Source of the DNA: Saccharothrix sp. ALI-22-I
Lineage (GTDB): Bacteria; Actinomycetota; Actinomycetes; Mycobacteriales; Pseudonocardiaceae
Direction: 5' to 3'
Assembly: GCF_001984175.1 (NCBI RefSeq)
Contig: NZ_MTQP01000063.1
Location: 248,001-312,000 of the forward strand
DNA: 64,000 nucleotides
The notes beneath the pieces were generated by a model, which saw only the letters and a program-made list of their open reading frames with translations, was not told the DNA's origin and did not search any database. Positions 1 to 64,000 of the stretch are shown one piece after another; the first letter of the stretch is position 1, and each line of letters starts with the position of its first letter. A program made the translations under genes and the position numbers.

Positions 1-2
1 GG

Positions 3-524
3 GCGTACTGGCACGGGCGGCCCGGTGGAGCCTGGACCTACAGCAGCACGAGCGCGAGCGCGTACGACCCCGCGCCGGGGAGCGTGGAGGGCTGGTCGTT
101 CGGTGCGGGCGAGCAGCCCGGCATCGCACCGCCGGCACCCGCGCCCGCCCCCGCACCGGCGCCTCAGCCGACCCAGCCCGTGCCGCAACCACCCACACCA
201 CAGCCGGGACAGCCCGCCCAACCTGGTCAGCCCGCACCGCAGCCTGGTCAGCCGACGCAGCAGCCCGCGCAGTCGGAGACACCTGCGCCGACCACGACCC
301 CGGAGACGACGTCCGCGCCGCCCGCTTCGGAGACGGCGACCAGTAGTAGTACGGCATCCGGTTCGTCGGTCACACCGACGAGCACGACATCGGTGGCGGT
401 GGAGCCGACGGCCGGCACGTCGTCCGGTGGCACGGTCGGGCTGGTGGTGGGGCTCGTGGTGATCGCCGCGCTGGCCGTTCTGGGTGTGCGGACCGCGCGG
501 CGGCGGGCCGAGGCAGCGGAGTGA
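3..524 (+). CDS. SCO2322-family secreted/membrane-anchored protein, 3' part
   Basis: The gene enters from the left edge in the frame that begins at base 3. It shows the pattern YWHGRPGGAWTYS...GSVEGWSF, which I recognise as the end of the globular part of SCO2322-family proteins. These are encoded beside the CbiQ/ATPase/S-component genes of an ECF transporter in Streptomyces. A long Pro/Ala/Gln/Thr/Ser-rich stalk follows. The protein ends in one hydrophobic helix (about residues 140-162 of the visible part) and an Arg-rich tail, typical of a surface protein anchored at its C-terminus. Its likely role is accessory to uptake of the ECF substrate outside the cell, but its biochemical function is not known. 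It was probably co-transcribed with the genes from 1470 before the tnpB remnant inserted. Confidence 0.75.
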   Translation, partial: AYWHGRPGGAWTYSSTSASAYDPAPGSVEGWSFGAGEQPGIAPPAPAPAPAPAPQPTQPVPQPPTPQPGQPAQPGQPAPQPGQPTQQPAQSETPAPTTTPETTSAPPASETATSSSTASGSSVTPTSTTSVAVEPTAGTSSGGTVGLVVGLVVIAALAVLGVRTARRRAEAAE

Positions 525-534
525 GCCTGCACCG

Positions 535-672
535 TTGCGTGAATCTCAGCGTTTCTTTCGCTGGTCATCTTCCTGCTTCATCGACCGTTGCCTACCTCGG
601 AGGGTGAGGTCTTACGTGGTCTCCACAGGTGTTTTTCCTCTCCGGGGAACTTCCCGGAGAGGGTCGGCGATG
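535..672 (-). other. Probable right end / guide-RNA region of the tnpB element
   Basis: This DNA lies directly 3' of the tnpB remnant, where IS200/IS605 elements carry their right end and the omega (guide) RNA. It contains a perfect 10-bp hairpin at 637-646/653-662 with a 6-base loop. On the minus strand a conserved-looking stretch follows, with a small AGCG/CGCT hairpin and the run GAGATTCACGCAACG. The boundary with host DNA should fall just after the stop codon of the preceding gene (524). That this is an omega RNA is inference from position and structure. Confidence 0.35.
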
Positions 673-1419
673 TCAAGGTGTCAGGTCGGCGAGCATCGCG
701 GTGAGCAGGTTGCCCGCCGCGTTGGCGTCCCGGTCGTGCACGACGCCGCAGCCCGGGCATGTCCACGTGCGGTCGGCGAGGATCAGGCCCCGGTTGATCC
801 GACCGCAATCACCACAGGTCCTGGAGGACGGGAACCAGCGGTCGGCTTTCCAGACCCGGGAGCCGTACCAGCTCGATTTGTAGTCGAGTTGGCGGACGAA
901 CTCGCCGAACCCGGAATCGGAGACGGCTCGGGCGAACCCGCGGTTCCTGGCCATGCCCTTGACGTTCAGGGTCTCCACCGCGATGGCCGACTTGGTTCTC
1001 GCCAGCCGGGTGGTGGTCAGGTGCAGGAAGTCCCGCCTGCGGTCGGCGACCCGCAGGTGCAGCCGCGCCACGCGTTGACGGGCCTTGGCCCGGTTGGCAG
1101 AGCCCTCCCGGGAGCGGGCCAGCTTCCGGTTGGCCCCCTTCAGGGCACGCTGGGCGGCCTTGAGCGGCCTGGGTGCGTGGATCTCCTCGATGCCGCCGTC
1201 GGTGCCGCGAATGACCACGAAGGTCTTCAGGCCCAGGTCGATGCCGCACTTCGGGGCCCGCTCGTCGACCCGACGTCGTTTGTTGATGTCGTCGCGGTCC
1301 ACCTCGATCTGGAAGGACACCCACCAGCGCCCGGCCTGCTCATGCACGGTCGCGCCGAGGACGCGGGCATGGCCGATGCCCAGGCGGCCTGACAGTGTCC
1401 ACCCCGAACACGCGCCCAA
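673..1419 (-). pseudogene. tnpB: Truncated TnpB (IS200/IS605-type RNA-guided nuclease)
   Basis: The encoded 248 residues match the C-terminal two thirds of TnpB. They start at the segment ATVHEQAGRWWVSFQIEV and run through the RuvC Asp (CGIDLGLK), the RuvC Glu (AVETLNVKGM), a four-Cys zinc finger (CGDC...CPGC) and the last RuvC Asp (HDRDANAAGNL). TnpB proteins are usually about 370-420 residues. The N-terminal part that recognises target motif and RNA is missing, and the upstream DNA is already the leader of the next gene. The catalytic residues are intact, but the protein is unlikely to work as a guided nuclease. It lies antisense inside an ECF-transporter operon, between the accessory gene and the T component. 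Confidence 0.85.
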
Positions 1420-1469
1420 TCACCGAGCCGCATCCGAAGATCATAACGAAGAAGCGCCAGGAACCGCTG

Positions 1470-2555
1470 ATGAACACCCCATCGGTTCCGTGCCCCGGCG
1501 CGTGGTGGCTGTGGGCGTTGTGCCTCGCCGCCGTGGCCAGCCGCACGACCAACCCGGTGCTGCTGGCGCTGGTGATCGCGGTCGCCGGGTACGTGGCCGT
1601 GTCGTGCCGCGAGGACACGCCGTGGGCCAGTGCCTACGGGGTGTTCCTCAAGTTCGCGCTGGTGGTGCTCGCGATCCGGGTGGTGTTGCACGTGCTGCTC
1701 GGGGGTGTCGGCGGGCCGACGGTGCTGGTGACGTTGCCCGAGATCCCGTTGCCGGAGTGGGCGCGGGGTATCCGGCTGGGTGGTCCGGTCAGTGCCGAAG
1801 GGCTGGCTTTCGCGCTGTACCAGGGACTTCAGCTGGCGACGTTGCTGTGTTGCGTGGGCGCGGCGAACGCGTTGGCCAACGCCAAGCGGCTGCTGCGGTC
1901 GCTGCCGGCCGCGTTGTACGAGGTGAGCGTGGCGGTGGTGGTGGCGTTGACCGTGGCGCCGCAGTTGGTGGCGAGTGCGCGGTCGGTTCGTCGGGCGCGT
2001 GCGTTGCGGGGTGACGCGGTGCGTGGGGTGAAGGCGGTGCGGGTGCTGATGGTGCCGGTGTTGGAGGACGCGTTCGAACGGTCCCTGGTGCTGGCGGCGG
2101 CGATGGACTCGCGCGGGTACGGCCGCACGGCGGGGCTGCCGAAGAGGACCCGGGTGGTGACCGGCGTGTTGGTGCTGGGCGGGTTGCTCGGGTTGTGCGT
2201 CGGCGCGTACGGGTTGCTCGACGGCAGCGCGCCGGCGGTGGTGGGCACGCCGATGCTGGTGGCGGGTTCGGTGTTGGCGATCGCGGGGCTGTGGACCGGG
2301 TCGCGGCGGGTGCGGCGCAGCCGGTACCGACTGGACCGGTGGGGGCCGCGTGAGCTGCTGATCATCGCGTCCGGGCTGGTGGCGGCGTTGGCGACCTACC
2401 TCGCACCGGCTTCGCTCGGCGGGGCCGTGCTGACGCCGAGCACGGTGCCGTTGGTGGCGCCCGAACTGCCGTTGCTGCCCGCGATCGGTCTGCTGTGCGC
2501 GCTGGCGCCCGTGGTGATCGCCGGTCGGAAGACCCCGAACAGGAAGGCGACATGA
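1470..2555 (+). CDS. ECF transporter T component (CbiQ family membrane protein)
   Basis: A 361-residue membrane protein with several hydrophobic helices in both halves. The cytoplasmic middle segment contains the Ala-Arg-rich coupling motifs of EcfT/CbiQ (RRARALRGDAVRG, and AMDSRGYGR near residue 210). It is the transmembrane scaffold that couples the ATPases to the substrate-binding S component. I chose the ATG at 1470 because AGGAA lies 6 bases upstream and the protein then begins at the first hydrophobic segment. An earlier in-frame ATG at 1395 would add a polar stretch that overlaps the tnpB remnant. The stop overlaps the next start (ATGA), so translation is coupled. The protein is longer than classical CbiQ (about 250 residues), with extra C-terminal helices as in the actinobacterial versions. 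Confidence 0.85.
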   Translation: MNTPSVPCPGAWWLWALCLAAVASRTTNPVLLALVIAVAGYVAVSCREDTPWASAYGVFLKFALVVLAIRVVLHVLLGGVGGPTVLVTLPEIPLPEWARGIRLGGPVSAEGLAFALYQGLQLATLLCCVGAANALANAKRLLRSLPAALYEVSVAVVVALTVAPQLVASARSVRRARALRGDAVRGVKAVRVLMVPVLEDAFERSLVLAAAMDSRGYGRTAGLPKRTRVVTGVLVLGGLLGLCVGAYGLLDGSAPAVVGTPMLVAGSVLAIAGLWTGSRRVRRSRYRLDRWGPRELLIIASGLVAALATYLAPASLGGAVLTPSTVPLVAPELPLLPAIGLLCALAPVVIAGRKTPNRKAT

Positions 2556-4153
2556 TCCGGTTCGAGAACGTCTCGGTCACCTACCGCGACGCCGCCGCGC
2601 CGGCGTTGGCCGGGGTGGATCTGCACGTGCCGGAGGGCGAGCTGTGCCTGGTGGTCGGGCGCACGGGGTCGGGCAAGTCGACGCTGCTGCGCGCGGTCAA
2701 CGGTCTCGTGCCGCACTTCACCGGCGGCACGCTCAACGGCAGGGTGCTGGTGGCCGGTCGTGATACCCGCACGCACCCGCCGCGCGAGCTGGCCGACGTG
2801 GTCGGGATGGTGGCGCAGGACCCGCAGGCCGGGTTCGTCACGGACTCGGTCGAGGAGGAGCTGGCTTACTCGATGGAGTCGCTGGCGTTGCCCCACCCGG
2901 TGATGCGCAAGCGGGTCGAGGAGACGTTGGACCTGCTCGGGTTGGCCGATCTGCGGCACCGGCCGCTGGCGACGTTGTCCGGTGGGCAGCAGCAGCGGGT
3001 GGCCGTCGGCGCGGCGCTCACCGCACACCCGAGGGTGTTGGTGCTGGACGAGCCGACGTCGGCGCTCGATCCCGGTGCGGCGGAGGACGTGCTGGCCGCG
3101 TTGCACCGGCTCGTGCACGACCTGGGCATGACGGTGTTGATCGCCGAGCACCGGCTGGAACGGGTGGCGCAGTACGCGGACCGGGTGGTGTGGCTGCCGG
3201 GCGGTGGACTGCCCCCGGTCGCGGGTGAGCCCGGTCCGGTGTTGGCGGACGCGCCGGTCGCGCCGCCCGTGGTGCGGTTGGGTCAGTTGGCCGGGTGGGA
3301 GCCGGTGCCGGTGTCCATCCGGGACGCGCGGCGGCTGGCCGGCCCGCTGCGCGACCGCCTCGCGTCACCACCGGTGGTGTCGGCGGCGCGGTCGGTGGAA
3401 CTGTTGCGTGCTACGGATCTCCGGGTCCGCTACTCCACTGTGGACGCTCTGCGCGGTGTGTCGCTGAGTGTGGGTGCGGGTGAGAGAGTGGCCGTGATGG
3501 GTCGCAACGGTTCGGGCAAGTCGAGTCTGCTGTGGGCGGTGCAGGGCACCGGCAAGCGGTCCGGTGGTGATGTGTCGGTGGACGGTGTGGACCCGGCATC
3601 GCTCAAGCCCGGTCCGCGCCGGAAGGCGATCGGCCTGGTGCCGCAGCAGCCTGGGGATCTGCTGTACCTGCACACCGTCGGCGGCGAATGCGCGCAGGCC
3701 GATCGCGAGTCGGGGAAGCCCCCTGGCACGTGCCGTGAGTTCCTGGACCGGCTGGCACCCGGCATCCCGGACTCGCAGCACCCGCGCGACCTGTCCGAGG
3801 GCCAACGGCTGGCGCTGGTGTTGGCCGTAGCGCTCACCCCGTCGCCGCGCGCGGTGTTGCTGGACGAGCCGACCCGGGGTTTGGACTACCCCGCCAAGTC
3901 CCGCTTGGCCGCCGCGTTGCGCGACCTCGCCGACAACGGTCACGCGATCGTGCTGGCCACGCACGACGTGGAGTTCGTCGCCGAGTACGCGACCCGCGTC
4001 GTGGTCCTGGCCGAGGGCGCGGTGGTCGCCGACGGCCCGACCGCCGAGGTGGTCACCGCGTCCCCGATCTTCTCACCGCAGGTGGCCAAGGTGCTGGCCC
4101 CGCAGCCATGGCTGACCGTGGCCGACGTGCGCGCGGCCCTGGCGGCGCGATGA
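2552..4153 (+). CDS. ECF transporter energising subunit, two fused ABC ATPases
   Basis: A 533-residue protein with two complete ABC ATPase domains, equivalent to EcfA1 and EcfA2 in one chain. The first domain has Walker A GRTGSGKST near residue 38, signature LSGGQQQR and Walker B VLVLDEPTSALD. The second has Walker A GRNGSGKSS near residue 315, a degenerate signature (LSEGQRLA) and Walker B VLLDEPTRGLD. ATP hydrolysis on the inner membrane face powers vitamin or metal uptake with the T and S components. The start overlaps the upstream stop, and the stop overlaps the next start at 4150, so the three genes form one coupled operon. The substrate cannot be read from this subunit. Confidence 0.93.
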   Translation: MIRFENVSVTYRDAAAPALAGVDLHVPEGELCLVVGRTGSGKSTLLRAVNGLVPHFTGGTLNGRVLVAGRDTRTHPPRELADVVGMVAQDPQAGFVTDSVEEELAYSMESLALPHPVMRKRVEETLDLLGLADLRHRPLATLSGGQQQRVAVGAALTAHPRVLVLDEPTSALDPGAAEDVLAALHRLVHDLGMTVLIAEHRLERVAQYADRVVWLPGGGLPPVAGEPGPVLADAPVAPPVVRLGQLAGWEPVPVSIRDARRLAGPLRDRLASPPVVSAARSVELLRATDLRVRYSTVDALRGVSLSVGAGERVAVMGRNGSGKSSLLWAVQGTGKRSGGDVSVDGVDPASLKPGPRRKAIGLVPQQPGDLLYLHTVGGECAQADRESGKPPGTCREFLDRLAPGIPDSQHPRDLSEGQRLALVLAVALTPSPRAVLLDEPTRGLDYPAKSRLAAALRDLADNGHAIVLATHDVEFVAEYATRVVVLAEGAVVADGPTAEVVTASPIFSPQVAKVLAPQPWLTVADVRAALAAR

Positions 4154-5001
4154 GCACCTCCCCCATCCGCATCCGGCCACGCGCGACTCTGGCGCTGGCC
4201 GTGGCGGCGGCGATCAGTGTGGTGGCGTTCGGGTGGCCGTTGCTGGTCTCCGCCGACGCGGACATCGCCCGGGGCACGACCGCGCCGTGGACGTTCGCCC
4301 TGCTCCTGCCGCTCGTGCTGGCCGTGGTGCTGGCGGAGATCAGCGAAGGCGGGTTGGACGCGAAGGCCGTGGCGATGCTCGGCGTGCTGTCTGCGCTGGG
4401 CGCGGCGATCCGGCCGCTCGGCGCGGGCACGGCGGGGATCGAGACGGTGTTCTTCCTGCTCGTCCTGGGCGGTCGGGTGTTCGGGCCGGGGTTCGGGTTC
4501 GTGCTCGGCAACACGATGTTGTTCGCGTCCGCGCTGCTCACCGGCGGAGTGGGGCCGTGGCTTCCCTACCAGATGCTGGGCGCGGCCTGGGTGGCGTTGG
4601 GTGCGGGGCTGTTGCCGTCGATGCGTGTGCCGTCGTTGGGAGGCAGAGCCGAACTGGCGATGCTCGCCGCGTACAGCGCCGCCGCCTCACTGGTCTACGG
4701 GCTGCTGCTGAACCTGTCGTTCTGGCCGTTCGCGTTGGGCGCGGGCGCCACATCGTTGTCCTACCAGCCGGGCGGGCCGATCCTGGACAACCTCGTGCGC
4801 GTGGTCGCGTTCAGCCTTGCCACGTCCCTCGGCTGGGACGTCGGCCGCGCGATCACCACCACGATCCTCGTCCTCGCGACCGGCCCGGTGCTGCTGCGAA
4901 CACTGCGCCGGGCCGCCCGCAAGGCGTCGTTCGGCGAACCCGTGTTCAGCGCGGCAACTGCGCCGCAACCTCCGCCAGCGCGTCCAGCACCTCCGGCGTG
5001 A
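4150..5001 (+). CDS. ECF transporter S component (substrate-binding membrane protein)
   Basis: A 283-residue hydrophobic protein with about six membrane helices, last in the coupled ECF operon. This is the position and size of the S component in the SCO2321-2325-type locus of Streptomyces. It would bind the vitamin or cofactor and deliver it through the T component. The substrate is unknown. A conserved-looking segment GRVFGPGFGFVLGNTMLFASALLTGGVGPWLPYQMLG is split here only for description: the Gly-rich loop is followed by a helix, at about residues 112-145. The last 56 bases overlap the 3' end of the opposing gene, and the C-terminus is a Pro/Ala tail without predicted structure. Confidence 0.82.
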   Translation: MSTSPIRIRPRATLALAVAAAISVVAFGWPLLVSADADIARGTTAPWTFALLLPLVLAVVLAEISEGGLDAKAVAMLGVLSALGAAIRPLGAGTAGIETVFFLLVLGGRVFGPGFGFVLGNTMLFASALLTGGVGPWLPYQMLGAAWVALGAGLLPSMRVPSLGGRAELAMLAAYSAAASLVYGLLLNLSFWPFALGAGATSLSYQPGGPILDNLVRVVAFSLATSLGWDVGRAITTTILVLATGPVLLRTLRRAARKASFGEPVFSAATAPQPPPARPAPPA

Positions 5002-5608
5002 CATAGCCGGCGGCGACCTCGGCCTCGGCGACGGTGACCGTGGTCCGGTCCCGGTCCGAGCCGTAGTTGTCCCCGCTGAACGCGATGTCCGCCAAGCCGA
5101 CCATGCCGCCACCCAACGGCGTGACGTCGCCGGTGCCGGACGCGTCCATCAGGTCCTGGAACTTCCGCGCGTCACCGCGTGACGAGAACCCGACCCACGC
5201 CACCGCGATCACCGCCGAGTTGCCCGCGTCGTCGCCGACGGTGAACAGCACCCGGTCCATCGACGTGCACCCGGACTGCTGCAAGAACTCCCGCACACCG
5301 CCGAACGACGCCGCCACGCACTCCGTCTGCTGCTTCGCGGTCTGCTTGAGCCCGTGCAACCCCATCCGCCGCCACGCGCCCTCGGCGTCACCCCGTCGTG
5401 CCAGGTCACCGCCCTCGGCCTTGCGCGCCGCGACGCTCGCCCCCGGACCACCGCCACCGGAGCCGCCCGTGCTGAGACCGACCGCTCCCCCGTACCCCAT
5501 CGCGCCGAGCGCGACCAACCCGACCAACAGCACCGACCCGGTTCGCCCGCCCCCGCCGGCGACCGGCCGCACACGGCCTTTCTCATCCGCGTAGAAACCC
5601 TTGGGCAC
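4946..5608 (-). CDS. Hypothetical membrane-anchored extracytoplasmic protein
   Basis: I do not recognise the family. The 220-residue protein has a short basic N-terminus (PKGFYADEKGRVRPV), one hydrophobic helix at about residues 23-45, a Gly/Ser linker, and a soluble domain with two Cys residues that could form a disulfide. I chose the GTG at 5608 because a strong GGAGGAGG lies just upstream; a longer reading from 5641 would put that ribosome site inside the gene. It is convergent with the ECF S-component gene and overlaps its last 56 bases, so the two cannot be fully expressed without antisense overlap. It may be a cell-envelope protein of unknown role. Confidence 0.6.
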   Translation of the reverse strand: MPKGFYADEKGRVRPVAGGGGRTGSVLLVGLVALGAMGYGGAVGLSTGGSGGGGPGASVAARKAEGGDLARRGDAEGAWRRMGLHGLKQTAKQQTECVAASFGGVREFLQQSGCTSMDRVLFTVGDDAGNSAVIAVAWVGFSSRGDARKFQDLMDASGTGDVTPLGGGMVGLADIAFSGDNYGSDRDRTTVTVAEAEVAAGYVTPEVLDALAEVAAQLPR

Positions 5609-5707
5609 AGTGACCTCCTCCCCCACAGGAAGGTTTAGCAACGCTGGGGGTAGCGAGACCCGATTTTCGCGGAGATCCCCTCGAAGAGCGCAAACCGAAC
5701 GGTCGGT

Positions 5708-6274
5708 TCACTGACCGTGAGTAATCCGCCACGTGTCGTAGTCCTCCGGTGAGCCCACACCGTCGTCCAGCACCGAGCGGTAGACGTCGAAGCTGCGGTA
5801 GTCCGGCCGCGAGTGCTTGATCATCAGGATCACCGCCCGCGCCTCCGGTGTGATCCGGCCCGGCAACGCGCGCACGTGCCCGAGATCGGGTTGGCGTTCC
5901 GGTTCGTCCACGAACCAGATGTCCAGGTTCCACTCCGGCCCGGTGTCGTCGCGGTACTTCACGCCCAGGTACAGGCCGTCCGGGTAGGCGTCCGGTTCGG
6001 CGTTCCAGCGGCCGTGGTCCTTGCGGAACTGTGCCACGCGCACCCGCTCGGACAACGCCAGTTCCGCAGCGACCCGCACCACCGCGCCAACGTCCAGCAC
6101 CGGGCACACCACGGTGATGTCGACGTCCGGCACCACCATCAGGCCCAACGCCGAACTGCCCGTGCGCACCGGCTCGCCGAGCGCCGACAGCAGCCGGTCC
6201 AGCCCGAGGTCCGCCACGACCCCGTCCGCCTGCGCTTGCAACTCACCCTGCCGCCGCAGCAACTCGTCGATCAT
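5708..6274 (-). CDS. Nucleotidyltransferase-fold protein (predicted)
   Basis: A 188-residue cytoplasmic protein. The segment VPDVDITVVCPVL (about residues 48-60) resembles the catalytic strand of minimal nucleotidyltransferases, which carry two Asp residues after a Gly-Ser loop; TGSSALGLM lies just before it. A second acidic strand, WNLDIWFVDEPER, fits the third metal ligand of that fold. The C-terminal half looks helical. The role could be transfer of a nucleotide to a small molecule or protein, but no specific substrate can be named. It lies 16 bases downstream of the MFS exporter gene on the same strand and may be co-transcribed with it. Confidence 0.55.
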   Translation of the reverse strand: MIDELLRRQGELQAQADGVVADLGLDRLLSALGEPVRTGSSALGLMVVPDVDITVVCPVLDVGAVVRVAAELALSERVRVAQFRKDHGRWNAEPDAYPDGLYLGVKYRDDTGPEWNLDIWFVDEPERQPDLGHVRALPGRITPEARAVILMIKHSRPDYRSFDVYRSVLDDGVGSPEDYDTWRITHGQ

Positions 6275-6290
6275 GACCCCAGTATCGCCG

Positions 6291-7475
6291 CTACGCGATC
6301 ACCCGGCGGCGGGCGGCCAGCAGCAGGGCCAGCCCGAGCACCGACATGACCAGGCCCATGCCGTACGCGGTGCGGTAGCCGAGGTGCTGGGCCAGGCCCA
6401 GCAGCGGCCCGGCCAGCATCGCGCTGGTCTTGGCCGTGTTCGTGTAGAGCGTGCTGGCGTAACCCGGCCGGTCCGGCGCGAGGTCCTGGAAGTACGAGAT
6501 GCCCACGCCCATCACCGCGGAGATCACCACTGCGTGCAGCACCTGCGCGGCCATCACCTGCCAGGTCGCCTGGGTGGCGAGCATGATCGCGTAGTACGCC
6601 AGCGCCACCGCGCCGCCCGCCAGCACGAGCACCCGGTGGTTGAACCGGATCGCCAACGCGCCGAAGCCGAGCATCAGCGGGATCTCCAGGGCCGCGCACA
6701 GACCCAGCACCAGACCCGCGTCACCGGCCGTGCCGCCCAGGTTCTCGGTGATGAACAACGGCATCGCCGCCACACCGACCGCCGTCGCGCCTTGCAGCAG
6801 CACGAACGCCGAAGCCGCGAGCACGACCTCCCGCCGCAGCCCGGACTCCCGCCGCACCTCGTGCGACGGCGTGGCGGACGGCCCCAGCTCGGGCAGCCAC
6901 ACCAACGTCACCACCACGGCCAGCACGTACACCGCGGCGCTGGCGGCGAACAGGCCGGTGAACCCGCCGCCCACGATGAGCAGCGCACCCAGCGGCGGCC
7001 CGCCGACCCAGGCGATCGACATCGTCATCCGCAGGCCGCTCATCACCAACGGCGCCTTGGCTGACCCGCTGCGTTCCAGCAATTGGCGCGCATAGGCGAA
7101 CATCTGCGGCATCTGCGAGGACGCGACCGCCGACAACGTGACCGCCACCACCATCAGCAGCCAGTAGTCGCGCAGGACCGCGAGCAGCACCCACGCCAGC
7201 GCACCCGCCACCCCAGCCACCGCCAGCAGCGTGCGGCGGATCGCCCGCGAGTCGGAGAACCGGCCGATCAGCGTGCTCACCAGCATCGACACCAGTGCGC
7301 TGACCAACAGGAACGCCCCGACCGCGACCGGACCCGCCTGCACTTCCTTGATCAGGAACAGCGACATGAACGGGCTCGCCAGCGCATACCCGACGCCCGT
7401 CAGCAGGCTCACCGACACCAACGGGACGAAGGGCCGGGAACGGGTCGGGGCAGGGGTCTTGCTCAGCGCGGACAC
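6291..7475 (-). CDS. MFS transporter, sugar-efflux (SET) type
   Basis: A 394-residue protein with about 12 membrane helices and the MFS loop motif GRFSDSRAIRR between helices 2 and 3. The N-terminal half (VSLLTGVGYALASPFMSLFL) and the motif SYFQDLAPDRPGYAS after helix 10 resemble the SetA/SotA sugar-efflux group, so export of a sugar or sugar-like compound is plausible. I chose the GTG at 7475 because the protein then begins just before helix 1; earlier in-frame starts add a 72-residue polar stretch. No regulator is adjacent. Confidence 0.8.
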   Translation of the reverse strand: MSALSKTPAPTRSRPFVPLVSVSLLTGVGYALASPFMSLFLIKEVQAGPVAVGAFLLVSALVSMLVSTLIGRFSDSRAIRRTLLAVAGVAGALAWVLLAVLRDYWLLMVVAVTLSAVASSQMPQMFAYARQLLERSGSAKAPLVMSGLRMTMSIAWVGGPPLGALLIVGGGFTGLFAASAAVYVLAVVVTLVWLPELGPSATPSHEVRRESGLRREVVLAASAFVLLQGATAVGVAAMPLFITENLGGTAGDAGLVLGLCAALEIPLMLGFGALAIRFNHRVLVLAGGAVALAYYAIMLATQATWQVMAAQVLHAVVISAVMGVGISYFQDLAPDRPGYASTLYTNTAKTSAMLAGPLLGLAQHLGYRTAYGMGLVMSVLGLALLLAARRRVIA

Positions 7476-7689
7476 ACCGGCGATCCTCGCCGCCCACAGG
7501 GGCGGCGAGGAAGCGGATTTCCGGCACCCGCACCGGTGAGAGCGCTCACACCCGGCCGCGGTGACCGCGGGCCAGGAGGTTTCGAGTTCCGGAACGACCC
7601 GGAACGCACGGAGGTGACATGCGTCTGCACGCCCGATGACATGACCACCCCGGACCCTCCCCCTGAACGACAGGGGAAGGGGAACGGGC

Positions 7690-8108
7690 ATGGATTACGC
7701 CTTCGAGGCGGAAGGCCTGGTCAAGCGGTACGGGAAGACCACCGCGCTGGCCGGTGTCGATCTCGCCGCACGACCGGGCACGGTACTGGGGGTGCGTTCT
7801 CGGTGAGCTGGGTGTTCGTGCTGGTGGGGATGCTGGCGCGGCAGGCGGGCACGGTGCAGGGCATCGCGTTCCTGACCCTGTTCCCGATGACGTTCGGCAC
7901 CAGCATGATCGCGCCGGCGGAGACGTTGCCGGGCTGGCTGCGGTCGTGGGTGGAGATCAACCCGGTGACTCACGTGATGGACGCGTCACGCGGCCTGCTG
8001 GTCGGCGGCCCGGTCGCCGGACCCGTGGCGTGGACGCTGTTCTGGTCGGCACTGTTCGTCGCCGTCTTCGCCCCACTGGCCGTCCACGCCTACCGCCGCC
8101 GCACGTGA
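7690..8108 (+). pseudogene. Deletion remnant joining DrrA-type ATPase start to DrrB-type permease end
   Basis: Bases 7690-7806 encode the N-terminus of a daunorubicin-resistance-type ABC ATPase (EAEGLVKRYGKTTALAGVDL), then stop before Walker A. In another frame, from about 7796 to 8108, lies the C-terminal third of the matching permease: helices plus the motif FGTSMIAPAETLPGWL and the INPVTHVMDASRGL segment typical of DrrB. One deletion has removed roughly 290 residues of the ATPase and 150 of the permease, leaving a frameshifted junction. A normal ribosome site (GGGGAACGGGC) and a CCCCTG/CAGGGG hairpin (7660-7676) remain upstream. No functional product is expected. Confidence 0.8.
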
Positions 8109-8148
8109 CCGACGGCGGTAGGAGCACGGCCCGTCGAACGCGCCGGAT

Positions 8149-8838
8149 TCAGGTCGACGGTGGGTAGCCGTCGTAGTCGTGCCAGCCGTCGGGTTGGGCC
8201 ATCAGTTCGTGCCAGGTGGGCCAGGCGACCTGCGTCTTCTGCCGAACGAGTTCGCCCGGCATGCTGAACGGCGGAGCCTTCTGCGGCTTGTCGAGCGCCT
8301 GGTCGACGATCGCGTCGTAGAGCACGGCACCGGCGTGCAGGCGCGGCAGGACCGCGTGGACGCGGTCGGCGTAGCCCGGCGGCAGGGCAGGGGAACCGGC
8401 ACCGAGGTCGTACCCGGCACCGGCCGTGACCAGGGCGATCTCGGGCCGCTTGCGCATCGCGACGTCGAAGCAGGTGTGCAGCGCGATCGCGTCCCAGACG
8501 ATTTCGACCCGCTGTGGTGGCAGCCCCTGCTCGGTGAGGAAGCGAGCGGCCAGGTCGGCGCCGTCGAGTTCGAAGGGCTGATCGCCGTTGCCCTCGCCGC
8601 TGAGCCCGGCGTCGTGCAGCACACAGCCCAGGAACAGCAGTTCGTCGTCGTAGTCGTGATCGGGCCGCAGACCGCGTTGTCCACCGAGGAATCGCCCGTA
8701 GAGATAGGTCCGCATGCTGTGGTTGAAGATCGCCGGATCCTCGATGCCCCGCGCGAAGCGGATCGCGTTGCGGGTCAGGTCGGTCAGCGGAAACGGCAGT
8801 TCCCGGTATGGGTCGGTCACGTCGGGCACCGGGCTCAC
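8149..8838 (-). CDS. HD-domain protein (predicted phosphohydrolase)
   Basis: A 229-residue protein with an HD-type metal-binding fold: NHSMRTYLYG (about residue 38), LGCVLHDAGL (the HD pair, about residue 73) and a later IALHTCFD. Similar stand-alone HD proteins act on nucleotides or small molecules, and cyanamide-hydratase-like members share this pattern. The natural substrate is unknown. The GTG start at 8838 overlaps the stop of the upstream membrane-protein gene (GTGA), so the two are coupled and probably share the MarR-type operator at 9345-9396. Confidence 0.8.
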   Translation of the reverse strand: MSPVPDVTDPYRELPFPLTDLTRNAIRFARGIEDPAIFNHSMRTYLYGRFLGGQRGLRPDHDYDDELLFLGCVLHDAGLSGEGNGDQPFELDGADLAARFLTEQGLPPQRVEIVWDAIALHTCFDVAMRKRPEIALVTAGAGYDLGAGSPALPPGYADRVHAVLPRLHAGAVLYDAIVDQALDKPQKAPPFSMPGELVRQKTQVAWPTWHELMAQPDGWHDYDGYPPST

Positions 8839-9326
8839 GCTCCCGTGGCCGAGCCGGGACGCACGATCATCAGCACGACGACGGCCGCCCACAGCAGGTT
8901 GTAGATGCCGGCGAGCATCGAGAGCCCGCGCAGCCGCGTGCCGTCGTCCGGCTCGTCGAGGGCGTCACGCTGGCCCGGAGCGATCCGCAGGGCCAGCAGG
9001 GCGCCGGCGGCGGCGGTGAGGACCATGGAGATGGTGATCCAAATTTCGCCCATGCGGCCCTGCGTGGCGGCCAGGACGATCCCGGCGACCGGGACGACGA
9101 TGCCGGCGATGCCGTAGCCCCGGGTGACGCGGTGCAGCGCGCCGGCCACCGCGCGGTTGCGCTCTCCCGGGGCGTCCGGCGACGAGCCGACCGCGGCGCC
9201 GGACGCCCCCACGGGAACGCCTGATGCGACCGGCGCGTAGCGGGGGAACAGGCTCGTCGCGATCGCCGACCCTCCGACGAACACGATGGCGGCCAGTACG
9301 TGCAACGACAGCAACACCTTTTCCAT
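8835..9326 (-). CDS. Four-helix integral membrane protein, unknown function
   Basis: A 163-residue protein with four predicted membrane helices (about residues 5-25, 70-87, 94-112 and 133-155) and one His in helix 1 (LSLHVLAAIVFVGGS). This resembles the small cytochrome-b561-like or DUF2269-like membrane proteins whose His residues may bind haem, but I cannot assign a function. GGAGAG precedes the ATG. A double operator lies 18 bases upstream of the start, and the MarR gene is the next gene upstream on the same strand. Its stop is translationally coupled to the HD-domain gene. Confidence 0.7.
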   Translation of the reverse strand: MEKVLLSLHVLAAIVFVGGSAIATSLFPRYAPVASGVPVGASGAAVGSSPDAPGERNRAVAGALHRVTRGYGIAGIVVPVAGIVLAATQGRMGEIWITISMVLTAAAGALLALRIAPGQRDALDEPDDGTRLRGLSMLAGIYNLLWAAVVVLMIVRPGSATGA

Positions 9327-9344
9327 GATCTCTCCACGCTCGGC

Positions 9345-9396
9345 AACCTTCAGGGTGACTGAAGCCTAGCATCAAGCTTCAGTCACCCTGAAGGTT
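9345..9396 (-). promoter_or_regulatory. Double operator: two 17-bp palindromes forming a 21-bp inverted repeat
   Basis: The arms at 9345-9365 and 9376-9396 are perfect inverted repeats of 21 bp with a 10-base spacer. Each arm itself contains the palindrome CTTCAG-N5-CTGAAG (9348-9364 and 9377-9393), the size of a MarR-dimer site, with centres 29 bp apart. A candidate minus-strand promoter is embedded: -10 TAGGCT at 9368-9363 and -35 TTCAGG at 9392-9387. The site controls the membrane-protein/HD operon, most likely through the adjacent MarR protein. The binding assignment is inference. Confidence 0.7.
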
Positions 9397-9439
9397 TGCG
9401 GAGGAAGATCACCACCCGCGACGCCGTCGTGCGAGCGGG

Positions 9440-9886
9440 TCAGGACGTGGTGGTGCTCCCGAAGGCAGCGCGGACGGCATCGCCCACCTGCCGTTGGATC
9501 GGATCCGAGTCCGGGCCGAACAAGCGGTCGTCGACCTCGGCCACCGCGGCCCTCGCCGACTGGAGCAGACGCGCGCCCTCCGGGGTGACCTCGATGGCGG
9601 AGGCGGAACCGGGGCGGGCGGTGTTGTCGCGGACCAGCCCGGCGCCGACGAGTGCCTTCACCGCCGTGTGCGCGGTCTGCACCGTGGTCCCGGACATCCG
9701 CGCGAGGTCGCTGAACGACACCCCGGGCACGCCGGCGATGTGACCGAGCAGTCCGAGCCGGCTGACCGTGAGGTCGAGTGGTGCGAGAACGGCGTTGAGC
9801 TCGGTCTCGATCCGGCGCGCCAACGTCAACACGACGATGGAGGTGCTGGTCACCGGTGGAGTGGAGCGGCCGTTCTCGTTGGTCAC
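9440..9886 (-). CDS. MarR-family transcriptional regulator
   Basis: A 148-residue protein with the MarR winged-helix layout: an N-terminal dimerisation helix, LTVSRLGLLGHIA, the recognition region SFSDLARMSGTTVQTAHTAVKALVGAGLV (about residues 62-90), a wing (ARPGSASAIEVTPEGARLL) and a C-terminal dimerisation helix. It probably represses the downstream membrane-protein/HD-domain operon through the double operator at 9345-9396. The GTG at 9886 is chosen because the homologous region begins soon after; a longer reading adds a basic, unstructured stretch. A 15-bp palindrome in its own upstream DNA (9933-9947) may mark another regulatory site. No ligand-specific residue can be named. Confidence 0.88.
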   Translation of the reverse strand: MTNENGRSTPPVTSTSIVVLTLARRIETELNAVLAPLDLTVSRLGLLGHIAGVPGVSFSDLARMSGTTVQTAHTAVKALVGAGLVRDNTARPGSASAIEVTPEGARLLQSARAAVAEVDDRLFGPDSDPIQRQVGDAVRAAFGSTTTS

Positions 9887-9932
9887 CCGGTGATTGTCCC
9901 CTACCGCGTCGCCCACCGACCGTCCACGGCGT

Positions 9933-9947
9933 GTGCGCCTGGCGCAC
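9933..9947. promoter_or_regulatory. 15-bp palindrome upstream of the MarR gene
   Basis: GTGCGCC-T-GGCGCAC is a perfect palindrome around one central base, 46 bases upstream of the MarR start. It differs in sequence from the CTTCAG-type operators, so it may bind a different protein or form part of the 3' region of the adjacent pseudogene. Only the symmetry is seen. Confidence 0.3.
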
Positions 9948-9993
9948 CGTTTCCGCAGGCACGCCGGCATTCGACGCGCGGTGAACACCAAGC

Positions 9994-10920
9994 TCAGGCG
10001 GGAGTGTGGACCAGGGCGATGGCGTCGGGGCGGTCGAGGGCGGCGCCGGTGGCGTAGGCGAGGTCGAAGGCAGCGTCGCCCACGTCCGCGCGGAGGCGGT
10101 CGGTCAGGCGGGCCACCTCCGGGTTGCGGGCGTCGGGCGCGCCGCGCAGTTGCTCGGCCGCACCGAGGACCTTGGCCGCGTGCATGGGGTTGCCGTGGTG
10201 GGCGTGCAGGGCCGCCAACGCGACGCCGACCTTGGCCAGCACCGGCATGTCCTTGGACCTCATCGCGTGTTCGGCGGCTTCGGCGAGCATCGTCTCCGCC
10301 GCCGCGCGGCCACCCCGCTCAACGCCTGGGACAACGCGAACCGGTCACCCACCTCCCGCAGACCGGTGACCGCGGTGGTGATGTCGTCACGCGCGCCCCG
10401 CATGTCGCCGTCGTTCTCCCGGACCGCGCCGCGCACCATCCACAGCACCGCCCGCGTCCACGGATCGGGCACGTCCTGCAGCCGGTCGACCGCCTCCAGC
10501 GTCCGCGCGGCGTCGTCGAGGAACAGGCCGAGCATCGGCCGAGCTGTCCGGCCACCCTTTCCACGTCGGCGGACCGGCCCACCAGACTGGTCAACGGCAT
10601 CCGCAGGTTGCCCGCCGCGTCGACCAACGCCGGTCCGCGCCACAACGCCACCGCGTCCGCCGCCAGTCGCCGGGCAGTCATCGGATCACCACCGGCCAAC
10701 GCGATCCTGATCTCGCGGGCGAGCCGGTCGAACCGGAGCGCGTCGACAGCGTCGGCGGGCTTGTCGTCCGGCCACAGCGCGTCGGCCAGTTCCTCGGTGG
10801 TGACGACCCGGCCCGCGGCCACGGCCAGCCGGACCAGCAGCGCACGCACCCTGGCGCCGCCGATCTCCACCGCGGTGCTGTCCGCCGTCACCTCCAGCGG
10901 CCCCAAACCCCCACCCGCAT
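9994..10920 (-). pseudogene. Decayed AfsR/BTAD-type transcriptional regulator
   Basis: The start (ATG at 10920) reads MRVGV and then loses frame; one missing base in GTTTGGGG would restore MRVGVLGPLEVT, the standard opening of AfsR/SARP regulators. The next frame continues through the winged helix (GGARVRALLVRLAVAAGRVVTTEEL...LWPDDKP), then jumps by deletion into the region before the P-loop domain (RMPLTSLVGRSADVERV). After more deletions and frame changes, only helical-repeat fragments and the C-terminal end (GAAEQLRGAPDARNPE) survive. An intact relative would exceed 900 residues. No function is expected. Confidence 0.8.
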
Positions 10921-11091
10921 GCGGTCACTGTGCCACGATCACCCCGAACGGGCTGCGCACGCTCCCGGCCATTTCGTCGAACTCTTCACCCGCCGACCGC
11001 CCGGAAGTCCTCAGGAGCGCTCCCCCGACGAACACTCTCGGTGTCCCCCGACCCCTGGAACGGCTGGCGGTGACAAAAAACTTGCACGGTT

Positions 11092-11109
11092 TTCCGCAAT
11101 ATTGCGGAA
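11092..11109. promoter_or_regulatory. 18-bp perfect palindrome in a 377-bp intergenic region
   Basis: TTCCGCAATATTGCGGAA lies in the gene-free stretch 10921-11305, just after an A-rich run, about 200 bases upstream of the TPR-Crp gene and at the head of the decayed AfsR-like gene. It looks like a dimer-binding operator. A 72-codon minus-strand reading (10925-11143) spans it but has no recognisable relatives and I do not call it a gene. I see nothing else clear in this stretch. Confidence 0.45.
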
Positions 11110-11305
11110 GCGTTCGGACATCCGACCATTCGACCCGTAACAATGTCAGGCATGCGCGCTAACGAATACCCCGAGCAACCGATAACGCCGCTATGGACGA
11201 GGATTCCACTCCGGCGGAACGAGTGCGCGCGCCCGAACGCCGGAACACGGCGTCCGAACGTGTGAACCGCGCCGACGCAGACCGAGCAACCACCTGGGGT
11301 GCCGG

Positions 11306-13105
11306 ATGAACCGAATGGTCGAACTCGAAGCAGTCCTGTCCCGGTCCGCCCCGGACCGGCAGGCGGCACGGCGCCTCGCCGTGGACTTGGCGCGCTCGCT
11401 GGACGCGCTGAGCGCGCGCCGGGACGTGGACAGACTGCTGCGCTGTGCCTCCGCGCTGACCCGGATCGGCTCAGCCGACGCCGCGGACGCGCTGCTGATC
11501 GCCATGCTCGCCCTGGTGGACCCGACCGGTCCGGAAGCGGCGAGGGTGCGCGACCAGCAGGCGCTGGCGTCCGTGGCCCGCGGTCGGCGGGACCCGAGCA
11601 TCGTCGCGTCGCGTCACGCGCGGCGCAGGGCGCCGGGCACGGCGTTCGGCCGGGGTGCTCCCCTGCGCCAGGTGGTCGGTGACTTCCTCGACCCGCTGCC
11701 GGTGCCCGACCCGGTCGCGGTGGGCTCGGTCGCGGTGGCCTTCGAACCGGTGAAACCGACCGAGACCGGCGCGCTGGAACTGGCATTACAGCGCAACGCG
11801 GCCGTGCTCGGCTCGAACCACCCGCAGACGTGCGTGCTGCGGCTGAACCTGACGTGCGCGCGGTTCCGGATCGCCCGCGACCACGGTGACGCCGAGGAGG
11901 TCGCCGAGGCGTTGGCCGACCTGCGGGACGCGACCGACCGGGCGTTGAGCTCGCTGGGCACGCATCACCCCCGGGCGCTGGTCGCGCAGGCCAACCTGGC
12001 GTCGGCGGAGTTCGAGCTGGCCAGGGTGCGCCGGTCCGCCGAACGGGCCCGGCTGGCACTGCCCAGCCTGCGCTCGGCCGCCGACCGCACCGCCACCAGG
12101 CTGGGCGCGGACCACCCGCACGCGGTGATCGCGACGTCCAACCTGGCGTCCGCGGAACTGGAGCTGGCGCACCTCGAAGGCACCCGCGGACAGGCGCAAC
12201 GCCTGCTCGACGTGGTGCGCGACGCGTCGATGCGGTCGGTGTCGGCGCTGGGCCCCGACCACCCGGCCGTGCTGGCGCTGGACGAGCAGCGGCGGGCGTG
12301 CGAGGCGCTGCTGTCCGGTGTGGGGCCCGACCCGTCGTTCGAGCGCGGCTACGCGTCGTTCGCCGACGCGGGCCGGTCGCTGGCCACGGCGAAGTCGACC
12401 ACGCCCGCCGTGCGGCAGAGCATCGCGATGGCGGAGTGGCCGCCGGGCACCCTGCTCGCCCGGCTGCGCGAGAGCAGCCGGCAGGAGCTGCTGACCCTGG
12501 GCACCACGGTCCGCTACGCCGCCGACCGGGAGATCATCGTCCAGGACTCCTCCGACACGCACGCCTTCCTGCTGCTCGAAGGCGTGGTGAAGGTGCTGGT
12601 CAACGACGCCAGTGGAGACACCGCCGTCCTCACCGTGCGGGTCGCGGGAGACCTGATCGGCGAGCTCGCCTCACTGGACCACAAGCCGCGTTCGGCCACG
12701 GTCGTGACCTGTGGTGACGTCACCGCGAAGCTGATCACCAGCGCCGAACTGCACGGGTTCCTGCACCGCCGCAACGACGGGTTCGTCGAGCTGATCGGGG
12801 TGATCGACGACCAGCTGCGGTGGGCGAACCGGCGGCGGCGCGACTTCCTGTCCCACACCGCCGCCGAGCGGGTGGCGCGGGTGCTGGCCGAGCTGGTCGG
12901 CGCGCACGGCAGGCAGGAAGTCGGCGGCTGGGTGCTGGGCATCCCGCTGACCAAGGTGGAGCTGGCGTCGATCGCCGGGATGAAGCCGCGCACGGCCGAG
13001 AAGGCGTTCGCCGACCTGCGCAAGGCGGGTGTGGTGGTGAGCCACCTGCGGCGGGACGTGGTCGTACCCGACCTGGACGCGCTGCGGAGGTTCGCGCGCT
13101 TGTGA
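11306..13105 (+). CDS. TPR-Crp/Fnr fusion transcriptional regulator
   Basis: A 599-residue protein. Residues about 150-340 carry at least four repeats of the kinesin-light-chain TPR type (LG-x2-HP-x-[TAV]-x5-NL-[TA]): LGSNHPQT, LGTHHPRA, LGADHPHA and LGPDHPAV. Residues about 380-490 form a cyclic-nucleotide-binding fold (VRYAADREIIVQ...GVVKVLVNDASGDTAVLTVR...IGELASLD). Residues about 510-595 form a Crp winged helix (LTKVELASIAGMKPRTAEKAFADLRKAGVV). Crp proteins are normally about 220-230 residues, so the 370-residue TPR extension is unusual and may bind a partner protein. Whether it binds a nucleotide is not clear, because the usual phosphate-binding Arg-Ser is not obvious. The gene has a long upstream region with an 18-bp palindrome. 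Confidence 0.85.
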   Translation: MNRMVELEAVLSRSAPDRQAARRLAVDLARSLDALSARRDVDRLLRCASALTRIGSADAADALLIAMLALVDPTGPEAARVRDQQALASVARGRRDPSIVASRHARRRAPGTAFGRGAPLRQVVGDFLDPLPVPDPVAVGSVAVAFEPVKPTETGALELALQRNAAVLGSNHPQTCVLRLNLTCARFRIARDHGDAEEVAEALADLRDATDRALSSLGTHHPRALVAQANLASAEFELARVRRSAERARLALPSLRSAADRTATRLGADHPHAVIATSNLASAELELAHLEGTRGQAQRLLDVVRDASMRSVSALGPDHPAVLALDEQRRACEALLSGVGPDPSFERGYASFADAGRSLATAKSTTPAVRQSIAMAEWPPGTLLARLRESSRQELLTLGTTVRYAADREIIVQDSSDTHAFLLLEGVVKVLVNDASGDTAVLTVRVAGDLIGELASLDHKPRSATVVTCGDVTAKLITSAELHGFLHRRNDGFVELIGVIDDQLRWANRRRRDFLSHTAAERVARVLAELVGAHGRQEVGGWVLGIPLTKVELASIAGMKPRTAEKAFADLRKAGVVVSHLRRDVVVPDLDALRRFARL

Positions 13106-13291
13106 TCAACCGCGCGTTCTGATCGGCGGCGCGTTCTGATCGTCGCGGTCACATCGGTGGCGTCCGGTCCGCCGGGGTGGGTGACGGACGCGAACGTGCG
13201 GACCTCGCGGCGGACATGTCGGCGGCGCCCGGTTCGGACCGGTTGGTGGGGTCGGCGATGGCCGTGATGACCACCGCCGTGCGCCCCGCGC

Positions 13292-14515
13292 TTATCCGGT
13301 GAACCACCCGTCGATCAAGGGGTTGCGGAATTTGCCGGTGGGGTCGAGTCCGGCGCGCAGTTCGGCGAACCGGGCCCAGTTCTCGTACCGCTCGCCGGGG
13401 TCCGCGATTTCGAACAACTTGCCCCAGTGCGGGCGCGGGCGCCACGGGCTGAGCGCGTCCTCGATCTTGCGGAGCACCGTGCGCACGGCGGTGTCGTCCG
13501 GCTGCCAGGTGAAGTGGAAGGCGACGCTCGGCCGGCCGTGCACCGGGCTCAGCCACTGCGTGTCGGCCGCGACCGTGCGGACCTCGGAGGTCAGCAGCAC
13601 GGGCGTGATCTCGGCGGCCAGGTCGTTCAACGCGGTCAGCGCCTCGGCCGCGTGCTCACGGGCCACGAAGTACTCGGACTGGAGTTCGGCGCCGACGCTC
13701 GGCGTGAAGTCGGCGCGGAAGTGCGGCAGCCGTTCGTGCCACGGGCCGGGCACGCCGAGCTGGGTCGTGCAGTGCAGGGCGGGCTGACCGGGCACGGGGT
13801 GGCGCGGCTCGGTGGCCGGCATCGCTCCCGTCCAGGTCAGGTCGTTCTCGGGGTCGGTCGTGCGGCGCTTGGCGAACACGTGCGCGACGCCCTGCCAGGT
13901 GGTGAAGGCGCTGACGCTGTAGGCACTGGCGAAGATCGTGTCGACGTTCGCGACCAGGGCGTCGAACGGCATGTTGTCGTAGATCCGCTGCTCGACCTCG
14001 AAGGTCGGCACGACGTCCAGCTCCACCGCCACCACCACGCCGAGCGACCCGAACGCCACCACGGCCCCGTCGAACCCGGCGTCCGCCCTGCTCAGGGTGG
14101 TGATGCCGCCGTCGGCGGTGACGAGGTCGAGCGACCGGACCAGACTCGCGAGGGACGGGACGTCGTTGCCCGAGCCGTGGGTGGCGGTCGCGCACGCGCC
14201 GGTGATGGTGATGTGCGGCAACGACGGCATGGCGGGCAGCGCGAGCCCGGCGTCGTGCAGCAGCTCCGCGAGCCGCGCCAACCGCATCCCGGCGCCGACC
14301 CGCACCGACCCGGTGCGGACCTCGAACACCTCGGGCATCCGGTCGAGGTTGATCAGCGTGCCGGCGGTGTCGGCGATCGTGCTGAACGAGTGGCCGGCAC
14401 CGACCACGTGCGCCGACTCGGCCGCCTTGACCACGTCCCGGACCTCCTCGACCGAGGTCGGCTGCACGGTCCGTGCGGCGGAGAAGGTGAAGTTGCCTGC
14501 CCAGTTGGTGCTCAC
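13292..14515 (-). CDS. FAD-linked alditol oxidase / sugar-lactone oxidase family protein
   Basis: A 407-residue flavoprotein of the VAO fold. GAGHSF near residue 40 carries the His that bonds covalently to FAD in alditol oxidase and gulonolactone oxidase. ITITGACATATHGSG (about residue 103) is the second FAD-binding segment. The C-terminal half is the ALO-type substrate domain ending in HWGKLFE and GKFRNPLIDGWF. The length is close to Streptomyces alditol oxidase (about 418). It should oxidise a polyol or sugar lactone with O2, giving H2O2. The protein has no signal peptide and is probably cytoplasmic. It faces the PQQ-propeller gene divergently across 111 bases. Confidence 0.83.
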   Translation of the reverse strand: MSTNWAGNFTFSAARTVQPTSVEEVRDVVKAAESAHVVGAGHSFSTIADTAGTLINLDRMPEVFEVRTGSVRVGAGMRLARLAELLHDAGLALPAMPSLPHITITGACATATHGSGNDVPSLASLVRSLDLVTADGGITTLSRADAGFDGAVVAFGSLGVVVAVELDVVPTFEVEQRIYDNMPFDALVANVDTIFASAYSVSAFTTWQGVAHVFAKRRTTDPENDLTWTGAMPATEPRHPVPGQPALHCTTQLGVPGPWHERLPHFRADFTPSVGAELQSEYFVAREHAAEALTALNDLAAEITPVLLTSEVRTVAADTQWLSPVHGRPSVAFHFTWQPDDTAVRTVLRKIEDALSPWRPRPHWGKLFEIADPGERYENWARFAELRAGLDPTGKFRNPLIDGWFTG

Positions 14516-14626
14516 CGGCCAGATTCTGCCCCATCACCACCTGGCTCCTTCCCGACCAGGGCTCGTCGTGGGCACGGGAGGGAACGGATCAGCCGCGCTT
14601 CTCGTCCCACGCCGGGAGGTGCCGTG

Positions 14627-16321
14627 ATGCTGCGCTACATGATGTTGGTCGGGGCGTTGTGCGCCGGGTGCGCGCCGTTTCTGTCCGGTGGGGTGCCCCG
14701 GCCGGACGTGGACGTCACGGTGATCGGGTTGGCGGTGGGTGTCGTCGGCGCAGCGGCACTGGCTCTGGGAAGTCAGCGGTCGATGCGAGTGTTTGCAGGT
14801 CTCTTGGGCACCGGCTTGGCAGCGGTGGTGTGGTGGCTGCTGGTGTCGGACCTGCTCACCGGCTTGACCGGGGACGACTTGCCGGTGCTGGCGGTGGGGT
14901 CGCTCGCCGTCGCGGCGGGAGCGATCAGTTTGGCCGAATGGCGGACACACCCCGCCGAGGACACGGCAGAACGGCGGACCCTGCCGGATGACGGCGAGGC
15001 AGGGCAACAGGCACAACCAGCCGAGAGCGCGACAGAGCAAGCCCAGCAGACGGCAGACGCGGCCGACAGACCGGCGCGACCGAACGGGTGGCGGGTGCGG
15101 CCGGTCGGGGTTGTGGCGGCGGTCGTAGTCGTGGTCGCGGCGGTCTTCGCGCCGGTGGTGGCTGGGGCGGTGATCGTCCGGTCGAAGACGTTGGATTCAC
15201 GGGGTTTCACGCCGGAGGCGGTGGTGGAGCGGCCTGGTGGTCGGCAGTGGTCGTGGCAGCCGGCCGCTGAAGTGGTCGATGTCGTGCCGTCCGGGCACGG
15301 GGTCGCGGTGGCGATGCATGACGGGTCGCTGGTGGCGTTGGACGGTACCGACGGGTGGGTGGCGTGGCGGTACGCGCGGCCCGGCGCGCGGGTGGGAGCA
15401 GTGGTCGCGACGCTGGACCGGCGGGCCGTGGTCGCGGCTTTCGGCTCGTCGCGCAACACCAAGGCGATGTCGGTGGTCGTGCTGGATGCCGAGACCGGGG
15501 CACCTCGGTTCGAGTTGGTGGTCCGGTCGGTGTTGGTGGAGGTCGGTGAGCTGATGCCGGGCACGCAGACCCTGGCCTTGCGCGACGACGACGTGATCAC
15601 CGGGTACGACCTGGTCAGCGGCGAGGTGAAGTGGCGGTGGTCGCCCCCGGCGGGGTGCACTTCACGGTTCAGCGGCACCGCGCGGGGTCGTACGACGGTG
15701 CTCGCGCCCGTGGAGTGCCCGACCTGGCTGGGTGTCGTGGCGCTGGACGAGGTGACCGGCCAGGAGCGGTGGCGGCACGAGATCCCGCTCGGTCCGGCCG
15801 ACGGCGAGCGGCAGGACGTGCTGGTGCGCGCCACACGGGATGGTTCCGTCATGTCGCTGCGGGTGGTCGCCACGCGAGCCGTACCGGGCTCGGTGGTCAA
15901 CGGTTTGCTGGACGCCGGGACGGGCCGGGTGCTGATCCGACCGGACCGACCCTCGACCGTGCGCGCCGACCTGGGTGTCACGCCGCTGTTGGAGGAGCAG
16001 GAAGGCGCGCGGGTCACCGCTGTCCACGCGATCGACCCGGCCACCGGCGTCACCACGCCACTCGCCGTCGACGTCTGTCCGGCGCGCGCGGCCGACACCA
16101 CGACGAGCACCACCTATCTGCGCGCATGCGAGGACAACGGCCGGGAGCTGACCGTGGTGACGCAGTCCTTGGACGGCTCACCCCCCACGTCCACCTCGGT
16201 CCGTTTGGACGGCTCGGGCCTGCTGCCGGAGGTCCGTCTGGTCGCCGCCCCCGGCGCGATCGTGGTCACCCGCACGGCGTCCGGCGGCACCCCGGCCCCG
16301 GTGGTCGGTCTGACGGGTTGA
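14627..16321 (+). CDS. Membrane protein with extracytoplasmic PQQ-type beta-propeller
   Basis: A 564-residue protein. About four hydrophobic helices span residues 1-105, a Glu/Gln/Ala-rich cytoplasmic linker follows, and one more helix (about residues 162-185) precedes the outer domain. The outer domain has repeated blades of the PQQ/BamB kind: HDGSLVALDGTDGWVAWRY, VLDAETGAPRF, GYDLVSGEVKWRW and ALDEVTGQERWRH. Such propellers usually scaffold protein contacts rather than bind PQQ here. GGGAGGT lies at a good distance before the ATG at 14627; GTG at 14624 is an alternative. The last 144 bases overlap the 3' end of the opposing lyase gene. Confidence 0.75.
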   Translation: MLRYMMLVGALCAGCAPFLSGGVPRPDVDVTVIGLAVGVVGAAALALGSQRSMRVFAGLLGTGLAAVVWWLLVSDLLTGLTGDDLPVLAVGSLAVAAGAISLAEWRTHPAEDTAERRTLPDDGEAGQQAQPAESATEQAQQTADAADRPARPNGWRVRPVGVVAAVVVVVAAVFAPVVAGAVIVRSKTLDSRGFTPEAVVERPGGRQWSWQPAAEVVDVVPSGHGVAVAMHDGSLVALDGTDGWVAWRYARPGARVGAVVATLDRRAVVAAFGSSRNTKAMSVVVLDAETGAPRFELVVRSVLVEVGELMPGTQTLALRDDDVITGYDLVSGEVKWRWSPPAGCTSRFSGTARGRTTVLAPVECPTWLGVVALDEVTGQERWRHEIPLGPADGERQDVLVRATRDGSVMSLRVVATRAVPGSVVNGLLDAGTGRVLIRPDRPSTVRADLGVTPLLEEQEGARVTAVHAIDPATGVTTPLAVDVCPARAADTTTSTTYLRACEDNGRELTVVTQSLDGSPPTSTSVRLDGSGLLPEVRLVAAPGAIVVTRTASGGTPAPVVGLTG

Positions 16322-17524
16322 CCACCGCTCGACCGCCCGGGTCACCAGGGCGTCGGCCGCGCCCAGGTACTCGGCCGGGTCGAGCAGGTGGGGCGGCACG
16401 TCCGGGTACGTCCCGGTCCGGGCCGCGGTGGCGAGCACGTCCTTGGCCTTCGCCTTGCCCAACGCCGGGGTCAGGGCGGCGGCCAGGCGTTCGCTGACGA
16501 TCGCCGGACCGGTCAGGGCCAGGTTCGCCGCCATCCGGTCGGGGTGCACCACCAAGCCCTCCACCAGTTCCACCGCGGTGTGGGTGGCGCCGCCGGTCAG
16601 GCGCAGGGACTCGCGCAGCGGTTCCCACTCGGCGTGCCACGCGCCGGCGGGGCGGTCGTCCTCGGCGATCATCGACTGGGCCAGCACCAGCACGAGCGCC
16701 GGCACCTGGCGGGCGGCGGTCAGGACGAGGGTGGACAGGGTCGGGTTGCGCTTCTGCGGCATCGCCGAGGACGCGCCCCGGCCGGGTTTGACGGGCTCCG
16801 ACACCTCGCCGATCTCGGTGCGGCTCAACGTGATCACGTCCACCGCGATCTTGCCCAGCGCGCCGGTGACGAACTGCAGCACGGAGCCGGTGTCGACGAT
16901 CGGTGTGCGGAGGGTGTGCCACGGCAGCGTCGGCACGGCCAGGCCCAGCTCACGGGCGAACGGCTCGATCAGGTCGACGCCGCCCAGCAATCCGGGGTGC
17001 TCGGCGTAGGCGGCCAACGTGCCCGCCGCACCGCCCAGTTGCGCGGGCAGCACCAGGGCACGCGCGCGTTCCCAGGCGTCCTGCACCAGGTCGAGCCAGC
17101 CGGCGGCGCGCAGGCCGAACGTCGTCGGCACGGCGTGCTGGCCCAGGGTTCGGCCGGGCATGACGCTTTCCCGGTGGCGGTCGGCGAGCACGGCCAGTGC
17201 CTCGCCGATGCGTTCCAGGTCGGCCGTGATCAGGTCCACCACCCGACGGGTCACCAGCATCGCGGCCGAGTCGAGGATGTCCTGGCTCGTGGAGCCCCGG
17301 TGGAGGTGTGGCGGCAGGCGGGCGGCGAAGGCGACCACCGGGTTGGCCGCGTCGCGGGCGAGAACGGCCAGTTCGCGCACGTCCATGTCCACCGTCACCG
17401 GGTCCGCGCCGGATTGGGCCCGGGCCAGCGCGTTCTCGACGTCCACCATCGCGGCCAGCCACGCCTCGTCGGTGGCGAGCGACGCCACCGGCATCCCGGC
17501 CCACACGGGTGAGAGCAGGCTCAT
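16178..17524 (-). CDS. Aspartase/fumarase-superfamily lyase, nitrosuccinate lyase (CreD)-like
   Basis: A 448-residue enzyme of the superfamily that includes adenylosuccinate lyase, carboxymuconate cycloisomerase and CreD. Visible motifs are the first conserved region (GSTSQDILDSA, about residue 85), the His-containing GRTLGQHAVPTTFGL, and the signature SSAMPQKRNP near residue 258. Its ATG overlaps the stop of the flavin oxygenase gene, the pairing found for CreE/CreD and FzmM/FzmL: the flavoenzyme oxidises aspartate to nitrosuccinate and the lyase releases nitrite and fumarate. I infer that role here; PcaB-like chemistry is the main alternative. The C-terminus, after ERWSTRQ, extends into the convergent gene by 144 bases and is probably disordered. 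Confidence 0.75.
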   Translation of the reverse strand: MSLLSPVWAGMPVASLATDEAWLAAMVDVENALARAQSGADPVTVDMDVRELAVLARDAANPVVAFAARLPPHLHRGSTSQDILDSAAMLVTRRVVDLITADLERIGEALAVLADRHRESVMPGRTLGQHAVPTTFGLRAAGWLDLVQDAWERARALVLPAQLGGAAGTLAAYAEHPGLLGGVDLIEPFARELGLAVPTLPWHTLRTPIVDTGSVLQFVTGALGKIAVDVITLSRTEIGEVSEPVKPGRGASSAMPQKRNPTLSTLVLTAARQVPALVLVLAQSMIAEDDRPAGAWHAEWEPLRESLRLTGGATHTAVELVEGLVVHPDRMAANLALTGPAIVSERLAAALTPALGKAKAKDVLATAARTGTYPDVPPHLLDPAEYLGAADALVTRAVERWSTRQTDHRGRGAAGRRAGDHDRAGGGDQTDLRQQARAVQTDRGGRGG

Positions 17525-19104
17525 GACAGTGCCGCCCTGGCGATCGCGTCGGCCTCCACCAACGTCACCGACGCCGACCACGGTCGGACTCCGGCGGCCG
17601 TGACCCAGTGGACGTACTCGGTCGGCACGCCGAACGCGAAGCGGCGCGGGTGGGGCCGGCCGGCCGCGTCCACGACGCGTGACGGGGTCCGGGTCACGTC
17701 CAGGCCTCCTGTCTCGTAGCTGCCCAGGCGGAACGGGCGGGCCTGGGCCGTGCGCAGCAGGTGCCGCAGGAGCGGGTTCGCCGCCCGGCGCACGTCCACC
17801 TCCGGCATCCGCGCCTCGACCACGGACGTGACCTCGACGTCCCCGACCGTGAACCTGGTGGGACCGCGCCGGACGTCGGGCGCCACGGCCTGGAGCACGC
17901 CCGATCTCAGCAGCGCGATCATCTCCTCGATCCGGCCGACCGGTGGGCCGATGGACAGGAACGCGTTCAGCGGCGTGTACCAGCCGGCGACGTCGTCGCG
18001 GTAGGACTCGCCGGAGATGCCGCCGTGGTCGACGGCGAGCCGGATCTCGTTGCGGATGTCGCGGAGCACGTCGAGCGCCGCCTTCACCGGGCCGCGCACG
18101 TTGCCGCGCTCGGCGTGGGCGACGTCGCGGACCAGGTGGCCGATGAGCCAGTTCTGGTAGCCGCCCCGGCTGGGGAACCGCAGGCCGCGGGCGGGGTTGG
18201 CGATCCGGCGCCAGTTCCACGGCGGGCCGGACGGGTGCGCGCGGTGGTAGACGTGTCGGACTTCCCGGTCCACCAGGGGCCAGATGTCGCGGCGGAAACT
18301 GGACCGGCCGCGCGGGAGGGCGGCGATCCGGTCGTGGGTGAGGAAAACCGGCTCGTGACGGCCCGCCGTGCCCTTCTGGTTGACGCCCCGGGCGTGGTGC
18401 GGCACGCCGCGTCGGGACGTGGCGAACAGCTGTGGTTCGCGGCCGGACGGCAGGTAGCGGAGGGTGCCGTCGGCGCGGGTGAAGCGTCCGCCGCGGCCGA
18501 CCGTGCACAGGCTCAGGTAGTCGAAGAACGTCAGGCCCATGCCGCGCAGCAGGACCGGGTCGCCGGGGCGCAGTGCGGACAGGTCCGCGTCGGCGGCGTT
18601 GCCGGGTGACAGGTGTCCGCCTGTCCAGGACGGGGTCACCGGGTCGTGGCCCAGGGCGAGGACGACCGCGTCGGCGGTGATCCGGTGGCCGGTGGAGAGG
18701 GTGACGGACTGCGTGACGCCCGTGTCGTCCAGTGCGACGGCTTCGGCGCGGTGCACCACGAGGTCCACTTGCCTGGTGAGGCGCTGGAACACCCAGGTGA
18801 GGTAGCGGCCGTACTGGGCGCGTGAGGGATAACCGTCCGGATCGACGCCCGCCCACTCCGCCAGCGACGGTCCGGGCACGTGCGGGCCGGTGCACGGCAC
18901 GGTGGCGTCGGTGAACAGGCTGACCTGGCCGGCGGGCGTGTTCATCAGCAAGTGCTCGGGCTGATCGGTCCGCCACACCCGCCCAGGGCCGGGCGGGAAC
19001 GGGTCGACCACGTGCACCCGCACGGGTTCGCGGGCGTTGGCGCAGATCCGTTCCAGCACCGACGTCCCACGCGGCCCCGCGCCCACGATGCAGACCACCG
19101 TCAT
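17521..19104 (-). CDS. Flavin/NAD(P)-binding oxygenase, CreE-like (aspartate to nitrosuccinate)
   Basis: A 527-residue protein of the FAD-NAD(P)-binding family that includes CreE and FzmM. The N-terminal FAD motif is GAGPRGTSVLERI (residues 7-19). The family-typical LMNTPAGQVSLFTD...GPHVPGPSLAEW follows at about residues 53-82. A second nucleotide-binding strand (DAVVLALGHDPV) and an NAD(P)-region (PVLLRGMGLTFFDYLSL) come next. Relatives carry out successive N-oxidations of aspartate with NADPH and O2. The start overlaps the upstream stop and the stop overlaps the lyase start, so the three genes are coupled. The substrate assignment rests on family plus pairing, not on residues I can verify; other members of this family oxidise unknown amines. 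Confidence 0.75.
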   Translation of the reverse strand: MTVVCIVGAGPRGTSVLERICANAREPVRVHVVDPFPPGPGRVWRTDQPEHLLMNTPAGQVSLFTDATVPCTGPHVPGPSLAEWAGVDPDGYPSRAQYGRYLTWVFQRLTRQVDLVVHRAEAVALDDTGVTQSVTLSTGHRITADAVVLALGHDPVTPSWTGGHLSPGNAADADLSALRPGDPVLLRGMGLTFFDYLSLCTVGRGGRFTRADGTLRYLPSGREPQLFATSRRGVPHHARGVNQKGTAGRHEPVFLTHDRIAALPRGRSSFRRDIWPLVDREVRHVYHRAHPSGPPWNWRRIANPARGLRFPSRGGYQNWLIGHLVRDVAHAERGNVRGPVKAALDVLRDIRNEIRLAVDHGGISGESYRDDVAGWYTPLNAFLSIGPPVGRIEEMIALLRSGVLQAVAPDVRRGPTRFTVGDVEVTSVVEARMPEVDVRRAANPLLRHLLRTAQARPFRLGSYETGGLDVTRTPSRVVDAAGRPHPRRFAFGVPTEYVHWVTAAGVRPWSASVTLVEADAIARAALS

Positions 19105-19511
19105 GTGAGCCGCGCGCTGATCGCCAGCCTGTTGTACGCGTTGACCACGGTCGCCACCCACACGACCTGCTGGACCGGCACCTCCCCCAGGGCACGGATC
19201 GCCGCGTCGAGAACGGCATCCGGCACATGCCCGTCGTGCACCAACGTCACCGCTTCGGCCAACGCGAACACGGCACGCTCGGCCACCGTGAACGCCGGAT
19301 CGGTCCGCCAACCGGAAACATCCCGCACCTCCCCCACCGCCGCGGCCGCGTCACTGTGCAGCCGGATGCAATAGGAACACCCATTGATCTGCGAACACCT
19401 CAACCGCACCAGTTCGACAAGCCCCACCGGCAAATCCACGTCGTCCACGGCCTTCGCCAACGCACCCAACGCCGCGAACCCCGGCCCGGCAAACGGATCA
19501 AGCCTGATCAC
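19101..19511 (-). CDS. AhpD-like / carboxymuconolactone decarboxylase family protein
   Basis: A 136-residue all-helical protein with the AhpD redox motif CSYCIRLH (about residue 42): a CxxC with the His three residues after the second Cys. It is preceded by LVELVRLRCSQINGCS, the normal helix of this family. Proteins of this type reduce peroxides or protect against reactive oxygen or nitrogen species; true decarboxylases lack the CxxC. Being coupled to the flavin oxygenase gene (ATGA overlap at 19101-19104), it may deal with oxidants from that reaction, which is inference. The GTG at 19511 is chosen because GGAGG lies 5 bases upstream. Confidence 0.8.
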   Translation of the reverse strand: MIRLDPFAGPGFAALGALAKAVDDVDLPVGLVELVRLRCSQINGCSYCIRLHSDAAAAVGEVRDVSGWRTDPAFTVAERAVFALAEAVTLVHDGHVPDAVLDAAIRALGEVPVQQVVWVATVVNAYNRLAISARLT

Positions 19512-19563
19512 AACCACCTCCGAGTCGTCTCCCACTCCTGAACCGCACTCCACGACCGAACAG

Positions 19564-21033
19564 TCACAGCGCGGCCCCGTGTTGTTCGGCGGCGAGCCGG
19601 GTGACCGTGCGCAGGCAGACCTTTCCCGTCCGGCCCAGTGGTAGTTCCGGTAGCACCACCAGGCGTTCGGGCAGTTTGCGGCGGCTGATGCCGCGTTCGG
19701 TCAGGAACGTGGTCAGCTGCCCTAGCGACGGTGGGTGGTGGTCGGGGTGCACGGCGAGGCAGGCGCACAGCCGCTCGCCCAGGTCCCGGTCCGGGACGGG
19801 GACGCACGCGACCTCCGCCACGCCGGGGTGGCTGCCCAGTGCCTGTTCCACCTCGGCGGGGCTGATGGTGTAGCCGCCTCGGATCACCACGCGTTTGAGG
19901 CGGCGCACCACGTGGAGGGTGCCGCCTGGGTCGAAGTAGCCCTCGTCGCCGGTGCGGACCCAGCCGCCGGGCAGGCGGTGGCGCTCGTCCAGTTCCGGTG
20001 CGTCGACGTAGCACAGCGGTGTCATCGGGCCCAGCGCGCAGATCTCGCCGTCGACGATCCGGATGTCGGTCACGGCCGGGTCCGGGCGGCCGACACCGTG
20101 CTCCGGCGTGGACGTGTGGCAGTTCACGCCGTCCGACGAGCCGTAGATGTTGACCACCGGGCAGCCGAAGGCGGCACGCACCGCCGACAACGTCTCCGGC
20201 GTCAGCACGTCACCGCTCGACACCACCGCGCGCACCGATGATGTGTCCACAGTGGACGAGCCAGCGCCGGTCAGGGCCACGGCCGCCATTCGGCGCAGCA
20301 TCGTCGGCACGCCGAAGACGTGCGTCGGCCGCTGCTCCGCCACCACCCGCAACGCCGCCGCCGCGTCGAACCGCCGCATCAGCAGCACCGTCCCGCCGAA
20401 CCGGCACAGCGTGATCGCCACCCCGAACGACCCGAACGCCGACGCCAACGGCACCAGCACCAGATCGCGCGGCACCGCCGTGGCACCGTGCACCGCCCGC
20501 ACGTAGTTGCCCCGACCACCGGCGAACGCGTTGTGCGAGTACGCGACCAGCTTCGGCGCCGCCTCCGAGCCCGAGGACACCAGGATGCGCGCGGGAGCCT
20601 CCGGGTCGACCGCGACCGGCGACCAAGGAGCGTCCCCCTCGGCCTCCAACGCCTCCGACACGTCGGTGATCACCGTGCTCACCACCGGCGAACCGCCATC
20701 GGGCAGGTGCACCGCCACCGCACCCACCGCCGCCACCGCCAGTTCCGCCACCACCCCCTCTCGTCCGTTCGGCAGGTCGATACCGATGATGTCGGAGGGG
20801 CCATAACCACGGAGTAACCTCGCCAGCCGCCGCACGGCGCGATCCAACGACGCGTAGTCCATCGACCTACCGTCGTCGATCACCGCCGTCCGACGCGGAT
20901 GCGCCGCCACCCGAGACCGGAACAACGAGTACAGGTCACGATCCGGGCAGTACCCCGCCGCGACCCACGACCGGCGCAACGCGGCAGGCACCAGATCCCG
21001 CAACACCACCCCGGTGGACGAAGTCCAACTCAT
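19564..21033 (-). CDS. Adenylate-forming ligase with altered P-loop motif
   Basis: A 489-residue acyl-AMP ligase homologue. The usual phosphate loop SSGTTGxPKG is changed to SSGSEAAPKLVAYSHN (residues about 153-168). NIYGSSDG takes the place of YGxTE. The hinge RRLKRVVIRGGYTISPAEVE and the catalytic-Lys region PLGRTGKVCL are retained, so the enzyme may still adenylate a carboxylate. Adenylate ligases of nitrite-forming clusters (CreM, AvaA6, Tri17) use ATP to activate nitrite for diazotisation or N-N bond formation, so this gene is one candidate for that role here. Routine acid activation is equally possible. The start overlaps the CaiB-type gene stop (ATGA). Confidence 0.8.
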   Translation of the reverse strand: MSWTSSTGVVLRDLVPAALRRSWVAAGYCPDRDLYSLFRSRVAAHPRRTAVIDDGRSMDYASLDRAVRRLARLLRGYGPSDIIGIDLPNGREGVVAELAVAAVGAVAVHLPDGGSPVVSTVITDVSEALEAEGDAPWSPVAVDPEAPARILVSSGSEAAPKLVAYSHNAFAGGRGNYVRAVHGATAVPRDLVLVPLASAFGSFGVAITLCRFGGTVLLMRRFDAAAALRVVAEQRPTHVFGVPTMLRRMAAVALTGAGSSTVDTSSVRAVVSSGDVLTPETLSAVRAAFGCPVVNIYGSSDGVNCHTSTPEHGVGRPDPAVTDIRIVDGEICALGPMTPLCYVDAPELDERHRLPGGWVRTGDEGYFDPGGTLHVVRRLKRVVIRGGYTISPAEVEQALGSHPGVAEVACVPVPDRDLGERLCACLAVHPDHHPPSLGQLTTFLTERGISRRKLPERLVVLPELPLGRTGKVCLRTVTRLAAEQHGAAL

Positions 21034-22427
21034 CCGAACTCCCACGCCGACACCGGCACCACGCACCCGTCCCGCACCACAGCCCGGGAAAACCGCGAAT
21101 CCCGCCCCAACGCCGCCAGATCCGTGCACACCGGCACGCTCAACGGCGCCGTGCACCGACGCGAAGCCCGAGCGTTCAACCACGACGCCGCCGACAGCAA
21201 CGACGACGCCACCGACTGCCCCACCCCGGACAGAATCCGCCGCACCAGGCCGTCGACCACCCCCCGCACACACACCACGCCACCGAACACGTCCACGATC
21301 GTCATCAGCGACGGTGGCACCCCGGCATGCGCCTGCACCACGAAATCCGTCCCCAACGGCGGCCGAGGCCCCAGCGCGTCACCCCACCCGGACGCGTACG
21401 CGTACACGATCCCCGGCCGCACCCGCGCCACGTCACGCGCCCGCAATGACCACGCCTCCGCCTTCCCCGGCCCCCAGTTGTGCAGGAACACGTCCGCACC
21501 CGACGCCAGCTCCAGCACCTCCCGCCGCCCCGCCACGGTGCCGAGATCGACCTCCACCACCCGCTTCCCCCGGTTCAACGCGTGGAACCGGGCCGACACC
21601 TCACCGGACATCGGCGGCACACCCCGCAGCGGATCACCGCCCGGCGGCTCGATCCGCACCACCGACGCCCCCAACTGCCACAGCAAGTGCCCGGCCAACG
21701 GCCCCTGCACCCGCCGGCACGACTCCAGCACCACCACCCCCGACAACGGCAGCACGCCGGAATGGCGCAACCCGGCCCCCACCGGGCCCGACCCCGCCCC
21801 CAGCGGCCGGACCCGGTACGGCGGCAGGTCGTCCACCGCCCTGTGCGAAACCCGCACCAACGTCGTCCCGGTCAACTTCGCGATCCGTTCCAGCAGCACG
21901 ATCGGCAGCCCCGCGGCCAACCCGGTCAACTCCGGCGGCAACGGGCAGGTCGCCGTCGCGAACCGCTGCTGGAACGGCCGCCACCCCCACGCCACCGCAC
22001 CCGGATCGGCGTCCAACGCCGCCCAGAACCGCCGCCACACCTCCGCGTCCAACGCCTCGACCTCGAACGCCACCCCGTCACAGGACACGAACGGCGGCCC
22101 ACCCACACCAACAAAGACGGAGTCCACCTCGTCCGCCGTAGCCGCCGCCAGGTACTGCGACACCGCAAGCAACGCCGCCTGAGCAACCGAGGTGGACACC
22201 GTCCGCACCGGAACACCCCGCAACCGAGCCACTTCCAGCGCCGACGCACCGATCGCGTCCAACTCCGCAGCCACAATCGACGCGTAGTCCAACCCCAGCG
22301 CAGTGGGCCGACCGAACCGACGCCCGTGCACGTGCATGAGCCCGCACGCCGCCTGCACGTCCAGCTCACCGCTCAACGGCAGGTCCACCGGCCCGGCCCA
22401 CGGCACCGCCGTCACCGTCGAAGTCAT
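21030..22427 (-). CDS. CaiB/BaiF-type CoA transferase with N-terminal extension
   Basis: A 465-residue protein. From about residue 225 it reads as the N-terminal Rossmann half of CaiB/BaiF CoA transferases: SGVVVLESCRRVQGPLAGHLLWQLGASVVRIEPPGGDPLRG. The catalytic-Asp region GTDFVVQAHAG follows at about residue 347. The usual C-terminal half is short. Residues 1-220 form a second, weakly similar domain in front, so the order of halves looks permuted or partly duplicated. It would move CoA between acids, or act on a CoA thioester made by one of the neighbouring ligases. Both ends overlap neighbouring genes by 4 bases. Confidence 0.75.
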   Translation of the reverse strand: MTSTVTAVPWAGPVDLPLSGELDVQAACGLMHVHGRRFGRPTALGLDYASIVAAELDAIGASALEVARLRGVPVRTVSTSVAQAALLAVSQYLAAATADEVDSVFVGVGGPPFVSCDGVAFEVEALDAEVWRRFWAALDADPGAVAWGWRPFQQRFATATCPLPPELTGLAAGLPIVLLERIAKLTGTTLVRVSHRAVDDLPPYRVRPLGAGSGPVGAGLRHSGVLPLSGVVVLESCRRVQGPLAGHLLWQLGASVVRIEPPGGDPLRGVPPMSGEVSARFHALNRGKRVVEVDLGTVAGRREVLELASGADVFLHNWGPGKAEAWSLRARDVARVRPGIVYAYASGWGDALGPRPPLGTDFVVQAHAGVPPSLMTIVDVFGGVVCVRGVVDGLVRRILSGVGQSVASSLLSAASWLNARASRRCTAPLSVPVCTDLAALGRDSRFSRAVVRDGCVVPVSAWEFG

Positions 22428-23191
22428 GCCGCCCGCCGACCGTGCACGGAGTAGACGACGGGCGAGGTGGCCAGGAACCGCTCATCGGCCATCACCTCGC
22501 GCACGGCGGCCAACTGCGCGTCGGTCATCCCCGCCGCGACCAGCTTGTCCCGCAACAGGTACGTGGTGTGCGCGAGCAGCCGCACGCCCGGCGATCCGGC
22601 CCGCCAAGGGTGCACGACCACCCGCGGGTCCACGTCGACCAACCCGGCCGCCGCCATCGCCCCGGCCACCTTCCGCCCCCACCCGACGTCCACGCCGAAC
22701 GCCTCGAACACGCTCTCCTTCACCGCCAAAAACGTCTCGTACAGCTCGGCGGCATGCCGATCGGGTGCGAGTAGCAGCGGGCTGTAGGAGTTGTCGAACT
22801 CGTCGATCTGCAACCACCCGCCCGGCTTCAGCGCGGCCACGAGCTTGCGCAGCACCGCGTCCCGCTCCGGCAGGTGCCGCAGCACCAGCCGCGCGTGGAC
22901 CAGGTCGAACCGGGACTCGGGCAGCGGGTCGCACACCACGTCGTGTCGCAGCACGGTCAGCCGCGGCGCGGGCCGCACGTGGTCCGGCTGCACGTCGGTG
23001 GCCAGCACGGTCGCGCCCCGCCCGGCCAACCAGTGCGCCACGCTGCCGCCGCCCGCGCCGACGTCCAGGCACCGCCAGCCGGGCCGGACACCGGTCTGCG
23101 CCAGTCGGGCGAACGTCAACGGGTCGTACGCGGCGGCCAGGCAGCGGTGCTGCTCGGCCACGTGCGCGCGGTCGAAGACGTACGTGGTCAT
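22424..23191 (-). CDS. SAM-dependent methyltransferase
   Basis: A 255-residue class I methyltransferase. The SAM-binding motif I is LDVGAGGGSVAHWL (about residues 43-56), motif II acidic residues are in VLATDVQPDH, and the post-motif RFDLVHARLVLRHL and LKPGGWLQIDEFD complete the core. The active-site lid is hydrophobic and gives no clue to substrate; O-, N- or C-methylation of the cluster product is possible. It is encoded between the CoA-transferase and ligase genes with 4-base overlaps on both sides, so it belongs firmly to this pathway. Confidence 0.87.
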   Translation of the reverse strand: MTTYVFDRAHVAEQHRCLAAAYDPLTFARLAQTGVRPGWRCLDVGAGGGSVAHWLAGRGATVLATDVQPDHVRPAPRLTVLRHDVVCDPLPESRFDLVHARLVLRHLPERDAVLRKLVAALKPGGWLQIDEFDNSYSPLLLAPDRHAAELYETFLAVKESVFEAFGVDVGWGRKVAGAMAAAGLVDVDPRVVVHPWRAGSPGVRLLAHTTYLLRDKLVAAGMTDAQLAAVREVMADERFLATSPVVYSVHGRRAA

Positions 23192-24741
23192 GTCCACCGC
23201 CCGGTGCCGTAGGTCTCGGCGCTGCCGACCAGCCGGGTGAGCAGATCCAGCCGGCGCACCTTGCCGGTGGCGGTGCGCGGCACGTCGTCCCAGGCCAGCA
23301 CGTGCGGGTCGGACATCGGCGGCAGATCGGACACCGCGTGCCGCCACACCATCGGGTCCAGCGGGCCGGACATCACCAGCACCGGGATCGGCGGCCGGCC
23401 CGGCGTGCCGAGCACCACGCACTCCACCACCTCGGGCAACCGGTCCTCGACCAGGTCCTCCACCTGCAGGCAGCTCAGCCCCGGCACCGCGTCCACCTCG
23501 CGGTCCAGCAGCCGCACCGCGCCGCCGCGGGTCAGCACGCCCAGGTCTCCGGTGTTCCACCACGGCCCGGTGTTCTTGGCCTGCCACCGGTCCTGTTCGC
23601 CGACGTACCCGACGCACCGGGCCTTCGTCCGCGCCAGCACCAGCCCGCTCTGCCCACGCGGCACCGGCGCGAACGTCGCCGGGTCCACCACCCGCAGCCG
23701 CGTCCGACCGGGCACGGGACGTCCCAGGTCACGGGCGTCGGGCGAACGGTCGAGCGCACGCCGGGTGAGGAACCGGAACGTCAGCGGACCGGTCTCGGTC
23801 TGCCCCCAGCCCTGCATCCACAGCGGCCGCTTGCGCTGGGACGCGTGCAGCATGGCCCGCATCGCCGGCGGGTGCATGGCGTCGTAGGTGCTGACGAACA
23901 GCCGCACGTCGCGGAACGGGTTGTCCGGCCGAGCCGCCAACGGCTGCCACCGCACGTAGGCCGACGGCAGCGCCTCCACCGTCGTCGGCGGGTGCTGCGC
24001 CAATACCGAAGACGCCGACGCCGGATCGCTGAGCAGCACGATCTTGCGCGGCGCGAGGCAGAACACGCTGGCCGTCCAGCAGAACGTGCGGCCGTGCGCG
24101 TACGAGCTGGCGTTGGCCACCACGTCGTCGCGGCGCACGCCGATCACCGGCCAGCGCACCGCCTCGAACCGGGCCAGCCGGTGCACGATCGTGCGGGTGG
24201 TGTGCACGACGAGCTTCGGCACACCGGTGGTGCCGGACGTGTGGTTGACGACCAGCGGGGCGTCGTTCTGCCGGCGTCGCGGCGCCGGCGCCCGTGAACC
24301 CCGCACGTCGTCCAACGTCAGCGCACCCGGCACGGGCGAACCGAGCGCCAACACCCGCCGCGCCAGACCGACCGGCGGCACCCGGTCGGTGACCAGCACC
24401 GCCGGATCGAGCCGCTTGAGCAGGATCTCCAGCACGTCGTCGGACAGGTGCCCGGACAGCAGCGCGGGCACCGCGCCGATCCGCACCGCCGCGCACGCGA
24501 GGAGGTCGTAGTCGTAGTGGTTGCGCTTCACCACCGCCACCCGGTCACCCCGACGCGCACCCGCCGCGTACAGCCAGCCTGACGCCTCGCGGACCAGCCC
24601 GGACAGCTGCGCCACCGTGTAGTCCACCCCTGACCCGGAATCGGACGGCGCGATGTCGAATGGCCGATCCAGGTGGACGGTGGTGTGCGGGTTGCGAGCC
24701 GCGACCTCGTCGAACAGCGTGCCCATGTCGTGCGGCCTCAT
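23188..24741 (-). CDS. Adenylate-forming ligase (acyl- or aryl-CoA-ligase-like)
   Basis: A 517-residue ligase with canonical motifs: NHTSGTTGVPKLVVHTTR (A3, about residue 165), GWGQTETGPL (A5), WWNTGDLGV (A7) and TATGKVRRLDLL (A10 Lys near the C-terminus). It should activate a carboxylic acid as an acyl-AMP, then pass it to CoA, a carrier or an amine. The substrate pocket is not readable by eye. It is the second of two adenylate-forming enzymes in this operon, and a free-standing carrier protein is not seen, so CoA or direct amide/ester formation is more likely. Both ends overlap neighbours (ATGA). Confidence 0.85.
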   Translation of the reverse strand: MRPHDMGTLFDEVAARNPHTTVHLDRPFDIAPSDSGSGVDYTVAQLSGLVREASGWLYAAGARRGDRVAVVKRNHYDYDLLACAAVRIGAVPALLSGHLSDDVLEILLKRLDPAVLVTDRVPPVGLARRVLALGSPVPGALTLDDVRGSRAPAPRRRQNDAPLVVNHTSGTTGVPKLVVHTTRTIVHRLARFEAVRWPVIGVRRDDVVANASSYAHGRTFCWTASVFCLAPRKIVLLSDPASASSVLAQHPPTTVEALPSAYVRWQPLAARPDNPFRDVRLFVSTYDAMHPPAMRAMLHASQRKRPLWMQGWGQTETGPLTFRFLTRRALDRSPDARDLGRPVPGRTRLRVVDPATFAPVPRGQSGLVLARTKARCVGYVGEQDRWQAKNTGPWWNTGDLGVLTRGGAVRLLDREVDAVPGLSCLQVEDLVEDRLPEVVECVVLGTPGRPPIPVLVMSGPLDPMVWRHAVSDLPPMSDPHVLAWDDVPRTATGKVRRLDLLTRLVGSAETYGTGRWT

Positions 24742-26063
24742 GCGTGCTGGCTCCTCGTGTTCGACGAGACGGTGGTGGACGACGGTCTGGTGCGCACCCG
24801 TGCGGCGGCACGGCGGCCGGACCGCACCGCGGCCTCGCTGTACGGGGCCAGGCTCACCCAGTCGCCGGCGTAGTCCACGACCCCGCCGATCCGGGACTCG
24901 AACCCGGCGCGCAACGCCAGGGCACGCGGCGTGGCCTCGGGCAGGCCGTGCCGGAACCGGTGCACGACCGATCCCGTCACCGCCGCCCGCAGTCCGGGCA
25001 CAAACCGCTCGGCTTCGTCGGCGAGCACCCCGACCACCTGGTCGTCCGGCGCGTCCAGCAGCGCCGGCGCCATGACCGGACTCGCGATCACCGTGACCAG
25101 TCCGCGGCCCCCGGGCGCCCGGTCGGGGTGTTTGAGGTGGTCGAACAGCACCACCGACACCGACGGGCTCTCCGACCGCGGCACGGCCAGCAGGTACACG
25201 CGCGACTCAGGGCGGTGGTCGAGCATCAGGTGCACCTTCACCATCGGGGTGAACGTGCACGCGTCCAGGAACGGCCGCTCGTGCTCCGGCGGGTTGGCGT
25301 AGACCTGCCGCGCGACCGGCGCGGGCACGGCCAGCACCACGGACCGGGCCCGCAACTCCGTGCCGTCACCGGTGATCCGCGCGAAACCCGGCCCCGCCAT
25401 GACCTCCCGCACCGGGAACGACGTCGTGACGTCCAGCCGCGCGGCGAGCGCACGCGCCACCAGGTCCATGCCGTCGTCGTACGTGCGCCAGGCGGTGGAC
25501 GGGCCGATCGCGCCGAGCAGACCCAGGAACGGCGCGGCCGCCGAGTGCTCCGGCCGCCACCCGAAGAACCCGGACACCACCGGCTGGCACAGGTATTCCA
25601 GCAGGTCACGGTGGTACGGCGCGGCGAACTCCGTGACGGTGGCCGTGCCCAGCCGAGACGCCTCGGGGTGCGCGGCGTCGAATCGACCGCGCGTGGCGCG
25701 CATGAAGTCCGCGCGCGCCCGAACCGACATGCCGGCGCCGGTGATCAGGCCCAACGGGTGCGCCAGCCCTCGCCGCACCCGGCCGCCGCGCCACACGCCC
25801 AGCTGCCGCCCGATCCTCGGCACCGCGTCGTCGAGTTCCAACCGCCGCAACAACTCCCACGTGTGCGGGTAGCCGCGGGTGGAGATCTGCTCGGCGCCGG
25901 TGTCGACCACGAACCCGGAGATCCGCCGCGTCGCCATCCGCCCGCCGACGTGGTCCGCCGCCTCGAACACCCGCACCTGGCGACCCGCCCGCGCCAACTC
26001 GTGCGCGGCGGCCAGCCCGGCGATCCCCGCGCCGATCACGGCCACGTCGACGTCCGCGCCCAT
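24738..26063 (-). CDS. FAD-dependent oxidoreductase, amine-oxidase / protoporphyrinogen-oxidase fold
   Basis: A 441-residue flavoprotein. The dinucleotide motif is VAVIGAGIAGLAAAHELARAG (residues 7-27, quoted in part), followed by VFEAADHVGGRM. A C-terminal FAD contact with GGVVDYAGDWVSLAPYSEAAVRSG is present near residue 400 (key residues YAGDW and SGRRAA). Relatives oxidise C-N or C-C bonds: amine oxidases, phytoene desaturases, protoporphyrinogen oxidase. Beside a UbiA gene it may act on a prenylated or alicyclic intermediate. The ATG shares a base with the UbiA stop (TGATG), so translation is coupled. The basic Arg/Ser tail is unremarkable. Confidence 0.83.
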   Translation of the reverse strand: MGADVDVAVIGAGIAGLAAAHELARAGRQVRVFEAADHVGGRMATRRISGFVVDTGAEQISTRGYPHTWELLRRLELDDAVPRIGRQLGVWRGGRVRRGLAHPLGLITGAGMSVRARADFMRATRGRFDAAHPEASRLGTATVTEFAAPYHRDLLEYLCQPVVSGFFGWRPEHSAAAPFLGLLGAIGPSTAWRTYDDGMDLVARALAARLDVTTSFPVREVMAGPGFARITGDGTELRARSVVLAVPAPVARQVYANPPEHERPFLDACTFTPMVKVHLMLDHRPESRVYLLAVPRSESPSVSVVLFDHLKHPDRAPGGRGLVTVIASPVMAPALLDAPDDQVVGVLADEAERFVPGLRAAVTGSVVHRFRHGLPEATPRALALRAGFESRIGGVVDYAGDWVSLAPYSEAAVRSGRRAAARVRTRPSSTTVSSNTRSQHA

Positions 26064-26986
26064 CACCGCACCACCAGGTTCACCACGACCAGCGTCACCA
26101 CGGTCACCCGGTGGATGTCGATGCCGATCCGCCGCGCCCACAGGATGTCGCCGGCACCGAAACCGACGTGCAACTGCCTGAACCGCAACAGGATCGTGGG
26201 CAGCAGCGCGAGCGGGAACCACCACGGCCCGCCGACCAGCGGCAACGCCAGGATCAGCAGCAGCTCGCAGGCCGAGACGGCCCGGACGAACAGCATGTTG
26301 CCGCGCGGCGAGGTCAGCGCGGCCACCGTCGGCCGCCCGACCTGCCGATCGCCCGCCACGTCGTTGGTGTTGGAGTAGACGCCGAACAGCAGCGGCCCCA
26401 GGCCGAAGATCAGCGCCTGCACGACCACCACGCCGTCCAACTCCCCCGCGACCAGGCCGTACGGCGCGAGCACCAGCGCCCAGCCCAGCGCGGCCAGGAA
26501 GAACTCCTGGAAGCCGTGGTAGCTCAGCTTCACGCCCCACGAGTACTGCAGCGCGAAGAAGTAGGTGACCGCCACCAGCACGACCGTCCACAGCGGACGG
26601 TGTGGTGCGATGGCCAGCGCGCCCAGCCACACCACCGCGCCCACCAGTGCCGTGAGCAGCGCGAACCGCAGCACCTGCGGCTCGGTGAGCGTGCCCGCGA
26701 CCAGGGGTTTGCGGTTGAGCTTGCGCGCCGGCGCGTCCGGGGCGTAGTTCGCGACGTCGCTGCCGTCCCGGTACCCGGTGAGGTCGTCCAAAGCGACCAT
26801 CGCGACGATCACGAACACCTCGCCGACCAGGAACACCGCCATCGTGGCCAGCACGCCGCCGTCCAGCCGCAGCGCGGGCGCCAGCAGCGCCCACACCACC
26901 AGGACGCCGAGGTAGTAGTCGACGATGTCGAGCTTGGCGAGCTTCACGTACGCGCGGGTCGATCCGGGCGCGATGGTCGTCGTCAT
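26063..26986 (-). CDS. UbiA-family prenyltransferase
   Basis: A 307-residue membrane protein with about eight to nine helices. The first Asp-rich motif is ALDDLTGYRDGSD (about residues 65-77) and the second is NTNDVAGDRQVGRP (about residues 207-220). Both bind the Mg-diphosphate of the prenyl donor in UbiA enzymes. The first motif departs from the usual NDxxDxxxD by having DDxxGYxD. It should transfer a prenyl or related group to an aromatic, cyclitol or lipid acceptor in the membrane. GGAGGACCGATG precedes the ATG at 26986. Only 9 bases separate it from the aminotransferase gene upstream. Confidence 0.85.
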   Translation of the reverse strand: MTTTIAPGSTRAYVKLAKLDIVDYYLGVLVVWALLAPALRLDGGVLATMAVFLVGEVFVIVAMVALDDLTGYRDGSDVANYAPDAPARKLNRKPLVAGTLTEPQVLRFALLTALVGAVVWLGALAIAPHRPLWTVVLVAVTYFFALQYSWGVKLSYHGFQEFFLAALGWALVLAPYGLVAGELDGVVVVQALIFGLGPLLFGVYSNTNDVAGDRQVGRPTVAALTSPRGNMLFVRAVSACELLLILALPLVGGPWWFPLALLPTILLRFRQLHVGFGAGDILWARRIGIDIHRVTVVTLVVVNLVVR

Positions 26987-26995
26987 CGGTCCTCC

Positions 26996-28120
26996 TCAGC
27001 CGTGTGAGCCGGACGTGGCCGCGAACCGGCACACCTCGTCGGCGATGTGCTCCACCTGCGCGTCGGTCAGGTGGGGGTGGATCGGGATGGCCAGTTGCCG
27101 CCGTGCGGCGGACTCCGCGGCGGGCCAGTCGCGGCCCGGCTGCGCGTGCCCGGCGAACGCGGGCTGGCGCGGCAGCGGGGCCTGGTAGTAGATGTGCGTG
27201 CCGATGCCGTGGGAGGTGAGGTGGTCGCGCAACGCTTCACGCCGGTCGGCCAGCAGCGAGTAGACGTAGAAGCAGCGCCCGTCGCGGCCCGGTGGCGGCG
27301 CGAGGACACCCTGGCTCGCCAGGCCCGCGAACCGCTGCGTGTAGTACTCGCCGATCCGCGCCCGCCGTTCCAGCCGGAACGGCAGCGAGGCGAACCGGCG
27401 CAGCTGGAAGGCGGCCATCACCTCGTCGAACCGGCTGTTGTAGCCGATCCGGTGGTGCACGAACCGCTGCACGCCGTCCTGGCCGTGGTTGCGCAGCATC
27501 CGCACCGCCCGGCCGAGCGCCGCGTCGCCGGTGACGACCATGCCGCCCTCGCCGGGCATGCCGAACGTCTTGACCTGCACGAACGAGAACACGCCCGCGT
27601 CACCCCAGGTGCCGGCCGGTCGTCCGGCGAGCACACCGCCCTGGCCGACCGCGGAGTCCTCCAGCAGCCGCACGCCCGCCTCGGTGGCGATCCGCCGCAA
27701 CACGGGCATGTCCGCCATCACGGAGAACATGTGCGCGGGCGTGATCACCTTGGTGCGCTCGGTGACGAGCTTGTCCACCTCGGCGGGGTCGACCACCATC
27801 GTCCACGGGTCCACGTCGGCGAACACTGGCGTCGCGCCCAGCAGCAGCGGCGCGGACGCCAGGGGCGCGCACCCGTACGCGGGCACGATCACCTCGTCGC
27901 CCGGCTCCACGCCCATCGCGTGCAGGACCAGCGTCAACGCGGACGTGCCGCTGCCGCACGCCACCGCGTCCGCGACGCCGAGCGAGTCCCGCAGCACCTC
28001 CTCGAACTCCGCCGTGCGGGTGCCGAGGATGAACCGCTGGTCCGGTGTCAGGCCGACCTGTTCGACCACCTCCAGCAGCAGGTCGCGGTCGAACAGGTCC
28101 GGTGGGAAGAACGGGATCAT
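26996..28120 (-). CDS. DegT/DnrJ/EryC1-type PLP aminotransferase (second)
   Basis: A 374-residue fold-type I enzyme. The cofactor region has CGSGTSALTLVLHAMGVEPGDEVIVP (about residues 61-86), the Asp that holds the pyridine ring is in LLEDSAVGQGG, and the likely Schiff-base Lys is in FSFVQVKTFGMPGEGG (near residue 185). The C-terminal half has the sugar-aminotransferase pattern HRIGYNSRFDEVMAAFQL. It would aminate a keto-sugar, keto-cyclitol or related ketone. The start overlaps the stop of the first DegT gene (TGATG). It shares only moderate similarity with that neighbour, so the two probably act on different positions or substrates. Confidence 0.88.
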   Translation of the reverse strand: MIPFFPPDLFDRDLLLEVVEQVGLTPDQRFILGTRTAEFEEVLRDSLGVADAVACGSGTSALTLVLHAMGVEPGDEVIVPAYGCAPLASAPLLLGATPVFADVDPWTMVVDPAEVDKLVTERTKVITPAHMFSVMADMPVLRRIATEAGVRLLEDSAVGQGGVLAGRPAGTWGDAGVFSFVQVKTFGMPGEGGMVVTGDAALGRAVRMLRNHGQDGVQRFVHHRIGYNSRFDEVMAAFQLRRFASLPFRLERRARIGEYYTQRFAGLASQGVLAPPPGRDGRCFYVYSLLADRREALRDHLTSHGIGTHIYYQAPLPRQPAFAGHAQPGRDWPAAESAARRQLAIPIHPHLTDAQVEHIADEVCRFAATSGSHG

Positions 28121-29280
28121 CACGTGTGCCGTCCGAGGTAGAAGGAGCGGATCACGTCGCACACGTGGTCGACGTCGCCGAGTGGCAGATCCGGGTACAG
28201 CGGCAACGCGAGCGTGCGACGGCACGCCGCCTCCGCGTTGGGGAAGTCACCGGGCCGGTGCCCGAGGTGTTCGAAGCACGGCTGCAGGTGCAGCGGCAGC
28301 GGGTAGTAGGTCTCGGTGCCGACACCGCTGTCGGCCAGGTGTGCGGCCAGTTCGTCACGCCGGTCGACCTCGACCACGTACACGTAGAAGACGCCGCGCA
28401 CGCTGCGCCGCCGCGGCAGCACCGACGGCAGCTTCAGCCCCGGCACGTCCGCCAGGCCCTCGGCGTACCGCTTGGCCAGCACGGCGCGGCGGCGGATGTC
28501 CGCCTCCAGCCGTCCCAGCTTGGCCAGCAGCACGGCGGCCTGGACGTCGTCCATCTTGCTGTTCACCCCGACCACGCTGGTGCTGGTCGCGATGCCGGGG
28601 AAGTTGTCGATCGTGCGGCCGAAGCGCCCGTGGTGGCGCAGCGCGCTGACCGTCTCGGCGACGTCCGGGTCGTTCGTGATGACCGCGCCCGCGTCGCCGA
28701 GCGCGCCGAGCGTCTTGGTGGGGAAGAACGACAGCACTCCCCCGGCGCCGAGCAGGCCCGCGTGCACACCGTCGTAGCGCATGCCGATCGCCTCGGCGCT
28801 GTCCTCGACCACGGTCAGGTCCAGCCGGCGGGCCACCTCGACCAGCCCGGTCAGGTCCGCGACGTGGTGGAACAGGTGCACCGGCATGACGAACCGGGTG
28901 CGCGACCCGGCGACGGCGGCCACCGAACCGGGGTCGAGGCCGTAGCCGTCCGGCTCGATGTCGGCGAACACCGGCCGCCCGCCCGCGAGCACCACCGAGG
29001 ACGCCGACGCGATGAACGAGAACGCCGGCACGACCACCTCGTCACCGGGGCTCAGCCCGCACGCGCGCAGCAGGAGCACCAGCGCGTCGGTGCCGCTGTT
29101 CACCCCCACCACGTGCGCGGCCCCGGTGTAGGCGGCCAGCGCGCTTTCCAATTCGAGGACTTTCCGTCCGTGCGAGTACTTGCCGTTCCCGACCACTTCC
29201 ACAATGTGCCCACGCGTTATCGGCCACAAATCGGAAAATGTCGCCGATTGCGTGAAGAATGGCACGGCCAGCGCACTCAC
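28120..29280 (-). CDS. DegT/DnrJ/EryC1-type PLP aminotransferase (first)
   Basis: A 386-residue enzyme, first gene of the leftward operon. GVNSGTDALVLLLRACGLSPGDEVVVP (about residues 58-84) binds the PLP phosphate. VVEDSAEAIG holds the cofactor Asp. SFFPTKTLGALGDAGAV carries the catalytic Lys (about residue 189). FYVYVVEVDRR and GTETYYPLPLHLQPCF are typical of NDP-sugar and 3-keto-sugar aminotransferases such as WecE, FdtB and kanosamine-type enzymes. GTG at 29280 immediately follows GGAG, which is close for a ribosome site, so GTG at 29265 may be the real start. The promoter must lie in the 200-base gap shared with the rightward operon. Confidence 0.9.
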   Translation of the reverse strand: MSALAVPFFTQSATFSDLWPITRGHIVEVVGNGKYSHGRKVLELESALAAYTGAAHVVGVNSGTDALVLLLRACGLSPGDEVVVPAFSFIASASSVVLAGGRPVFADIEPDGYGLDPGSVAAVAGSRTRFVMPVHLFHHVADLTGLVEVARRLDLTVVEDSAEAIGMRYDGVHAGLLGAGGVLSFFPTKTLGALGDAGAVITNDPDVAETVSALRHHGRFGRTIDNFPGIATSTSVVGVNSKMDDVQAAVLLAKLGRLEADIRRRAVLAKRYAEGLADVPGLKLPSVLPRRRSVRGVFYVYVVEVDRRDELAAHLADSGVGTETYYPLPLHLQPCFEHLGHRPGDFPNAEAACRRTLALPLYPDLPLGDVDHVCDVIRSFYLGRHT

Positions 29281-29362
29281 CTCCGCGTCGCTGCTTCCCG
29301 GTGCGAGCGTATGGCAGGCAACCGGGCGAGCCGCGGAGCACCGGCGAGTTCACTCTTCCTGG

Positions 29363-29428
29363 TCAACTCACCGACATCGAGTTGACAGCTCCACGTGATT
29401 AGGACAACGTCGTGAGTCTCAATTGAGA
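29363..29428. promoter_or_regulatory. Divergent promoter region with two inverted repeats
   Basis: The 200 bases between the two operons (29281-29480) are AT-richer than the genes. They hold an inverted repeat TCAACTC-N9-GAGTTGA (29363-29385) that runs into a TTGACA hexamer (29382-29387), a good -35 for the rightward operon. A perfect palindrome TCTCAATTGAGA lies at 29417-29428. No pathway regulator gene is present in the cluster. Binding proteins are unknown. Confidence 0.5.
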
Positions 29429-29480
29429 TCGCCAATTCATGGCGCCTTCGAGACTGGACTAGACAAGACGGGGCTCAATA

Positions 29481-30518
29481 GTGCGAACACTCGTCGTGGG
29501 GCTGGGCCGAGCCGGGGCGGAACTGCACCTGCCGGTGCTGGCCAGGGCGCGGAACTCGGTCCGGCAACTGTTCGACGACCGCCCGATCGTGGCGTGCGAC
29601 CCGCGCCGGCCGGCGGCGGAACGACCGGGTCTGGCGATGGCGGGCAGCCTCGCCGAGGCCGCCACCCTCCTCGACCCCGGCGACACGGTGGCGCACGTGT
29701 GCACGCCGCCGGACGTGCGCGCGGAGGTGATGGCCGAACTGGCCCAGCGCGGGTTCCGCAACGTGATCGCGGAGAAGCCGCTCGCCGCCGACACCGACGA
29801 CCTGGCCCGGGTGATCCGGCTGCGCCGCAAGCACGGCCTGCGGATCGCGGTGGTCGAGCCGTGGCTGACCAGCGCGCTCACCGTGCGGCTCACCGAGCTG
29901 GTGCGCGGCGGCACGCTCGGCGAGCCGAAGGCGATCTCGATCGTGCAGAACAAACCGCGCTTCCGCCGGTCGCTGACCAGGCCGAGCCACCGGACCGCGT
30001 TCGACGTGGAGCTGCCGCACGGCGTCGGTCTGGCGCTGCGCCTCGCGGGCAGCGCGCGGGTCACGCACGCGGCCGGGTTCGACCTGACCGTGGGTGACGT
30101 GGTGGTGCCCCGGATGGGTGGCGCGCGGATCGGCCTGCGGCACAACAGCGGGGTGCGCACCGACATCAGCTCGGACCTCACCTCGCCGGTGCGGGAACGC
30201 CGGATCACGGTGGAGTTCGAGAAGGGCCGGGCGGTCGGCCACTTCGCGGTGAGCGACGACGACGACCACTCGCAGCTCACCGTCACCGTCAACGGGCGGG
30301 GCGAGCACGAGGTGCTGCGGGACGACTCGCTGACCGAGTGGATGATCCGCGCCTACCGGCTCTTCCAGGCCCCCGGCGACCAGCACGCGCGCGGGTTCAC
30401 GTTCGCCACGGACGTGGTGCAGCTGCTGTCGGTGGCCAAGAACATCTGCGCCGAGCCGGTGGTGCCGGCCGCGCGCGGCGAGTCCTTCCCCGGGCCGGTG
30501 GCCGCGCATGTCCGCTGA
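29481..30518 (+). CDS. Gfo/Idh/MocA-family oxidoreductase (first)
   Basis: A 345-residue NAD(P)-dependent sugar dehydrogenase-like protein. The Rossmann motif is VVGLGRAGAELHLP at the N-terminus, and VIAEKPLAAD (about residue 96) is the family's EKP motif. Members oxidise a sugar or cyclitol hydroxyl to a ketone; examples are inositol dehydrogenase and NtdC, which makes the 3-keto sugar for kanosamine. A ketone of that kind would suit the DegT aminotransferases encoded across the divergent promoter. The GTG start at 29481 follows a weak ACGGGG. It overlaps the isomerase gene by 11 bases. Confidence 0.85.
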   Translation: MRTLVVGLGRAGAELHLPVLARARNSVRQLFDDRPIVACDPRRPAAERPGLAMAGSLAEAATLLDPGDTVAHVCTPPDVRAEVMAELAQRGFRNVIAEKPLAADTDDLARVIRLRRKHGLRIAVVEPWLTSALTVRLTELVRGGTLGEPKAISIVQNKPRFRRSLTRPSHRTAFDVELPHGVGLALRLAGSARVTHAAGFDLTVGDVVVPRMGGARIGLRHNSGVRTDISSDLTSPVRERRITVEFEKGRAVGHFAVSDDDDHSQLTVTVNGRGEHEVLRDDSLTEWMIRAYRLFQAPGDQHARGFTFATDVVQLLSVAKNICAEPVVPAARGESFPGPVAAHVR

Positions 30519-31329
30519 ACCAGTGCTGGCCGGGATCACGGACGAGGCCGCACCGGATCTGGCCGGCCAGCTGGCCGTGCTCGCCGAACTGGGCTGGTCG
30601 CACGTCGAACTGCGCACCGTGGACGGTCGCGCGGTGGCCGATCTGGACGACGACGGGTTCGCGGTGGTGGCGAAGACCCTGGAGGCGCACGGGGTCCGGG
30701 TGGTGTGCCTGGACTCGCGGATCGGCGGCTGGGCCCGCCCGATCAGCACGCCGTTCGAGGACGACCTGGCCGAGCTGGACGTGCTGCTGCGCCGGTGCGC
30801 CGAGCTGGGCACCCGGTACGTGCGGATCATGTCCTACCCGAACGCGGGCCTGTCCGAACGGCGGTGGCGCGACCGGGTGATCACCCGGGTGTCGATGCTC
30901 GCCGACATCGCCGAGGCGGCCGGTGTCGTGCTGCTGCACGAGAACTGCTCCGGCTGGGCGGGCATGAGTGCCGAGCGCGCGCTGGACCTGCTCGACGCGG
31001 TCGGCAACCCGGCGTTGAAGCTGCTGTTCGACACCGGCAACGGCGTCGCGCACGGCTACGACGGGTACGCGTTGCTGCGCGAGGTGGTCGCGCACGTCGA
31101 GCACGTGCACGTCAAGGACGCCAACGGTGGCCGGTTCGTGCTGCCCGGCTCCGGCGCGGCGCGGGTGGCCGACTGCGTGGCGCTGCTGCGCGCCAACGGG
31201 TACCGGGGCGCGTGGTCGTTGGAGCCGCACGTGTCGCTGCGCCCGCACGAGAGCGGTGTGCTCGCCGCCGACGCGGCGCCCGCGTTCGTCGCGGCCGGCC
31301 GGGCGATGGCCGGGCTGGTGCGGTGCTAG
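30508..31329 (+). CDS. Sugar phosphate isomerase/epimerase, TIM-barrel (xylose-isomerase-like)
   Basis: A 273-residue TIM-barrel protein of the AP-endonuclease-2/xylose-isomerase-like group. Metal and base residues are visible in order: HVELRTVDG, VLLHENCSGWAG, LLFDTGNGVAHGY, HVHVKDANGG and SLEPHVSL. This order of Glu, Asp, His and Glu ligands is typical of IolE/IolI and epimerases such as d-tagatose 3-epimerase. It likely isomerises or dehydrates a keto-sugar or inosose made by the adjacent Gfo/Idh enzyme. The ATG at 30508 lies inside the end of the upstream gene, so the two are coupled. Confidence 0.85.
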   Translation: MSAEPVLAGITDEAAPDLAGQLAVLAELGWSHVELRTVDGRAVADLDDDGFAVVAKTLEAHGVRVVCLDSRIGGWARPISTPFEDDLAELDVLLRRCAELGTRYVRIMSYPNAGLSERRWRDRVITRVSMLADIAEAAGVVLLHENCSGWAGMSAERALDLLDAVGNPALKLLFDTGNGVAHGYDGYALLREVVAHVEHVHVKDANGGRFVLPGSGAARVADCVALLRANGYRGAWSLEPHVSLRPHESGVLAADAAPAFVAAGRAMAGLVRC

Positions 31330-32558
31330 ACCAGGACCGCGACCTGTTGCTGCGGCTGCTCGACCTGCCGACCGCCGGCCCGCTGGAGACGACCGCCGAG
31401 GTCTGCCTGTGGGACGCCGTGCACGCGTACGCGGAGGCAGCCGAGGATTTCGGGATGCGGACCGTCCACGTGGGACCGGCGCGGGAGGCGGACGTGCTGC
31501 GGCCGGACGTGCCCGCCGTGGTGCGCGAGGCGATCGCGCAGGACCGGGATTTCCTGGCCCGGCAGCCGAGCCTGGTGCTGCGGGTCGGCGACGCCGAGCC
31601 GACGGTCATGTTCAACGTGCACCTGGACACGGTCGCGCCGTTCGAGCCGGCCGGGTTCGACGGCGTCCGGTTCCACGGCCGGGGCGCGATCGACGCCAAG
31701 GGCCCCGCCGTGGCGCTGCTGGCCGGTGTCCGCGCCGCGCTCGCCGAGCGCGCGGTGGGGCGGGACGTGAGCGTGCTGGTCCAGGCGGTGTCCGGCGAGG
31801 AGGGCGGCGCGATGGGCGTGTTCGGCACCCGTCCGCTGGTCGAGGCCGGGTTCCACGGCAGCCTGAACGTGTTCTGCGAGCCGACCGGCCTGCGCTACCT
31901 GCCCCGCTCCACCGCCGCGATGACGGCCTCGGTCCAGGTCAACGGCGAGGACGCGATCGACGACCAGCCCCACGCCGGGCACAACGCGTCGGTGTTGCTG
32001 GGGTTCCTGGCCCAACACCTGGCGGGCGCGTTGGCGGGACGGGTGCCCGACGGCCAGGTGTGCGTGGCCGGACTGCACACCGGCCTGATGCACAACCGCG
32101 TGTACGGGACCGGTGAGCTGCTGCTGAACCTGTCCTACGGCAGCACGTCGTCGGCACGGGTGCTGGCCGTGGCGCTGGACGCCGCGTTGCGCGCGGGACT
32201 GGCCGAGTTCACCGCCCGGTTCCGCGGCATGCGGCCGTTCCACCGCACCGCGGTCGACGCTGCCGCGATCACCCGGCTGGTGTGGCGCAAACGCGGCCTG
32301 CCCGCACTGCCCCCGCAGGAAGTGCCGCTGCTGGACGCCGTGGTACCGCGCTGGCCCGCGCACGAGCCCGCGTTCACCTGCGACGCGATCTGGCTGGCCG
32401 ACGTGCCGGGCACCCAGACCGCCGTGCTCGGCCCCGGATCACTGGACGCCAACAACGCCCACGCGCGCGGCGAACACGCCGACGTCGCCGATCTCGACCG
32501 GTTCTCCGCCGTGGTGCGGGACATCGTCGTGCGGTTCGCACGGAACGGAGGAATATGA
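31323..32558 (+). CDS. M20-family metallohydrolase (ArgE/DapE-like)
   Basis: A 411-residue zinc amidohydrolase. NVHLDTV (first His-x-Asp, about residue 101), GRGAIDAKGP (bridging Asp), VSGEEGG (general base Glu-Glu, about residue 158) and FCEPTGLR are the successive motifs of M20 enzymes. The small insert domain lies between about residues 190 and 300. It would remove an acyl or amino-acyl protecting group or cleave an amide in the pathway. The GTG at 31323 lies inside the isomerase's last codons (7-base overlap), and the stop overlaps the next start (ATGA). Confidence 0.83.
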   Translation: MLDQDRDLLLRLLDLPTAGPLETTAEVCLWDAVHAYAEAAEDFGMRTVHVGPAREADVLRPDVPAVVREAIAQDRDFLARQPSLVLRVGDAEPTVMFNVHLDTVAPFEPAGFDGVRFHGRGAIDAKGPAVALLAGVRAALAERAVGRDVSVLVQAVSGEEGGAMGVFGTRPLVEAGFHGSLNVFCEPTGLRYLPRSTAAMTASVQVNGEDAIDDQPHAGHNASVLLGFLAQHLAGALAGRVPDGQVCVAGLHTGLMHNRVYGTGELLLNLSYGSTSSARVLAVALDAALRAGLAEFTARFRGMRPFHRTAVDAAAITRLVWRKRGLPALPPQEVPLLDAVVPRWPAHEPAFTCDAIWLADVPGTQTAVLGPGSLDANNAHARGEHADVADLDRFSAVVRDIVVRFARNGGI

Positions 32559-33607
32559 CCGTCCTGGTGCCCTACCCGACCCTGTTGGCCACCGTCACCG
32601 GTGTTTTCCGCGAGCGGGGTATGCCGCCCGATCGGGCGTTGGTCGCCGCGGAGGCGTTGTGCCACGGTGACCTGACCGGGATGAGCACGCACGGCCTGGT
32701 GAACCTGACCAGGCTGTACCTGCCGCTGTTCGACTCCGGCCGCACCGATCCGGCCGCCGACATGGCGGTGATCGCGGACCTGGGGGCGTCCGTGCTGGCC
32801 GACGCGCGCAAGGCGCTCGGGCTGTGGTCGGCGTCCCAGGCGATGGAGTTGGCCGCGGCGCGGGCCGAGCGGTACGGGATCGGGATGGTCACCGTGCGCG
32901 GCGCGACGCACATCGGGTGCGCGGGGCACCACGCGGCGCGGGCGGCGGCGCACGGGATGGTGGGGCTGATCGCGTCGAACTGCGGCGCGCAGCGCATCAC
33001 CCGGCCACCGGGCGGTCGGGAGCCGCTGCTGGGCACGAACCCGCTGGCGTTGGCCTGCCCCGCAGGCGACCGGCCGCCGTTCGTGCTGGACATGAGCACG
33101 ACGGTGGTGCCGACGGGGCGGGTGCGGGCGGCGGCGCGGGCCGGTGAGGACATCCCGCCGGGGTGGCTGGCTGCGGACGACGGGACGCCGGTGACCGACC
33201 CGTCGGCGTTCGACCGGGGTGACGGGCACCTGTTGTGGCTGGGAGGCGCGCCGGAGACGGGCGTGTACAAGGGTTTCGGGCTCGGGCTGCTGGTGGAGGT
33301 GCTGGCGGCGCTGGTGCCGGGTGCGGCAATGGGCCCCACGTCGATGGAGTCCCGGGACGACGACATCGGCGTGATCGCGTTGGCGTTCGCTCCGTCGGCT
33401 CTGCGGTCCGGGTTCGACCGGGACGCCTCGGCGCTGTTCGGCGCGGTGTTGGGTGCGCCGCCGCTCGATCCGCACAAGCCGGTGTCCTACCCGGGGTGGC
33501 ACGAGGGTGAGCGCGCGCGGTGGCGGCGGGCGCACGGCGTGCCCGTGCCGGCCGGGCTGTACGAGGAGTTGCGGGCGGTCGCGCCGGAGCTGCGGGCGGC
33601 CGGATGA
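32555..33607 (+). CDS. Ldh2/malate-dehydrogenase-type NAD(P)H oxidoreductase
   Basis: A 350-residue member of the Ldh2/MDG1 family, a fold unlike ordinary lactate dehydrogenase. Typical elements are HGDLTGMSTHGLVNL (about residue 37, catalytic His), VRGATHIGCAGHHA (about residue 110), GTNPLALACP, LDMSTTVVPTGRVRAA and the closing GVYKGFGLGLLVEVL. Relatives reduce 2-keto acids or cyclic imines (Dpk/PipE) or 2,3-diketogulonate. It may reduce an imine or a keto acid in this pathway. GGAGGA precedes the ATG, and both ends overlap neighbours by 4 bases. Confidence 0.87.
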   Translation: MTVLVPYPTLLATVTGVFRERGMPPDRALVAAEALCHGDLTGMSTHGLVNLTRLYLPLFDSGRTDPAADMAVIADLGASVLADARKALGLWSASQAMELAAARAERYGIGMVTVRGATHIGCAGHHAARAAAHGMVGLIASNCGAQRITRPPGGREPLLGTNPLALACPAGDRPPFVLDMSTTVVPTGRVRAAARAGEDIPPGWLAADDGTPVTDPSAFDRGDGHLLWLGGAPETGVYKGFGLGLLVEVLAALVPGAAMGPTSMESRDDDIGVIALAFAPSALRSGFDRDASALFGAVLGAPPLDPHKPVSYPGWHEGERARWRRAHGVPVPAGLYEELRAVAPELRAAG

Positions 33608-34503
33608 GCCCGAACGTGATTCGGCTGGGTGTGGTCGGGCTGGGGGTGATCTCGCGGTTCTACCTGGCCGCGATCGCCTCCTCCCCGCGCTTCGAACTGG
33701 TCGCGGTGTGCGATCCGGACGAGCAGGCGTTGGCCGGGTACCACGTGCCCGCGTACCGGTCGCACCGGGCGATGCTCGACGCGGGCGGGGTGGACGCGGT
33801 GCTGGTCACCGCGCCGAACGACGTCCACGCCGGTGTCGCGTTGGAGGTCGTCACGCGTGGGCTGCCGGTGTGCGTGGAGAAGCCGCTGGCCATGTCCCTG
33901 CGGGCCGGGCTGGAAGTGGCCGAGGCGGCGCGGGCGCGGGACGTGGCGCTGTTCACCGCGTTCCACCGCCGGTACAACTCGAACGTGCTGGCGTTGCAGG
34001 ACAAGCTGGCGGGCGCCGCGCCGATCGCCGAGCTGAGGGTGCGCTACCTGGAGCGGATCGAGGACCACGTCGGCCGCGACCGCTGGTACCTGGATCCGAC
34101 GCGGTCCGGTGGCGGGTGCGTGGCGGACAACGGGCCGAACGCGCTGGACCTGGCCCGGCTGTTCCTCGGCGAGCTGACGTTGGAGTCGGTGCGGATCACG
34201 CGGGCGGCGGACCTCGACCGGCAGGCCGTGCTGCACGTGCGCGGCACCGCGCCGGCGGTGGTCGAGCTGGACTGGTCGCACCCCGGCGAGACCAAGGACG
34301 TGACCGTGCGGCTGACCGACGGGACCGTGATGCGGGCGGACATGCTCGCGGGCTACGAGGAGTTCAAGGGCTCGCTGTGGCACGAGTACACGGGCGTGCT
34401 GCACGACTTCGCGCACGCCGTGGCGCGGCGGTCGGCATGGCGGGACGGCGGCCTGGCCGCGTTGGACCTGGTGGACGAGGCATACCGACGAGAGGGTGCG
34501 TGA
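33604..34503 (+). CDS. Gfo/Idh/MocA-family oxidoreductase (second)
   Basis: A 299-residue NAD(P)-dependent dehydrogenase. The N-terminal VVGLGVISRFYLAAI is the dinucleotide loop and VCVEKPLAMS (about residue 96) is the EKP motif. Its substrate domain is shorter than in the first Gfo/Idh enzyme of this operon, and the two are only distantly similar. The pair could oxidise one position and later reduce another, as in cyclitol and amino-sugar routes. The start overlaps the Ldh2 stop, and its stop shares a base with the next ATG. Confidence 0.85.
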   Translation: MSPNVIRLGVVGLGVISRFYLAAIASSPRFELVAVCDPDEQALAGYHVPAYRSHRAMLDAGGVDAVLVTAPNDVHAGVALEVVTRGLPVCVEKPLAMSLRAGLEVAEAARARDVALFTAFHRRYNSNVLALQDKLAGAAPIAELRVRYLERIEDHVGRDRWYLDPTRSGGGCVADNGPNALDLARLFLGELTLESVRITRAADLDRQAVLHVRGTAPAVVELDWSHPGETKDVTVRLTDGTVMRADMLAGYEEFKGSLWHEYTGVLHDFAHAVARRSAWRDGGLAALDLVDEAYRREGA

Positions 34504-34916
34504 TGCTGGAGGACGGCGAGAAGCGAGCAGTCGGCAGCCGGGTGGTGAAGGTCCTGGTGCACCGCCGCGATGATCGCGGGATGAGCCTGGAGCCGTTCGC
34601 CAGCCGCTGCGTGCGCCGGGGTGAGGTGCACGAGCTGGTGACCACGGACCACGACGACACCGAGCCCGGCGCGCGCATCGACCGGGTCGCGTTCCTCGGG
34701 TTCGTGGAGATCGACAACGCGGGCGTGATCGACCGGGGCGACGAGGTGTGGTGCGATGGCGAACTGGTCGGCATCGTGCTGGGTTTCGACGCCTGCCACC
34801 ACCCCAACCACTACAACATCCTGATCACCACACCGACCCCGCGCACCGGGTCGGAACTGGGCCTGCGTCCCGAGACGGGTGTGGTGTTCAGCCCGGCGGT
34901 CGTGCCCGCTCTCTGA
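34503..34916 (+). CDS. Small conserved-looking protein of unknown function, last in the operon
   Basis: I do not recognise it with confidence. The 137-residue protein is soluble, acidic and rich in beta-strand prediction. An evenly charged core carries RIDRVAFLGFVEIDNAGVI, and then GDEVWCDGELVGIVLGFDACHHPNHYNILI with a Cys and two His (about residues 83-107) that could bind metal. The ATG at 34503 shares a base with the stop of the Gfo/Idh gene, so it is made with the pathway enzymes. It may be an enzyme subunit or a binding protein. Confidence 0.65.
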   Translation: MLEDGEKRAVGSRVVKVLVHRRDDRGMSLEPFASRCVRRGEVHELVTTDHDDTEPGARIDRVAFLGFVEIDNAGVIDRGDEVWCDGELVGIVLGFDACHHPNHYNILITTPTPRTGSELGLRPETGVVFSPAVVPAL

Positions 34917-34930
34917 CACGGGCTTCTTAC

Positions 34931-34970
34931 GCCAACGGCGCCCCGGGGATCGTCCCGGGGCGCCGTTGGC
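34931..34970. terminator. Strong bidirectional stem-loop
   Basis: A perfect 17-bp stem (34931-34947 and 34954-34970) with a 6-base loop GATCGT sits between the end of the rightward operon and the end of the opposing EF-hand gene. No long T-run follows, as is common for terminators in GC-rich actinobacteria. It can serve both strands and marks the right border of the cluster. Confidence 0.85.
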
Positions 34971-34979
34971 TTGGTCAGG

Positions 34980-35522
34980 TCAGTGACCCAGGAGCGGCAC
35001 GTCCAGGGTGCCGAAGTGGTAGGCGCGGACCGCCGCCACCAGTTCGTCCACGGTCAACGTCCCGTTGCCGCTGGTGTCGATCGTGCGGAAGGCCTCCACC
35101 GCGGACGAGGCGTCCACCCCGATGGCCTCCAGCCACTTGCGGAACTCCGACGGGCTCACCTCGCCGTCGCCGTCGATGTCGCACAGCCCGACCATGGCCG
35201 CGACCGTCGGCCGGATCACGCGGTTGAAGCCGGCGTCGCCTTCGGCGAACACCTGCGCCTCGACGACGCTCAGGAACTGGTCCTCGGTCATCGTGCCGTT
35301 CTCACCGACACCCGCCTTGGTCGCCAGGAACTCGAACATGGCGATGTAGGCGTCGATCAGCGCCCGCGCCTGCGGCGTCGACGGATCCTCGTCGAACGCC
35401 TTGATGATGCGGTGCGCCTCGGCCTCGTAATCGGACTTCTCGATCCGGCCGTTGCCGTTCACGTCCCACTTCTGGAAGCGCTTCTTGAGCCGATCGCTCT
35501 TGACCGACGTGGACATGACCAT
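34980..35522 (-). CDS. EF-hand calcium-binding protein, calerythrin-like
   Basis: A 180-residue protein with three canonical EF-hand loops: DVNGNGRIEKSD (about residue 21), DIDGDGEVSPSE (about residue 116) and DTSGNGTLTVDE (about residue 150). One degenerate loop is GENGTMTEDQ (about residue 75). The order, with a weak second hand, matches calerythrin and CabB of actinomycetes, which buffer or sense cytoplasmic Ca2+. The ATG at 35522 is preferred because GAGGA lies 9 bases upstream; GTG at 35531 abuts that site. It is transcribed towards the biosynthetic cluster but is separated from it by a strong terminator. Confidence 0.93.
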   Translation of the reverse strand: MVMSTSVKSDRLKKRFQKWDVNGNGRIEKSDYEAEAHRIIKAFDEDPSTPQARALIDAYIAMFEFLATKAGVGENGTMTEDQFLSVVEAQVFAEGDAGFNRVIRPTVAAMVGLCDIDGDGEVSPSEFRKWLEAIGVDASSAVEAFRTIDTSGNGTLTVDELVAAVRAYHFGTLDVPLLGH

Positions 35523-35613
35523 TCGGGACACTCCTCATTGTGAAGAAAAGGTATTTCAGAGAAACCTGTCGTGCGAACACGGTCCGGAGACCGGCTCCCC
35601 GGTCAGGGGGATC

Positions 35614-36861
35614 TCACAGGCGCATGACCTCCCCTCCCGGCACGCTGCCCGTGACGTCGAGCAGCAGCCGTGCGCTCCTGGCCAAGTGGCCGAGGTCGTA
35701 ACCGCTGTGCGCGACGAGCAGCACGGTGGCGTCGCTCGTGCGCAGCGCGGAGTCGAGGTCGGCGGCGGGCGGCCCGAGCGCGGGCACCTCACCAGCCACC
35801 GGATCGTGGTAGGTCACCGTGGCGCCGAGGGCGCGCAGTTCGTCGGCGATGCGGAACGCGGCGGATTCCCTGGTGTCCGGCACGTCGGCCTTGTAGGACA
35901 CGCCCAGCAACAGGATTCGCGCGCCGTCGACGGACACGTCGTTACGGGTCAGCATCCGCACCGCGCGTTCGACCACGTAGGACGGCATCGTCGAGTCGAC
36001 CCGCCGTGCGGCCTCCACCACGCCGAGCCGGGCGCCCTCACGACGGGCCTTGTCCAGCAGGTAGCGGGGGTCCACGGGGATGCAGTGCCCGCCGACGCCG
36101 GGTCCGGGGGTGAACGGCTGGAAGCCGAACGGTTTGGTGGCCGCGCAGTGCAGCACGTCCCAGACGTCGACCCCGAGCCGGTCGCAGAACACCGCGATCT
36201 CGTTGACCAGGGCGATGTTCACGTACCGGTAGGTGTTCTCCAGCAGCTTGGCCATCTCCGCCTCGCGGGTGCCGCGGGCCACCACGACCGAGTCGACGAA
36301 CCGGCTGTAGAAGGTCGCGCAGTGCTTGGCGCACAGCGGTGTGTGCCCGCTGACCACCTTGGGGGTGTTGCGGATGCCGTAGCGCCGGTTGCCCGGGTCG
36401 ATGCGTTCGGGTGAGTAGCCCAGCGGGAAGTCCTCGCCGGCCACCAGGCCGTGCCTCTCCAGGATGGGCCGCAGCACCTCGTCGGTGGTGCCGGGGAAGC
36501 TGGTGGACTCCAGCACCACCAGGGTTCCGGGTCGCAAGTGGTCGGACACGGTCTCGGCGGCGGCCCGGACCTCGGCCAGGTCCGGTCGTCCGTCAGACCC
36601 CAGACCGGTGGGAACGCAGATCACCACGGTCTCGGCGCCGGCGACGACGGCCGGGTCGGTCGTGGCGGTGAAACCCTTGGCGCGCATGGCTTGCAGCTCG
36701 GCGGACGGTACGTCCGGCACGTGCGAACGGCTCTCGGTGAGCGTGCGGACCACGTCCGGACTGGTGTCGTACCCGGCCACCGCCATGCCCGCGGCGGTGG
36801 CCGCCGCCGCAAGCGGCAGCCCTACGTAGCCGACTCCGACCACGACCAGATCGAAGGACAC
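35614..36861 (-). CDS. Nucleotide-sugar dehydrogenase (UDP-glucose/UDP-ManNAc dehydrogenase family)
   Basis: A 415-residue enzyme. VVVGVGYVGLPLA at the N-terminus binds NAD. VICVPTGLG, YSPERIDPG and ENTYRYVNIALVNE are conserved in the family. GPGVGGHCIPVDP (about residue 255) carries the catalytic Cys. The C-terminal domain has GVSYKADVPDTRESAA, closest to the WecC/TuaD type. It oxidises the C6 alcohol of a UDP-sugar to a uronic acid for cell-surface polymers or glycosides. The GTG at 36861 follows GGAAAGGG. It could serve the nearby cluster, but the terminator and orientation argue for an independent role. Confidence 0.88.
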   Translation of the reverse strand: MSFDLVVVGVGYVGLPLAAAATAAGMAVAGYDTSPDVVRTLTESRSHVPDVPSAELQAMRAKGFTATTDPAVVAGAETVVICVPTGLGSDGRPDLAEVRAAAETVSDHLRPGTLVVLESTSFPGTTDEVLRPILERHGLVAGEDFPLGYSPERIDPGNRRYGIRNTPKVVSGHTPLCAKHCATFYSRFVDSVVVARGTREAEMAKLLENTYRYVNIALVNEIAVFCDRLGVDVWDVLHCAATKPFGFQPFTPGPGVGGHCIPVDPRYLLDKARREGARLGVVEAARRVDSTMPSYVVERAVRMLTRNDVSVDGARILLLGVSYKADVPDTRESAAFRIADELRALGATVTYHDPVAGEVPALGPPAADLDSALRTSDATVLLVAHSGYDLGHLARSARLLLDVTGSVPGGEVMRL

Positions 36862-36936
36862 GTGCGCCCTTTCCACGACATCGGTTGGTGTTGCCGGGGT
36901 GTGGGTTGCCGGGATGTGGACTGCCGGCCGCGGCGG

Positions 36937-37242
36937 TCAGGCCCGGAAGGTGGCGCCGACCGGGGGCACGTGCGTGCCGTAGCCCTTCTCCACCGTGACC
37001 AGGGGCGCGAAGCACATCGGGTCGCTGTAGATCGTGACGTCGCCGTCGGTCAGGTTGGCCAGCACGTGCGCGCCGTCCGGGAGCTGCTTGCAGCCCTTGG
37101 GGTTCTCGTAGGTCTCCAGTGGAACGATCTCGACCGAGAACACGACCACCTTGCCCGTGGCCGCCTGCGCCGCGGTGCCGAGCGGGACCAGCAGGGCACC
37201 CGCCGCGAGCGCGCTGAGCAGCACGCCGAACACACGTTTCAT
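36937..37242 (-). CDS. Small secreted protein
   Basis: A 101-residue protein with a clear signal peptide: MKRVF, a hydrophobic core to about residue 22, then the cleavage site AAQA near residue 27. The mature part of about 74 residues has two Cys residues (PKGCKQLP and DPMCFAP) that can form one disulfide, and a beta-rich pattern VLANLTDGDVTIYSDP. I do not recognise a function. GAGGAGACGACGG lies before the ATG, a good ribosome site. It is 75 bases downstream of, and divergent from nothing on, the nucleotide-sugar dehydrogenase gene, with which it shares direction. Confidence 0.75.
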   Translation of the reverse strand: MKRVFGVLLSALAAGALLVPLGTAAQAATGKVVVFSVEIVPLETYENPKGCKQLPDGAHVLANLTDGDVTIYSDPMCFAPLVTVEKGYGTHVPPVGATFRA

Positions 37243-37322
37243 CCGTCGTCTCCTCGCTAGGAGTCATTGCTCTCGGCAAGCTAACAGTTACCCAGAGCAA
37301 GAAGCAGCGACGAAACCAAACA

Positions 37323-37481
37323 TCACTCGGGCAGGTTGCACCCGGCCCGCGTGAGCTCATCCGGTTGGTCAAGACAGGCCTGACCGGTGCGGTTGTCGGT
37401 GACGCGACCACCGATCGGGTTCACGCAGTCGAGCGACACCCAGTCATCGTCCCGGCCGGGCAAGAAGGAGGTCAGTAGCAC
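37323..37481 (-). pseudogene. Possible gene fragment in a 399-bp intergenic region
   Basis: The stretch 37243-37641 has no complete gene. On the minus strand one open frame ending at 37323 reads like the C-terminus of a real protein: DDDWVSLDCVNPIGGRVTDN, followed by a short Cys-containing tail. Upstream of about 37535 the frame is closed by a stop, and only GTG 37481 or TTG 37499 could start it. It is most likely the end of a decayed secreted protein. I cannot name the family. Confidence 0.3.
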
Positions 37482-37581
37482 GGCGTGACGAAACCGCAAG
37501 ATGGCGGGCGGGATACCCGTCGTCGGCCGCGCTCAGGGTCCGGACATCGGCCAGCGGCGCTTCCTCATCCCTCACCGTCTA

Positions 37582-37618
37582 CAACGGACAGCCGGCACTG
37601 AGAGCCGGCTGTCCGTTG
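37582..37618. terminator. Stem-loop terminator after the F420-type oxidoreductase gene
   Basis: A perfect 15-bp stem (37582-37596 and 37604-37618) with a 7-base loop lies 23 bases beyond the stop of the minus-strand gene ending at 37642. Position and strength fit a transcription terminator. Confidence 0.8.
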
Positions 37619-37641
37619 CAAGGGTCTGCAGAGCGCGGTGG

Positions 37642-38517
37642 TCAGGACAAGGTGGGCAGGACGTCCGTGGCCACGGTCTCCAGGATTGCCTCGTCGCCGG
37701 CGAACGGGCCTTCGTCCCTCGGCCACGGGGCGAGCACGTCGGTGAAGCCGAGTTCGTCCGCTCGGCCCAGGAAGTCCCGGTAGCACTCGATGCTCGACAG
37801 GGAGAAGACCGGTGCGGCGTCGGTCTGGAGAAAGCGGCGGACTGTGGCGGGGCGGCGTGATTGGGCGGCCAGCGCGTCGTCGAAGCGGGCCGACACCTCG
37901 GCCAGGGACCGCCACCAGCCGTCGAGGGTGCCGAGATCGTTGCCGTAGGTGACCCAGCCCTGACCCAGGCGGGCGGCCAGGGCCAGCGCCTTCGGGCCGT
38001 TCGCGGCGACCACGAAAGGCGTGCGTGGTCGTTGGACACAGCCCGGGGCGTTGCGGGCGCCCACGGCGGTGTAGTACTCGCCCGAGTAGTCGACCCGATC
38101 CTTGCTCAGCAGGGCATCCAGCAGTTCCACGAACTCCGTGAAGCGGCGGGACGGACTGGCCGGGACCGTGGTGCCGCCGAACACCTCCACGTCGTAGCCC
38201 TTCGCCGCGCCCGCGCCGACGCCCACCGTCATCCGGCCGTCCGACAGGTCGTCCAGGGCCATCACGTCCTTCGCGAACGGCACCGGGTGACGGAGGTTCG
38301 GCGACGCCACCATGAAGCCCAGCTCGATCCGCGATGTCGCCAGCGCGGCCGCACTCAACGTCGGCACCGCACCGAACCACGGCTCGCCGACCAGGGCACC
38401 CCAGCCCAAGTGGTCGAACGTCCACGCGTGAGCGAACCCGTACGCCTCCGCCGCCTGCCACCTCGGCTTCGCCTCGGCCCAGCGGTACTCCGGAAGGATG
38501 GTGATCCCGGCCCTCAT
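37642..38517 (-). CDS. LLM-class F420-dependent oxidoreductase
   Basis: A 291-residue luciferase-like (LLM) TIM-barrel protein. GITILPEYRWAEAK at the start, WTFDHLGWGALVGEPWFG (about residue 33) and ELGFMVASPNLRHPVPFAKDVMALDDLSDGRMTVGVGAG (about residues 66-104, quoted as key residues HP, LDxLSxGR and GxG) form the typical F420/FMN-binding barrel. Actinobacterial members mostly use F420H2 to reduce or oxidise small organic molecules. The substrate is unknown. GAGGGGGC precedes the ATG. It appears to be a single-gene unit. Confidence 0.88.
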   Translation of the reverse strand: MRAGITILPEYRWAEAKPRWQAAEAYGFAHAWTFDHLGWGALVGEPWFGAVPTLSAAALATSRIELGFMVASPNLRHPVPFAKDVMALDDLSDGRMTVGVGAGAAKGYDVEVFGGTTVPASPSRRFTEFVELLDALLSKDRVDYSGEYYTAVGARNAPGCVQRPRTPFVVAANGPKALALAARLGQGWVTYGNDLGTLDGWWRSLAEVSARFDDALAAQSRRPATVRRFLQTDAAPVFSLSSIECYRDFLGRADELGFTDVLAPWPRDEGPFAGDEAILETVATDVLPTLS

Positions 38518-38689
38518 GACGCCCCCTCTATCTGAACAGGTTCCATGTTCATTCGAACAGAGATGACGTTCTTGGTCAACACCTGACCAGGTGGTACAGC
38601 GCGGGAACGGAGAGGGCGGGCAAAGAAGAACGCCCGCTCTCGGTCCCAGGAGGCGAGGACGGGCGTTCGACGTGCGGGGCCGACCAGGG

Positions 38690-39868
38690 CTAACCCCAGA
38701 TCGACGTCGCCCACTCGGGGTGGTCGATGAAAGGGTTGCGGTTGCGCTGGTAGCTGTCGTAGATGACCTGGTTGCGGCGCTTCTCGAACGCATCCGGCGG
38801 GTCCTGGGCGTTCCACTGCAACAACACCGACAGCCTGCCGTGGTACGGCGCGGTGCCGTTGTTGACGTTGTTGTTCATCTCCAGGTTGGGGTAGCCGTCG
38901 CCACCCTCGTACCGCACCGCCATGTAGAAGATCATCCGCGCGATGTCGCCCTTCACGGCGTTGCGCGGCTCCCACGAGTCGGCGTCGGTGTAGTTGCCGG
39001 GAGCCTCGCCGACCGGCGAACCGCCCATGTCGAAGTCCTTGTTGCCGCGCTCGGCGTTCACCGACACGTCACTGGGCCGCAGGTGGTGGATGTCGGTGCC
39101 CGGACCGGTCGCGGTGCCGAAGTCGCCGTGCGACTTGGCCCAGACGTGCTCGCGGTTCCAGTCGTTCGGATCACCGCCGTTGCTGGTCTTGCTCTGCGAA
39201 CGGCCCTCGTAGAGCGTGATCACGTTGGCGCTGTTGTTCGGGTCCTGGTCGGTGGCCTTCAGGGCGTCCCACACCTGGTCGTACGACAGCTTGGTGTTGG
39301 TGCGGATGATCCCGTTCAACGCGGTCTTCAACGTCGAGCCCGTCTTGCCGATCGCGTTGCGGTAGTACGTGTCGTCGTAGCCGCCACCGGGTGCGGTGGT
39401 CGTCGTCGTGCCGCCACTGGTGGTGGTACTGGTGGTGGGCGTGGTGCCGGCGTTCGCGAACGCGGTCGGCGACGTCAGGCCCGGGTGCGAGAAGTACGCG
39501 CCCAGAGGACCGGTCACGTCGATCCGCGCACCGAGCAGGCCGGGGTTGGTCCGCAGGCCCCACTGGGCCCGGAACGCCGACGTGATCTGCACGTACAGCA
39601 TCTGGCCGGTGCTCGTCTGACTCGGCGAGTCGGCCAGCGCCAACGCGTAGTCGGACGGGAAGCCGGACCGCACCACCGTGTTGGTGGCGGTGGGCTGCCC
39701 GACCACGTAACCGCGAACGGTGGCGGACGCGCCGGTCTGCTGCCCGATGGCCTGGGCGACGGTGATCGGCGTGGCGCCGGAGGCAGCGGTGGGGATCAGC
39801 AGGGCCGCCGCGATGGCGACGACGGAAACGACAACGGCAAGGGGACTGAGCAGGGGACGTAGTCGCAC
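38690..39868 (-). CDS. Secreted endonuclease I family nuclease with N-terminal OB-like domain
   Basis: A 392-residue secreted protein. The signal peptide spans residues 1-31 (RLRPLLSPLAVVV...TAASGA). A roughly 100-residue domain with TVRGYVVGQPTATN is an OB-like nuclease-associated domain. A Thr/Ser/Gly linker then leads to an endonuclease I (EndA/NucM) domain. Its active site is visible as DWNREHVWAKSHGDFG and HHLRPSD, with NAVKGDIARMIFYMAVRY behind it. It degrades DNA or RNA outside the cell. GTG at 39868 follows GGGAGGAG. A 9-bp stem at 38628-38668 with a long loop may end transcription. Confidence 0.9.
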   Translation of the reverse strand: MRLRPLLSPLAVVVSVVAIAAALLIPTAASGATPITVAQAIGQQTGASATVRGYVVGQPTATNTVVRSGFPSDYALALADSPSQTSTGQMLYVQITSAFRAQWGLRTNPGLLGARIDVTGPLGAYFSHPGLTSPTAFANAGTTPTTSTTTSGGTTTTTAPGGGYDDTYYRNAIGKTGSTLKTALNGIIRTNTKLSYDQVWDALKATDQDPNNSANVITLYEGRSQSKTSNGGDPNDWNREHVWAKSHGDFGTATGPGTDIHHLRPSDVSVNAERGNKDFDMGGSPVGEAPGNYTDADSWEPRNAVKGDIARMIFYMAVRYEGGDGYPNLEMNNNVNNGTAPYHGRLSVLLQWNAQDPPDAFEKRRNQVIYDSYQRNRNPFIDHPEWATSIWG

Positions 39869-40077
39869 GATGGGGTGTCTCCTCCCGGAGCGCGGCGTCG
39901 CAGGGTGGCCGCACGCAGGCAGGATCGCACGAAAAATCACACGTCAGAGTGAATGATCAACGAATATTCGTAACGAGACTCCAATGTTCTTCACTTAACA
40001 CTGAAGCTCTGCGGAACCCATCGAGAAGCCAGGGCTCGGGTCTCACACGTGGTGGTAGAGCACCGAGGCCCGTCGGC

Positions 40078-40869
40078 TCATGCCTCCGCGTATCGCCGTC
40101 GCGGTAGCTCGCTCGGCGCGGGCACCGGTTCCCTACCGCGCACCCAGGCGGCCAGGCGCGGTGCGAGGAGCCGGTACACCTCCGGGTCCAGGCCCATGCC
40201 GGTGTGCGTGCTGTTCACCTCCACGCATTCCGCGCACGGGTCCGCGCACAGATCCCACGGCGCGATCCTGTCGTTGCGGGAGAACACCGCGATGGCGGGC
40301 ACCTTCAGCGGCTGGGCCATGGCGGCGGAGTTCGTGTCGTAGCACGTGCCCGCGAAGCAGTCCTGGTCGAGCAGACCCGGAACACCCGCCGCCGACAGGC
40401 GTGCCAACTTCCGCGCCACGCGCACCACGCTGGGGTGCGCGCCCAGTTGATCCAGCACGGGGCTGGCGAGCATCACCAAGCCACGCACCAACTCCGGCCT
40501 GCGCACCGAGAGCAGCCGGGCCAGACCGCCGCCGCGACTCTGCCCGAACAGCACGACCGGGCCGCCGGTCGCCTCGGCGTGCGCCTCCAGCCGGCGTTCC
40601 AGGCGGTCGACCAGCTCGGTCGTGCAGCCGACGTTCAGGCCGATGCGCGCGCCGATGGGCACGTAACCGCGTTTGCGGAACCACGTCCTGGTCATGTGCA
40701 GGCTCGCGTCACCGAAGCCGAAGCCGGGCACTAATAGGACACCCAGGCCGCGGCCTTCACCGGGGTCGGCAGCGCGCCATGCCTGGTGGGTCAGCAGGCG
40801 GGGGATGCCGAGCATCGCCACCAGCACCTGCTCCCGGGCCACCGCACGTGTCGCCTCGACCACGCTCAT
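40078..40869 (-). CDS. Alpha/beta-hydrolase (lipase/esterase-like)
   Basis: A 263-residue alpha/beta-hydrolase. VLLVPGFGFGD (about residue 46) is the oxyanion-loop strand, VLFGQSRGGGLARLL (about residue 107) is the nucleophile elbow with Ser in GQSRGG, AVFSRNDRIAPWDLC holds the acid, and VNSTHTGMGLD the His. Several Cys residues in the C-terminal third (DQDCFAGTCYD, DLCADPCAECVEV) are unusual. It is related to actinobacterial proteins described as triacylglycerol lipases, but there is no signal peptide. GAGGAGGTCGG precedes the ATG. It is divergent from the methyltransferase gene at 40972. Confidence 0.85.
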   Translation of the reverse strand: MSVVEATRAVAREQVLVAMLGIPRLLTHQAWRAADPGEGRGLGVLLVPGFGFGDASLHMTRTWFRKRGYVPIGARIGLNVGCTTELVDRLERRLEAHAEATGGPVVLFGQSRGGGLARLLSVRRPELVRGLVMLASPVLDQLGAHPSVVRVARKLARLSAAGVPGLLDQDCFAGTCYDTNSAAMAQPLKVPAIAVFSRNDRIAPWDLCADPCAECVEVNSTHTGMGLDPEVYRLLAPRLAAWVRGREPVPAPSELPRRRYAEA

Positions 40870-40971
40870 CCGACCTCCTCGTCCAGAGGACACGGGGATT
40901 CCCCGTCATGGGCGGTCCATGCCTCAAAATCGCTTTCGTTTGCCCTGGAGAACGACGGGAACCACAGTCCT

Positions 40972-41619
40972 ATGTGGTTGTGGAGGCCGCCGGGCGTGTA
41001 CCGGCCCCAGGAGGACACGTGGCTGATGGCCGAGGCGTTAGCGGGCGCGGGGATACCGCGCGGTGGGCGGGTGTTGGACGTGTGCACCGGTACCGGCGCG
41101 TTGGCGATCGCGGCGGGACTCGCCGGTGCGGGTGCCGTCACGGCGGTGGACCGGTGTCGCCGTGCGGTGACCGCCACCTGGTTCAACGCCCGGGTGCGCG
41201 GTCTCGCGGTGCGCGTGCGGCACGGTGACTTCGGCGATCTGGTCGGTGACGGGGAATTCGACCTCGTCATGGCCAACCCGCCTTACGTGCCCAGCACCGA
41301 GGTGCCGGAACGGGGGCGTGCGCGGGCGTGGGACGCCGGGTTGAGGGGACGCTCGGTGCTCGACCGGTTGTGCGCGGTGATGCCGTTGTTGTTGGCGGCG
41401 AAGGGCATCGGGCTGATCGTGCACTCGTCGCTGTGCGATTCGGACGTCACGCTGCGGCAGTTGCGCGGTGGTGGGTTGAAGGCGTCGGTGGTCGCCCGCC
41501 GCACGGTCCCGTTCGGGCCGGTCATGCGTGAGCGGGCCGGGTGGTTGGCCCGGCGCGGCCTCATCGAGGACGACCAGGAGCACGAGGAACTGGTGGTGAT
41601 CCGTGCCGACGCCGCGTGA
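40972..41619 (+). CDS. HemK2/MTQ2-family protein methyltransferase
   Basis: A 215-residue class I methyltransferase with GVYRPQEDTWLMAEAL at the N-terminus, SAM motif LDVCTGTGALAIAAG (about residue 35) and the catalytic NPPYVPS motif (about residue 102) of enzymes that methylate glutamine or other planar nitrogens, such as HemK/PrmC. Small HemK2-type members of actinobacteria are encoded next to a CDGSH protein, as here. The start codon at 40972 lacks a strong ribosome site, but the homologous region begins at once. It overlaps the CDGSH gene by 17 bases. Confidence 0.85.
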   Translation: MWLWRPPGVYRPQEDTWLMAEALAGAGIPRGGRVLDVCTGTGALAIAAGLAGAGAVTAVDRCRRAVTATWFNARVRGLAVRVRHGDFGDLVGDGEFDLVMANPPYVPSTEVPERGRARAWDAGLRGRSVLDRLCAVMPLLLAAKGIGLIVHSSLCDSDVTLRQLRGGGLKASVVARRTVPFGPVMRERAGWLARRGLIEDDQEHEELVVIRADAA

Positions 41620-41794
41620 CGCCCGAGTGGTGACCGTCGTGCCCGGCGGACCCCTCCTGGTGGAAGGGCCCGTCGAGCTGCGGCTGGACGACGGCACGGT
41701 GGTCTGCTCGGACCGGTTCGTCGTCGCGGTGTGCGCGTGCCGCCGCAGCAAGCGCTACCCGCTGTGCGACACGAGCCACCGCAAACGACGCTGA
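41603..41794 (+). CDS. CDGSH iron-sulfur domain protein
   Basis: A 63-residue protein. CACRRSKRYPLCDTSH (about residues 44-59) is the Cys3-His motif that binds a [2Fe-2S] cluster in CDGSH/mitoNEET-type proteins. The usual Gly of CDGSH is Thr here, which is allowed. A short beta-strand region with LRLDDGTVV precedes it. The protein probably carries electrons or clusters for the adjacent redox enzymes. The GTG start at 41603 lies inside the methyltransferase gene, so the two are coupled. It ends 11 bases before the opposing haem-oxygenase-like gene. Confidence 0.9.
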   Translation: MPTPRDARVVTVVPGGPLLVEGPVELRLDDGTVVCSDRFVVAVCACRRSKRYPLCDTSHRKRR

Positions 41795-41805
41795 GACCCT
41801 GGCTC

Positions 41806-42801
41806 TCAGAGGGGTAGGCGCAACGCCGTCTGCCCCTCTTTCCACGCCCTCAACAGGTGCTCCCCCAGGCGCTGCTCCAACAACTCCGTTGCCTGCACCC
41901 CGAACACCACGGACTCGGTCAGCTCCGGCTCACGGGCCAGCAGGTCGCCGATCACGTCCCGGCGCATCACCTGCTCGTGCACCGCGTCCGCCTCGATGTG
42001 CTCGGTGAAGAACTCCACGCAATCCGGGTGCGCGTCCATGCGCTCCAACGCCTTCGCAATCCGCGCGGCACTGGGCGCGGTGGTGATCTCGGCGGCGGCG
42101 AAGTGCCCCACCAGGCCACCGCGCAACGACCGGTGCAGCCCGCACAGCGACATCAGGTTCACCGTGGCCAGCATCGCGGCCGGTGCGTGCTCCAGGTAGT
42201 GCAGGTAGCCGTCGTCCAGACCCGCGCCGACGAGCAGGTTCGCGAACAGCGTCGAGTGCATGCGGTCACCGTGCCCGCCGCCGAACTCGTCGAACTCCAC
42301 GGCCACCAGCGCCGCCTTCGCCCGGCCGCGCAGGCGTGGGATCACCCAGGCGTGCGGATCGGCCTCCTTGAGGTGGTAGATCGACCGCAACGCCAGGTAT
42401 TCGCGCATCTGCCACCACTCCCCTTCGTCCTTGAGGTGGTGGCTCACGCCGACGCCGTCGACCGGCTCGACCAGCAGTTCGTCCAACACGTCGCCGATGT
42501 CCGCACCGCCGGGGACGTCCGCGCGCAGCGCGTCGAGGAACACCCGTTCCAGGGCGGCGCGGAACCGCAGGAGCTCCGGGTCCCACTCCCATTCGTCCGA
42601 CACGCCCGCGAAGCCCTGGTAGTGCAGCTCGTAGCACACGTGCAGGGCCAGTTGCAGGTCTTCGCCGTACGGGTCCGCCGAAACCCGCGACGGCAGGTCG
42701 GCCTGCGGGGCGGCGCGCAGGGCGTCGATCACGGCGGCGGACAGGGGGCCGCGCGGGGTCGGCAGCACGGCCTGGTCGACGGCAGGGTCCACAGTGGTCA
42801 T
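41806..42801 (-). CDS. Iron-containing redox enzyme family (haem-oxygenase-like diiron fold)
   Basis: A 331-residue helical protein of the haem-oxygenase-like metalloenzyme superfamily. Likely metal ligands are spread over helices: HVCYELHYQGFAG (about residue 53), EFDEFGGGHGDRMHS (about residue 167), and FFTEHIEADAVHEQ (about residue 257), each offering Glu/His. Members of this superfamily are oxidases that desaturate or cleave amines and fatty acids; this group itself is uncharacterised. It sits 9 bases beyond the carboxylate-amine-ligase gene and converges on the CDGSH gene, a set I have seen together in other actinobacteria. That suggests a shared pathway. Confidence 0.85.
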   Translation of the reverse strand: MTTVDPAVDQAVLPTPRGPLSAAVIDALRAAPQADLPSRVSADPYGEDLQLALHVCYELHYQGFAGVSDEWEWDPELLRFRAALERVFLDALRADVPGGADIGDVLDELLVEPVDGVGVSHHLKDEGEWWQMREYLALRSIYHLKEADPHAWVIPRLRGRAKAALVAVEFDEFGGGHGDRMHSTLFANLLVGAGLDDGYLHYLEHAPAAMLATVNLMSLCGLHRSLRGGLVGHFAAAEITTAPSAARIAKALERMDAHPDCVEFFTEHIEADAVHEQVMRRDVIGDLLAREPELTESVVFGVQATELLEQRLGEHLLRAWKEGQTALRLPL

Positions 42802-42810
42802 GGCCGGGGG

Positions 42811-43887
42811 TTACCCGTTCCGGTCGAGGTGCACGCCGGTCGAGACGCGCGCGAGCAGGTTCACGGCCGCCTCCGGTGATCCGGCCCGGCGCTGCCGTTG
42901 TGCGCCCGTCCCGTTGGCCAGCACGCCGCGCACCAGGGACCGGATGCGGTCGCGGTCGTCGCCCAGCGCGTCGGACACGTGCTCCAGCAACGCTTCCACC
43001 AGCTCGACAGCGGGCACCTGACGTGCCGCGTTCGGATCGACGCCCGGACCGGACAACCCGTACCGGGCCGCCGACCACACCGCCGCCGCCAACACCTGCT
43101 CGTCCGGTTCCGGAGCGGTTCCGGCTTCCCGTGCCGTGTCCACGAGGGCCCTGGTCAGACCGGCCTGGAGCACGGCGTCGTCCACAGTCGCCGCGGTGTC
43201 GGCGGCACGCACCTCGACGGTCGGGTACCGCGGTGACGGCCGGGCCAGCCAGAACGTCATGGTCGCGTCCACCAGCACCCCGCACGCCACCAGCCGGGCC
43301 ACCCGAACGTCGTGCTCGGCGGCCGTCCGGAAGAACGGCGGCACGCCCGAGCCGGGGAACCCCGCCTGGTCCATCATCCGCCAACTCGCGTACCCGGTGT
43401 CCCGGCCCCGGTCGTACGGCGAATTACCGCCCAACGCCAGCAGCGTCGGCAGCCACGGCCGCAGGTGGTTGACCACGTGCACCGTCGTCTCCCGATCGGG
43501 CACGCCGATGTGGACGTGACAGCCGCAGCACTGGTACTCGCTCACCTGGCCGCGGTACATCGACTCGATCCGCGCGAACCTCTCCCCCGCGCTCAACCGC
43601 GGTTCCGGGTCGGCGAGCGGCGGCGATCCGGACGGGATCAGCAGCAGTCCCTCGGCGTGGGCGGCATCGGCCAACGCACGCCGCCCCCGCACGAGCTGGT
43701 CGCGCAACTCGTCCAGGTCCTCGCACACACCGCTGGCGAACTCCACCTGGGTGCCGCTCAGCTCACGGTGCACCTCCGCGCCCGGTGGCAACGCGCCCAC
43801 GCGCGCCAGCACGTCCGCCGCGCGTGCCACCGGACGACGCGTCAACGGGTCCATGAGGAGGAATTCCTCCTCGACACCCACCGTCAT
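42811..43887 (-). CDS. YbdK-type carboxylate-amine ligase (glutamate-cysteine-ligase-like)
   Basis: A 358-residue ATP-grasp-like ligase of the GCS2 family. VGVEEEFLLMDPLTRRPV at the start, CCGCHVHIGVPDRE (about residue 120), PWLPTLLALGGNSPYDRGRDTGYASWR and PRYPTVEVRAADT mark the family. It joins an amino acid's amine to a carboxylate with ATP; YbdK has only weak glutamate-cysteine ligase activity, and the real substrate is unknown. Its ATG shares a base with the stop of the Rieske flavoprotein gene (TGATG), so they are translationally coupled. Confidence 0.88.
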   Translation of the reverse strand: MTVGVEEEFLLMDPLTRRPVARAADVLARVGALPPGAEVHRELSGTQVEFASGVCEDLDELRDQLVRGRRALADAAHAEGLLLIPSGSPPLADPEPRLSAGERFARIESMYRGQVSEYQCCGCHVHIGVPDRETTVHVVNHLRPWLPTLLALGGNSPYDRGRDTGYASWRMMDQAGFPGSGVPPFFRTAAEHDVRVARLVACGVLVDATMTFWLARPSPRYPTVEVRAADTAATVDDAVLQAGLTRALVDTAREAGTAPEPDEQVLAAAVWSAARYGLSGPGVDPNAARQVPAVELVEALLEHVSDALGDDRDRIRSLVRGVLANGTGAQRQRRAGSPEAAVNLLARVSTGVHLDRNG

Positions 43888-45395
43888 CAGGCCGGATCAC
43901 GCCGGGGCAGCGGCTTGGTCGCCGGGCCTTCGAGCACGGCGCCGTCCACGTCGAACCGCGAGCCGTGGCACGGGCAGTCCCAACTGTGCTCGGCGGAGTT
44001 GAACCGGACCAGACAGCCCAGGTGCGTGCAGCGCAACGACACGCCGTGCACGCCGCCCGCCTCGTCGCGGTACACGCCGGCCTTGCCCGTGCCGTCACGC
44101 ACCACCCGCGCCTCGCCGACCGGCACCTGCGCGACCGACTCGACCTCGGCCGACTTCAGCCGGTCGCCGACCAGGTCCACGGCCACCTTCGCGTTCAGCT
44201 TGGCCAACTTCGGCGTGGCGCCCAGGCTCAGCCGGTGCGGGCTGAACCGCGCTTTCAACGGGTTCTCCCGGCCCACGACCAGGTCGGTCAGCAGCTCGGC
44301 GGCCATGGTGCCGTTGCTCAATCCCCACTTCATGAACCCGGTCGCGACGTACAACGTGGTCGAGCCCGGCGTGTAGGGGCCGATCATCGGCAGGTTGTCG
44401 TAGGACTTCGGGTCCTGCGCGGACCAGCGGTGGGTGACTTCGGCGACGTCCCAGTGTTCGCGGGCGAAAGCGGTGAGCTCGTCGTACGGGTCGCCTGGGG
44501 ACGATCCGGTCGGGTGGCTGCGCCCGGCGACGACCAGCAGGTCGCCGGACCTCGCCAGCGACCACGACGGGCTGCCCGCGCTGATCGCGAGCCCGGTCGG
44601 CGGCGTGCCGGACCGCAGCGTCGCGGCCACGCAGTAGGACCGGGAGGGCTCCAGCCGGGCGAAGTACAGGCCGCGGTCCAGGATCGGGTAGTGCGTGGCG
44701 ATCACGACGCGTTCGGCCACGACCGTGCCGCGGTCGGTGTGGACGCGGCTCGGCGTGCCGTCCTCGATGCCCAGCACCCGGCTGCCCTCGTAGATGCGGC
44801 TCCCGTCGCCGTCCACGACCTCCGCGAGGCCGCGCACGTACTTCACCGGGTGGATCAGCAGCTGGTCGTCGAGCCGCACCGCGCCCGCCACCGGGAACGG
44901 CACGCCCATCAGCTCACCGCGATCGCGTGACACCGGCAGACCCGCCCTGATCGCGGCGGTGGCCTCCTTGTCGACGGCGGGCAGCTCCTTCACGTTGAAC
45001 GCGAACGTGTAGGCGGGCATCCGCCGCAGGTCGCACGCGATGCCCAATTCGGACACCAGCGCCGCCACCCGCTCGACCGCGGCCGCGTTCCCGGTGGCGT
45101 AGTCGGCCGCTGCCTCGGCGCTGTGCTTGCGCTCGATGGTCGAGTACACAGTGGACTGCAGCGCGGTCACCTTCGCGGTGTTGTTGCCGCTCACCCCGCT
45201 GCCCACCCGATCGGCCTCCACGAGCGCGACCCGCAGACCCGCGCGCTTGAGCAGCAACGCCGTGGTGACACCCGTGATACCGGCCCCGACGACCGCGACG
45301 TCCACGGTCGTCTCGCCGGTGAGCACGGGAAACCGGCCGTGCGGGATCGCCTCCGACCACAGCGAGTGCCGGGCCGTCGTGGTCGCTTCCGTCAT
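43887..45395 (-). CDS. FAD-dependent oxidoreductase with C-terminal Rieske domain
   Basis: A 502-residue protein. The N-terminal DAO-type FAD domain has [21 protein letters not shown] (residues about 31-50) and [17 protein letters not shown]. The middle carries [21 protein letters not shown]. The last ~90 residues are a Rieske domain with CTHLGC (about residue 451) and CPCHGS (about residue 470) binding a [2Fe-2S] cluster. This DAO-Rieske architecture is known in bacteria, but the substrate is mostly unknown. It heads a three-gene operon with the YbdK-type ligase and haem-oxygenase-like enzyme. Confidence 0.9.
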
Positions 45396-45455
45396 GCCTA
45401 GCTCATACCCGCGCAATTCGTGTTCGAACCTCGACAGGCGGGTTACCCAGGCTTC

Positions 45456-45893
45456 ATGCGCACCTTCGCCGACCTCGACGACCTCGTCGCGCTGATCGAG
45501 GACCGGGCGCCCGCGCACGAGTTGTTCGTGCGCTGGTCGCGTGGTCCCGACGCGGACGGCGGGCGGAGCAGCCGGGACGGGTTGACCGGTGGGCGGCTGC
45601 CCGGCCTGTCCGCCAACCCGCTGGCGGTCGAGCCGTGGTGGGGGGACCGGCCCCTGCGGCTGTGGGTGGCCCGTCGCCTGCACGACTACCGCCACCTGCG
45701 GGAACGTCGTGGACCGGGGGTGCGGCCGTGGGTGTTGGAGGGCGAGGAGGTCGGGCGGGGTCCGGACAACGAGCCCTTGGTCCTTTGCCGTCACCCGGTC
45801 GGGTGGATCGCCGATGAGGTGATGACCGAGTGCGAAGACCTGGTCGAGGTGCACGCGGACACCAACTGGGGGCCGCTCGACCGGGAGAGCTAA
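45456..45893 (+). CDS. DUF6098-like small protein
   Basis: A 145-residue soluble protein. I recognise the pattern [21 protein letters not shown] (key residues WWG, RLWVAR and YRHL), then [20 protein letters not shown], as a family of uncharacterised actinobacterial proteins annotated DUF6098. No catalytic motif is evident. The ATG at 45456 begins the conserved region ([10 protein letters not shown]). The last four bases overlap the stop of the opposing ceramidase gene. The gene is divergent from the Rieske flavoprotein gene across 60 bases, so the two may share regulation. Confidence 0.7.
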
Positions 45894-47902
45894 CCGACGG
45901 TGAACGTCCTGGTCGTGCCGGTGAACGGGGTGATCGCACCGGTCCAGCCGCTCTTCCAGTCCCCGTGGTGCACGATCCGGTACGTGCCCGCGGGTGTGCC
46001 TGCCGGGATCGTCCACGTGATGGTGGCGTTCGAGTTCGCCACGCCCTCGCGTTGCCAGCGGTACCGGGTGGACCAGTCGCCGTCGTCGGCGTGCCGGGTC
46101 CACTGGCCGTCGACCAGGCGCTGTACCTCCAGGAACGTGCCGTTGCGGCGCAGGTTGTTCTTCGGGTGCCCGGTCACGAACACCGCCGTGGCGGTCTGGC
46201 CGCGGGCGTAGGTCGCGGCCGGCTCGGTGAGGACGTCGCCGAACGAGCGCCCCGACGGCTTGTCGTCGAACACCACCCCGGTCTGGAGGTTGATATCGGT
46301 GAACGGCGGCTTGGCCGGCGTCGGGCCGGGCGCGAGCGGCGTGCCCGCGCGCAGTGACGCGGCCAGCTTGGTGAATTCCTGCTGGTAGGCGGGCAGGGTG
46401 TTGCGGCCGAACAACGTCGAGCCGCCCTCGTACTGCTGGAGGTCGTACTCCTCCGGTGTGGTCACGTACTGGCTGTAGTCGTTGGCGTAGCCCTGCACCA
46501 GCACGTTCTCCACCGGCACCCCGACCTCGGCGGCCACCGCGCGCCGGAGGCGCAGACCGGCCACGATCGTCACCTCACCCGGCACCGCGACCAGGTGCAG
46601 CGGCCCGATCCTCACGATCTGCAACGGCACCACGTTCGGCGTGGCCTGCACCAGACCGGTCGGCACCAGCGACGCCTTCGGGTACTGGCAGTCCCGCAGC
46701 CACTGCGGCACCTCGACGTCCAGCGGTTCGAACAGCGCCTTCCACGGGCTGGTCATGCCCTCGCTGAAACCGGGGATCGCCGGACCGTCCTCCACGCTGC
46801 CGGCCATGGTGGACGCGCCGACCACGCCCGGACACGTCGTGCCCGGCCTGCCGTCGGTGGTGTACCGGCCGTCGACCGCGACCGCCGACATGTCCACGAA
46901 CCGCATCCGGTAGTCCACTCCGCCGGTGACCGGCGTCTGCGGACCGGCGAACACCTGCTGCGCCTTGCGGTTCTGCCGCTCGCCGATGATGCGGGTGTTC
47001 TCCACCTCGTCCTCGGTGGGCCCGGAACCGGGCCGCAGGTTGAGGTTGGGCGACATGTCGCCGGCGTTGGTGTTGGGGAACGCCGCGACGAACCCGGCCC
47101 GGTCCTCCAGGTACCGCACACCGCGGTCGTCGTGCTCCCACTGGTAGGCCGCGTAACCCTTGTTGTCCGGGCTGATCAGGGTGTTCTTGTTCGTCATCGA
47201 CGTGTTGTGGGTGGCGAACCAGCTGATCGCCCCGACGTCCGCGCCGTTCTGCCGGAACCGCAGCACGGTCATCGCCGGGTCGATCGCCCGCGGGAAGTAC
47301 GCCTTGTCCGCCGCCGGGTTCCGCTCGAACGCGACCCGCGACCGGTTCACGCTGGCGTCGGTCAACTCGCCGCGTCCCAGGGACAACTCGCCCGGTTTGA
47401 GGTCTTCGTGCGCTTGCACGACCGATTCCGTGATGCCGTCGGTGATGGCGTTCAACGTCTGCGGCTGCATGCCGAGGATCGACAGGTTGTAGGCCAGGTT
47501 GTGCGAGTAGCCGCCGGGTCCGGCGTGCGTGTGGGTGGCGGAGAGCAGCACGTTCTCACGGGTGTAGAGGGAGCCGTAGCGGGCCTGGAGCTTGGCCAGC
47601 ACCGCTTCCTGCACCGCCCGGAAGATCATCGCCAGGTCCGCGTTGACGTAGACGACGCGCTTGCCGGTGGCCTGGTCGACCACGACGAACGCCCGTGACC
47701 GCTGGCGCTGGTGCACGCCGGTGGTCTTCTGGTCGAACGCCGAGTACCCCATCATCCCGTTCTCGGCGGCGGGTCCGGTGACGTCGGAGATGCCCCGCCC
47801 GACCAGGTAGGGCTGCGGTGCCGCGTCCGCCACCGGCAGGCCGATCACCACCAGTGCGCTGACCAGCGCGGATGCCGCCAATGACCGCCGAGAGACCCGC
47901 AT
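45890..47902 (-). CDS. Secreted neutral ceramidase
   Basis: A 670-residue secreted enzyme of the neutral/alkaline ceramidase family. The signal peptide covers residues 1-28 ([11 protein letters not shown]...VADA). The zinc site appears in [13 protein letters not shown] (about residue 122), and the catalytic Ser is in [11 protein letters not shown] (about residue 231). The C-terminal immunoglobulin-like domain ends in an RTFTVG strand. It hydrolyses the amide of ceramides, releasing sphingosine and fatty acid outside the cell. The ATG at 47902 has GGGGAG 5 bases upstream, better placed than GTG 47908. Confidence 0.92.
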
Positions 47903-48062
47903 CCGCACTCCCCGACCGAGATACGCGAAACCTCTTCACCTTTACTGGACGGTAGGTGATCCAGGCCACGCCGGCAACCCCCGGTCGGCCCCTACGCCGC
48001 AGTCATCCGACCCCGGCACGGGAGCCGAGCGCGGCCAGGTCGGCGAAGAGCGACACGCCCGG

Positions 48063-48470
48063 TCAGGAGGCGCTGATGTTGACCATCCAGGAGATGCCGA
48101 ACTTGTCCTGGCAGGCGCCGAACTCGTCGCCCCACATCTGCTTCTCCAACGGCATGGTGATGTTGCCGCCGTCGGACAGCTTGTCCCAGTAGCCGCGCAG
48201 CTCGTCGGCGTCGTCGCCGCTGAGGCTGATGGTGATGTTGTCGCCGGCGGTGACGGACATGCCGGGCGGGGTGTCGGCGCCCATCAGGGTGTAGCCGCTG
48301 GGCGTCTCCAGCTGGCTGTGCATGATCTTCTGCGCCTCGGGCGCGTCCGGGTCGCCGTACTCGCCGAAGGTGTTGGCCTGGAGGGTGCCGCCGAAAACGG
48401 ATTCGTAGAACTCCATCGCCTCACGGGCGTTTCCGGGGAAGCTGATGTACGGGTTGAGTCGAGAGGTCAC
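48063..48470 (-). CDS. VOC-family (PhnB-like) protein
   Basis: A 135-residue protein with the paired beta-alpha-beta-beta-beta fold of the vicinal oxygen chelate superfamily. LNPYISFPGNAREAMEFYESVFGG at the start (key residues YISFPG and AxEFYxxVFGG) and the closing DKFGISWMVN are typical of PhnB-like members. These often act in resistance, epimerisation or dioxygen chemistry, but many have no known role. GGAGGATCCC precedes the GTG. There is no obvious operon partner. Confidence 0.85.
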   Translation of the reverse strand: MTSRLNPYISFPGNAREAMEFYESVFGGTLQANTFGEYGDPDAPEAQKIMHSQLETPSGYTLMGADTPPGMSVTAGDNITISLSGDDADELRGYWDKLSDGGNITMPLEKQMWGDEFGACQDKFGISWMVNISAS

Positions 48471-48592
48471 GGGATCCTCCTCGGGAGGTCGTACAGGCGC
48501 GCCCATCCTGGCAGCACGTGCGGCATATCGCAGGGTGGACAGGACCGCGGACCTCCACCGGTGCCCGGACGTCCGGAGGGTGCGGCCGAGCC

Positions 48593-48745
48593 TCAGAAGA
48601 TCACGACGAGGAGCAGGATCACGGCGAGCGCGACGGCGATGATCGTGGGAATCGTGGCCGGCGATCGGCGGTAGTGGCTCTGCACGGTGGTGGTGCGGAA
48701 CCAGCTGTACGGCACGTGGCGGCGGTGTCGCCTGACCCAAGGCAT
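48593..48745 (-). CDS. Small single-helix membrane protein
   Basis: A 50-residue protein with a basic, His/Arg-rich N-terminal half (MPWVRRHRRHVPYSWF) and one hydrophobic helix at the C-terminus (IPTIIAVALAVILLLVVIF, about residues 32-50). AGGAGCCGACA lies at the right distance before the ATG. Proteins of this shape are common in actinobacteria and have no known function. The upstream region is short and may be shared with the plus-strand remnant at 48838. Confidence 0.6.
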   Translation of the reverse strand: MPWVRRHRRHVPYSWFRTTTVQSHYRRSPATIPTIIAVALAVILLLVVIF

Positions 48746-48837
48746 TGTCGGCTCCTGTTCGTGTTCGTGGACATCGCGCACCAAGGTCATACCCACGAGC
48801 GGCGACCGGGACACATTCCCCTGACCCTCGCCGACCT

Positions 48838-49128
48838 CATGTGCTGCTGCACGCGTCGGCCGACCTGCGCCGGCCGCAGTACTCCGCGTCGGCCGCCTGG
48901 TCCGGTTACACGATGTCGAACTCGACCACGCAGTCCACCCGATCCGGTGGACCGTTGGCGGCGGCGTGGGCGGTGCTGCGGCACGTCGGTGACGATGGGG
49001 ATCGGGGTCTGGCGCTGCGGGCGTTGGAGAGCACGCGGGTGTTGCGCTCGGGTATCGCCGAGATCGACGGGTTGCGGGTGCTGGGTTCGCCTTCGGCGAC
49101 GTTGTGCCGTGTGCGCGATCATCGTGAC
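48838..49128 (+). pseudogene. C-terminal remnant of a PLP-dependent decarboxylase / sphingosine-phosphate-lyase-like gene
   Basis: The open frame reads SADLRRPQYSASAAWSGYT, then NSTTQSTRSGGPLAAAWAVL and a short end IDGLRVLGSPSATL. This is the segment after the PLP-Lys in actinobacterial S1P-lyase-like decarboxylases (consensus QSxRSGGPLAAAWAxLxxLGxxGY). The N-terminal two thirds, with the cofactor site, and the C-terminus are missing. It runs in frame into the SDR gene at 49129. It is a deletion scar, not a working enzyme. Confidence 0.65.
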
Positions 49129-49923
49129 ATGCAGCTGGATCTGAACGGGAAGACGGCGCTGGTCACCGGTTCGACGCAGGGCATCGGCGAGGCGATCGCG
49201 ATGGCGTTGGCGGGGGCCGGTGCGCGGACGGTGGTGAACGGGCGCAAGGCCGAGGCGGTCCACGACGCGGTGACGCGGGTGCGTGAGGAGGTGCCGGGGG
49301 CGAACGTGATCGGCGTGCCGGCGGACGTGTCGACGGCTTCCGGTGCCGCCGAACTGGCCTCCGCGCTGCCCGAGGTGGACGTGCTGGTGAACAACGTGGG
49401 CATCTTCGAGGCGCGGCCGGCGCTGGAGATCGACGACGACGAGTGGCGGCGGTACTTCGAGGTGAACGTGTTGGCGGCCGTTCGGCTGACCCGCACCTAC
49501 CTGCCCGGGATGCGGGAGCGCGGGTGGGGGCGGGTGCAGTACATCTCCAGCGACTCGGCCGTGGTGATCCCGGCGGAGATGATCCACTACGGGGTGTCGA
49601 AGACGGCGCTGTTGGGTGTGTCGCGGGGGTTCGCCAAGGAGGCGGCGGGCAGCGGGGTGACGGTGAACTGCGTGATCGCGGGCCCCACGCACACCGGTAG
49701 CGTGGAGGATTTCGTCTACCAGCTGGTGGACCGTTCGCTGCCGTGGGAGGAGGCGCAGCGGGAGTTCATGCGCGTGCACCGGCCGCAGTCCCTGCTGGGG
49801 CGGCTGATCGAGCCGGAGGAGATCGGCAACCTGGTGGTGTACCTGGCGTCACCGAAGGCTTCGGCGACGACGGGTGCGGCGGTGCGGGTGGACGGTGGGT
49901 ACGTCGACTCGATCCTGCTGTAG
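49129..49923 (+). CDS. Short-chain dehydrogenase/reductase (FabG-like)
   Basis: A 264-residue classical SDR. TGSTQGIGEAIA (about residue 14) binds NAD(P). NNVG (about residue 85) holds the central-strand Asn. The catalytic Ser is in YISSDSAVV (about residue 141) and YGVSK (about residue 154) gives the Tyr and Lys. The C-terminus ends in TTGAAVRVDGGYVDSILL with the usual VDGG. It oxidises or reduces an alcohol/ketone; the substrate is unknown. The ATG at 49129 starts exactly at the homologous region and lies in frame with the upstream remnant. Confidence 0.9.
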   Translation: MQLDLNGKTALVTGSTQGIGEAIAMALAGAGARTVVNGRKAEAVHDAVTRVREEVPGANVIGVPADVSTASGAAELASALPEVDVLVNNVGIFEARPALEIDDDEWRRYFEVNVLAAVRLTRTYLPGMRERGWGRVQYISSDSAVVIPAEMIHYGVSKTALLGVSRGFAKEAAGSGVTVNCVIAGPTHTGSVEDFVYQLVDRSLPWEEAQREFMRVHRPQSLLGRLIEPEEIGNLVVYLASPKASATTGAAVRVDGGYVDSILL

Positions 49924-49950
49924 CCGGGATCGCTTACCTCAAGGCAAGCA

Positions 49951-49977
49951 CGCCCGCCAGGCCGCACGGGGCGGGCG
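49951..49977 (+). terminator. Stem-loop after the SDR gene
   Basis: An 8-bp stem CGCCCGCC/GGCGGGCG with an 11-base loop lies 28 bases after the stop. An imperfect hairpin (GCTTACCTC/AAGGCAAGC, about 49932-49949) is directly before it. The pair probably ends SDR transcription. Confidence 0.55.
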
Positions 49978-50044
49978 CAATTCCACCCGAGTGCGTCCAC
50001 GTGGCACCGCCCGATCGCAACCGACCGGCCGTTGGTGCGCGATC

Positions 50045-51025
50045 ATGGTCGGTGTGGGGACAGAGGAGAGTGGACGCGGTTCTGCGGTGAGGAAGCATCT
50101 CGGAGTCGACGATCTGCGGGATGTGGCGCGGGCGGCGTTCGGGGCGCGGGGGTTGGTGTCGGTCGAGCGGTTGCGCGGCGGGACCAAGAAGGGCGTCTAC
50201 CGGCTGGGGTTGGCGGACGGCACTGGCGGTATCGCTTACGTCTGGCACCCCGACGAGGACTTCTGGCCGAAGGCGGCCGGTGATCCGGGCAACCCGTTCG
50301 GGCACACCACCGGGTTGGAGCTGTTCGAGACCGCGCACGCCCGGCTGTCGGCCGTGGGCGTCCGGGCACCTCGGCCGCTCATGCGTGAACCCGGTGGGGC
50401 GTTGGGTGACGTGGCGGTGGTCGAGGACGTTCGCGGTGGCACGTTGGAACAGCTGATGGCCCGTGATCCGGGACGTGCCGAAAGTGTGCTGACTCGGCTC
50501 GGTTCAGCGGTGCGGGACATGCACGCCCATACCGCCGACCCGGCGCAGCACGACGCCGTCGAGCACGCCGTGCTGCGTCGGGCACTCACCGACCTCGCCG
50601 AAGCCGCCGCTCGGGTTGAACGCATCGCGGTCGTGCGGGAACGGTTGGACGATCTGCTGAGGACGCGGCACGCCGCCGTGGCGCCACGATCACGATTCGG
50701 CCTGATCCACCACGAGTTGGGTCCCGATCACGTTCTGATCGCCGAGGACCGGGACGAGCCGGTGCTCATCGACATCGAGGGCACGATGTTCTTCGACGTC
50801 GAGTGGGAACACGCCTTCCTCGAACTGCGCTTCGGCCCCCACTACCACCACTTCGCGAACCCCGACCTCGACCCCGCCCGACTGCGCCTCTACCGGTTGG
50901 CCAACTACCTGTCACTGGTGGCCGGGCCGTTGAGGCTGCTGGACGGCGACTTCCCACACCGGGCTGGAATGCTGGCGATCGTCGAGGACAACATCCGCCG
51001 CACCCTGTCCCAGCTGCCCGATTAG
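50045..51025 (+). CDS. Aminoglycoside-phosphotransferase-fold kinase
   Basis: A 326-residue protein kinase-like phosphotransferase. The nucleotide-binding lobe has RGGTKKGVYRLGLADG (about residue 39) and VVEDVRGGTLEQLM. The catalytic loop is FGLIHHELGPDHVLIAED (about residue 222; the usual HxDxxxxN is HHELGPDHV). The metal site is PVLIDIEGTMFFDVEWEHAFLEL, with IDxE in place of IDFE. It probably phosphorylates a small molecule. The ATG at 50045 lacks a clear ribosome site; GTG at 50087, nearer the conserved region, is the alternative. Confidence 0.75.
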   Translation: MVGVGTEESGRGSAVRKHLGVDDLRDVARAAFGARGLVSVERLRGGTKKGVYRLGLADGTGGIAYVWHPDEDFWPKAAGDPGNPFGHTTGLELFETAHARLSAVGVRAPRPLMREPGGALGDVAVVEDVRGGTLEQLMARDPGRAESVLTRLGSAVRDMHAHTADPAQHDAVEHAVLRRALTDLAEAAARVERIAVVRERLDDLLRTRHAAVAPRSRFGLIHHELGPDHVLIAEDRDEPVLIDIEGTMFFDVEWEHAFLELRFGPHYHHFANPDLDPARLRLYRLANYLSLVAGPLRLLDGDFPHRAGMLAIVEDNIRRTLSQLPD

Positions 51026-51033
51026 ACCTGCCG

Positions 51034-51463
51034 TCACCCGAGGAGCAGCCGGCGATCCCGCCACGCCAGACGCAGCAACGTCAGCGAACTGGCTGACAGA
51101 CGAGGTTCGAGCCGGTCGATGGCGTCGCCGGTGAACGGCATGTCGGACCGACCGTTCGCACCCACCACCCGTCCTTCGTCATTGGTCGTCACCATGCCGC
51201 TGAACACCTGGCCGAAGACCTCAGCGTCGACCACGGCGACGGTGCGCTGACTCGCACCAAGGGTGAGCGCGTCCATGACCAAGCCGTAGTGCCAGAGCTT
51301 GTGCCGGCGCAACCGTGTCCTCAGGGTGCAGGAGGGCATCGAGTTCGTTCAGGGTGACTTTGAGCAGTCGGGCGAGCTTCGGGCGCTGGTACGGCAGCGG
51401 TTCGCGTGCGCCCGCTTCCCACCGGACCACCGTGGAGCGAGTGGGGCCCGGGGCGGGAGACAC
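51034..51463 (-). pseudogene. Remnant of an XRE-type regulator gene
   Basis: Bases 51221-51463 encode the second half of an XRE helix-turn-helix: STVVRWEAGAREPLPYQRPKLARLL, quoted as key residues VVRWEAG and RPKLARLL, then LNELDALL. The first helices are missing, and the frame changes near 51280. A second frame (51034-51276, about 80 residues from MDALTLGASQ) has normal codon use and could be the old C-terminal domain or a separate small protein. I do not recognise it. Confidence 0.45.
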
Positions 51464-51478
51464 CCGCCCCGGGTGGTC

Positions 51479-52957
51479 TCATTCGCCGGAGGGGGCGGTG
51501 AGGGTGGTGCCGAGTCGGACGGGGGTGCCGAAGTTCGGTGTGCCGTCGGAGTTCCAGGTGAACTTCTGGGCTCGGGTGGAGCGGTTCATGTCGCAGCCGC
51601 CGGAGGCCGAGTCGTTGGCGTGGTAGACGATCCAGTCCTCGGTGCCGTCGGGCGACTTGAAGAAGCCGTTGTGGCCGGGGGCGTAGACGCCGTTGCCGTC
51701 GTTGCGCTGGAACACCGGGTTGGGGGACTTGGTCCAGTGGTCGCGGTTGAGCGGGTCGGTGCCGGTGAGGGTGAGCAGGCCGAGTTTGTAGTCCGGGCCC
51801 CAGCAGGCGCTGGCCGAGTAGACGATCATGGTCTTCCCGTTGTGGTACAGCGGTTCGGCGCCCTCGTTGACCGGGGCGGTCTGCCGTTCCCACGCCAGGG
51901 TGGGCTGGGAGATCGTCCGGCGCGCGCCGCTGATCGTGTACGGGTTGGACAACGGGGTGATGGTCAGGCTCTGGGTGCCGTCCATCGCGCTGCCCATCAG
52001 GTACAGCTTGCCGCTCACCTGGAGGATGCTCGGGTCCAGTTCCCAGGTGCTGCCGAGATCGGCCTTGAACGTGTACGGGCCCATCGGGTCGGTGCCGGAA
52101 CTCTCCAGCACGTGCAGCCGCTGCGTCGGGTTGTAGTCCGACACGTTCTGCCCGGCCACGTAGTACAGGTACCAGCGGCCGTTGAGCAGGAAGAACTCCG
52201 GCGCCCACATGTTGCAGCACCCGTTGGGCCGCGACAGGTTGAACACCACCGTGTCCGCCGCGGTCGCCAGCCCGGCCAACGTCGGCGACTTGCGCATCGT
52301 GATCGTGGAGTTCCACGTCGTCGTGGCCAGGTAGTAGTAGCCGTTGTAGTACTGGAGCCACGGGTCCGGGCCGTTGCGCTTGATCGGGTTGGTGAACGTC
52401 CCCGGCGCGGGGGCACCCAGCTTCACCAACTGCCACTGCTGGTTCGTGCCACCGGTGTCGGGCCACTGGATGATCTGCGCGCCGTCGGCGGTGGAGAAGT
52501 CCAGCACGTCCAGCGCCTTGCCGCTGTTGCGGTTGATCAGCCGGACGAACCCGCCCGCCGAATCGGCCAACCTGAACTGCTGGTTGGTGGCGTTGCGGTC
52601 GGTCCACTGGATCAGGTTGGCGCGGTCGGCGGTCGAAGCGCCCTCGATGTCGAGGACCTTGCCGCTGTGCTTGGACTTCAACCGGTAGTAGCCACCACCG
52701 GAGTCGACGAACTGCCACTGCTGCCACGCGCCGTCGTTGCGCGTGAACTGCGAGATCCGTGCGCCGTCGTTGGTGGCGAGGTCGTAGACGTCCAGCGCCT
52801 TGCCGCTGTTGCGGTTGACCAGCACGTACGAGGCGTTGGTGTCGACCACCGCCGCCGACGCGACGGTCGGCACGGCCGCGGTGACCGCACCGAGCAGCGT
52901 GGTGACGGTGGCGAGGACCAGGCCTGCGCGGCGCGCGCGCCGATAAGTCGATCTCAT
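51479..52957 (-). CDS. Secreted GH43 glycosidase with ricin-type sugar-binding domain
   Basis: A 492-residue secreted enzyme. A signal peptide (residues 1-36, ending VASAA) is followed by a ricin-B-type domain with three repeats (NRNSGKALDVYDL, KHSGKVLDIEGAST and NRNSGKALDVLDF, residues about 45-175). A GH43 five-blade propeller then begins at NPIKRNGPDPWLQYYNGYYYLATT, where the PDP Asp is the general base. The acid/modulator residues lie around STWELDPSIL and NEGAEPLYHNGK. It should hydrolyse arabinose- or xylose-containing plant polymers. The upstream region has two LacI-type operators. Confidence 0.9.
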   Translation of the reverse strand: MRSTYRRARRAGLVLATVTTLLGAVTAAVPTVASAAVVDTNASYVLVNRNSGKALDVYDLATNDGARISQFTRNDGAWQQWQFVDSGGGYYRLKSKHSGKVLDIEGASTADRANLIQWTDRNATNQQFRLADSAGGFVRLINRNSGKALDVLDFSTADGAQIIQWPDTGGTNQQWQLVKLGAPAPGTFTNPIKRNGPDPWLQYYNGYYYLATTTWNSTITMRKSPTLAGLATAADTVVFNLSRPNGCCNMWAPEFFLLNGRWYLYYVAGQNVSDYNPTQRLHVLESSGTDPMGPYTFKADLGSTWELDPSILQVSGKLYLMGSAMDGTQSLTITPLSNPYTISGARRTISQPTLAWERQTAPVNEGAEPLYHNGKTMIVYSASACWGPDYKLGLLTLTGTDPLNRDHWTKSPNPVFQRNDGNGVYAPGHNGFFKSPDGTEDWIVYHANDSASGGCDMNRSTRAQKFTWNSDGTPNFGTPVRLGTTLTAPSGE

Positions 52958-53095
52958 GGGTTGCTCTCCCTGCGACGCTGCATGGACAGAACGCGATCGA
53001 CCCGCGGCATCGAGCCTGGTGCGGGCCGGTTGGGGTGGCGTGACGGGTGGTTCGCGGGTACGGGTGGACGGGATCACCGGCTACTCCACAGCCCG

Positions 53096-53113
53096 GCTGT
53101 TAACGCTAACAGC
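53096..53113 (-). promoter_or_regulatory. LacI-type operator, proximal site
   Basis: GCTGTTAACGCTAACAGC is an 18-bp inverted repeat (7-bp arms, 4-base centre) 139 bases upstream of the GH43 start. The TGTTANCGNTAACA core is what LacI/GalR-family regulators of plant-sugar genes bind in actinobacteria. The regulator gene is not in the window. Confidence 0.7.
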
Positions 53114-53216
53114 ACGATCGGGAGCGGTTCAATAGCCGGATCGCCCAGCACCCGGCGCAACCCTCTGGAGTCGAAGGCGTTCGACACGTTCGCCCGTTCG
53201 GCCGCATGGCGGGCGC

Positions 53217-53232
53217 CTGTTAGCGATAACAG
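53217..53232. promoter_or_regulatory. LacI-type operator, distal site
   Basis: CTGTTAGCGATAACAG has the same CTGTTA-N4-TAACAG plan as the site at 53096-53113, with centres 120 bp apart. Two spaced sites suggest looping by a tetrameric repressor. The gene-free stretch 52958-53460 also holds the MbtH-side promoter, but I see no clear -35/-10 pair or further repeat there. Confidence 0.65.
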
Positions 53233-53460
53233 ATCCGGCGATTCCACGGCTACCGAGAATTGACGCGGTCGCGCCGGTGAAACCATCGCGTAACCGGTCG
53301 AACACAGCGGGAGACGCTCCATAGGAAGGTCGAATAGTTCGCGCCACGCATCCCCAATGAGCGGTTCGACCGTTCAGTGGATTCCAGTTTACGAGAGCCG
53401 GCGCGTAATGTTGCGCGAACGGCGACCCGCCCGCATCCGCCAAGGGGCAGGAGATCCTGC

Positions 53461-53676
53461 ATGAGTGACGAGAAGACCAATTACCCGGAATTCCTGGTCG
53501 TGCTGAACGACGAGGAGCAGTACTCGGTCTGGTTCGCCGACCGCGACCTCCCGCCGGGATGGCGGGCCGAAGGGACAAGGGGTACCAGGGAAGAGTGCCT
53601 GGCCCACATTGACCGGGTGTGGACGGACATGCGCCCGCGCAGCGTCCGCGAGCACGTCGCCGCGCACCGCGACTGA
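53461..53676 (+). CDS. MbtH-like NRPS chaperone
   Basis: A 71-residue MbtH-family protein. FLVVLNDEEQYSVWFADRDLPPGWRAEG (about residues 11-38, key residues NDEEQYSVW, P and GW) and HIDRVWTDMRPRSVREHV near the C-terminus are the hallmark motifs. MbtH proteins bind and activate NRPS adenylation domains; here the partner is probably one or both A domains encoded next. One change is notable: the usual Trp-Pro of LWP is WFA. GGGGCAGGAG precedes the ATG. It is the first gene of the NRPS operon. Confidence 0.95.
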   Translation: MSDEKTNYPEFLVVLNDEEQYSVWFADRDLPPGWRAEGTRGTREECLAHIDRVWTDMRPRSVREHVAAHRD

Positions 53677-53817
53677 CGCTCCACCCGGCACCTCGACTCG
53701 CGCATTACCGCACGCCGCGCAAAGGGGCACCTACCGCTGCCCGGAAAAGGTCTCCGGAATTCCCGGTGACCGGTTCGGTCGTGCGCGCCCGAAACACATT
53801 TCGCCGGGGAGGATTTG

Positions 53818-56800
53818 GTGCACACGGATTCGCGGCTCGCGCCCGCTCTGCCGTTGCAGAGCGGAATGATCGCGGCCGGGTTGCGGGACCCGTCGGCCGG
53901 GACGGATGTCATCCAGTGCGTCCAGCACTGGCCGCACGGCCTGGACACCGCCACCTATCTGGCGGCGTGGCGGGCGGCGGTCGAACGGCACCCGCTGCTG
54001 CGGACCCGGTTCACCTGGCGCGCGGACGGCGGCATGGACCAGTGGTCCGGACCCGCCGAGGACGTCCCGGTGCTGGTGGACGATTCGGTGACGGACCTGC
54101 CGGCGTTCCTGGCGGCCGACCGGCGGGCCGGCGTGGACCCGGTGTCCGCGCCGCCGCTGCGGGTGGTGTCGCTGCCCGGTGACGTGGTGGTGGCGACCTT
54201 CCACCACGCGATCCTCGACGGCCGGTCGCTGGCCATGCTGCTGGCCGAGATCGACGACGACTACGCGGCCCGACTCGCGGGTGGCACACCGGACTTCGCG
54301 CCGCGCCCGGACTTCACCGACTACGCCCGCTGGTACGACGCCCGGATCGCGCCGGACCACCCCGAGGCGCTGGCCGACGAACGGTTCTGGGCCGCCGAAC
54401 TGGCCGGGCTGCCCGAGCCCGGTCCGCTGCCGCTGGAGCACGCCGGGCCGGACACGCCGGTCATGGCCACCGCGGTGCTCGACCTGTCCGACACCGAGAC
54501 CGAGGCCGTGCGGGCGTTGGCCGCGCGGGCGGGCGTCACGGTGAACACGGTGGTGCTGGCCGCGTGGGGTCTGGTGTTGACCACGCACGCGCACGCCGAC
54601 GAGGCCGTGTTCGGGGTGACCAGGGCGGCCCGGCACGGCACCGTCGAGGGCGCGCAGGACATGCTGGGGCTGCTGCTGGCGACCGTGCCGCTGCGGCTGC
54701 CGGTTCAGTGGGACGCGTCGGTGGCCGACTGGCTGCGGTCGGTCCGGGAACGGTCGGTGCGGGCGCGCGACCACCAGCTGTGCCCGCTGCCGGTGATCCA
54801 ACGCGCGGCCGGTCACGACGTGCCGTTGATGCGGAGCCTGGTGCTGTTCGAGCACCGCGAACTGGGGACGGTGCTGTCCGCTCGGCCGTCCGCGCCGGCG
54901 GGCAGACAGGTGCGCATCCTGCGCACCCCCGTCTACGCCATGACGTTGTACGCCTTCGCCGAGCCGCGCCTGAGCTTCCGGCTGATCCACGACACCGGCC
55001 GGTTCCCGGACTGGGCGCCGGACGCCCTGTTGACGCAGGTGCGGGACCTGCTCGCGGGCATGGCCGAGGCGCCGGACCGCCCGGTGCGGGAGCTGACCGG
55101 GCCGCGTGAGCTCGTGCGGGTGCTGGAGAAGTGGAACGACACCGCGGTCGACTACCCGGCGGACGCGACCGTGCCGGACCTGTTCGCCGAGCAGGTGCGG
55201 CTGCGGCCGGACGCGGACGCGGTCTTCGACGGTGAGCGGTGGCTGAGCTACGCGGAGTTGGACGCGCGGTCGAACCGGTTGGCGCACGTGCTGGTGGCGC
55301 GGGGCGCGCAGGTGGACCGTCCGGTGGCGCTCTCGCTGCCGCGTGGGGCGGACTTCGTGACCGCGATGCTGGCCGTGCTCAAGACCGGTGCCGCGTACCT
55401 GCCGCTGGACCCGGACAACCCGGCGGCACGGGACGCGGCGGCGTTGCGCGAGTCCGGCACGCCGCTGGTGGTGGCCGACCGGCCGCGCGCGCTGCCGGAC
55501 GGGGTCACCTCGGTGGTGCTGTCCGAAGTGGACCTTTCGCCGGAATCATCGGAATCGCCCGTATTTCCGGTGACGGCGGTGCATCCGCTGAGCGTGGCGT
55601 ACGTGAACTACACGTCGGGGTCGACCGGCAGGCCGAAGGGTGTGGCCGTGCCGCACCGGGGTGTGGTGCGGCTGGTGACGCGGCCGACGTTCGGGCGCTT
55701 CGGGCCGGGGCAGACGTTCCTGCACCTGTCCGCGACCGCGTTCGACCTGACCACGCTGGAGGTGTGGGGCGGGCTGCTGACCGGTGGCCGGGTGGTGGCC
55801 GCGCCGTCCGGTCCGCCCGATCCGGCGGTGCTGGGCGAGCTGCTGCGGACGCACCGGGTGAGCGTGTTGTGGTTGACCGCTGGGCTGTTCCACCAGCTGG
55901 ACCCGGCGCTGCTGGCCGACGTGGAGCAACTGCTGGCCGGTGGTGACGTGCTGGCCCCGGACGCGGTGCGGGCGGCGCTCAAGGCGCGTGGCGGGAAGCC
56001 GGTGGTCAACGGGTACGGGCCGACGGAGAACACCACGTTCACCACGTGCCACGTGGTGGGGTCGGCCGAGGACGTGGGCGCGACCGTGCCGATCGGCACG
56101 CCGATCCAGCGGACCACGGTGTACGTGCTGGACGAGTCGATGCGGCCGGTGCCGGTGGGTGTGCCGGGTGAGCTGTACACCGGCGGTGACGGGCTGGCGC
56201 GCGGGTATTGGGGCGCGCCCGCGTTGACCGCGTCGAAGTTCGTGCCCGACCCGTTCGTGTCCGATTCGTTCGGGGCCGCGCCCGGTGGGCGGCTGTACCG
56301 GACGGGTGACCTGGCCCGGTGGCGGCCGGACGGGGTGCTGGAGTTCCTGGGTCGCGCGGACCGGCAGGTCAAGGTGCGCGGGTTCCTGGTGGAGCCGGCC
56401 GAGGTCGAGGCCGTGTTGCGGGAGCACCCGGCGGTCGGCGCGGCGGCCGTGCTGCCGTTCGGCGACGGCGACGCGAGGCACCTGGTGGCCTACGTCGTGC
56501 CGACCGGCTCGTTGGACATCGAGGACGTGCGCGCGCACGTCGCGGAACGGCTGCCCGCCTTCCTCTGCCCGGCGCGGTACGTACCGCTGCCGGAGCTGCC
56601 GCTCAACGGCAGCGGCAAGGTGGACCGGGCGGCACTGCGCTCGGTCCGTGCCCCGGGCGCGCGGGGCACGGACCGGACCCAACCCGCGACCGCCACGCAA
56701 CGGCGGTTGGCGAAGCTGTGGGAGAACCTGCTGGACGCGCCGGAGGTGTTCGCCGAGGACGATTTCTTCGCGGTGGGCGGCAACTCGCTGCTCGCGGTGC

Positions 56801-59574
56801 GGTTGGCGTTCCGGGTGCAGGAGGAGTTCGGGGTCGAGATGCCGGTCGCCGAACTGCACCGGGCCCGGACGCTGGCGGCGTGCGCGGCGGTGGTGGACGC
56901 GTCGCTGAGCACCTCGTCGGGTGCCGTGTCGGTGGGGATCACGCGGCGGGACCGGTCGGCGTACGTGGTGCCCACGCAGCGCACGTCGGTGCGGCCGGTG
57001 GCGGATCACCTGGTGCTGCCGGGTGGGGACGGTGACTGGGCGGCGTGGCGGTGCGTCGAACTGCGCGGGACGGGCTTCGGCATCGAGCCGTTGCTGGCGG
57101 TGGCGAGCCCGGACGCGGCACGTGCGGCCGAGGCGGTGCTGGCGGCCGAGGACGCGGCGAGCGAGGCGCGGTGGACGGCGTTCCAGGTGTTGCGCGAGGT
57201 CGAGGACCGGGCTCAGGGCGAGCAGCGGTCCGCGCTGCGGCGGATCGGGCGGCGGGTCCGCAAGGGACGGTTCACCGAAGCACGCGCCGCACTGGCCGCC
57301 GTGCCGACAACAGGGACGACAGGGACGACAGCAGTGGACGCGGCGTTGGCCGTGGCTGCCGAGGCCGCCGCACGGCACGACGCGCTGCTCGCCGACTACA
57401 CGGCTTGTTTCGAGGCGGGGCGCAAGGCCGCCGCCGACGTGTTGCGGGTGGTCAGCGGGGACGCGAAGTTCCGCGAAGCCGTTGCCTGGCAGAACCCGAG
57501 CGCCCTCCGGACCGCCGTCGCTTCGCTGCACAAGGCGCTCTCCGGCGACCGGCCCTCCTCCCGCAACGTCGATTACCGCCGTTGGGAGCACACGGTCGTC
57601 AGCTACCTCCAGCGCTACTGCGCCAAGAACGACACGATCGGTTTCTTCGGGCCGGTCGGCTGGGCCCGGGTCGAGGACGACGCGCCCGCCGCGATCACCG
57701 CGAAACCCGGCCCCGACCTGATCGACTCGCGGACCGTCTACCTGGAGAACTGGGCGGTCCAACAACTGGCCGAGGCGTTGACCACGGACGCCGTGCGGCC
57801 GTGGGCGGTGCCCCGGCGGATGCCGTTCGTGGACGTCGTCGGCGACACGATGCACGTCCCGATGACCGATCCGGTGCGCCTGCCCGCGTTGGACGCCGCC
57901 GTGCTCGCCGCGTGCGACGGACTAACCCGAGCGGACGCGATCGCCGGCGACCTCGACCAACCGGTCCAGGACGTCTTGGCCGCTCTCGAACGGCTGCGGC
58001 AGGCCAAGCGGATCGCCTGGTCGTTGGAGGTGCCGCCGGAGGCGCTGGTGCCGGAGACGGCGTTGCGCGCGCAGATCGCGGCCATCGGGGACCCCGACGC
58101 ACGAGCCGAAGCCGAAAAGGCACTGACCGAGGTCGAGCAGGGGCGGGACCGGGTGGCCGCCGCCGTGGGCGATCCGGACCGGTTGGTGCACGCGATCGAC
58201 GACTTGCACGAGAAGTTCACCGCCATCACCGGCACGGCGGCCGTGCGTCGACCCGGCCTGTTCTACGCCGGCCGCACGGTGGTGCACGAGGAGTGCCGAC
58301 GCGATCTCGACGTCACCCTCTCCCCCGGTCTGATGGAAACGCTGTGGTCGCCGTTGTCGCTGGTGCTGGAGGCGGCACGCTGGTTCACCTCCGCGGGCGC
58401 GGCGCTGTACGGGCGCGCGTTGCGGGAGGTGTACCGGGAGCGGGTCGCGGCCACCGGTTCGGACCGGGTGCGGTTGGCGGACTTCTGGTTGTGGGCCAAC
58501 GACACCATCTTCCGGCTCGACGAACGGCTGATCGACCGGCTCGTCCGGGCGTTGCAGGACCGCTGGGCCAAGGCCCTGGGACCCCAACCGGACGGGCGCG
58601 ATGTCCACTACCGAGTGGGTGATGTGCGGGACGCCGTGCTCAAGGCGTTCGCCGCGCCGCGACCGGGGTGGCGTGGCGCGGTGCAGCACAGCCCGGACGT
58701 GCTGATCGCGGCCCAGGACGAGGACGCGATCCGGGCCGGCGACTACCGGTGGGTGCTGGGCGAGGTGCACCCCGGCGTGAACACCATGCGGTCGGCGTTG
58801 TTCGTGTCCCAGCACCCCGATCCTGGCCAACTGCGCGCGGCGATGAGCCACGACATGGCCGGGCCGAGGATCGTGCTGGCCACCACCCGCGAGCAGGGCG
58901 GCACGCCGCAACGGCTCGCCGACGCGCTGGTGTCACCGGACGACCTGAAGATCGTGTTCGGCCACGACGCCTGCGGCCCGGGGTTGCGCGACGCGGTGCC
59001 GGTCGGCGCGTGCGAGGTGACCGAGAGCGGCGGGCGGCTGGTGGCGCGCAGCCGGGACGGCCGGGTGGACGTCGACCTGGTCGAGCTGCTGAACGAGCAG
59101 ATCATGGCGCAGTTGGTGCAGCACTTCCGGCTGCTGCCCGCGGGCGAGCACACGCCCCGGGTCAGCCTGGACCGGCTGGTCGTGGCCAGGGAGGGCTGGC
59201 GATTGCCGACCGCGCGTTCGGCGTTCGCGTTCGCCCCCGACGAAGGGACCCGGTTCCTGCGGGCACAGGCCTGGCGCCGTGAGCACGGCATGCCGAGGTT
59301 CGTGTTCGTGAAGAGCCCGGTGGAGCACAAGCCGTTCTACGTGGATCTGGAGAGCCAGCCGTCGGTCGAGCTGTTCGCGCACGCGGTGCGCGCGCTGGAC
59401 CGGGAGAAGCCGGACGCGCCGATGGGCGTGGGCGAGATGCTGCCCGGCCCGGACCAGCTGTGGTTGACCGACGCCGCGGGCGCCCGGCACACGGCGGAGT
59501 TCCGGGTCGTCGCGGTCGACCGGAGGGGCTGGCCGGACAAGGGCGACCGGGGTTGGGGAGGGGGACAGCGGTGA
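53818..59574 (+). CDS. NRPS module (C-A-T) fused to a LanB-type (lantibiotic dehydratase) domain
   Basis: A 1918-residue protein. Residues about 1-430 form a condensation domain with FHHAILDG (about residue 130). About 440-940 form an adenylation domain with YTSGSTGRPKGV (about residue 598) and NGYGPTENTTFT. Reading against GrsA gives the provisional code D-L-L-W-L-G-G-T-F-K, which I cannot assign. About 950-1025 form a carrier domain with the phosphopantetheine Ser in VGGNSLLAV. Residues about 1060-1918 are a LanB N-terminal-type domain: AVAWQNPSALRTAV, RYCAKNDTIGFFGPVGW (about residue 1270) and MPRFVFVKSPVEHKPFYVDL (about residue 1824). No LanB elimination domain is seen. LanB glutamylation domains use aminoacyl-tRNA, so the fusion may link tRNA-dependent chemistry to a carrier-bound peptide. 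GTG at 53818 follows GGAGG by 5 bases; TTG 53815 is possible. Confidence 0.9.
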   Translation: MHTDSRLAPALPLQSGMIAAGLRDPSAGTDVIQCVQHWPHGLDTATYLAAWRAAVERHPLLRTRFTWRADGGMDQWSGPAEDVPVLVDDSVTDLPAFLAADRRAGVDPVSAPPLRVVSLPGDVVVATFHHAILDGRSLAMLLAEIDDDYAARLAGGTPDFAPRPDFTDYARWYDARIAPDHPEALADERFWAAELAGLPEPGPLPLEHAGPDTPVMATAVLDLSDTETEAVRALAARAGVTVNTVVLAAWGLVLTTHAHADEAVFGVTRAARHGTVEGAQDMLGLLLATVPLRLPVQWDASVADWLRSVRERSVRARDHQLCPLPVIQRAAGHDVPLMRSLVLFEHRELGTVLSARPSAPAGRQVRILRTPVYAMTLYAFAEPRLSFRLIHDTGRFPDWAPDALLTQVRDLLAGMAEAPDRPVRELTGPRELVRVLEKWNDTAVDYPADATVPDLFAEQVRLRPDADAVFDGERWLSYAELDARSNRLAHVLVARGAQVDRPVALSLPRGADFVTAMLAVLKTGAAYLPLDPDNPAARDAAALRESGTPLVVADRPRALPDGVTSVVLSEVDLSPESSESPVFPVTAVHPLSVAYVNYTSGSTGRPKGVAVPHRGVVRLVTRPTFGRFGPGQTFLHLSATAFDLTTLEVWGGLLTGGRVVAAPSGPPDPAVLGELLRTHRVSVLWLTAGLFHQLDPALLADVEQLLAGGDVLAPDAVRAALKARGGKPVVNGYGPTENTTFTTCHVVGSAEDVGATVPIGTPIQRTTVYVLDESMRPVPVGVPGELYTGGDGLARGYWGAPALTASKFVPDPFVSDSFGAAPGGRLYRTGDLARWRPDGVLEFLGRADRQVKVRGFLVEPAEVEAVLREHPAVGAAAVLPFGDGDARHLVAYVVPTGSLDIEDVRAHVAERLPAFLCPARYVPLPELPLNGSGKVDRAALRSVRAPGARGTDRTQPATATQRRLAKLWENLLDAPEVFAEDDFFAVGGNSLLAVRLAFRVQEEFGVEMPVAELHRARTLAACAAVVDASLSTSSGAVSVGITRRDRSAYVVPTQRTSVRPVADHLVLPGGDGDWAAWRCVELRGTGFGIEPLLAVASPDAARAAEAVLAAEDAASEARWTAFQVLREVEDRAQGEQRSALRRIGRRVRKGRFTEARAALAAVPTTGTTGTTAVDAALAVAAEAAARHDALLADYTACFEAGRKAAADVLRVVSGDAKFREAVAWQNPSALRTAVASLHKALSGDRPSSRNVDYRRWEHTVVSYLQRYCAKNDTIGFFGPVGWARVEDDAPAAITAKPGPDLIDSRTVYLENWAVQQLAEALTTDAVRPWAVPRRMPFVDVVGDTMHVPMTDPVRLPALDAAVLAACDGLTRADAIAGDLDQPVQDVLAALERLRQAKRIAWSLEVPPEALVPETALRAQIAAIGDPDARAEAEKALTEVEQGRDRVAAAVGDPDRLVHAIDDLHEKFTAITGTAAVRRPGLFYAGRTVVHEECRRDLDVTLSPGLMETLWSPLSLVLEAARWFTSAGAALYGRALREVYRERVAATGSDRVRLADFWLWANDTIFRLDERLIDRLVRALQDRWAKALGPQPDGRDVHYRVGDVRDAVLKAFAAPRPGWRGAVQHSPDVLIAAQDEDAIRAGDYRWVLGEVHPGVNTMRSALFVSQHPDPGQLRAAMSHDMAGPRIVLATTREQGGTPQRLADALVSPDDLKIVFGHDACGPGLRDAVPVGACEVTESGGRLVARSRDGRVDVDLVELLNEQIMAQLVQHFRLLPAGEHTPRVSLDRLVVAREGWRLPTARSAFAFAPDEGTRFLRAQAWRREHGMPRFVFVKSPVEHKPFYVDLESQPSVELFAHAVRALDREKPDAPMGVGEMLPGPDQLWLTDAAGARHTAEFRVVAVDRRGWPDKGDRGWGGGQR

Positions 59575-62500
59575 GCGCGGTGATACCCGAAGGACGGGCG
59601 GACGAGGTGTTCCGGTTCCCGGCTTCGTCCGGGCAGCGCAGGTTGTGGCTGGTCGACCAGCTGCTGCCCGCGAGCCCGGTCTACAACATCGGCTGGCGGG
59701 TCGGCGTCGACGGCCCGCTGGACGCGGACGCGTTGCAGGCGGCGTTGAACGCGCTGGTGGCGCGGCACGAGGCGTTGCGGACGCGGTTCGCCGCGGAGGA
59801 CGGCGTGCCGGTGCAGGTGGTGTCCGCGACGCTGACCGTGCCGTTGGTGCGGTTGTCGTCGGCGGACGTGGACGCGGCGGTGCGCGAGGAGGTGGGTCGG
59901 CCGTTCGTGCTGCACCACGGGCCGCTGTTACGCGCCGGTCTGATCGAGGTCACGTCTCAAGAGCACGTGTTGGTCCTGGTGCTGCACCACACGATCGCCG
60001 ACGGCTGGTCGTGCGCGGTGCTGTTCGACGAGCTGGCCCGGCTGTACGCCACCGAGGCCACGGGCGAACCGCACAACCTGCCCGACCTGCCCGTGCAGTA
60101 CCCGGACTACGCGGTGTGGCAACGGGAACAGGCCGACGGTGGAGCCTTCGCCGCCGACGCGGAGTTCTGGCGTGAGGCGCTGCACGGCGTGCCGACCGTG
60201 CTGCCGTTGCCGACCGACAAGACCCGACCGGCGACGCCCACCGGGCACGGCGCCGAGCTGCGGGCGGAACTGGGCGTCGACAACGGGTCGTTCGCCCGGC
60301 TGCTGGCCGTGTTCCAGTGCGTGCTGCACCGGGTGACCGGGCAGGCGGACTTCCTGGTGGCGACGCCCGTCGCGGCCCGCACCCGGCCGGAGACCGAGGG
60401 CCTGGTCGGTTTCGTGGCCAACACCCTGCCGCTGCGCGCGAAGTTCACCCCGGACACGACGTTCGGCGAGGTCGTCACGGCGACCGAGCACGCCACCGTG
60501 GCCGCGCTCGTCCACCAGGACCTGCCGTTCGAGCAGCTGGTGGACATCGTCTCGCCACAGCGGACACTGGCCCACGCGCCGCTGGTGCAGGTGATGTTCG
60601 CCGTCGAGCCGGTGCCGCCGGCGCGCAAGGCCGGTCCGATCACGTTGCGACCCGAGGCGGTGGCCAACGGCGGGGCGAAGTTCGACCTGTCGCTGACCGT
60701 CGAGCAGGCGGGCGAACGGTGGTTCGCGCGCTGGCAGTACGACTCCGAGCTGTTCACGCCGGAGACGATCGCCGCGCTGCACGCGGTGTTCGCCGCCGCC
60801 GTGCACGCCTCCCCCGCCGACCGGGTCGCCGAACTGCTGCTGACCGACGACTCACCGCAGGAACCGGCCGTCGAGGTGCCCGCGGAGACGGCCGCCGACC
60901 TGGTGTTCGCCGCGCTGGCCGAGCACCCGGACGCGGTCGCCGTCGAGGGCGCGTTGACGTGCGGTGAACTGGACCGTGCGGCCAACCGGCTCGCTCACGT
61001 GCTGCTCGCCGCGGGCGCGCGGCCGGATCAGCCGGTGGCGTTGTGCCTGGACCGCGGCGCACAGATGGTCGTCGGCATCCTCGCCGCGTGGCGCGTGGGC
61101 GCGGGTTACCTGCCGCTGGACCCGTCGTGGCCCGCCGCACGGCTCACCGCCATGGCCACCGGCTCCGACGTGCCGGTGCTCGTCACCGACGGCGCGTCGC
61201 GCGAGGTCACCGGGCCGTTGACCGGCCCGTGGACCGAGGTGGACCTGGACACCGCCGACCTCGACGCCCAACCGGACACTCCGCCACCGGCGACGAAGCA
61301 ACACCCGGAGATGCTGGCCTACGTCATCCACACCTCCGGGTCCACCGGCAAACCCAAGGGCGTCCGGTGCACCCAGGGCGGTCTCGCCGCGTTACTGCGC
61401 GCGATGGGCGAGATGATGGAGCTGACGCCCGCGGACCGGCTCGCCTCCATCACCACGCCTGCGTTCGATGTGTCCACAGTGGAAATGCTCGCTCCTCTCA
61501 TCAGCGGCGCGACGCTCGTGGTGATCCCGGCGGATGACGTGGCGGACGGCGCGCTGTTGCGGGCACGCATCGCCGATACCGAAGCGACCGTCGTACAGGG
61601 CGGTCCGGCGAGCTGGCGGATGGTCGTCGCGGCCGGTGGTGTGCCGGCGGGCGTGCGGCTGCGGATCAGCGGCGGCGAGGCGATGACCCGCGACCTGGCC
61701 GACGACCTCCAGACCGACGGCGCGACCCTGATCGACGGCTACGGCCCCACCGAGACCACGGTGTACTCGGCGGCCGGTGTCGTATCGCACGGGCCGGACC
61801 CGGTGCGGCTCGGGCCGGCGGTCAAGGGCACCTCGCTGTACGTGCTGGACCCGCTCATGCGCCCGGTGCCGCCTGGTGTGATCGGCGAGTTGCACATCGG
61901 CGGCGCGGGCGTGGCGCGCGGCTACCACGGTCTGCCCGGGATGACGGCGGACCGGTTCCGCCCCGACCCGTTCGGTTCGGCGGGCGGTCGGCTCTACGCG
62001 TCCGGCGACCTGGTCCGCCGGCACGCCGACGGGACGCTGGAGTTCCTGGGCCGCACCGATCGGCAGCTCAAGGTGCGCGGCTACCGGATCGAGCCGGGCG
62101 AGATCGAAGCCGTGCTCCGCGCTCACCCGGACGTGGCGCACGCGGTCGTGATCGCCTGGTCCGCGCACGCCGCCGACGTGCGGCTGGTCGCGTACGCGGT
62201 GCCCGCCGACCCTGGCCTGCACGAGGACGAGTTGCGCCGTCGGGTGCGACCGCACCTGGCCGCGCGCCTGCCCGACTACATGCTCCCGGCTGCGGTCGTC
62301 GTGCTGCCCGAACTGCCGCGCACCGGCACCGGCAAGATCGACCGGGACGCGTTGCCCGATCCGGTGTGGACGACCGACGACGTCGAGCGGGTCGAACCGC
62401 GTGACGACAACGAACGGCGGCTGGCGCAGATCTGGCGCGAGGTGCTGAGCATGCCCGTGGACGCGCCGCTGGGCGTGCACGACAACTTCTTCGCCCTGGG

Positions 62501-62738
62501 CGGCCACTCGTTGACCGCGACCCAGATGCTGGCCCGTGTCCGGGTAGCGCTGGACGTGGACCTGCCGTTGGCGACGCTGTTCGCCGCGCCCACCATCGCC
62601 GAGCTGTGCTCGAACCTGGGCGGCGGCACGGCGGGCACCCGCGGTCCGGTGCCGCTGCTCGATCAGCTGGACGAGCTGTCCGACGCGGAAATCGACCGCC
62701 TGCTCGGCACCTTGATCGACGACGAGGACGAGACATGA
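59571..62738 (+). CDS. NRPS module (C-A-T)
   Basis: A 1055-residue module. The condensation domain (about residues 15-440) has LHHTIADGW (about residue 138) and reads like an LCL domain: RLWLVDQLLPASPVYNI. The adenylation domain (about 450-940) has HTSGSTGKPKGV (about residue 586) and DGYGPTETTVYSA; a provisional GrsA-based code is D-V-V-Q-I-G-G-V-Y-K, which I cannot assign. The carrier domain has FFALGGHSLTAT (about residue 976). A short docking-like acidic tail follows (LDELSDAEIDRLLGTLIDDED), and there is no thioesterase. The GTG at 59571 overlaps the upstream stop (GTGA). It must hand its product on to a later protein, not visible here. Confidence 0.93.
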   Translation: MSAVIPEGRADEVFRFPASSGQRRLWLVDQLLPASPVYNIGWRVGVDGPLDADALQAALNALVARHEALRTRFAAEDGVPVQVVSATLTVPLVRLSSADVDAAVREEVGRPFVLHHGPLLRAGLIEVTSQEHVLVLVLHHTIADGWSCAVLFDELARLYATEATGEPHNLPDLPVQYPDYAVWQREQADGGAFAADAEFWREALHGVPTVLPLPTDKTRPATPTGHGAELRAELGVDNGSFARLLAVFQCVLHRVTGQADFLVATPVAARTRPETEGLVGFVANTLPLRAKFTPDTTFGEVVTATEHATVAALVHQDLPFEQLVDIVSPQRTLAHAPLVQVMFAVEPVPPARKAGPITLRPEAVANGGAKFDLSLTVEQAGERWFARWQYDSELFTPETIAALHAVFAAAVHASPADRVAELLLTDDSPQEPAVEVPAETAADLVFAALAEHPDAVAVEGALTCGELDRAANRLAHVLLAAGARPDQPVALCLDRGAQMVVGILAAWRVGAGYLPLDPSWPAARLTAMATGSDVPVLVTDGASREVTGPLTGPWTEVDLDTADLDAQPDTPPPATKQHPEMLAYVIHTSGSTGKPKGVRCTQGGLAALLRAMGEMMELTPADRLASITTPAFDVSTVEMLAPLISGATLVVIPADDVADGALLRARIADTEATVVQGGPASWRMVVAAGGVPAGVRLRISGGEAMTRDLADDLQTDGATLIDGYGPTETTVYSAAGVVSHGPDPVRLGPAVKGTSLYVLDPLMRPVPPGVIGELHIGGAGVARGYHGLPGMTADRFRPDPFGSAGGRLYASGDLVRRHADGTLEFLGRTDRQLKVRGYRIEPGEIEAVLRAHPDVAHAVVIAWSAHAADVRLVAYAVPADPGLHEDELRRRVRPHLAARLPDYMLPAAVVVLPELPRTGTGKIDRDALPDPVWTTDDVERVEPRDDNERRLAQIWREVLSMPVDAPLGVHDNFFALGGHSLTATQMLARVRVALDVDLPLATLFAAPTIAELCSNLGGGTAGTRGPVPLLDQLDELSDAEIDRLLGTLIDDEDET

Positions 62739-64000
62739 GCAGGGAAGCAGCCAGGAACCACGAAACGATTGTTGTCGGCGCGGGGCTCGCCGGCTCGCTG
62801 ACGGCTGTCTACCTGGCCCGGCGAGGGTTCCGGGTGCGGGTGTTGGAGCGGCGGGGCGATCCTCGGGCGCCGGGAGCGAAGGAAGAGGGCCGTTCGATCA
62901 ACCTGGGTCTCTCGCAACGCGGCATCGTCGCGTTGCGGGAAGTCGGCTTGCTGGAGCGGTTGGCGCCGCTGACCGTGCCGATGCGCGGCCGGGTCGTGCA
63001 CCTGCCCGACGGCACGCTCCGCTTCCAGCCCTACGGCCTGGCGGAAGACCAGATCCTGCACTCCATCCTGCGGCACGACCTCAACGTCGCGCTGGTGGAC
63101 GAGGCCGAACGGCTCGGCGTCGAGTTCTCCTGGGGCCAACGGGTCACCGCCGTGGACCGCACCAAACCCGCGGTCACCACCGACGACCAGGCCGTGCACA
63201 CCGCCGACCTCGTCGTCGGCGCGGACGGCGCGTTCTCCGCCGTGCGCACGCACCTGGGCCGCGGCCTGCGGATGGACCTGCACCAGGAGTTCCTGGAGTG
63301 GGGCTACAAGGAGCTGCTGATCCCGGTCGGCGACGACGGCGAGCCACGCACCGAACTGCGCGCGCTGCACGTGTGGCCGGGTGACGAGGGCCTGATCGTG
63401 GCGCACCCCAACGCGGACGGCTCGCTCACCGCGACCGTGTTCCTGCCGTTCGAGGGCGAACACGGGTTCGCCGGGCTCACCGAGGCCGGGCGGGTGCGGG
63501 AGTTCTTCGCCCGCCGCTTCCCCGACACGCTCACCCTCATCCCGGACGTGGTCGAGCAGTTCCTCGCGCACCCGCCGGCCAGTCTGGTCACCGTGCGCAC
63601 CGCGCCGTGGCACGTCACCACCGACGACGGACGCGGGGTCGTGCTGATCGGGGACGCCGCGCACGCCGTGTACCCGTTCTTCGGGCAGGGCATGAACGCC
63701 GCGTTCGAGGACTGTTCGGTGCTCAACCGGTGCCTGGCCACGCACCCGCACGACCTGCCGCAGGCGTTGGCCGCGTTCGAGGACTCCCGCCGGCCGCACA
63801 CGGACGTGCTCGCGGAGCTGTCCAAGCGCAACTTCGTGGAGCTGCGCGACAAGCTGCGCTCACCGCTGTTCACCGTCCGCAAGAAGGTGGACCTGGCGCT
63901 GCACCGGCTGCTCCCGAACGCGTGGGTGCCGCTCTACACCCTGATCGCGCACACCACGGTCCCCTACGGCGAGGCGTTGGCGCGGGCCCGGCGCCAGGAC
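62735..64000 (+). CDS. kmo: Kynurenine 3-monooxygenase, 5' part
   Basis: At least 422 residues, cut by the right edge; full-length enzymes are about 450-480. VVGAGLAGSLTAVYLARRG (about residues 13-31, quoted in part) and GRSINLGLSQRGIVAL are typical of the FAD site of kynurenine 3-monooxygenase. FLEWGYKELLIPV, LHVWPGDEGLIVAHPN and LIGDAAHAVYPFFGQGMNAAFEDC follow in the correct order. It hydroxylates kynurenine to 3-hydroxykynurenine with NADPH and O2, which suggests that the NRPS uses a 3-hydroxykynurenine- or 3-hydroxyanthranilate-type unit. Its ATG overlaps the NRPS stop. Confidence 0.92.
   Translation, partial: MSREAARNHETIVVGAGLAGSLTAVYLARRGFRVRVLERRGDPRAPGAKEEGRSINLGLSQRGIVALREVGLLERLAPLTVPMRGRVVHLPDGTLRFQPYGLAEDQILHSILRHDLNVALVDEAERLGVEFSWGQRVTAVDRTKPAVTTDDQAVHTADLVVGADGAFSAVRTHLGRGLRMDLHQEFLEWGYKELLIPVGDDGEPRTELRALHVWPGDEGLIVAHPNADGSLTATVFLPFEGEHGFAGLTEAGRVREFFARRFPDTLTLIPDVVEQFLAHPPASLVTVRTAPWHVTTDDGRGVVLIGDAAHAVYPFFGQGMNAAFEDCSVLNRCLATHPHDLPQALAAFEDSRRPHTDVLAELSKRNFVELRDKLRSPLFTVRKKVDLALHRLLPNAWVPLYTLIAHTTVPYGEALARARRQD

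Follow-up and report, generated by a model that had tools for sequence, protein, structure and literature searches.

A nonribosomal peptide synthetase module fused to a PEARL-like LanB N-type domain in Saccharothrix and other actinobacteria

Architecture of the locus

The window, by which we mean the whole 64,000-nucleotide stretch of Saccharothrix sp. ALI-22-I DNA that was analyzed, carries a nonribosomal peptide synthetase (NRPS) gene, NRPS1, that joins a condensation-adenylation-carrier (C-A-T) module to a LanB N-type domain. The relevant genes and domains are the following, with Pfam matches given where they define a feature.

53461 to 53676, + strand: MbtH-like protein gene (PF03621, 2.4e-19)
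53839 to 55098, + strand: C1 condensation domain with the motif FHHAILDGR (PF00668, residues 8-427, 2.9e-43)
55183 to 56619, + strand: A1 adenylation domain (AMP-binding, PF00501, residues 456-798, 1.1e-76; AMP-binding_C, PF13193, residues 862-934)
56704 to 56889, + strand: T1 carrier domain with a GGNS serine (PP-binding, PF00550, residues 963-1024, 3e-11)
56917 to 56991, + strand: residues 1034-1058, which join T1 to the LanB-type domain and probably form a flexible linker (pLDDT < 50 at model residues 80-104)
57025 to 59571, + strand: PEARL-like LanB N-type domain (Lant_dehydr_N, PF04738, residues 1215-1499, 2e-21; AlphaFold2 model; Foldseek matches to TbtB, MibB and NisB)
58696 to 58770, + strand: putative ATP-site residues Asp1627, Glu1649 and His1651 (in 43 of 43 fused sequences; absent from the genome's own full-length LanB)
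59497 to 59505, + strand: C-terminal Glu1894-x-Arg1896 motif (in 43 of 43 fused sequences; Glu-x-Ala in the control LanB)
59571 to 62738, + strand: NRPS2, C-A-T, whose start overlaps the stop of NRPS1 (Pfam, translation and overlap)
62735 to 64000, + strand: FAD monooxygenase gene (PF01494 and other matches), which runs to 64084, past the window

The NRPS1 open frame comprises 1918 codons, from a GTG start at 53818 to a stop at 59574; it is also listed as 53815 to 59574 because a TTG sits one codon 5′ of the GTG. GGGGAGGA ends 4 nt before this GTG, and the NRPS gene that follows starts at a GTG that overlaps the stop of NRPS1 in the sequence GTGA. A sequence-only reading of this DNA had described a C-A-T module that continues in frame into LanB N-type sequence (residues 1060-1918) and contains no elimination domain. 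The frame and the Pfam matches bear out this description: the layout is C-A-T-LanB(N), with the NRPS domains N-terminal and the PF04738 match (76.3 bits against a cut-off of 28, in two stretches) inside the expected part, and the protein has no match to the elimination domain PF14028. Across the genome, a single PF14028 match was obtained at an E value of 0.001, in a full-length LanB encoded on contig C62. Both halves of the gene have a high GC3 (0.93-0.97 for C, A and T; 0.92 for the LanB part). The A1 pocket, read by eye at what we take to be the code positions, looks aliphatic; this is a lead only, by which a side-chain carboxylate is unlikely.

Beyond position 64000, the same contig carries genes for a DUF6875 protein, a C-A-T protein, an MFS transporter and a C-A-T-reductase protein, in that order. 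Judging by gene order, NRPS1 would be the first of four modules, the last of which ends in a reductase domain. No second PF04738 gene is present on the contig, no tRNA gene was predicted in the window by ARAGORN, and Rfam reports nothing between 48000 and 64000.

The nearest NCBIfam model for the FAD monooxygenase is VioC, with a score below its cut-off. An assignment of the next gene to YqcI/YcgG was rejected because its Pfam match is DUF6875. Since DUF6875 proteins have been described as heme proteins that oxidize L-Trp (PMC13307353, which cites a preprint), an oxidized Trp residue in the product is a reasonable guess. The pairing of this FAD monooxygenase gene with a DUF6875 gene (L014:2089-2763) points to Trp oxidation in the product.

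Distribution of the fusion

We identified 43 distinct fused T-LanB sequences, the window included, in several actinobacterial genera. Among the named fused relatives are members of the genera Saccharothrix, Actinophytocola, Salinispora and Micromonospora, with those of Saccharothrix nearest to the window, as well as metagenome-assembled genomes of Streptosporangiaceae and Pseudonocardiales. Because the T and LanB parts are in frame in all 43, an assembly or annotation join was rejected as an explanation. This count leaves out five repeat records of single contigs (L128/L049, L175/L047, L179/L050, L186/L043 and L124/L051), the short-flank loci L016-L032, and L168 and L182, which are long frames with a LanB-type domain and no similarity to C, A or T domains. 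Three of the fused sequences (L045, L048 and L125) are ended by the contig end. A further one of the 43, from Saccharothrix luteola (L037:6376-12730), has a frame break that separates A from T but leaves T and the LanB part joined.

Within the window's genus, 17 of the 25 listed genomes have an orthologue of the LanB part with at least 70% identity, and 16 of these orthologues sit in a single open frame that is 1892 codons long or longer. The LanB part is matched at 1e-20 or better in 60 of 297 genomes of the family, and a LanB relative, fused or not, is found at 1e-80 or better in 132 of 350 Micromonospora-family genomes. A class-wide sample yielded 10 of 394 genomes at 1e-60, own genome counted, with a query that took in T and with few candidates scored.

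The LanB-type domain stands behind a T domain in every one of the 43 sequences, and the GGxS serine of that carrier is likewise present in all of them (for L051, the first of two T domains was used). The other 42 fused domains are 43-90% identical to the window's LanB-type domain. Although PF04738 was not reported for the Curea-type L051 at an E value of 1e-4 or for L126 at 0.001, their domains are nonetheless 43-44% identical to that of the window. Examination of the surrounding DNA revealed an MbtH-like gene near 39 of the 43 fusions. Saccharothrix, Actinophytocola, Salinispora pacifica CNR114 and Micromonospora echinofusca share the gene order with the FAD monooxygenase and DUF6875 genes; neither gene was seen beside the fusion in L047-L051.

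Predicted fold and active-site residues

An AlphaFold2 model of T plus LanB, based on 32 window and locus sequences, has a mean pLDDT of 89.6 and predicts a complete LanB-type domain from about residue 1070. The join between the two parts (residues 1034-1058) is of low confidence, and the only other places below a pLDDT of 50 are a 3-residue dip and the last 12 residues. Foldseek ranks TbtB first (PDB 6ec8 and 6ec7; 1.8e-24 and 3.4e-24), followed by MibB, GodF, MadB and NisB. The structure prediction proposed in the sequence-only reading returns a LanB-type fold, with its suggested comparator NisB among the matches. When the LanB part was used as a single sequence, a PDB search found no relative; a profile of 32 sequences found TbtB only (9.8e-14). 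All 32 members of the corresponding alignment (A1) match PF04738 at an E value of 0.01.

Seven putative active-site residues are invariant among the 43 fused sequences: Asp1627, Glu1649, His1651, Arg1791, Phe1830, Glu1894 and Arg1896. An eighth, Arg1083, is present in 42 (one gap). At the seven places, the canonical LanB of the same genome has Ser, Pro, Arg, Pro, Glu, Glu and Ala, although this control, which was trimmed to the N domain, is poorly aligned for the most part (family profile E value of 0.8). Its letter at Asp1627 depends on the alignment (His in one, Ser in two), and Arg1791 and Phe1830, which TbtB has in common with the fused family, are missing from it as well.

Several of these residues appear to correspond to the ATP site of PEARLs. 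The Asp and Arg of that site (Asp542 and Arg803 in TglB) have been reported as exclusive to PEARLs and absent in split LanB proteins (PMC11117183), and the ATP-contacting residues of BhaBCTrp are named in PMC11962472. Our matching to TglB, BhaB and SnaE uses published residue numbers and spacing. The D542-E564 spacing of TglB (22) and its E801-x-R803 motif equal those of D1627-E1649 (22) and E1894-x-R1896, whereas the Asp558-Glu575 spacing of BhaBCTrp is 17 rather than the 22 of the fused family. The adenine-site Arg and Phe align with TbtB in the profile alignment, which does not reliably cover the PEARL-only places. One mild counterpoint concerns tRNA binding. Arg208 of BhaBCTrp binds the CCA end of tRNA (PMC11962472), and all 43 fused sequences have Lys1270 at this place, as judged by spacing and LanB alignment. 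We consider it mild because TbtB also has Lys there.

In a broader alignment of 57 family members, these residues are kept except that L055 ends before Arg1791, L058 has Leu for Glu1894, two Kitasatospora plasmid proteins have Asp and Arg for Glu1649, and one of these two has Tyr for Phe1830.

On these sequence features, the LanB-type domain looks PEARL-like rather than like a dehydratase. PF14028, which marks class I lantibiotic dehydratases in cis or in a neighboring partner, is found in neither place here. Glutamylation with dehydration was accordingly rated low, given that PEARL-only residues are present and no elimination partner is nearby. The sequence-only reading had invoked LanB proteins and PEARLs together; this comparison is partly supported, with the ATP-site residues making PEARLs the better of the two.

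Condensation domain types and origin of the fusion

The C1 motif of the window, FHHAILDGR, differs from the ureido (Curea) signature EHHXXHDG. The C domain could be read in 39 fused sequences, that of the window among them; four carry the ureido signature and the remaining 35 are of the F/LHH(A/V)xx type. The four (EHHFVHDGW in L051; EHHFIHDGW in L170, L171 and L172) share the layout A-T-C(EHHxxHDG)-A-T-LanB in one protein, and in L051 Pfam finds two domains each of the A and T types.

When 61 LanB-type domains were placed in a tree, the 21 fused domains among them formed one clade (support 0.998). In a larger tree with 93 tips, all 43 fused domains share a clade (0.981) with seven stand-alone proteins; L055 and L057 were kept out of the trees. 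Given these seven, a single fusion with later loss and several fusions are both possible, and the tether is not always needed. Five of the seven (G1197, G1162, G1210, G1156 and G1179) are encoded no more than 20 kb from a fused gene, the one of G961 has no fused gene within 20 kb, and G1027 has no listed fused gene. Outside the clade, the nearest relatives are the stand-alone LanB proteins of L052 and L053. Beside each is a gene with an FHHSVLDGR C domain (C-A-T in L053, by Pfam) that is sister to the fused C1 clade (0.994).

The L051 C domain falls outside a clade (0.992) that unites the C1 domains of 12 fused sequences, and the four ureido-type proteins group together inside the fused LanB clade. 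From this nesting, it appears that the C domain was probably exchanged in the ureido-type lineage while the LanB part was retained. A ureido-forming C1 in the window, considered with regard to the fact that no A-T precedes C1, was rejected because the signature is absent and the C1 clade excludes L051.

Searches of the PDB and of plasmids with C1 returned general NRPS relatives only. SnaE was not found when an EHHLVHDG DNA pattern was searched in 397 genomes; the pattern occurs in four of them, and the 3 kb surrounding each occurrence contain no LanB-type match. One of these four is the window's own genome, which encodes EHHLVHDG on another contig (G000:C45:118730-118752, L192).

Related clusters

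In orthologous clusters of the Micromonospora family, the fused gene is accompanied, at a distance of no more than 20 kb, by a second LanB-type gene that stands alone. Examples are Salinispora pacifica CNR114 (G1210:C28:4969-7197 and 22809-25136) and G1197 (fused L187; stand-alone L169:3895-6549), in which the second gene lies downstream of the MFS gene. These pathways may include two LanB-type steps.

Other arrangements involve stand-alone proteins. On two Streptomyces plasmids (L088:14773-22334 and L105:11818-19418), a pair of stand-alone LanB-type genes flanks genes for an A domain, a PLP enzyme and a free carrier, and these clusters adjoin MbtH, PPTase and peptidase E genes. Another plasmid (L089:12999-22680) has genes annotated as a cobalamin-dependent protein and methylaspartate mutase, followed by LanB-type, carrier, AMP-binding, ATP-grasp and C-domain genes; here a LanB-type step might act on carrier-bound 3-methylaspartate. 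A Kitasatospora plasmid (L102:9818-26085) carries three "lantibiotic dehydratase" genes among similar-sized hypotheticals, with six matching places, and two of the three LanB-type proteins lack the usual Glu1649 equivalent. In Salinispora pacifica (L053:3709-15001), a stand-alone LanB-type gene sits between a KS-AT-T PKS gene and the C-A-T gene mentioned above, the AMP-binding match of which covers only profile positions 2-126 of 384.

Discussion

The fusion is real and conserved and, judging from its sequence, the LanB-type domain looks functional. We propose, with moderate confidence, that the C-terminal domain of NRPS1 is an in-cis PEARL-type ligase that most likely extends the free carboxylate of an intermediate held on T1. 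The domain is tethered to T1 and therefore most likely acts on the intermediate that T1 holds. We infer a free carboxylate as the acceptor because the ATP-site residues are kept, whereas a thioester would need no ATP. The PEARL-type domain would use ATP to phosphorylate this carboxylate, the amine of an aminoacyl-tRNA would attack the phosphorylated group, and the tRNA would be hydrolyzed off afterwards to leave one amino acid more. Through such a reaction, the fusion might join carrier-bound and tRNA-derived aminoacyl groups, as the sequence-only reading had suggested. The intermediate would stay bound to T1 through its thioester, which NRPS2 could use to extend it forward in the normal way, and the PEARL domain would lengthen its opposite end.

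The closest known system is that of SnaE and SnaA from the threopeptin cluster of Stackebrandtia nassauensis (PMC11212132), which likewise combines a LanB N-type protein with an NRPS cluster and an MbtH-like gene. The substrate of SnaE is a ureido-peptide: ureido formation leaves a free carboxylate, which SnaE extends in the direction opposite to that of the line, and the authors left undecided whether it does so on the carrier or after release (PMC11212132). Coding alongside NRPS genes, as expected of a SnaE-type amidation enzyme, is also seen in the window. However, SnaE is a separate protein, whereas the window's domain is the C-terminal part of C-A-T-LanB; unlike SnaA, the window's C domain lacks the ureido signature. 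With C1 reading FHHAILDGR, nothing in the window points to the route by which SnaA leads to a free carboxylate. Perhaps C1 instead brings in an acyl group with a second carboxylate.

The four ureido-signature relatives have the SnaA layout joined to a LanB-type domain. We read them as SnaA plus a SnaE-like domain in one chain, an arrangement that favors the on-carrier version of the reaction. Because a ureido-signature C domain replaces C1 in the fused clade and the ligase is not lost, C1 might be viewed as a starter C domain. A bolder and more tentative extension of our proposal is a bidirectional line built on one carrier, in which thioester extension would proceed forward, the in-cis ATP- and tRNA-dependent ligase would work at the opposite end, and a C1 of the type FHHA(I/L)LDGR would act as a starter that leaves a free carboxylate.

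The domain can also be set beside better-characterized proteins. By published residue numbers, the domain shares with TglB, BhaB and AmmB the Asp, Glu-x-His and Glu-x-Arg of the ATP site, and it also shares the adenine-site Arg and Phe and the lack of an elimination domain (PMC11962472, PMC11117183). These PEARLs extend ribosomal scaffold peptides as described there, whereas the window's domain is tethered to an NRPS carrier; BhaBCTrp further differs by having the tRNA-binding Arg208 in place of Lys. TbtB, a split LanB glutamylation protein, is the best fold match (PDB 6ec7 and 6ec8) and has the adenine-site Arg and Phe, but by published statement it lacks the PEARL Asp and Arg (PMC11117183). 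Split LanB enzymes work with a separate elimination protein (PMC11962472). The full-length class I enzymes NisB and MibB share the glutamylation-domain fold but have the PF14028 elimination domain that the window's protein lacks.

We consider it unlikely, though worth weighing, that the ligase acts off-line on a released or later intermediate and that the fusion merely keeps the activities together. The acceptor of SnaE could be either T-bound or free (PMC11212132), stand-alone LanB relatives are common, seven of them fall inside the fused clade, and a line that ends in a reductase could release an aldehyde as substrate. Yet the domain follows a T in all 43 fused sequences, and in four relatives that T is the one expected to hold the ureido intermediate.

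LanB enzymes move aminoacyl groups to Ser and Thr, and PacB carries out a similar transfer in pacidamycin. An ATP-independent transfer from tRNA to a side chain or amine of the T1-bound residue would suit a domain with the same fold as TbtB and NisB and the adenine-site Arg and Phe common to TbtB. It is nevertheless improbable, since residues reported only for ATP-dependent PEARLs are invariant in the fused family and there is no elimination partner for dehydration besides the C62 LanB.

Chain release, in which the amine of aminoacyl-tRNA attacks the T1 thioester and the chain leaves the line, is very improbable despite the position of the domain after T, the usual place of release domains. 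Another C-A-T gene overlaps the end of NRPS1, the line closes with a reductase domain, and the ATP-site residues, which an attack on a thioester would not require, are invariant. A catalytically dead docking or structural element, as are some NRPS C-type domains (the X domains, which are non-catalytic recruiters; PMC11212132), is the least credible of these readings given that the seven active-site residues are unchanged in 43 of 43 sequences while the other 42 domains are only 43-90% identical to the window's.

The sequence-only reading also stated that no fusion of this order was known to have been characterized. This stands insofar as no characterized NRPS-LanB fusion was found in the literature searched, which lay outside preprints and most subscription journals. 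However, LanB proteins fused to thiolation domains are already mentioned in PMC11212132, and so fusions of this kind had been noticed. In the available text of a 2026 review (PMC12945691), the words "fused" and "NRPS" are absent, and "nonribosomal peptide synthetase" occurs three times. The new points are the tether to a carrier and the non-ureido C domain, within the NRPS-associated kind of PEARL.

With a natural T-LanB fusion, a single protein suffices to test the question left open for SnaE, namely whether the tRNA-derived residue is added before or after the chain leaves the carrier, and both steps are placed on one chain in the four A-T-C(EHHxxHDG)-A-T-LanB relatives. If our proposal is correct, then the prediction of NRPS products must allow for a residue not encoded by any A domain, and the tether would be a route for adding tRNA-borne amino acids to NRPS intermediates.
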